Source of the DNA: a virus
Length of the DNA stretch: 21,339 bases
Reading direction: 5' to 3' (one strand)
Virus record (IMG/VR): IMGVR_UViG_3300027770_000290
Location: 1 to 21,339 of that record
Shown: positions 1 through 21,339 of the stretch, piece by piece
Layout: each line of letters opens with the position of its first letter
Position numbering within the stretch: the stretch's first letter is position 1
Translations under genes and position numbers: made by a program
Notes under the pieces: model-generated
Database searches by the model: none
Told to the model about the DNA's origin: nothing
What the model saw: only the letters and a program-made list of their open reading frames with translations

Positions 1-1
1 T

Positions 2-1027
2 AAAGAAGTTAATGTAAATGAAGGTCATAACAAAAATGTTTCTTTATACACTGAAAGTGAAGATGATAGTGAAAGATATGTTTTAAAAATGGGTGAAACC
101 ACGGAACAAGCGGCACCCGCACCTGCACCTGCTCCCGCACCTGCTCCCGCACCTGCTCCTGCACCTGAAGAACAACCTACAGATGACATGGGAATGGACG
201 ATATGGGAATGGACGACATGGGAGGTGATGAGGAACAAGATGATGAACCAATTACTTTAAAAACAATCCAAAAACTTACAGGTAAATTAGCTCAAAAATT
301 AAGAGCGTTTAGTTCTGACGAAGAAAATGAAATGACATCTAACGATATTAAATACGTTATCAATTCTGTATTATCAGCACTTGATTTAAATCAATTGGAA
401 GAGGAAGACAAAGAACAAATCATGTCTAAATTTGAAGGTGAAGAAGAAGGTATGGACGATATGGAAGATATGGGCGGTGAAGACGACATGTCTGCAGAAC
501 CACCATCATCACCTGAAGGAGAAATGGCTGAAGGATTTATGGATGACGATGATGAATCATTATCTACTGAAGACGGTAAAGACTTTGTTAGAGGTTTGTT
601 TGACATGGGTGAGTCTGAAGATATGGACGATGACAACCTTCCAAGACGTATGAGAGGAGCAAGAAAAATTAAACACCATGGTATTAAAGACCATGAAGCT
701 TCAAGAATGGAAGAAATGATTGAAGGATTATTTTCAGAATCTAAAGTTGATAATATCCTGAAAAAATATTTTAGAATTGATGAAAAAGAACGAGTGTTAA
801 TGGAAGAGAAGAAAAAGAAACAAATCGTTGAATCAAATAAAAATAATAAAACAATTCAAAGAATTAAAAGTTTGTCTGAGAGTGTCGCACAAGAAATTTC
901 ATCAACTAAATTAGTTGCGAAATATCCTAAAGCAAGACTTGTTGGTAAATCTAAAGAGACAAGTAATTTAGTATTTGAAGTTAATGATAAAACACTTAAA
1001 ATTACTCCAAAAGGTAGTATTTTATGA
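2..1027 (+). CDS. Acidic low-complexity phage protein, 5'-truncated by the window edge
   Basis: The reading frame is open to the left edge, so the ATG at 89 is probably internal; 341 residues are visible. Directly visible are a run of nine Ala-Pro pairs (bases 113-166), acidic Met/Asp-rich blocks (DDMGMDDMG type), and a Lys-rich helical C-terminal half that ends in a compact segment after about base 880. The composition resembles the gp22-like scaffold further along, but I see no family signature. It overlaps the next gene by four bases (ATGA), which suggests translational coupling within a four-gene block ending at 3752. A structural or assembly role is inferred only from position next to terminase and portal. 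The Ala-Pro run is probably a flexible linker between an unseen N-terminal domain and the acidic part. Confidence 0.75.
   Translation, partial: KEVNVNEGHNKNVSLYTESEDDSERYVLKMGETTEQAAPAPAPAPAPAPAPAPAPEEQPTDDMGMDDMGMDDMGGDEEQDDEPITLKTIQKLTGKLAQKLRAFSSDEENEMTSNDIKYVINSVLSALDLNQLEEEDKEQIMSKFEGEEEGMDDMEDMGGEDDMSAEPPSSPEGEMAEGFMDDDDESLSTEDGKDFVRGLFDMGESEDMDDDNLPRRMRGARKIKHHGIKDHEASRMEEMIEGLFSESKVDNILKKYFRIDEKERVLMEEKKKKQIVESNKNNKTIQRIKSLSESVAQEISSTKLVAKYPKARLVGKSKETSNLVFEVNDKTLKITPKGSIL
113..166 (+). repeat. Ala-Pro codon repeat
   Basis: Nine consecutive Ala-Pro dipeptides are encoded by alternating GCA/GCT and CCT/CCC codons. It lies inside the first gene and creates a spurious Gly-Ala ORF on the opposite strand. 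Confidence 0.9.
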
Positions 1028-1434
1028 GTTATTTAATTTATGTGAATGAATTAGGGCCAAACTATAAAGGAGATAATATATACGAATTTATTTTCTCCGA
1101 AAGTTTGGAAGACATATGGGGGGATTCTTGGGAATCTAAACCGTCAAACGGTTACCCATCTCCACCCGATTTAGAACATATTAATAAAGTAGGGGTCCTG
1201 AAAAATGATGAAATAACATTATCAGTGGTTCAGAACTCCGATTATTTTTCAATGATAGATGCGGTTGACGGAGTTATTGCATTATCTTGGGAAAATGAAA
1301 CTGAAAAAATAGATTTTGAAGTTGTAAAACGATTAGTATTTCGTTTTGGTGAAACAGAAGAATCTGTAAAGAATAAATTATATGAACGAGACATTGTTCT
1401 AGAGTTTGAAAAAAAAGTAGTATATGAAAACTAA
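1024..1434 (+). CDS. Hypothetical phage protein, 136 aa
   Basis: The start ATG overlaps the previous stop (ATGA) and the end overlaps the next gene by 11 bases, so this is the middle gene of a coupled set. The protein is mixed alpha/beta in appearance, acidic, with a Trp-rich patch near residues 31-37 and a Pro-rich turn near 45-48 (PSPP). There is no signal peptide or membrane segment. I do not recognise a family. The tight packing between two assembly-like proteins suggests a virion or assembly role, but nothing in the sequence proves it. Confidence 0.7.
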   Translation: MSYLIYVNELGPNYKGDNIYEFIFSESLEDIWGDSWESKPSNGYPSPPDLEHINKVGVLKNDEITLSVVQNSDYFSMIDAVDGVIALSWENETEKIDFEVVKRLVFRFGETEESVKNKLYERDIVLEFEKKVVYEN

Positions 1435-2413
1435 CAATAAAATTTTACAATTAATCAAACACGGATTTAGTGGTGACCTTCTTTCAGAATTAAATGAGGG
1501 ACAAGTAAATGCTCTATACAATAGATTGTCAGAACAAGTAACCCCATTACCCGCAAAACCATCTTATAAAGTTGGTGATAAAGGAGGAGCTTTACCACCA
1601 AGTGATAAAGGTTATGCAATTAAAAAAAATCCTAGTGATAATTCAGTAACTGCAACACCAATGGAAGAAGAAATGGATTGGTTAATGAGTGAGGACGATA
1701 CGTTAGATGTTGTTAATGACCCTGATGCAAGTGAAGATGGTATGGGTATGTTTGAAGAAAAAGACCTACAAGAAAAGTTTGAATCAAAACAACAACAAAA
1801 ATATTTCTTCGCTAAATGTGGTGATGGAAAAACCAAAGAACAAAAAAAATGGTGTAAAATGGCTGATGAGTTCTCAAAAAAGACTAACTTTGGAAAACTA
1901 CCAAACAAAAAAGAAACAAAAGAAGAATTTAATATGGGTGACTATTACAAAAAAATTGCGAGTGCGGCGGCAGGAGCTACAAAACAAAATCTAAATAAAG
2001 TTTCACCAAGTGTTAACATGGGTGAAAATCAAATGGAGAAAAAAATCATGAGGTTGATTGAACGACATATTTTACCTAAAATGTCTAAACAAGATTTCTT
2101 AAATTTAGTATCTGAACAAGGGACTAAAGAAAAAGAGAGAACTAAAGAAAAGGAAAAAGAAACTACCAAAAAACCTGGTACTCCGTATAGTCCTAAACCA
2201 GGACCTGCAAAAGCACCTAAGGCCTACAAACATGAAGTGGATGAACAAGGTTCACCAACTACGGCACCTCCTAAACCAAAGACACCTACAAAACCTTCTA
2301 AGCCTGGCACACCTTACAGTCCAAAACCTGGACCTGCAAAGGCACCAAAAGCGGGTAAAGAAAAATTACCAAGTTGGTTGTCATTTAACTCAATTGGAAT
2401 TAAATTAAAGTAA
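1424..2413 (+). CDS. Pro/Lys-rich phage protein with a perfectly conserved 18-aa repeat
   Basis: This 329-aa protein is not recognised. The N-terminal 40 residues form a helical segment ending in RLSE|Q (E37), which fits the (I/L)xE rule of T4-type prohead proteases; a second such site (LVSEQ) lies near residue 230. The middle is acidic. The C-terminal third is Lys/Pro-rich and contains two copies of an 18-residue repeat, KPGTPYSPKPGPAKAPKA, at residues 250-267 and 293-310. The start overlaps the previous gene by 11 bases, and the next gene begins one base after its stop. A virion-associated or prohead-core protein is plausible; the repeat-rich tail looks disordered. The function is inferred from context only. 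Confidence 0.75.
   Translation: MKTNNKILQLIKHGFSGDLLSELNEGQVNALYNRLSEQVTPLPAKPSYKVGDKGGALPPSDKGYAIKKNPSDNSVTATPMEEEMDWLMSEDDTLDVVNDPDASEDGMGMFEEKDLQEKFESKQQQKYFFAKCGDGKTKEQKKWCKMADEFSKKTNFGKLPNKKETKEEFNMGDYYKKIASAAAGATKQNLNKVSPSVNMGENQMEKKIMRLIERHILPKMSKQDFLNLVSEQGTKEKERTKEKEKETTKKPGTPYSPKPGPAKAPKAYKHEVDEQGSPTTAPPKPKTPTKPSKPGTPYSPKPGPAKAPKAGKEKLPSWLSFNSIGIKLK
2171..2353 (+). repeat. Two copies of an 18-codon repeat, diverged only synonymously
   Basis: The copies are at 2171-2224 and 2300-2353. Both encode KPGTPYSPKPGPAKAPKA, yet 11 of the 18 codons differ, all at synonymous positions. Confidence 0.95.
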
Positions 2414-2414
2414 G

Positions 2415-3752
2415 ATGAGCGTAAATTTAAAAATGGAAAAAATATTTAAAATCAAAAAAAACTTGGAGAGAAAACTAATGTCTGAAGGATTATCATCAAA
2501 AGAACGTTCATTATTAAATGAAATTAAAACCTCGTTAAAAGAAGCCCCGATTGATTATGAAGGTCCTGAAAGAATGGAGCCTGGAATTGAGAGAAAGATT
2601 ACTTCTAAACAAACTCCATATCATGAACATCCTGCAATGCCAGGTGGTGATAGAGACTTTATTGAATTGGTCGCGTCTAAACGATTTAAAGACTCTGTAG
2701 ATAAAGTTAGACGTTATTTAGGAGATACTACCGCAATCCAAGGAAGAAACCCTTTAATGAACCTTATGGGTATGGCAATGGGAGGTATACAACAAATCTC
2801 AATGATAGAATCTCGTAATAAAGAGTATCTTGAAAATTTAGCGATTGATTTAGTTAAAAAAGAAATGGGGATTCCTCAAGGAGCATTACAGTTTGACGCT
2901 AAATTAGTTCATGGTGGTATGTCCGCAGCTGAAGGGATGAGAACAGAACCTCAAGAACCTGAAAAAGAAGATGTTGAAGACGCATTTAAAGAATCAGAAG
3001 AACACTCAGAAGATTTATTAAACTTTGTGGACTCGTTTGAACAATTTAATTTAGAGAAAGCGAAAAGACGTTTTATTAACTCATTAATCCAAGGAGCCGC
3101 GTTTAAAGGTGGTCACATGTATGTGTTAGTTGCGGATGAAATTAATAGATTAGACCCAAGATTGTTAAACCTTTATGGTGTTACCCAATCATTAATGGAA
3201 CACCTATATTGGATATTCCCTGACATGGAAGGTATGGCAGGTTCAGGTGGAGGTCAAATGGGACAAAGTGAGGTTGATGAAGAGACTGACCCACCAACAG
3301 TTAAAGCAAGAGCAGGAACATTCCCATTACTTATTCACGAATTAGTGAAAGGTGTTTATGAGGTTTTTGGTACTCACGGTTTACCTGATGACCCAAAACA
3401 ACAAGAAATGGTTATGAACGCTGAAGATACATTACCAGCAGAAATTTGGGATTCAAGATTAGGTCCTGTATTTTGGGAAAAATTTGTCGCGACATATCCT
3501 GTGGAATTATTTGAGGATGACATGAAACATATTCAACACTATTTGTTCATGAGATTTTCAAAATTAGAAGCACAGGAATTCTTTAAAGTTGCAAAACTAA
3601 TCCTTCAAGGAGACCCAAGAGGTAATCAGTTTATCCAAAGAATGGTTGATGAAATTGTTTCTGATTTGAAGAAACAAGATTATGAAGATAGTATGTCAGA
3701 TGATGACGATGATGACTTAGACGATATTGATTTATCTTCTTTAGGATTCTAA
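2415..3752 (+). CDS. Large hypothetical phage protein, probable virion/assembly component (445 aa)
   Basis: The start lies one base after the preceding stop, with no room for a separate promoter, so it is translated from the same message. The N-terminus is a charged helical segment with several (L)xE sites in the first 50 residues (LMSE|G, LLNE|I, SLKE|A), as seen in other proteins of this window. The core is helical with a Met/Gly-rich stretch (near residues 115-127) and a Gly-rich loop (near residues 275-285). The C-terminus is an Asp run followed by hydrophobic LSSLGF. I recognise no named domain. It is the last gene before the terminator at 3774 and directly precedes terminase, where small terminase or neck genes often lie in T4 relatives, but it is too large and unlike them to assign. 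Confidence 0.75.
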   Translation: MSVNLKMEKIFKIKKNLERKLMSEGLSSKERSLLNEIKTSLKEAPIDYEGPERMEPGIERKITSKQTPYHEHPAMPGGDRDFIELVASKRFKDSVDKVRRYLGDTTAIQGRNPLMNLMGMAMGGIQQISMIESRNKEYLENLAIDLVKKEMGIPQGALQFDAKLVHGGMSAAEGMRTEPQEPEKEDVEDAFKESEEHSEDLLNFVDSFEQFNLEKAKRRFINSLIQGAAFKGGHMYVLVADEINRLDPRLLNLYGVTQSLMEHLYWIFPDMEGMAGSGGGQMGQSEVDEETDPPTVKARAGTFPLLIHELVKGVYEVFGTHGLPDDPKQQEMVMNAEDTLPAEIWDSRLGPVFWEKFVATYPVELFEDDMKHIQHYLFMRFSKLEAQEFFKVAKLILQGDPRGNQFIQRMVDEIVSDLKKQDYEDSMSDDDDDDLDDIDLSSLGF

Positions 3753-3773
3753 AAAATAACTTAAATTTATACT

Positions 3774-3806
3774 AAACCCTCATTTATTAATTTAAATGGG
3801 GGTTTT
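3774..3806 (+). terminator. Rho-independent-type terminator after the first gene block
   Basis: A 13-bp stem (3774-3786 with 3793-3805, one G-T wobble) has a 6-base loop and ends in TTTT. The next late promoter starts three bases later, giving a clean operon boundary. Confidence 0.75.
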
Positions 3807-3808
3807 GA

Positions 3809-3816
3809 TATTTATA
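3809..3816 (+). promoter_or_regulatory. Putative phage late promoter (TATTTATA) for terminase
   Basis: GATATTTATATAG lies right after a terminator and 13 bases before the terminase ATG. The same octamer precedes nine other plus-strand genes. Confidence 0.7.
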
Positions 3817-3829
3817 TAGAAATAGTTTT

Positions 3830-5596
3830 ATGAATTTAACTAAAGAACAGTTATTAATGGAATATGTGAAATGTATGAGGGACACTCCTTATGCGTTGAG
3901 AACATATTTACAAACTTACGATAACACTGTTTCTAAATATGTCCCGTTAGAATTATTCCCTGACCAAGTTTCGTTACTAAATGATTACGAAACCTTTAAT
4001 GAAAATATTGCGTTAAAGTATCGTCAGGCAGGTGTATCAACAGTAACCGCCGCGTGGACATCTAAGAAATTAGTATTTGCAAAAAAAGAAAAACCTGAGA
4101 AAATCCTAATCATTGCTAACAAACTTGATACGTCATTGGAGATGGCAAATAAAATTAAGATGTTTGTTGGTCAATGGCCGTCATGGACTAATTCGGGGTT
4201 CTCTGCCGATAAGAACTCACAGAAACATTATAAATTAACAAATGGTTGTGAGGTTAAAGCGGTTGCAACATCAAAGGATGCTTTACGTGGATTTACTCCT
4301 ACCATCCTAATATTTGATGAGGCGGCGTTTATTGAAGCGGACAGTGATTTCTGGTCCGCATGTATGGCGTCCTTATCCACAGGGGGTAAGGTAATCGTAG
4401 TTTCAACACCGAATGGTTATGACCCGATTTATTACGAAATCTATGACCAAGCATTAAGAAATATGAATGATTTCAAAATTACTGAAATGTTTTGGTTTAG
4501 AGACCCCCGTTACACTAAAGATTTATATTTGGTTAAAACAGAAAATATTATTCATTATCTACTAAACAAAGAAGAATACACTCAAGACCAAATTTTAAGC
4601 TGGGAACCAATTCCTTTTGAGGAACGAAATTATGTAGACCTTAAAAAAATAATGGACGAGGGATACAAACCTTGTTCAGTTTGGTTTGAGGGAATGGTTA
4701 AAAAACTTAAATACGATAAACGTAAAGTTTCTCAGGAGTTGGAATGTAATTTCTTGGGTTCGGGAGATAACGTATTTGATTCTCTTTTAATGGAAAAAGT
4801 TCGTGAGAACATGGTTAGAGAACCGTCAAACAAAATGATGGGAAATGCTTTATGGATATGGAAAGAACCTGTTGTAGGTCATAAATATGTTATGGGTATT
4901 GACGTATCTCGTGGTGATAGTGAAGATTTTAGTTCATTTGAAATTATTGATTTTGATACAAGGGAACAAGTTGCAGAATATGTCGGTAAACTCCCACCTG
5001 ATACTATGGCGGAAATTTCTTATAAGTGGGCTAATATGTATTCATGTTTTGTTGTGATTGATATTACAGGAGGTATGGGTGTTTCCACTGCAAGAAAATT
5101 ACAAGAAATGGGTTATAAAAATCTATATATTGATGGTGTGGATTCCGCAAACAAATGGAAGTACGACCCAAAGGCCTTAGAAAAAATTCCTGGTATCAAC
5201 TTTAACAACAAACGAGTTCAGATTATTGCATCCTTTGAGGAGGTTATGAGACACGATTTTAGAATTTACAGTTCAAGACTGTATAATGAAATGAACACCT
5301 TTATTTATATGAATGGTAGACCTGACCACCAAAAGGGTCATCACGATGACTTAATCATGTCAATCGCTATGGCTACTTATGTTGCCGAATCGTCTTTTAG
5401 TAATTTAACCAAAGTTACCGAACATACTAAAGCAATGATTAATTCATGGTCGATTAGTAATAATGAATCCGTTAGTAAAGGGATTGAATTTAACCCCGTT
5501 ATTCCATATGGTGGAGAAAGAATCAATCAATTTTCAAATAGTAATGTTGGTAGAGAAGAATATGCCAAATACGGTTGGTTATTTGGTGGAAGATAA
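3830..5596 (+). CDS. Terminase large subunit (T4 gp17-like DNA-packaging ATPase/nuclease)
   Basis: This is the packaging motor that pumps DNA into proheads and cuts it to length. The N-terminal ATPase shows a deviant Walker A segment, RQAGVST (residues 65-71), Walker B ILIFDEAAF with D163/E164, and a coupling motif VSTPNG (191-196). The C-terminal RNase H-like nuclease shows its acidic residues in MGIDVSRGDS (D358), VVIDITGG (D411) and HHDDLIM (D506/D507). The 588-aa length is normal for gp17 relatives (T4: 610). In place of the usual GK[ST], the P-loop has GVS; Lys63 or Arg65 may substitute. It has its own late promoter and is followed by a 56-aa ORF and the portal gene. No small terminase is recognised in the window. 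Confidence 0.95.
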   Translation: MNLTKEQLLMEYVKCMRDTPYALRTYLQTYDNTVSKYVPLELFPDQVSLLNDYETFNENIALKYRQAGVSTVTAAWTSKKLVFAKKEKPEKILIIANKLDTSLEMANKIKMFVGQWPSWTNSGFSADKNSQKHYKLTNGCEVKAVATSKDALRGFTPTILIFDEAAFIEADSDFWSACMASLSTGGKVIVVSTPNGYDPIYYEIYDQALRNMNDFKITEMFWFRDPRYTKDLYLVKTENIIHYLLNKEEYTQDQILSWEPIPFEERNYVDLKKIMDEGYKPCSVWFEGMVKKLKYDKRKVSQELECNFLGSGDNVFDSLLMEKVRENMVREPSNKMMGNALWIWKEPVVGHKYVMGIDVSRGDSEDFSSFEIIDFDTREQVAEYVGKLPPDTMAEISYKWANMYSCFVVIDITGGMGVSTARKLQEMGYKNLYIDGVDSANKWKYDPKALEKIPGINFNNKRVQIIASFEEVMRHDFRIYSSRLYNEMNTFIYMNGRPDHQKGHHDDLIMSIAMATYVAESSFSNLTKVTEHTKAMINSWSISNNESVSKGIEFNPVIPYGGERINQFSNSNVGREEYAKYGWLFGGR

Positions 5597-5604
5597 TATT
5601 TATA
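5597..5604 (+). promoter_or_regulatory. Putative phage late promoter (TATTTATA)
   Basis: The octamer begins one base after the terminase stop codon and ends 13 bases before the ATG of the 56-aa ORF. It probably also serves the portal gene, which lacks a motif of its own. Confidence 0.65.
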
Positions 5605-5617
5605 ATAAAACGAAACA

Positions 5618-5788
5618 ATGGGATTGGTAAACAGAAAAAGGTCAGGTAGAAAATTTAATGGGAGTAAGTTGAATGTCCCTGGCCAAGGTATTAGTTCAGT
5701 TAAACCTGGAGGAGATAATAAAATTAATCAACAGGGAAGTTCTGACAATAATACTAATAATAATACCAATAACAAAGGGAATTCATAA
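5618..5788 (+). CDS. Small basic, Asn-rich phage protein (56 aa)
   Basis: This short ORF begins MGLVNRKRSGRKFNG and ends in an Asn/Thr tract. The N-terminal half is strongly basic (RKRSGRK), the middle is Gly/Pro-rich, and the C-terminus is low-complexity. Support comes from its position: a late promoter octamer lies 13 bases upstream, the same spacing as for terminase and the surface-protein gene, and it fills an otherwise empty gap between terminase and portal. T4 has the tail sheath and tube genes here; this is neither. The basic head suggests nucleic-acid or acidic-scaffold contact, but no function can be assigned. Confidence 0.6.
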   Translation: MGLVNRKRSGRKFNGSKLNVPGQGISSVKPGGDNKINQQGSSDNNTNNNTNNKGNS

Positions 5789-5825
5789 CTATTTAGTTAT
5801 TCCCAATAAGAATTAAATTAGTAAT

Positions 5826-7649
5826 ATGGAAAATAATAATAATGGTAATTTAACAGTATGGCAGAGGTTATCCCACGCATTTGGACCCAACGCCCTATTA
5901 AATCAAGATTACCCAACATATAAGTTTGACAGAAAAGAACTGTTAAAAACTCCATCAAAACAGGAGTACGATAAAGAGTTATTACAAGCTCAACAAACTT
6001 ATTATTTAGCCAATCAATGGACAAAGATTGAAAGTAATTTATATACCCAAGCGGTTTATTATGAACCAACAAGATTAGCATCTTTTTACGATTACGAATC
6101 AATGGAATATACACCTGAGATTTCCGCAGCATTAGATATCTACGGTGAGGAATCAACTACAGTTGATGAGAACGGATACATGTTACAGATTTATTCTGAA
6201 TCAAAAAGAATCAAATCAATTCTAACGGATTTATTCAATAATATTTTAGATATTAATACCAATTTACCCATGTGGACAAGAAACACTTGTAAATATGGGG
6301 ATAATTTTGTTTATTTAAAGCTTGACGCTGATAAAGGAATTGTTGGTTGTATGCAATTACCAAATATTGAAATTGAACGTTTGGAAAGAGGTATGCCAGC
6401 ACAAGCGGCAAAACAAAATATTGAAGAACCTCAAGAAAATAAAGGTTTACGATTTAAATGGAAAGTTAAAGACATGGAGTTTAATTCATGGGAGATAGCA
6501 CACTTTAGATTATTAGGTGATGATAGAAAACTTCCGTATGGTACATCTATGTTAGAAAAAGCAAGACGTATTTGGAAACAGTTATTGTTGTCTGAGGATG
6601 CGATGTTAATCTATAGAACTTCAAGAGCCCCTGAAAGAAGGGTGTTTAAAGTGTTTGTTGGTAACATGGATGATAAAGATGTTGAACCATATGTACAACG
6701 TGTTGCAAACAAGTTTAAGAGGGACCAAGTAGTTGATTCAAAAACAGGTAACGTGGACATGAGATTTAATCAAATGGCGGTTGACCAAGATTACTTTATT
6801 CCTGTGAGAGATGCCACGGCACCAAACCCAATTGATACTTTACCTGGAGCTCAAAACTTATCAGAAATTGCAGATATTGAGTATATCCAAAAGAAATTAT
6901 TAACCGCATTACGTATTCCTAAGGCGTTCTTAGGATTTGAGGAAATTGTTGGTGATGGAAAAAATTTATCTTTAATGGATATTCGTTTCGCAAGAACCAT
7001 CAATAGAATTCAAAAATGTATGATTGCGGAAATGAATAAAATTGCAATCATTCACTTATTCCTTTTAGGGTTTGAGGATGAATTATCAAACTTTACATTA
7101 GGTTTAACCAATCCATCATCTCAAGCAGATTTATTAAAAGTTGATTTGTGGAAAGAGAAAATGTTATTGTATAAAGACGCGGTTACCGCTATTGAAGGTA
7201 TTGCACCTGTATCAGTTTCATGGGCTAAAAAACATATCTTAGGATTTTCAGATGAGGAAATTAAACTTGATTTACAACAACAACGTATTGAGAAAGCAGT
7301 TGGGGCGGAATTAACTAATACTGCAACAATTATTACTCACTCAGGTATTTTTGATACTGTAGATAAATTATACGGTAGTAAGTCAGGAGCAACTGCAAAT
7401 GCGGAAGGAGCCCCACCACCACCTCCTGGAGGTGATGAAGGAGGAATGGGTATGGCTCCACCACCACCTTCAGGTCCTGAACCAGGAGGAGAAGCAGGAG
7501 TAACACCTGAATCTTATGAGAGAGATAATTTAAAAATATTATTAGAATCTGACTCATTAACTGATGAAGATTCCTACATTGATTTATCAAAAGGGAAAAA
7601 TTCTTTAGGTGAAATGGAGGAACGATTGAATAAACTTCTAAGAGATTGA
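5826..7649 (+). CDS. Portal protein (T4 gp20-like)
   Basis: This protein forms the dodecameric ring at the unique vertex through which DNA enters and leaves and on which the prohead core nucleates. The 607-aa sequence carries the block typical of gp20-type portals: SMEYTPEISAALDIYGEEST (residues 92-111), then NLPMWTRNTCKYGDNFVYLK, the SWEIAHFRLLGD region, and GAQNLSEIADIEYIQKKLLT followed by LRIPKAFLGFEE. T4 gp20 is 524 aa; the excess is mostly a C-terminal extension with Pro-Gly-rich linkers (PPPPPGG, APPPPSGPEPGG) and an acidic helical end. No promoter octamer lies immediately upstream, so it is probably read from 5597. Confidence 0.95.
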   Translation: MENNNNGNLTVWQRLSHAFGPNALLNQDYPTYKFDRKELLKTPSKQEYDKELLQAQQTYYLANQWTKIESNLYTQAVYYEPTRLASFYDYESMEYTPEISAALDIYGEESTTVDENGYMLQIYSESKRIKSILTDLFNNILDINTNLPMWTRNTCKYGDNFVYLKLDADKGIVGCMQLPNIEIERLERGMPAQAAKQNIEEPQENKGLRFKWKVKDMEFNSWEIAHFRLLGDDRKLPYGTSMLEKARRIWKQLLLSEDAMLIYRTSRAPERRVFKVFVGNMDDKDVEPYVQRVANKFKRDQVVDSKTGNVDMRFNQMAVDQDYFIPVRDATAPNPIDTLPGAQNLSEIADIEYIQKKLLTALRIPKAFLGFEEIVGDGKNLSLMDIRFARTINRIQKCMIAEMNKIAIIHLFLLGFEDELSNFTLGLTNPSSQADLLKVDLWKEKMLLYKDAVTAIEGIAPVSVSWAKKHILGFSDEEIKLDLQQQRIEKAVGAELTNTATIITHSGIFDTVDKLYGSKSGATANAEGAPPPPPGGDEGGMGMAPPPPSGPEPGGEAGVTPESYERDNLKILLESDSLTDEDSYIDLSKGKNSLGEMEERLNKLLRD

Positions 7650-7657
7650 TATTTATA
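7650..7657 (+). promoter_or_regulatory. Putative phage late promoter (TATTTATA)
   Basis: GATATTTATATT overlaps the end of the portal gene and lies 15 bases before the ATG at 7673, which helps fix that start. Confidence 0.65.
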
Positions 7658-7672
7658 TTAAAAAACAAAGAA

Positions 7673-8389
7673 ATGATTAAGTTTGGTATATTAAAATCTA
7701 AAATAGAAAAAGTGTTATTAGAGTCATATTCTAACAATACGATTAAAGACGAATTGAAAAAGTTTAAAACTAATGTTCTTAATAATAAGAATGTTAGTAA
7801 ACTTTTTTATCTATACGATGAGTTAAACTCAAATAAAGGTTTGAACGAATCAGTTGTTAGTGATTACATTAATGAGTGTACGACTATCTATGAAAACACA
7901 ATTAATAAAATTAAACCAAGTGAATTCCAAAAGATTAAATCTTGGGTTGGTAATGTGAAAACAGAAAACAACTATGAAAATGTAGATAACCTTTTCTCTA
8001 CAGATGTTTTAACTATTGAATCAAGATTAGAAAGTAGAAAGTTAATTTCCGAGTCGTTAAAGAAGAAAACTCCAATTGAAAAGAAATTTGTTAATTTACC
8101 ATTAAGTACTATGGTAAATGTCGCAAACAAAACTATTACGACTTTTATGGAGGACTTAACTGAATCTGAGAAAAAAGAATTACTATTTCTTTTATCCGAA
8201 GATGATTCAAAACTAAAAGAAAAGTTTGATTCGGTTAAAGATGAGGTTATTGTTAAATTAAACAACCTTAAAGAAAATTCTGATGAAAGTACTTTAACTA
8301 GAATTAATGAAACTATCCAAAAAGTTAGTTCTGAAAAGTACGACAAGTTAACTTACTTTAAATTAAAAGGTCTTAAAGAGACTCTTTAA
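7673..8389 (+). CDS. Probable prohead core / internal head protein
   Basis: I chose the ATG at 7673 (MIKFGILKSK) over an in-frame TTG at 7646 because a late promoter octamer lies between them. The 238-aa product is almost entirely helical and Lys/Glu/Asn-rich. It starts with an amphipathic segment ending in VLLE|S at residue 17, a candidate prohead protease site. It lies between portal and protease, where T4 has the small core genes 67 and 68, so a core role is a reasonable inference, though no family signature is certain. The gene runs head-on into the bS21 gene, and the two stop codons overlap by four bases (8386-8389). Confidence 0.7.
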   Translation: MIKFGILKSKIEKVLLESYSNNTIKDELKKFKTNVLNNKNVSKLFYLYDELNSNKGLNESVVSDYINECTTIYENTINKIKPSEFQKIKSWVGNVKTENNYENVDNLFSTDVLTIESRLESRKLISESLKKKTPIEKKFVNLPLSTMVNVANKTITTFMEDLTESEKKELLFLLSEDDSKLKEKFDSVKDEVIVKLNNLKENSDESTLTRINETIQKVSSEKYDKLTYFKLKGLKETL

Positions 8390-8577
8390 TCTTTGTCAGT
8401 TTTAAATGTTTTCTGAACGTATTTTGCTTTACTAAGTTCGTCTCGTCTTTTAACGGATGGTTTACTAAATGTTTTACGGTCGTTTAGTTCGGACATTTGC
8501 CTTGTCTTAATTACTTTACTTTTGTACATTTTTAGGGCTTTTTCTATATTACCCTTGTCCACTTTAATTATTAGCAT
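8386..8577 (-). CDS. rpsU: Ribosomal protein bS21 encoded by the phage
   Basis: The 63-aa product has the bS21 layout of Bacteroidota: MLIIKVDKGNIEKALKMYKS, then a basic central helix, then FSKPSVKRRDELSKAKYVQK, close to the cellular FxKPSVxRRxExxKAxYVQK pattern. bS21 is a small-subunit protein near the 3' end of 16S rRNA; in Bacteroidota it takes part in hiding the anti-Shine-Dalgarno sequence. Several large phages are known to encode bS21, thought to redirect host ribosomes. The gene is on the minus strand within a plus-strand late block and has a host-type promoter (8623-8655), so it may be expressed on a different schedule. There is no clear Shine-Dalgarno before the ATG. The length is complete. 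Confidence 0.92.
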   Translation of the reverse strand: MLIIKVDKGNIEKALKMYKSKVIKTRQMSELNDRKTFSKPSVKRRDELSKAKYVQKTFKTDKD

Positions 8578-8594
8578 ATATCTACAAATATCCC

Positions 8595-8614
8595 GTCAAT
8601 TTGGTTTTTTTGAC
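8595..8614 (-). promoter_or_regulatory. Small hairpin in the bS21 leader
   Basis: The inverted repeat GTCAA/TTGAC (8595-8599 and 8610-8614) lies in the predicted 5' leader of the bS21 message, about 18 bases before the ATG. With only five base pairs it is weak and may be chance. Confidence 0.25.
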
Positions 8615-8622
8615 TATTGATA

Positions 8623-8655
8623 CAAATATACCTATTTTTTTGGAAAATAAACAAA
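8623..8655 (-). promoter_or_regulatory. Host-type (Bacteroidota) promoter for bS21
   Basis: Read on the minus strand, TTTG (8655-8652) is followed after 21 bases by TATATTTG (8630-8623). This fits the published Bacteroidota consensus TTTG-N19-21-TAnnTTTG. The predicted transcript start is near 8616, giving a leader of about 40 bases. Confidence 0.6.
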
Positions 8656-8670
8656 ATAATATGGAAATTA

Positions 8671-9126
8671 ATGAAAAAGGGGAAAACCTCACAAATCCAA
8701 GGGTTCAAGTCGGCCAAGGTAATTTACGGAACTGTAGATTCAATTAACTTTAGGTCACTCTATTTAAACATTCAAACATGGGTAGAACCAATAAAAGACT
8801 CGGAGAGTTGGAACAGAGTAGTTTTAAACCTCAGTAGACAAATCAAACACATTGTCCATGACAGTTTAGATAGGTTTCTCTTTGACGATAAATTTATAGT
8901 TGATTTAGATTTACGGTCAAGTGGATTATCAGTTGGAAAGAAATCATTTCTAAACTTGGAAATTAACATTTTTCTTAAAGACACAGAAACAGATTTTAAA
9001 TCTTTAAGGTTACGAGACTCTCTTAAAAAAATTGCAAAAAACGTATTCCAACAAGGATTTAGTGAAAGTGAATATTTTAAGTTTTATTTAAGTAAAAAAG
9101 GTAAAAGAACTGAAACTGATGAATAA
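8671..9126 (+). CDS. Hypothetical phage protein, 151 aa
   Basis: The frame is open from 8617, but the ATG at 8671 (MKKGKTSQIQGFKSAK) is the more likely start, because the upstream part overlaps the bS21 promoter and encodes an unlikely hydrophobic/Trp segment. The product has alternating hydrophobic strands and a helical centre (near residues 45-65), with a basic C-terminal tail (KKGKRTE). No known domain is recognised. It lies between the core protein and the protease, within the head cluster. No TATTTATA octamer precedes it, so its promoter is unclear. Confidence 0.7.
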   Translation: MKKGKTSQIQGFKSAKVIYGTVDSINFRSLYLNIQTWVEPIKDSESWNRVVLNLSRQIKHIVHDSLDRFLFDDKFIVDLDLRSSGLSVGKKSFLNLEINIFLKDTETDFKSLRLRDSLKKIAKNVFQQGFSESEYFKFYLSKKGKRTETDE

Positions 9127-9141
9127 ACCAACAATCTTTAA

Positions 9142-9149
9142 TATTTATT
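9142..9149 (+). promoter_or_regulatory. Putative phage late promoter variant (TATTTATT)
   Basis: AATATTTATTATT lies 14 bases before the protease ATG and has one difference from the common octamer. Confidence 0.55.
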
Positions 9150-9163
9150 ATTAAAAAATAAAG

Positions 9164-9886
9164 ATGAGTTTACAAGTTTTAAAACCTGGACAATCAGGTA
9201 AGGGAATTCTTATTGAGTTTGACGCAGGATACGTATCACCAACTACTGAGAACAATTCATATATTATGGAGTCTAAAAGTATGTTAGACCATTCCAAACC
9301 ATTTGAATTCTACGCCGTACTACAAAAATATAATACTCCAAATAGAAATGGTAGAATATACCCTGAACGTATTTTAAAAAGAGAGGCAGAAAATTATAAG
9401 AAAATGATAGAGAAGGGGACTTCATTATCAGAATTAAACCACCCTGAATCATCATTAATTGACTTAGATAGAGTTTCACACATTATCACCGAAGTTTGGT
9501 GGGATGGACCAACCTTGATGGGTAAATTAAAATTACTTACAAGTCCTGGATTCCACGAAAGAGGAATTGTATCAACTAAAGGAGATATGGCTGCGAACTA
9601 TTTAAGACAAGGGGTGACACTTGGTATATCATCAAGAGGTGTGGGTTCCTTAAAAAAAGTTGGTGAACAAAATGAAGTACAAGACGATTTTGAATTAATC
9701 TGTTTTGACTTGGTTTCTTCACCGTCAACACCAGGAGCATATCTATTCTTAAACCCTGAAGACAAAAATACCTTTGAAGAGAATATTGAAGAAGAGAAAA
9801 AAATGTCGGTTGAAAGAAATGTTGGACAGTCAGGAAACAAATCACTTGACTTAATGAAAAAATTAACCGATTATTTAGGTTATTAA
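9164..9886 (+). CDS. Prohead core protease (T4 gp21-like, peptidase S77)
   Basis: This serine protease matures the T4-type prohead by cutting capsid, scaffold and internal proteins after (I/L)xE. The 240-aa sequence shows the expected elements: YNTPNRNGRIYP near residues 56-67, the catalytic-His context LNHPESS (H93), a beta segment EVWWDGPTLMGKL, and the catalytic-Ser context LGISSRGVG (S156/S157). T4 gp21 is 212 aa, so the length is normal. The C-terminal 40 residues are acidic/basic helical and may be a removable tail, as in gp21. It is followed 12 bases later by a 70-aa gene and then a terminator. Its probable substrates are listed under the leader findings. Confidence 0.92.
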   Translation: MSLQVLKPGQSGKGILIEFDAGYVSPTTENNSYIMESKSMLDHSKPFEFYAVLQKYNTPNRNGRIYPERILKREAENYKKMIEKGTSLSELNHPESSLIDLDRVSHIITEVWWDGPTLMGKLKLLTSPGFHERGIVSTKGDMAANYLRQGVTLGISSRGVGSLKKVGEQNEVQDDFELICFDLVSSPSTPGAYLFLNPEDKNTFEENIEEEKKMSVERNVGQSGNKSLDLMKKLTDYLGY

Positions 9887-9898
9887 ACAAAAAACATT

Positions 9899-10111
9899 AT
9901 GGACGAAAAGTATTTTATTGCAAAAGTTACTATTGACTCAGTTGACTCTGAATCAGGAAAAGTAAAAAAATTAAGAGAAGAAAAATTAGTTAGAGGATAT
10001 AGCCCAACAGATGTTGAGGCAAAAGTAACTAAAGTTTTTGAAGCGTATTCTCAGGATTGGAGAATTACGGCAATTGTTGAAAGTAAAATTGATGAAGTGA
10101 TAGAAGAATAA
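9899..10111 (+). CDS. Small hypothetical protein, 70 aa (possible DUF4494 relative)
   Basis: The product begins MDEKYFIAKVTIDS and has the pattern aromatic-x-x-K-V, then KVKKLREEKLVRGYSPTDVEAKV, then a final beta/helix segment. This order (short strand, Lys-rich hairpin, 'LV.GYS.TDVEAKV' helix) recalls small Bacteroidota DUF4494-type proteins, but that is from memory and weak. It starts 12 bases after the protease stop and probably shares its transcript; a terminator follows 20 bases after its stop. The short spacing and acidic C-terminus suggest a small head-assembly factor, which is inference only. Confidence 0.65.
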   Translation: MDEKYFIAKVTIDSVDSESGKVKKLREEKLVRGYSPTDVEAKVTKVFEAYSQDWRITAIVESKIDEVIEE

Positions 10112-10130
10112 TAATTTCAATAATTAATAC

Positions 10131-10160
10131 AAAGGAGGCTCAAAAGGTCTCCTTTTTTTA
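10131..10160 (+). terminator. Rho-independent terminator after the protease operon
   Basis: AAAGGAGGC (10131-10139) pairs with GTCTCCTTT (10147-10155) including one wobble, with a 7-base loop, followed by a T-tract to 10159. Confidence 0.8.
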
Positions 10161-10173
10161 TTTTTCACATTTT

Positions 10174-10253
10174 GGGTAATATTTATTAAGGAATAAATAA
10201 TCCACTGCCAAATTAGTTTTAATTAAACTTTTTTGATTATGGGTAATATTTAT
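10174..10253 (+). repeat. Duplicated promoter element GGGTAATATTTAT
   Basis: Identical 13-base copies lie at 10174-10186 and 10241-10253, 67 bases apart, upstream of the scaffold gene. Each contains most of the late promoter octamer. Confidence 0.85.
10180..10187 (+). promoter_or_regulatory. Possible upstream late promoter (TATTTATT)
   Basis: This is the distal copy of the duplicated element, 20 bases after the terminator. If active, it gives the scaffold/capsid operon a second promoter. Confidence 0.45.
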
Positions 10254-10254
10254 A
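10247..10254 (+). promoter_or_regulatory. Putative phage late promoter (TATTTATA) for scaffold and capsid
   Basis: TAATATTTATATATA lies 21 bases before the scaffold ATG. The capsid gene has no motif of its own and is probably read from here. Confidence 0.65.
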
Positions 10255-10275
10255 TATAAAAATATAAAACTCAAA

Positions 10276-11820
10276 ATGGCAAAAGAAAAATCATTAGTAG
10301 AAGATGCAATCATTCAAATGAAAAATTTGGAAGAAGCGGTTGCCGAAAATGCAAAAGGAATACTTGCTTCAACAATGAAACAAGAAATCAAAGAATTGGT
10401 AAAAGAATCTCTATTTGAACAAGAAGACGAAGACGAGGTTGAATCAGATGATGATATGGACATGGATAACATGGACGTAGATTCAGATAACCAAGATACG
10501 GACGTTGAAGACGACATGGAAATGGACATGGATAACATGGACGATGACATGGAAGAACCAATTGACTTAACTGGCAAATCAGACGAAGAAGTTCTTCGTG
10601 TATTTCAGTTGATGGGTCCTGAGGATAATATCGTAGTAACAAAAGATACTAACGGTAATATTAACCTTAGAGACAACGAAGCTAATAAGGAATATATGAT
10701 TGTTGGTGAAAGTGAAGAAGATGAAATGGAATTAGACGAAATGTGGAATGACGAAGAAGATGAAGAAATGTCATTTAACGAAGAAGATGAATCTATTGAC
10801 GATATTGTTTCTAAAGTTTTTGGCGATGAAGACTCTGAAGACATGGAAGACATGTTTGAGCAAGAAGACGACATGGATGACATGATGGAAGATGATGACC
10901 AAGAGATTGTTTACGAAATTTCATTTGACGATGAAGAATTAGACGAATGGGGTGACTCAGAAAACAAATTCATGAAACATCACTTTAACATGGATGATGA
11001 AGATGAAACGGACATGGATGATGAAATGTCATTTGAAGACGAAATGGATTTTAATGATGATGAAGAAGACGAAATGGATTTTGAATCAATGATGGAATCT
11101 AAAATGGCAAAAAAATCTATCAAACCAAAAGGAGTTGGAATGGGAAAAGGACCTAACGTAAAAGTTTACCACGAAAAACCAAATCAAGGAACGGGTTTCA
11201 AAACAAAAATGAAACAAGGTCCAAAAGCGGTTGGAACAGGTAAGGCGAAATTTGAATATAAAGAAGGTGAAAACGCAGGTGACAAACTTGGAAATAACAA
11301 GATGGTCAAAAAAGTTGAAACCAAAGAAGGAGTTAGAACATTAGGTGCAGGAAGTAGAGCGGGTAGAAAAGGTGGTTTACCAAAACCAAGAGCACACTCA
11401 GCTTTTAACACGGCACTTAAAGAAAACGACTCAAGAGAATTAAATGTTCTTAGAGAAAAGAATGAAGAATACAGAAAAGCGTTAAACATCTTTAGAAATA
11501 AATTGAATGAGGTTGCAATCTTCAATTCAAACTTAGCATACGCTACACGTTTGTTTACTGAACACTCAACTTCAAAACAAGAAAAAATTAATATCTTAAG
11601 AAGATTTGACGGTGTAGAAACAATCAAAGAATCTAAAAACTTATACAAAGTTATTAAAGACGAACTTTCAACTACAACAAGTCAACCAATGAATGAATCA
11701 TTTGAACGTAAAATGCAAAACGTTCCTACGACAGGTTCAGCAGTTAACTTAATTGAGTCAAAAACTTATGAAAATCCTCAATTCCTTAGAATGAAAGATT
11801 TAATGGCTAAAATTAAATAA
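10276..11820 (+). CDS. Prohead core scaffold protein (T4 gp22-like), extended by acidic repeats
   Basis: The assignment rests on position between protease and capsid, as in T4 (21-22-23), and on the C-terminal helical part (after about residue 385), where the segment NSNLAYATRLFTEHS followed by KINILRRFDGVETIKESKNL has the shape of gp22-type scaffolds. The scaffold fills the prohead and is degraded by the protease. At 514 aa it is about twice T4 gp22 (269 aa). The extra length is a very acidic Met/Asp-rich region (about residues 48-280, blocks such as DMDMDNMD and MDDMMEDDD), followed by a basic Lys/Gly-rich stretch (about 282-385). The N-terminus is a helical segment ending in ESLFE|Q near residue 48, a possible protease site. 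The capsid gene follows after 34 bases. Confidence 0.8.
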   Translation: MAKEKSLVEDAIIQMKNLEEAVAENAKGILASTMKQEIKELVKESLFEQEDEDEVESDDDMDMDNMDVDSDNQDTDVEDDMEMDMDNMDDDMEEPIDLTGKSDEEVLRVFQLMGPEDNIVVTKDTNGNINLRDNEANKEYMIVGESEEDEMELDEMWNDEEDEEMSFNEEDESIDDIVSKVFGDEDSEDMEDMFEQEDDMDDMMEDDDQEIVYEISFDDEELDEWGDSENKFMKHHFNMDDEDETDMDDEMSFEDEMDFNDDEEDEMDFESMMESKMAKKSIKPKGVGMGKGPNVKVYHEKPNQGTGFKTKMKQGPKAVGTGKAKFEYKEGENAGDKLGNNKMVKKVETKEGVRTLGAGSRAGRKGGLPKPRAHSAFNTALKENDSRELNVLREKNEEYRKALNIFRNKLNEVAIFNSNLAYATRLFTEHSTSKQEKINILRRFDGVETIKESKNLYKVIKDELSTTTSQPMNESFERKMQNVPTTGSAVNLIESKTYENPQFLRMKDLMAKIK

Positions 11821-11854
11821 AAATAAACTAAAAAACAAATAACAAACCAAAAAA

Positions 11855-13747
11855 ATGGGAGCATTATTAGAATCAGGTCTTGTTGGTAACATCGGGTTAA
11901 AACACCTTAAAGTTATCAAAGAAGATACTATCAACAAATGGGATAAATTAGGATTCCTTGAAGGTCTTAGAGGCCACCTAAAAGAAAACGTAGCACAGTT
12001 GTATGAAAACCAAGCGTCTTTCTTAATCAACGAGGCTACAGGTGAAGGGTCATCAGGTTCATTCGAAACTGTTGTTTTCCCTATCGTTAGACGTGTATTC
12101 TCTAAATTATTAGCGAATGACATCGTATCTGTACAAGCAATGAACTTACCTATCGGTAAATTGTTCTATTTTGTACCTAAAATCCAAGGTTACACAGGAG
12201 GTACTGCACAAACACCAGGTAATGGTTATGCAGGTAACTCAGGTGAACATTACGGTCCTATTGGAGCGGTTGATGGACCAACTGCACAAGATGGTCAACA
12301 AGGTGTTGGTTACGGAGCGACTTCTACTTACGGTAAGAAAAATCTTTATGATTTATTCTACGAAGGAAACGAAGGTCAATTAGACCCTCCAGGATTGTTT
12401 GACTACTCTAAAGGTCAGTGGACTGCAGTTACTGCATCAACTGTAATGCAAGTTTGGTCAAATGGAGCATTAATTAATTCTAACGGTTCTGATTTTGATA
12501 ATCAAAATGTTAGAAAAATTATTGTAGTAATGTCAGGTTTCGCAGACACAGGAGCTGGTAAATTAATCGGACCTGATGGTAACGAAATGGACTCAGAAAC
12601 TTTCTTAGCGGACTTAAGAATTTACGCAAATGGTGCTTATAATGACTCTACATGGTCAGCAAGTACCGCATCAACTGAATGTCAAAACGCATTTAACGCG
12701 GCTCACCAACCAAATTCATTATTGTTCAGAGTTGTTACTCAACAATATGGTCAAGGTATCGTTGCAGGTTTAAATAGTTCAGCAAACGCATCATTCCCTG
12801 CGAATGGTAACGGTGGTAACTACAACAATGTTTGTAATGCGAATGGTTATATCTTCTTAGAAGTTGACTTGTCTTGTCCTGTATGTGCTACTTGTGGTGC
12901 TGGAACATTAGATGGTTACACAGGTACTACTTTAGGAGCTGATGTTGACCCTGATGCGTTTACTGCAGTATTCAGACGTTACCAAGAATTAGAATTTGAA
13001 GACAAAATCGGTGAGGTTTCTTTTGAATTGGATTCTGTAACAGTTTCTGTATCTGAAAGAAAATTAAGAGCACAATGGTCTCCTGAGTTAGCTCAAGACG
13101 TTGCGGCTTTCCACAACATTGACGCTGAAGCTGAATTAACGGCTTTATTGTCTGAACAAGTTGCGGCTGAGATTGACCGTGAAATTTTACGTGACTTACG
13201 TAAAGGAGCGGCTTGGAACCTACGTTGGGATTACAACGGATGGAGAAGAATTGCTAACACAACTAACTACACTCAAAAAGACTGGAACCAAACATTGATT
13301 ACTGCAATCAATCAGTTGTCAGCACAAATCCACAAATCTACCTTAAGAGGTGGAGCTAACTGGATTGTTGTTTCTTCTGAGGTTTCTGCAATCTTTGATG
13401 ATTTAGAATACTTCCACGTATCTAACGCGTCTCCTGAGCAAGACCAATACAACATGGGTATTGAAAGAGTTGGTACATTAGCTGGTCGTTACCAAGTTTA
13501 CCGTGACCCTTACTTCCCACCAAACCAAGTTTTGATTGGACACAAAGGAACGTCATTGTTAGATACAGGTTACATCTACGCACCATACGTACCATTACAA
13601 TTAACACCTACAATGTATAACCCATTCAACTTTACACCGATTAAAGGTATAATGACAAGATACGCGAAAAAAATGGTGAACAACCGTTTCTACGGACGTA
13701 TCACTGTTGATGGAGTACGTACATTCGATTTAAGAGAATTGAGATAA
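11855..13747 (+). CDS. Major capsid protein (T4 gp23-like)
   Basis: This protein forms the hexamers of the head shell. The match to gp23 is clear in two blocks: SFLINE|ATGEG then FPIVRRVFSKLLANDIVSVQ (residues 55-94), and LRAQWSPELAQDVAAFHNID followed by AEAELTALLSEQVAAEIDRE (404-443). The propeptide cut is predicted after E60 (LINE|A), matching T4 gp23, which is cut after E65 in FLTE|A. At 630 aa it is longer than gp23 (521 aa); the extra lies mainly at residues 112-375, a Gly/Asn-rich surface-like insertion containing CPVCATC (341-347) plus C276 and C327. The translation start is A-rich without a Shine-Dalgarno. A strong terminator follows. Confidence 0.95.
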   Translation: MGALLESGLVGNIGLKHLKVIKEDTINKWDKLGFLEGLRGHLKENVAQLYENQASFLINEATGEGSSGSFETVVFPIVRRVFSKLLANDIVSVQAMNLPIGKLFYFVPKIQGYTGGTAQTPGNGYAGNSGEHYGPIGAVDGPTAQDGQQGVGYGATSTYGKKNLYDLFYEGNEGQLDPPGLFDYSKGQWTAVTASTVMQVWSNGALINSNGSDFDNQNVRKIIVVMSGFADTGAGKLIGPDGNEMDSETFLADLRIYANGAYNDSTWSASTASTECQNAFNAAHQPNSLLFRVVTQQYGQGIVAGLNSSANASFPANGNGGNYNNVCNANGYIFLEVDLSCPVCATCGAGTLDGYTGTTLGADVDPDAFTAVFRRYQELEFEDKIGEVSFELDSVTVSVSERKLRAQWSPELAQDVAAFHNIDAEAELTALLSEQVAAEIDREILRDLRKGAAWNLRWDYNGWRRIANTTNYTQKDWNQTLITAINQLSAQIHKSTLRGGANWIVVSSEVSAIFDDLEYFHVSNASPEQDQYNMGIERVGTLAGRYQVYRDPYFPPNQVLIGHKGTSLLDTGYIYAPYVPLQLTPTMYNPFNFTPIKGIMTRYAKKMVNNRFYGRITVDGVRTFDLRELR

Positions 13748-13769
13748 TCAACAACTTAAAATAACCCTC

Positions 13770-13800
13770 AAAAGGAGACAAGAAATTGTCTCCTTTTTTT
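13770..13800 (+). terminator. Strong rho-independent terminator after the capsid gene
   Basis: A perfect 12-bp stem, AAAAGGAGACAA with TTGTCTCCTTTT, is capped by a GAAA tetraloop and followed by a T-tract. It is the best terminator in the window, fitting a heavily transcribed capsid operon. Confidence 0.92.
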
Positions 13801-13892
13801 ATTTCCCATGGTTTGCTCATAGGGAATGTTAAATTACATAATTAACAGGTCATTTTATGATTTACATTCGTCAATATTGTATTGTCTGTTTA

Positions 13893-13900
13893 TATTTATA
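13893..13900 (+). promoter_or_regulatory. Putative phage late promoter (TATTTATA) for the surface protein
   Basis: TATATTTATAAAA lies 13 bases before the ATG, the same spacing as for terminase. It places a host-like gene under phage late control. The rest of the 13801-13892 gap shows nothing recognisable. Confidence 0.65.
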
Positions 13901-13913
13901 AAAAAGAATTGTT

Positions 13914-16202
13914 ATGAAAAAATATATTATATTTTTATTTTGTTTCTTATATAGTTTTATAGGAAGTACTCAAGTTAGTTATTACACATTTGGAACATCA
14001 ACAGGAACCTATACACCAATAGTTGGTGGTAGTAATTACGATAACTTTACAAGTTGGTCAAATACAAATTTTTTAGATGATAATAATTCATCTGCTTTAG
14101 AATCAATAGGTTTTAATTTTGTTTATAATGGAACTACTTATACTCAATTTGCAGTTAATACTAACGGATTTATAACATTAGGTGCGTTACCAACTAATAG
14201 TTATTTACCACTATCCACAGGTACGTCAAATAATGTAATATCCGCAATGGGAGCTGACTTAATAGGTCGTGGTTCTTTATTAGCAAATAGAACTTCAGGT
14301 AGTGCGGTAATTACAATTACAGGTGGTGACATATCTTTAATATCAGTTGGCGATAAGGTAAGTGGTACGGGTATTCCTGCAGGTGCTACGGTACTATCTA
14401 AAACCGCAACAACTGTAACAATTTCAGCAAATGCCACAAGTGCTGGTACAGGGTTTCATTTTAGATTTAGTAGGTCAGGATTTGGTATTAGATTTCAAAC
14501 AATAGGAACATCTCCAAATAGGACATTAGTCGTTCAATGGACAGGATGGCAAAGATATACCACAACAGGTGGTTTTGGTGAATTATATAACTTTCAGATA
14601 AGATTAAATGAGACCACAAATACAATCAACGTGGTCTATAATATACAAGGGCCAACAAGTACTACCTCAACAACATTTCAGGTAGGTTTAAGAGGAAGTA
14701 CGAACACTGATTTTAATAATAGATTAACAACAACAAATTGGTCATCAACAACCGCAGGAACATTAAACAGTTCAACGGTGGCAATTTCAAATACAGTTAA
14801 ACCAACTTCAGGTTTAACATACATTTGGACACCACCTTCGGTTCCATCAAATGATGCTTGTGTAAATGCAACCTTGTTATCATTACAATGTCCTGGCTCA
14901 TCTACAGGAACTATAGGGACAACAATCGGTTCAATTACTACAGATGGTCTACCCAACCCATCTTGTGATGCCTCAGGAACAATTAGAGATGTATGGTATT
15001 ATTTCACAACGGGAAATGATACAGAACTTAAACTTTATGCAACATTAGGAACTGCAACATGGGTTGGGGTGGAAATATATACATCTTGTGGAACGTTAGC
15101 AACAGGATTAAATACTTCATGTGATTTTAATATTTTATCACCAAACCCAACAAATATTACAGGATTATTAATGAATACCACATATAGGATAAGAATCTTT
15201 ACCAACGTTTCATATGATACTCCAGGAACTTTCACAATATATCTTAACACTGTAAATAATACGTCAACATTATCTTCCTCTGTTGGAACTAATAATCAAA
15301 CTTTGTGTAAGAATACACCTATCACCAACATTACTTATAACACTAAAGGTGCGACAGGTTCTACTTTTTCAGGTTTACCTACAGGTGTTACAGGAAGTTG
15401 GAATGGTAATGTGGTAACAATAACTGGTACTCCTTCAGTTTCAGGAACCTTTAATTATGTTGTAACACTTACAGGTGGATGTGGAACTGTAACGTCAAAT
15501 GGGACAATCACAGTAAATCCTACCGTCTCTACAATATCCACAATCAATGGAAATCCAAATATAATTGCGGGAACAACAGAAAACTATTCAATACCTTCAG
15601 ACCCAAACGCTTCTACATATCAATGGGATTATAGAGAAAGTAGTGTGTCAAGTTGGGTTACAAATGTATCAAACACAAATTCAGTTAGTATTACTTGGCC
15701 AACAACAACTACAGATGGTGAAGTATTGGTTACAGTTTCAAATAGTTGTAATACTGTAAACAAAAATTTATTAATTCATGTGGATGGGGTTTTACCTGTT
15801 GAGTTATTATTTTTTGAAGGTAAACCTGTTTTAAATACAAATTATTTATATTGGTCAACCGCATCGGAGCATAATTCCGATTATTTTGAAATCTTAAATA
15901 GTACAAATGGTGAAGATTGGGAAAATATTGGAAATGTTACCTCATCAGGAAATTCAACGGTTAAGAACAATTATGATTTTTATCATTTATCACCTTCACG
16001 TACAATTAATTATTACATACTGAGACAAGTTGATTATGATGGAGTATTTAAAACTTATAGTCCTATTGTTATTGATAATCGAATTGGTGGTAAAAAAATA
16101 ATTAAATACACGAATCTACTTGGTCAAGAAGTTGGTCCTGATGAAAAAGGTATAATTTTTATTATTTACGAAGACAATTCTGTGATAAAAACCATTAAAT
16201 AA
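13914..16202 (+). CDS. Secreted Bacteroidota-type surface protein with T9SS-like C-terminal domain
   Basis: The 762-aa protein starts with a classic signal peptide (MKKYIIFLFCFLYSFIG, probable cut before or near TQVSYYT). Next comes a beta-rich N-terminal region (to about residue 310), a segment beginning NDACVNATLL with Cys pairs and the DVWYYFT motif common in Bacteroidota surface proteins, a PKD/Ig-like segment with CKNTPI and GTPSVSGTFNYVVTLTGGC, and a C-terminal part starting LPVELLFFEGKP near residue 627. It ends in NLLGQEVGPDEKGIIFIIYE plus a short basic tail, which resembles T9SS C-terminal sorting domains. The predicted fate is export through Sec and then T9SS to the host cell surface. 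It carries a phage late promoter and lies directly after the capsid gene, so it looks like a moron (an accessory gene carried with its own promoter). A virion adhesin is possible, but the signal peptide argues for host-surface display. Confidence 0.85.
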   Translation: MKKYIIFLFCFLYSFIGSTQVSYYTFGTSTGTYTPIVGGSNYDNFTSWSNTNFLDDNNSSALESIGFNFVYNGTTYTQFAVNTNGFITLGALPTNSYLPLSTGTSNNVISAMGADLIGRGSLLANRTSGSAVITITGGDISLISVGDKVSGTGIPAGATVLSKTATTVTISANATSAGTGFHFRFSRSGFGIRFQTIGTSPNRTLVVQWTGWQRYTTTGGFGELYNFQIRLNETTNTINVVYNIQGPTSTTSTTFQVGLRGSTNTDFNNRLTTTNWSSTTAGTLNSSTVAISNTVKPTSGLTYIWTPPSVPSNDACVNATLLSLQCPGSSTGTIGTTIGSITTDGLPNPSCDASGTIRDVWYYFTTGNDTELKLYATLGTATWVGVEIYTSCGTLATGLNTSCDFNILSPNPTNITGLLMNTTYRIRIFTNVSYDTPGTFTIYLNTVNNTSTLSSSVGTNNQTLCKNTPITNITYNTKGATGSTFSGLPTGVTGSWNGNVVTITGTPSVSGTFNYVVTLTGGCGTVTSNGTITVNPTVSTISTINGNPNIIAGTTENYSIPSDPNASTYQWDYRESSVSSWVTNVSNTNSVSITWPTTTTDGEVLVTVSNSCNTVNKNLLIHVDGVLPVELLFFEGKPVLNTNYLYWSTASEHNSDYFEILNSTNGEDWENIGNVTSSGNSTVKNNYDFYHLSPSRTINYYILRQVDYDGVFKTYSPIVIDNRIGGKKIIKYTNLLGQEVGPDEKGIIFIIYEDNSVIKTIK

Positions 16203-16205
16203 AAG

Positions 16206-16213
16206 TATTTATA
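16206..16213 (+). promoter_or_regulatory. Putative phage late promoter (TATTTATA), unusually close to the ATG
   Basis: AGTATTTATATACATG: the octamer ends only three bases before the ATG at 16217. If it is a -10 element, the transcript would start at or inside the start codon region. Confidence 0.55.
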
Positions 16214-16216
16214 TAC

Positions 16217-16630
16217 ATGAATACTTTAAGAGGATTAATTAAAGAGAATCTTTTATTAGAAAAACGAATTGGTCAGCTATCCGCAAACTTTGAGATTGTT
16301 ATGGGGTTTGATATTATTACCACCAAACACTCTAAAGATAGAGGAAGTGGTAGAGACCTTGAAAATTATAATCAAAGACCTGTTGAGAATAGAGAAATTG
16401 TTGAGGTTGTTAGTCTATTTAAAAAGGAAATTGCTGAGAAAATTATTATGGGGGAAATAAAAGACCAAGATAATTTTGTTGTTATATCAAACCAATGGGA
16501 ATTGGCAATGCCGATAATTGCTGAAAAGGAATCAAACACTTATTGGAAACTTATTATCAAATCAGTATTCAGACAATCAGAAACTCACAAATTTTTATAC
16601 GGAAGAGACCAAGTGGTTTTGGAAAAATAA
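16217..16630 (+). CDS. Hypothetical protein with leader-like N-terminus, possibly delivered effector
   Basis: The 137-aa product begins with a helical segment MNTLRGLIKENLLLEKRIGQ that contains IKE and LLE sites of the (I/L)xE type. The rest is a compact alpha/beta domain: TTKHSKDRGSGRD (H38, R42), a helix with EIVEVVSLFKKEI, a strand FVVISNQWELAMPII, a strand YWKLIIKSVF, and the end FLYGRDQVVL. This order loosely recalls small nuclease-toxin folds with an H-x-x-x-R motif, but I cannot confirm it. Starting at the next ATG (16301) would remove the leader. The gene lies between the T9SS protein and three likely internal proteins. Confidence 0.65.
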   Translation: MNTLRGLIKENLLLEKRIGQLSANFEIVMGFDIITTKHSKDRGSGRDLENYNQRPVENREIVEVVSLFKKEIAEKIIMGEIKDQDNFVVISNQWELAMPIIAEKESNTYWKLIIKSVFRQSETHKFLYGRDQVVLEK

Positions 16631-16704
16631 ATGAGGGTTGTATCTGAATCGTTGCCTCCCCCATTCTGTTGTGATTAATTGTATCTAAATCGTTTCCTTC
16701 AACC
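16622..16704 (-). ncRNA. Candidate minus-strand small RNA, about 80 nt
   Basis: No ORF is evident in this 154-base gap. On the minus strand a host-type promoter (16711-16740) would start a transcript near 16704, and a stem AATGGGGG/CCCTCATT (16665-16658 with 16637-16630, one wobble) followed by TATTTTT would end it near 16622. The transcript contains two near-identical 20-base copies (18/20) of an element: one near the 5' end (16698-16679), the other filling the whole 20-base hairpin loop (16657-16638). That arrangement would expose both copies for base pairing. It is not a tRNA: there is no T-arm or acceptor pairing. Targets are unknown. Confidence 0.4.
16638..16698. repeat. 20-base direct repeat pair
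   Basis: TTGTATCTGAATCGTTGCCT (16638-16657) and TTGTATCTAAATCGTTTCCT (16679-16698) match at 18 of 20 bases, 41 bases apart, in the intergenic region. Confidence 0.9.
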
Positions 16705-16710
16705 ACATTA

Positions 16711-16740
16711 CAAAGATAACACTTTTTTCCGTCCCCACAA
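16711..16740 (-). promoter_or_regulatory. Host-type promoter on the minus strand with no gene after it
   Basis: On the minus strand TTG (16740-16738), a 19-base spacer and TATCTTTG (16718-16711) fit the Bacteroidota TTG-N19-21-TAnnTTTG pattern. It points into the small RNA candidate and the end of the opposing gene. Confidence 0.5.
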
Positions 16741-16762
16741 TCTTTTTTTCCTATTTTTTTGA

Positions 16763-16770
16763 TATTTATA
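16763..16770 (+). promoter_or_regulatory. Putative phage late promoter (TATTTATA)
   Basis: GATATTTATAAATA lies 14 bases before the ATG at 16785, inside a 21-base inverted repeat (GATATTT/AAATATC, 16761-16781). It diverges from the host-type promoter at 16711-16740. Confidence 0.65.
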
Positions 16771-16784
16771 AATAAAATATCAAA

Positions 16785-17381
16785 ATGAAAAAGATTTATC
16801 TTAATGAAGAACTTAACTCAATGAAATACCTTTTTGATTATAAGAGAGGTAGAGTTATTTCTGAACAAGTCACCTATTATAAAGGTTCCGATGGTAAAGT
16901 TGGAGTTCTTAATGGACCGTACGCTTTACCACAAGGTGCAACTGCGATTAGTCAACAAGAGTATAATACTGCGTCAAGTACTTCTCCACAAGTCTCTCAA
17001 CAACTTTTACCACAACAAATGACTCAATCTACAACACAAACAACTACTGTAGCACCTACCACAACACAAACAACTACTGTAGTACCACAATTAAAAGGTT
17101 CTCACGGTGGTGATTACGTTAAACAAGCCCAAACTCTTTTAGGTGTTACCGCGGATGGTAAATTTGGACCTAAAACATTGGAGGCTTTAAAAACTAAAGT
17201 TGGTTCATCAACTACCGAAACAACAACCGCCAAATCTGCGGATGCGTCTACTGAAAATTCACAGACATCAACAACTCAACCTGTACAAGGAGCCCAACCT
17301 GTACAAGGAGCCCAACCTGTACAAGGAGCCCAACCCGCACAAAAAGTAGATAAAGGGGATAGTAGTTCTGTCGCACCGTAA
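16785..17381 (+). CDS. Putative internal virion protein 1: leader plus peptidoglycan-binding-like domain
   Basis: The 198-aa product starts MKKIYLNEELNSMKYLF and reaches RVISE|Q at E27, a fit to the prohead protease rule. A Gln/Thr-rich linker follows with a duplicated TTTQTTTV segment. Residues about 106-140 show a peptidoglycan-binding-like (PGBD) pattern, GGDYVKQAQTLLGVTADGKF then GPKTLEALKTKVG. The C-terminus has three tandem PVQGAQ repeats and ends DKGDSSSVAP, close to the end of the third protein of this set (DKGESSSASV). It has its own late promoter. There is no signal peptide, so it is probably not exported by Sec; packaging in the head or action in the envelope during entry or lysis are alternatives. 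Confidence 0.8.
   Translation: MKKIYLNEELNSMKYLFDYKRGRVISEQVTYYKGSDGKVGVLNGPYALPQGATAISQQEYNTASSTSPQVSQQLLPQQMTQSTTQTTTVAPTTTQTTTVVPQLKGSHGGDYVKQAQTLLGVTADGKFGPKTLEALKTKVGSSTTETTTAKSADASTENSQTSTTQPVQGAQPVQGAQPVQGAQPAQKVDKGDSSSVAP
17031..17082 (+). repeat. Duplicated 22-base segment in the Thr/Gln linker
   Basis: Identical 22-base copies lie at 17031-17052 and 17061-17082, encoding TTQTTTV repeats. Confidence 0.9.
17277..17330 (+). repeat. Three perfect tandem copies of an 18-base unit
   Basis: The unit CAACCTGTACAAGGAGCC is repeated three times without change and followed by a degenerate partial copy; it encodes QPVQGA repeats. Confidence 0.95.
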
Positions 17382-17401
17382 AACAATTCCAAATAAACAG
17401 A

Positions 17402-17409
17402 TATTTATA
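17402..17409 (+). promoter_or_regulatory. Putative phage late promoter (TATTTATA)
   Basis: GATATTTATATATT lies 18 bases before the ATG at 17428. Confidence 0.65.
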
Positions 17410-17427
17410 TATTAAACAAAGGTAAAA

Positions 17428-18333
17428 ATGAAGAAATTATATTTTTTAAATGAAGAAGAATCAAACAGAATTTTGAATCTTCACAAAAACGCAACTAAGA
17501 AACAATACTTGTCTGAACAAGTTTCAAATGACCAAGAATTAGATGAAATTGATTGGGGTAGTGTTGGTACAGGTGCCGCGGCGGGAGCTGCAGGTGGAGC
17601 CATAGTAGGAGGTGTTGGTGCGATTCCAGGAGCTATTATTGGTGGTGGTGCGGCGTTACTAAGTCAAGCATTTGGTGGAAGTTATTCTGCGGATGCTGCC
17701 AAAAAAATATTATCCGCTTGTAATAGTAAAGGTCAAGTTGGTCCTCCTCAAATGGATAGACAAACATTAAATGGTATTGCTGACGCGATTAACACTGCAA
17801 TAGAAGGTTTGGGTACTGATGAAAATGCCATTAAAACTAATTTAAGTAAAATCCAATCAATACCTGATTTATGTGGTATGGCGAAAACTTATCAAACAAG
17901 ACACGGAGAATCTTTATTTGATGCGATTGATGGTGATATTGATAGTCCTAACGAATGGAAAACATACGTATTTTTACCATTGTTAAATGCTTATGAAAAC
18001 ACTAAAGAAGCCGCAGCGAAAGTTAAACAAGATACAGGTGGTGGAGATGTTGCAACAAATGCACAAAAATGTGGATGGGGTACTGACGTTGAGGGTTATA
18101 AAAACTCGGGATGGAAATGTCCAAAACCTGGTACTAAAGTTAATACAGGTGGTGGCGGAGGAGGTACTACCTCATTGGCACCTAAAATTAAAGCAATTCA
18201 ATCTAAAGTTGGTGTTACTCAAACAGGTACTATGGACCAATCGACCATAGACGCATTAATGACTAAAATAAATGGTGGTTCTGTACCAACTCCTCAAGCG
18301 GCACCTACACAACCAAGTAATGTTGCTCAATAA
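17428..18333 (+). CDS. Putative internal virion protein 2: leader, glycine zipper, annexin-like repeat, peptidoglycan-binding-like domain
   Basis: In the 301-aa product four parts can be seen. Residues 1-30 are a leader, MKKLYFLNEEESNRILNLHK to YLSE|Q (E30). Residues about 44-84 are a Gly/Ala zipper (GTGAAAGAAGGAIVGG...AIIGGGAALL), able to insert in or pack against membranes. Residues about 115-188 resemble one annexin repeat: IADAINTAIEGLGTDENAIK, a helix, then SLFDAIDGDID with acidic residues (D168, D170, D172) where annexins place the Ca2+-capping acid about 38-40 residues after GxGT. Residues about 250-283 (APKIKAIQSKVGVTQTGTMD to MTKIN) are a degenerate PGBD pattern. Cys residues occur at 98, 149, 215 and 231. 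The gene is flanked by two proteins with related leaders and PGBD-like modules. Confidence 0.8.
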   Translation: MKKLYFLNEEESNRILNLHKNATKKQYLSEQVSNDQELDEIDWGSVGTGAAAGAAGGAIVGGVGAIPGAIIGGGAALLSQAFGGSYSADAAKKILSACNSKGQVGPPQMDRQTLNGIADAINTAIEGLGTDENAIKTNLSKIQSIPDLCGMAKTYQTRHGESLFDAIDGDIDSPNEWKTYVFLPLLNAYENTKEAAAKVKQDTGGGDVATNAQKCGWGTDVEGYKNSGWKCPKPGTKVNTGGGGGGTTSLAPKIKAIQSKVGVTQTGTMDQSTIDALMTKINGGSVPTPQAAPTQPSNVAQ

Positions 18334-18360
18334 CAAATTAAAAATACAACAAAAAATATT

Positions 18361-18696
18361 ATGAAAAAAAGATTAGTTATAACTGAAGGAGAAAGGTCAA
18401 AAATCCTTAACATGCACGGATTCAAACAAATGATTTCTGAAGCAACTTTGGCGGACGTTCAAACGGCATTAAATAGTAAATTTGGTGCGGGTTTAACGGC
18501 TGATGGTAAACTTGGTCCTAAAACAATTGCTGCGATTGAGAGAGCGTTAGGTGGTACACCTGTTACTCCTACGAGTGGGTCAACTGAAACCGACATTAAA
18601 TTAACTCCAAAACCTGTAAAACCTATTGATATTAATCGTGGTCCTACCGACCTTGCGACGGCAGACAAAGGTGAAAGTAGTAGTGCATCAGTTTAA
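18361..18696 (+). CDS. Putative internal virion protein 3: leader plus minimal peptidoglycan-binding-like domain
   Basis: The 111-aa product starts MKKRLVITEGERSKILNMHG and reaches MISE|A at E27, the best fit to the prohead protease consensus among the leaders. The PGBD-like pattern starts immediately after it: LADVQTALNSKFGAGLTADG then KLGPKTIAAIERALGG (residues about 30-65). A Thr/Pro-rich linker follows and the end is DKGESSSASV, matching protein 1. No promoter octamer lies in the 27-base gap upstream, so it probably shares the 17402 transcript. Its stop overlaps the opposing methylglyoxal synthase stop. It looks like a stripped-down version of the first protein, which suggests duplication. 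Confidence 0.8.
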   Translation: MKKRLVITEGERSKILNMHGFKQMISEATLADVQTALNSKFGAGLTADGKLGPKTIAAIERALGGTPVTPTSGSTETDIKLTPKPVKPIDINRGPTDLATADKGESSSASV

Positions 18697-19073
18697 ACCA
18701 TAATACAATCAATTATCCTACTTGCCGTAGAATAATTAGTTGCCAATGGTATATCGTGTACATTACAAATTCTTAATAACATACTAACATCTACTTGATG
18801 TGGGTGAACTTCCAAGGGGTCAATGAAGAAAATAACTACATTGACCTCTTTGTTTATAATCATAGATGCTATCTGAGCATCACCTCCCATAGGACCACTA
18901 AACATTGTTTGAACTTTCTGTAATCCTGCGTGGATTAAATGTTTACCTGTAGTTCCTGTAGCAACCACCTCAACATTATCTGAAGTAAAAAATGGTAAAC
19001 GTTTCATAACAAACGATACCATATCTGCCTTCTTCCCATCATGGGCGATTAACGCCAATTTAATTTTGTTCAT
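18693..19073 (-). CDS. mgsA: Methylglyoxal synthase
   Basis: This enzyme converts dihydroxyacetone phosphate to methylglyoxal and releases phosphate. The 126-aa sequence keeps the family blocks: LALIAHDGKK (H11, D12), VVATGTTGKHL (phosphate-binding loop), FSGPMGGDAQIAS with the catalytic Asp (D65, equivalent to E. coli D71), and IFFIDPLEVHPHQVDVSMLL with D85, H92 and D95 (equivalent to E. coli H98 and D101), then IPLATNYSTA. E. coli MgsA is 152 aa; the difference is at the ends, and the active site looks intact. The start overlaps the preceding 78-aa gene by 14 bases, so the two are probably coupled. It is a metabolic gene carried by a phage; bypass of lower glycolysis, phosphate release or toxicity are possible roles. 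Confidence 0.93.
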   Translation of the reverse strand: MNKIKLALIAHDGKKADMVSFVMKRLPFFTSDNVEVVATGTTGKHLIHAGLQKVQTMFSGPMGGDAQIASMIINKEVNVVIFFIDPLEVHPHQVDVSMLLRICNVHDIPLATNYSTASRIIDCIMV

Positions 19074-19296
19074 TACTCTCTTCTTTCTTTGATAATACTC
19101 TAATACATTTGGAAATCACTTCGGATTCACCTAATGAATATACTCCTGATTCATGTGCGTATTTAACTGCCTGTACTAATAGATAAATTGAATGTTCCTT
19201 ATCCATGGTCTGTAAGAGAACCTCTAAATGGTCTTCATTAAGTAAGGGTATAGTATTGAATAATTTTCCGAATATTTGTGGTTCTTCCATTTCCAT
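19060..19296 (-). CDS. Small hypothetical protein, 78 aa, coupled to methylglyoxal synthase
   Basis: The product begins MEMEEPQIFGKLFNTIPLLN and is helical throughout, with a Lys/Glu-rich end (SKKEESNEQN). I recognise no family. The coding end overlaps the mgsA start by 14 bases, so the two proteins are likely made together. The upstream 39 bases are shared with a divergent plus-strand gene. No host-type TAnnTTTG box was found there on the minus strand; the minus strand reads TATAAATA there, simply the complement of the plus-strand late octamer. Confidence 0.7.
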   Translation of the reverse strand: MEMEEPQIFGKLFNTIPLLNEDHLEVLLQTMDKEHSIYLLVQAVKYAHESGVYSLGESEVISKCIRVLSKKEESNEQN

Positions 19297-19305
19297 AGTT
19301 TAAGA

Positions 19306-19313
19306 TATTTATA
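19306..19313 (+). promoter_or_regulatory. Putative phage late promoter (TATTTATA)
   Basis: GATATTTATAAGT lies 22 bases before the ATG at 19336, in a divergent intergenic space. Read the other way it is TATAAATA, 9 bases before the 19296 start, so it may work both ways. Confidence 0.6.
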
Positions 19314-19335
19314 AGTATAAGTATTAATTTTTATA

Positions 19336-19776
19336 ATGTTAAGAGATATCGTAAATAAGGTGAAGAAGGAAATCCTCAAAGAAGCTACAGGTGATTCAAG
19401 TGGTAGTAGAGGCTCTTATATTGGTCCATTATCGCCAGGGGTTAAAGAATTTGATAAAAACGCCTTGGCACCATTTAATACACCTGTATCAAAATATAAT
19501 GATGCAATGTTAGAGTATGATAGTTACGATGGAAAAATGGATGAAACCAAAAAACAAATTAAGAAGATTGAAACTAAAGCAAAGAAACAATCTGACTATC
19601 TTAAAAAACATCCTAACCTAACATCAAGTGATGATGACGGTAATAACATTAATCAAACTCCAGGTTATAAAAAAACTTTTGTCCCTATTAAAGAAGTTGG
19701 GAAGAAAAAGAAAAAGACTCAAAATGAGTCTTTACATGATTTAATTAAATCCGTCCTGAGAGATTCCTTCAGATAA
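19336..19776 (+). CDS. Hypothetical Lys-rich phage protein with leader-like N-terminus (146 aa)
   Basis: The product starts with a short amphipathic helix, MLRDIVNKVKKEILKE|A, in which E16 fits the (I/L)xE prohead protease rule and is followed by a Gly/Ser turn. The middle has a coiled-coil-like KKQIKKIETKAKKQ segment, and a basic KKKKKT patch precedes a C-terminal helix (SLHDLIKSVLRDSF) that looks like the N-terminal one. No domain is recognised. It is the only plus-strand gene in the right-hand minus block and has its own late promoter, so it probably belongs with the virion proteins. Its last 36 bases overlap the convergent 19741 gene. Confidence 0.7.
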   Translation: MLRDIVNKVKKEILKEATGDSSGSRGSYIGPLSPGVKEFDKNALAPFNTPVSKYNDAMLEYDSYDGKMDETKKQIKKIETKAKKQSDYLKKHPNLTSSDDDGNNINQTPGYKKTFVPIKEVGKKKKKTQNESLHDLIKSVLRDSFR

Positions 19777-20172
19777 CTCAATCTTATCCAAAATAGTCCT
19801 TAAAGAGTGTTTAATTTGAGCTTTAATCTCTTCTTTATACTCTTGTCTAATCTTCTCGGTTTTAGAGTCGTACATCTTACTTAAACGGTCCCATTCTCTA
19901 TCTAATAGAATTACATCATAATGGTAAACGTGATTAGTGATACTAATACGTCTATCATCAAGAACTACGAATAAACCTAACTCGGCATTTTTAATGTAAC
20001 GTTCACCCGATAATGGGGCGATAAGGAATTTTGATTCGGGATGTGTGATTAATGAACGACAAATTGCCAAACAAATTCGTTGATTTTCTGTCAACAATTC
20101 TATAGGTTTTAATCCTTTATATCTGGACCATATTGTCCATTTGACGTATAAACGTCTGAATAATTTTTTCAT
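19741..20172 (-). CDS. Hypothetical protein, 143 aa, with host-type promoter
   Basis: The product starts with a basic/aromatic stretch (MKKLFRRLYVKWTIWSRYKG). A compact domain follows, with NQRICLAICRSLI, the segment SKFLIAPLSGERYIKN, then LGLFVVLDDRRISITNHVYH, and the end is a long charged helix (about residues 92-135). There is no signal peptide or obvious catalytic motif, and I do not recognise it. A Bacteroidota-type -7 box (20190-20197) lies just upstream and no late octamer, which suggests early or host-timed expression. The 3' end overlaps a plus-strand gene by 36 bases. Confidence 0.7.
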   Translation of the reverse strand: MKKLFRRLYVKWTIWSRYKGLKPIELLTENQRICLAICRSLITHPESKFLIAPLSGERYIKNAELGLFVVLDDRRISITNHVYHYDVILLDREWDRLSKMYDSKTEKIRQEYKEEIKAQIKHSLRTILDKIELSEGISQDGFN

Positions 20173-20189
20173 ATTTTTATTTATTACAA

Positions 20190-20220
20190 CAAATATATGA
20201 AAAAAATACTGTACTTGAAA
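20190..20220 (-). promoter_or_regulatory. Host-type promoter for the 19741-20172 gene
   Basis: On the minus strand TATATTTG (20197-20190) fits TAnnTTTG, and TTTC (20220-20217), 19 bases upstream, is a partial match to the -33 TTTG. The leader would be about 12 bases. Confidence 0.5.
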
Positions 20221-20235
20221 GAAATTTAGAAAAAA

Positions 20236-20502
20236 TTATTTTTTACGTTTGGTCTCGTTCATTAAAAAATCAAAAACTTGGTCAATAGATTCTTTTGCGG
20301 TTGCGATATGGTCTTGAGCCCAATCATGTCCGTTTTCTAAAATATCATGAATTTCTTCTTCATCAAGATTAAGTAACAAACCTGTTTGTCTATGTATTTG
20401 TTGTAAATTACTAAAGAACATATATCTATCATTCTCTTGTTCTTTAACAACTTTAGAAATTAGTCTTGTTAATTCAGATTCATTTATTCTTATTACTTTC
20501 AT
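20236..20502 (-). CDS. Small phage protein with MKK-type leader, 88 aa
   Basis: The product begins MKVIRINESELTRLISKVVK then E21|Q, which lines up with the leader of the gene just upstream and with the plus-strand internal-protein leaders. Here the protease-site position is Val rather than Ile/Leu. The mature part is helical and acidic, with LLLNLDEEEIHDILENGHDW and a basic end (ETKRKK). Its start lies one base from the end of the upstream gene, so they form an operon. The function is unknown; a packaged or prohead-associated role is inferred from the leader only. Confidence 0.7.
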   Translation of the reverse strand: MKVIRINESELTRLISKVVKEQENDRYMFFSNLQQIHRQTGLLLNLDEEEIHDILENGHDWAQDHIATAKESIDQVFDFLMNETKRKK

Positions 20503-20503
20503 G

Positions 20504-20815
20504 TTAATCTTTGATTTTGTATGTATTCATGAACGCCTTTTCAGCGTAATCTAAAAACTTATCTCCGTAGATACGACATAATCTGTTCATAACTAATTGA
20601 GGATTCTTTCTCATATAACGAAGAATATCTGCAGGTATTTGTTCATCATACTTGCCGAATATCCCTTGTATCTGTTTTTCTCTTGGAATCATTTTTACAT
20701 GTGGTTCCACAGTGAATTCAGGTTCTCCAATTGTATCATCAAATTCCTCTTCATTAAGAACTCTCTTAACAATTCTATTTAAGTCCGATTCAGTTAATCT
20801 TACAACTTTTTTCAT
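20504..20815 (-). CDS. Small phage protein with MKK-type leader, 103 aa
   Basis: The product begins MKKVVRLTESDLNRIVKRVL then N21-E22|E23, an LxE site. This is the clearest example of the leader pattern (MKK-hydrophobic-(L/I)-(T/N)-E-(S/E)...(I/L)xxxxxx-(I/L)xE). The remainder has a Pro/Glu-rich linker, then PREKQIQGIFGKYDEQIPAD and a helical end (YGDKFLDYAEKAFMNTYKIK). No known domain. It lies five bases after the preceding minus-strand gene and one base before the next, in a tight operon entering from the right edge. Confidence 0.7.
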   Translation of the reverse strand: MKKVVRLTESDLNRIVKRVLNEEEFDDTIGEPEFTVEPHVKMIPREKQIQGIFGKYDEQIPADILRYMRKNPQLVMNRLCRIYGDKFLDYAEKAFMNTYKIKD

Positions 20816-20820
20816 AATGA

Positions 20821-21036
20821 TTAAGAATTTAAACCGTTCATACCTCCTAAAGCAACCGCGTCTAATAACACTACCGCTTTACCTTGGTCATTTAACCACG
20901 TTGGGTGTGGTGGTGTTATAGATACAGTGTTTCCACTACAATCTAATACACATACGTTATATTCAGTTCCTGCTGATAGTGGTGCTAATGCTGCCCCAAC
21001 ATTCGGGAACAATAATGACGGATTTATAATTGACAT
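20821..21036 (-). CDS. Hypothetical protein, 71 aa, possible structural fragment-sized protein
   Basis: The product begins MSIINPSLLFPNVGAALAPL and contains YNVCVLDCSGNTVSITPPHP and a hydrophobic strand KAVVLLDAVALGG. It is beta-rich in appearance with two Cys residues (CVLDC). Lack of charged residues and presence of Gly/Pro turns suggest a virion surface or fibre-like piece, but I recognise no family. It lies 17 bases after the end of the right-edge gene and five before the MKK-leader gene. No promoter is visible in the gap, so the operon probably starts beyond the window. Confidence 0.65.
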   Translation of the reverse strand: MSIINPSLLFPNVGAALAPLSAGTEYNVCVLDCSGNTVSITPPHPTWLNDQGKAVVLLDAVALGGMNGLNS

Positions 21037-21053
21037 ATTTTTGTTTTTTTATT

Positions 21054-21339
21054 TTAATAGTAATAGTTTATTATTTCGTAAGCCTCAACACCTCCTGTAG
21101 TAAATATAGGTCCGTTTGTTAATACTCTATCGATATTTGTTTTAGTCATTGTACGGTTTGTCACATACTCAGTAACACCTGTTCTAACATATAAAATAGT
21201 GTTAAACAATTGTCCACAATCTTCACAAGTGTTATAATTTGTAAAATCAGTTGCCGTAAATAGTGAGAAGTCCAATTGACCAAAAGGATTTAAATCTGAC
21301 CAAGTCACTCCTGTTGTAGATATTGATTGTCCACCACAA
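21054..21339 (-). CDS. C-terminal part of a Cys-containing phage protein, cut by the right edge
   Basis: The frame stays open to the window end; the GTG at 21308 is probably internal, because upstream codons (CGGQSISTTG) read on without a stop. Visible are CGGQ near the edge, NTCEDCGQLFNTILYVRTGV and a Tyr-rich end (YEIINYYY). The Cys pairs (CEDC) resemble the CVLDC of the next gene, so the two may be related or bind together. Gly/Thr/Asn-rich beta composition suggests a structural protein such as a fibre or neck piece, which is inference. Confidence 0.65.
   Translation of the reverse strand, partial: CGGQSISTTGVTWSDLNPFGQLDFSLFTATDFTNYNTCEDCGQLFNTILYVRTGVTEYVTNRTMTKTNIDRVLTNGPIFTTGGVEAYEIINYYY

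Follow-up and report, generated by a model that had tools for sequence, protein, structure and literature searches.

In bacteriophage T4, the protease gp21 cuts after (I/L)xE. The short N-terminal segments that target T4 proteins to the capsid (CTS) are sufficient for packaging and are removed by gp21 (PMC9026906), and both the function of the CTS and its cleavage by gp21 are established (PMC9026906, PMC3012670). The internal proteins (IPs) of T4 are injected and inhibit type IV restriction enzymes, and the signal sequence of T-even phages has already been used to find ip genes (PMC12373910). Head propeptides are also known from giant phages of the phiKZ/SPN3US type, where an S77-related protease cuts them after E as the head matures and where they are believed to be a targeting aid (PMC5694885). 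Besides these known elements (CTS function, gp21 cleavage and giant-phage propeptides), the leaders described below appear to be new: a literature search for the leader motif and related concepts found no paper on them (journal coverage was incomplete).

We analysed a 21.3-kb virus contig, hereafter (in its whole length) the window, which carries the head module of a T4-like phage. The window DNA had no megablast match in INPHARED; close relatives are abundant in IMG/VR. Among annotated isolates, Flavobacterium phage immuto, Microcystis phage Mel-JY01 and Rhodothermus phage RM378 come closest, along with uncultured huge phages. The main components of the head module are listed below, a slash within a motif marking a known-type or predicted cut.

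3830 to 5596, plus strand: terminase large subunit, gp17-type (Pfam PF03237, 1.6e-11)
5826 to 7649, plus strand: portal, gp20-type (Pfam PF07230, 6e-76)
7673 to 8389, plus strand: probable core protein in the gp67/68 position ([IL]xE, 11 against 4.9 expected)
9164 to 9886, plus strand: S77 gp21-type prohead protease (Pfam PF03420, Peptidase_S77, 2.2e-23; PHROG head maturation protease, 8e-44)
10276 to 11820, plus strand: acidic scaffold/core protein in the gp22 position, placed between protease and gp23, with N-terminal ELVKE/S
11855 to 13747, plus strand: major capsid protein gp23, with LINE/A at E60 (Pfam PF07068, Gp23, 6e-74)

Both the protease and the capsid protein site had been named in the original prediction, and both were borne out. 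The protease scored 83.2 bits against the Pfam S77 model, above the cut-off of 27, and LINE/AT was invariant in all 25 of the 25 distinct gp23 homologues listed. The N-terminus of the protease (window 9164-9272) carries a conserved I-x-E site, SYIME/S, at E36 (YIMES, LIRES or YILES in homologues), possibly a self-cleavage site; self-cleavage has been proposed for T4 gp21. The scaffold protein contains 11 [IL]xE motifs against 7.3 expected, and is, by inference, a candidate receptor for the leaders. [IL]xE was in 2.08-fold excess in the family of the 7673 product (63 homologues) and in 2.39-fold excess in that of a 70-residue protein encoded between the protease and scaffold genes (9899-10111). 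Being rich in the motif, both families resemble core proteins that get cut into pieces: the 9899 product is probably a further core protein and substrate of the protease, and the 7673 product, which had been put forward as leader-bearing, was rejected in that role and is more probably a core protein and multi-site protease substrate. Directly after gp23, 13914-16202 encodes a 762-residue protein with a signal-peptide-like start (MKKYIIFLFCFLYSFIGSTQ) and a late-type motif upstream; by eye, its C-terminus is like the sorting domains of Bacteroidota type IX secretion, which is unusual in a phage head region.

Three consecutive ATG ORFs (16785-17381, 17428-18333 and 18361-18696) are present as predicted, and start with related segments of 27-30 residues ending in VISE/Q, YLSE/Q and MISE/A. 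The six additional starts proposed with them fared unevenly: 20236 and 20504 are genuine members on the minus strand and 19336 is plausible, whereas 7673, 16217 and 1424 were dropped. At 16217 phi-x-E is at chance level, probably because [IL]xE near the N-terminus is common in control proteins, falling in residues 6-30 of 30% of them; at 1424 the sites are in excess all along the protein. The following leaders were retained.

16785 to 16865, plus strand: class B leader of ORF 16785-17381, MKKIYLNEELNSMKYLFDYKRGRVISE/Q, predicted cut after E27 (VISE/Q)
17428 to 17517, plus strand: leader of ORF 17428-18333, MKKLYFLNEEESNRILNLHKNATKKQYLSE/Q, predicted cut after E30 (YLSE/Q)
18361 to 18441, plus strand: leader of ORF 18361-18696, MKKRLVITEGERSKILNMHGFKQMISE/A, predicted cut after E27 (MISE/A)
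19336 to 19383, plus strand: probable short leader of ORF 19336-19776, MLRDIVNKVKKEILKE/A (EILKE/A)
20440 to 20502, minus strand: class C-like leader of ORF 20236-20502, MKVIRINESELTRLISKVVKE/Q (KVVKE/Q), shorter form
20750 to 20815, minus strand: class C leader of ORF 20504-20815, MKKVVRLTESDLNRIVKRVLNE/E (KRVLNE/E), shorter form

When the 17428 protein was aligned with 10 relatives, the first 30 residues were nearly invariant and the bodies hardly aligned, and the class B leader of 16785 is also found on other bodies in four loci (L072, L083, L311 and L319). Relatives of 19336 begin differently, with MINKIKDIVKQILKE/A and MIDDKLIKKILRE/A, both short starts ending L-x-E/A.

Judging from sequence alone, we consider it about 85% probable that the 27-30-residue starts, together with the 21-22-residue forms of 20236 and 20504, are N-terminal capsid-targeting propeptides of the S77 system. 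In the best reading, the leader system would work like the T4 CTS, being unrelated in sequence, larger and lineage-specific. The leader, which consists of a short strand and an amphipathic I/L/V helix, is inferred to dock the nascent cargo on the prohead core or scaffold; once the shell forms, the S77 protease would cut it after phi-x-E (the site comes from the sequence, the cut is inferred), and the mature protein would be freed inside the head and stay there. The cargo would presumably be injected with the DNA, an inference from T4 (PMC9026906, PMC12373910). No virion proteome was found for the clade; what the leader docks on, whether it is really cleaved, where in the virion the proteins reside, their injection and the function of the cargo are all inferred. 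The reading, already that of the original prediction, is supported by (i) a modular leader that ends sharply where the cut is predicted, (ii) the gp23 site and (iii) association with S77, and is also backed by (iv) avoidance of the cleavage motif, (v) a head-type upstream motif and (vi) exchange of leaders on the same body.

The modularity was examined by scanning IMG/VR with DNA patterns for two leader forms, restricted to the first 9-12 residues. Both forms matched abundantly, the class C pattern ('RLTESDL', residues 1-12 only) in at least 120 stretches, and a codon-scrambled pattern of the short form matched none. Two control patterns gave zero matches, and one of them was used to gauge chance; control contigs came from a third pattern. 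At residues 13-22 of class C, left unconstrained by the pattern, E22 occurs in 90% and I/V/L at position 20 in 98% of the 139 distinct proteins listed, and the first phi-x-E ends exactly at residue 22 in 116 of these 139. Conservation, computed from one protein per body family (117 class C families without mutual blastp similarity, among the matches listed), amounts to 1.7-4.3 bits at each position through E22, and drops to 1.2 at residue 23, 0.8 at residue 24 and then ~0.3-0.5. A segment common to otherwise unrelated proteins is what characterises a T4-type CTS, and the class C leader, ending at E22 across the 117 body families, qualifies. Leaders have mostly I/L/V at P3, V being among the residues that occur there, and E at P1.

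The class C consensus is MKKIIRLTESDLTRIVKRVIxE, and classes A and B take the forms MKK..YFL.EEEK.RILNLH...YLsE and MKK.LNEELN..KYLFdYkrGrVISE. Statements on class A rest on a later sequence set, the first class A pattern having also matched the protease N-terminus. Class D (MKIIITESQYRLILE) is less uniform: phi-x-E ends at about residues 14-16 in 125 of 183 proteins, and 13 of the 183 are without phi-x-E near the start. Two tandem paralogue arrays, L082 of contig G003 (1-3093) and L329 (1845-6798), have mostly MKIIINERQLRQIIE/S starts of class D and look like an expanding cargo-like family. Codons of leader C are synonymously diverse, which indicates that selection acts on the peptide and not on a translation signal.

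These data bear on two ways of explaining the leaders without any function. Short phi-x-E starts might arise by chance, E, I, L and K being common in AT-rich phage proteins, and the 30% of control proteins with an early [IL]xE fit this idea; the scrambled pattern with its zero matches and the frequency of E22 at an unconstrained position leave it hardly any credence, and for classes A, B and C it is already contradicted. That the leader is a functionless recombination hotspot or the fossil of a gene duplication is very unlikely: arrays of paralogues with the same start do exist, as described above, but the 117 body families have no detectable mutual homology (among the matches listed), the leader codons are synonymously diverse, and E22 and P3 are retained while other positions vary.

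Neither the 23-residue consensus leader (tblastn) nor the 17428 protein had a match in INPHARED, and thus no annotated isolate with the same cargo is known there. Among bacterial genomes of 84,980 species we obtained five pattern matches: a phage-like contig of 3 kb, a pair of isolated genes, and two in which no leader ORF was seen. The isolated class C leader genes, possibly phage remnants, lie in Bacteroidales and Prevotella assemblies (L476 4619-5005, minus strand; L480 6395-6958). No S77 was found in the four bacterial assemblies tested.

Leader exchange gives the boundary a second line of support. Bodies that are homologous to one another have a class C leader in one locus (L200) and class D leaders in two others (L349 and L287), and are alignable from the predicted P1' onward. 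In orthologues of 20236, the leaders vary from 14 to 22 residues, every one ending in phi-x-E right before the conserved body. ORF 20236-20502 itself is truncated relative to its orthologues (L101, L195, L018 and L062), which have ~65 further residues with a YPSAYANGYAVQVC domain. The C-terminal domain of the family forms a protein by itself, leaderless, in the small Pelagibacter and Prochlorococcus phages HTVC023P, HTVC027P and P-SCSP2, in which no S77 match was found, and in the huge phage LR756502 a relative of the N-terminal domain sits behind a different start, MENIKSFDSFNE. In the S77-bearing cyanophage Sf-CH8, the domain follows a long N-terminal part with no obvious leader, so that the comparison across phages is supportive, not clean. 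The 20236 family is also not depleted in [IL]xE (19 against 9 expected).

A cargo that shares the prohead with an active protease is expected to avoid [IL]xE in its mature part. Class C bodies contain 127 such motifs against 171 expected, a ratio of 0.74 (0.65-0.85); the ratio is 0.76 in class A/B bodies and 0.94 in class D bodies, and the remaining proteins encoded at these loci have 1.20-1.21. None of 5000 label permutations was as low as the class C depletion, which is absent for V/F/M/A at P3, D/Q/K/N at P1, other spacings and the reverse order. In the window, the bodies of the 16785 and 18361 ORFs have no [IL]xE. A model-free N-terminal [IL]xE excess in contig G016 was not significant. 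Cleavage-motif avoidance in mature proteins amounts to a genome-only test for prohead residence.

The protease and the leaders also occur together, as the original prediction required. S77 was found in 33 of the 43 leader contigs that reach 100 kb or more (17 of 17 at 230 kb or more), against 1 of 8 unselected control contigs of at least 100 kb (Fisher p 0.001; the control is small). Thirty S77-negative leader contigs (13 of 93-215 kb, 17 of 36-47 kb) were tested for terminase and T4 portal. Twenty-nine of them have neither, and in the remaining contig, G044, the sequence breaks off within the portal gene, short of the protease position; we read them as fragments that lack the head module. A Pfam search for gp23 in ten S77-negative leader contigs gave no match and is uninformative by itself. 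Leaders common in phages without the protease would have refuted the reading, and no complete counterexample was found among the tested contigs, whose completeness is unknown. In the related S77-bearing contigs G004 (59 kb) and G005 (104 kb), 0 and 1 leader were seen, respectively, and both are fragments. At this point we can weigh the leader as a docking tag for the tail, baseplate or portal, its phi-x-E end being either incidental or nothing more specific than a helix cap. The modularity could be accounted for by a docking helix alone, and the docking partner is unknown. We nevertheless regard such a tag as unlikely, as conservation ends exactly at phi-x-E, the leader contigs are associated with S77, and the bodies should be depleted in the protease motif only when they encounter the protease within the prohead.

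An upstream motif is common to leader genes and head genes. TATTTAT, mostly as TATTTATA, lies 12-45 bases upstream of protease genes (98%), scaffold genes (96%), core genes (85%) and terminase genes (80%). It precedes 55% of leader genes against 17% of other genes (p 2.6e-9), and its reverse complement is not similarly enriched. We infer that it is a candidate late promoter of the clade of the window, where copies lie 11-30 bases ahead of gene starts.

3809, plus strand: TATTTAT before the gp17 gene
7650, plus strand: TATTTAT before the core gene
9142 to 9148, plus strand: TATTTAT before the protease gene (candidate late promoter)
10247, plus strand: TATTTAT before the scaffold gene
13893, plus strand: TATTTAT before ORF 13914
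16206, plus strand: TATTTAT(A) before 16217
16763 to 16770, plus strand: TATTTATA, candidate late promoter of leader gene 16785
17402 to 17409, plus strand: TATTTATA, candidate late promoter of leader gene 17428
19306 to 19313, plus strand: TATTTATA, candidate late promoter of gene 19336

The motif is missing before 18361, 20236 and 20504, and is present upstream of the 19336 gene in 9 of 13 homologues. The TATTTAT(A) candidate is the reverse complement of TATAAATA of T4. Alternatively, the leader might do its work within the infected cell, whether in import into a phage compartment, in the binding of a partner, or in stability or translation, without any link to packaging, and some bodies are indeed enzymes or regulators able to act there (HNH endonuclease, NUDIX, sigma factor). 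A packaged protein can, however, be an intracellular enzyme, as T4 Alt is (PMC9026906). The head-type upstream motif, the motif avoidance in the bodies, and synonymous codon variation that points to protein-level selection and no translation signal, make a purely intracellular role quite unlikely in our judgement.

If the leaders are capsid-targeting propeptides, the three adjacent ORFs of the window would deliver the following cargos.

16866 to 17378, plus strand: predicted mature cargo of the 16785 ORF, Thr/Gln-rich linker plus peptidoglycan-binding-like motif (residues 112-138)
17518 to 18330, plus strand: predicted mature cargo of the 17428 ORF, Gly/Ala-rich segment, annexin-like stretch and C-terminal peptidoglycan-binding-like repeat
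18442 to 18693, plus strand: predicted mature cargo of the 18361 ORF, peptidoglycan-binding-like motif

Pfam gave PG_binding_3 (3e-4) and PG_binding_1 (0.0075) for the first, neither reaching curated cut-offs; Annexin (2e-5, at cut-off), DUF6861 (6.9e-5) and PG_binding_1 (0.12), the latter two below cut-off, for the second; and PG_binding_3 (0.0021, below cut-off) for the third, whose motif is shared in alignment A6. In none of the three cargos did PG_binding_1 or PG_binding_3 pass the curated cut-off (13-21 bits against 23-24.6). The motif is conserved in relatives, and the cargos may perhaps bind peptidoglycan, an inferred function that we treat as a lead only.

The expectation of a large packaged set is supported by searches with leader profiles, which detect 25 genes in one contig (141 kb) and 27, 24 and 15 in three more (322, 214 and 156 kb, respectively); in other fragments of the clade the number is 0-6. 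One limited IMG/VR sample contained 188 body families. At least 65 of 78 class C proteins are without any Pfam match, and the remaining bodies include peptidoglycan-binding, LysM, lysozyme, transglycosylase, NUDIX and OmpA-like domains. Sigma-factor and homing-endonuclease matches were found in the C plus D set and not in class C alone, and thus belong to D-type starts. We lean slightly towards the broader view that leaders of the T4 superfamily are lineage-specific and interchangeable, with only the protease site in common, and that the clade of the window and related huge phages each pack ~15-30 proteins for injection.

Injected phage proteins are hard to recognise because they have nothing in common. 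Those of T4 were found via a common leader, and here a different, far larger system would be readable from metagenomic sequence. If the reading is correct, it would reveal hundreds of families of injected effectors, most of unknown function, including cell-wall binding or hydrolysing proteins, NUDIX proteins and possibly sigma-factor and ADP-ribosyltransferase-like proteins. Finding the injected genes of uncultured phages would become a sequence search, reading the labels would give a catalogue of injected phage proteins, and the leaders could serve as packaging tags for Bacteroidota phages.

The closest parallel is T4, in which IPI, IPII, IPIII and Alt likewise bear, on otherwise unrelated proteins, a short N-terminal segment ending in (I/L)xE. 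T4 likewise has an S77 protease and a gp23-type capsid, with cargo bodies poor and core proteins rich in [IL]xE (8 against 10.2 expected in IPI-III plus Alt, 24 against 10.2 in gp22/67/68, and an overall ratio of 1.27; the numbers are small). The sequences themselves differ. The T4 CTS is MKTYQEFIAE, whereas the leaders of the window clade have 14-30 residues with a beta-strand and an amphipathic helix; they do not fall within the T4 family MKTYQEF(I/L)xE, only MK... and the final phi-x-E being common, and the leader profiles found no match in a 62-kb portion of T4 that contains ipI-III and alt. T4 has about four leader genes, against 15-27 in each of four large window-related contigs, and unlike T4 the window-related phages carry several leader classes in one phage. 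Propeptides of the phiKZ/SPN3US type are mostly >100 residues, cut at (A/S)xE, and few.

Two other S77-bearing phages likewise have unrelated proteins with a common start ending in phi-x-E, their leader sequences being different. In the huge phage LR756508, at least 12 small genes around S77 start with MKxxExKLRxIIRxE, many reaching phi-x-E (leader form MKxxExKLRxIIRxEhxxhhxE). A further stretch of that phage (L520, 37697-43576) encodes paralogues that start with MRLKEILLE/N or MKFKELLKE/Q followed by RGT-containing bodies, which by eye only resemble ADP-ribosyltransferases and recall T4 Alt. Flavobacterium phage immuto has shared starts of its own, e.g. MENFDLKKFLVENKLTxNSKxLxE; gp083 and gp230 start alike with MKKQILSEQF(R/K)RMQ.LAGIITE/S, and gp003, gp076 and gp077 with MENFDLKKFLVENKL...E. 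Taken together with T4, these starts suggest that each lineage may use its own leader code under a common cleavage rule.
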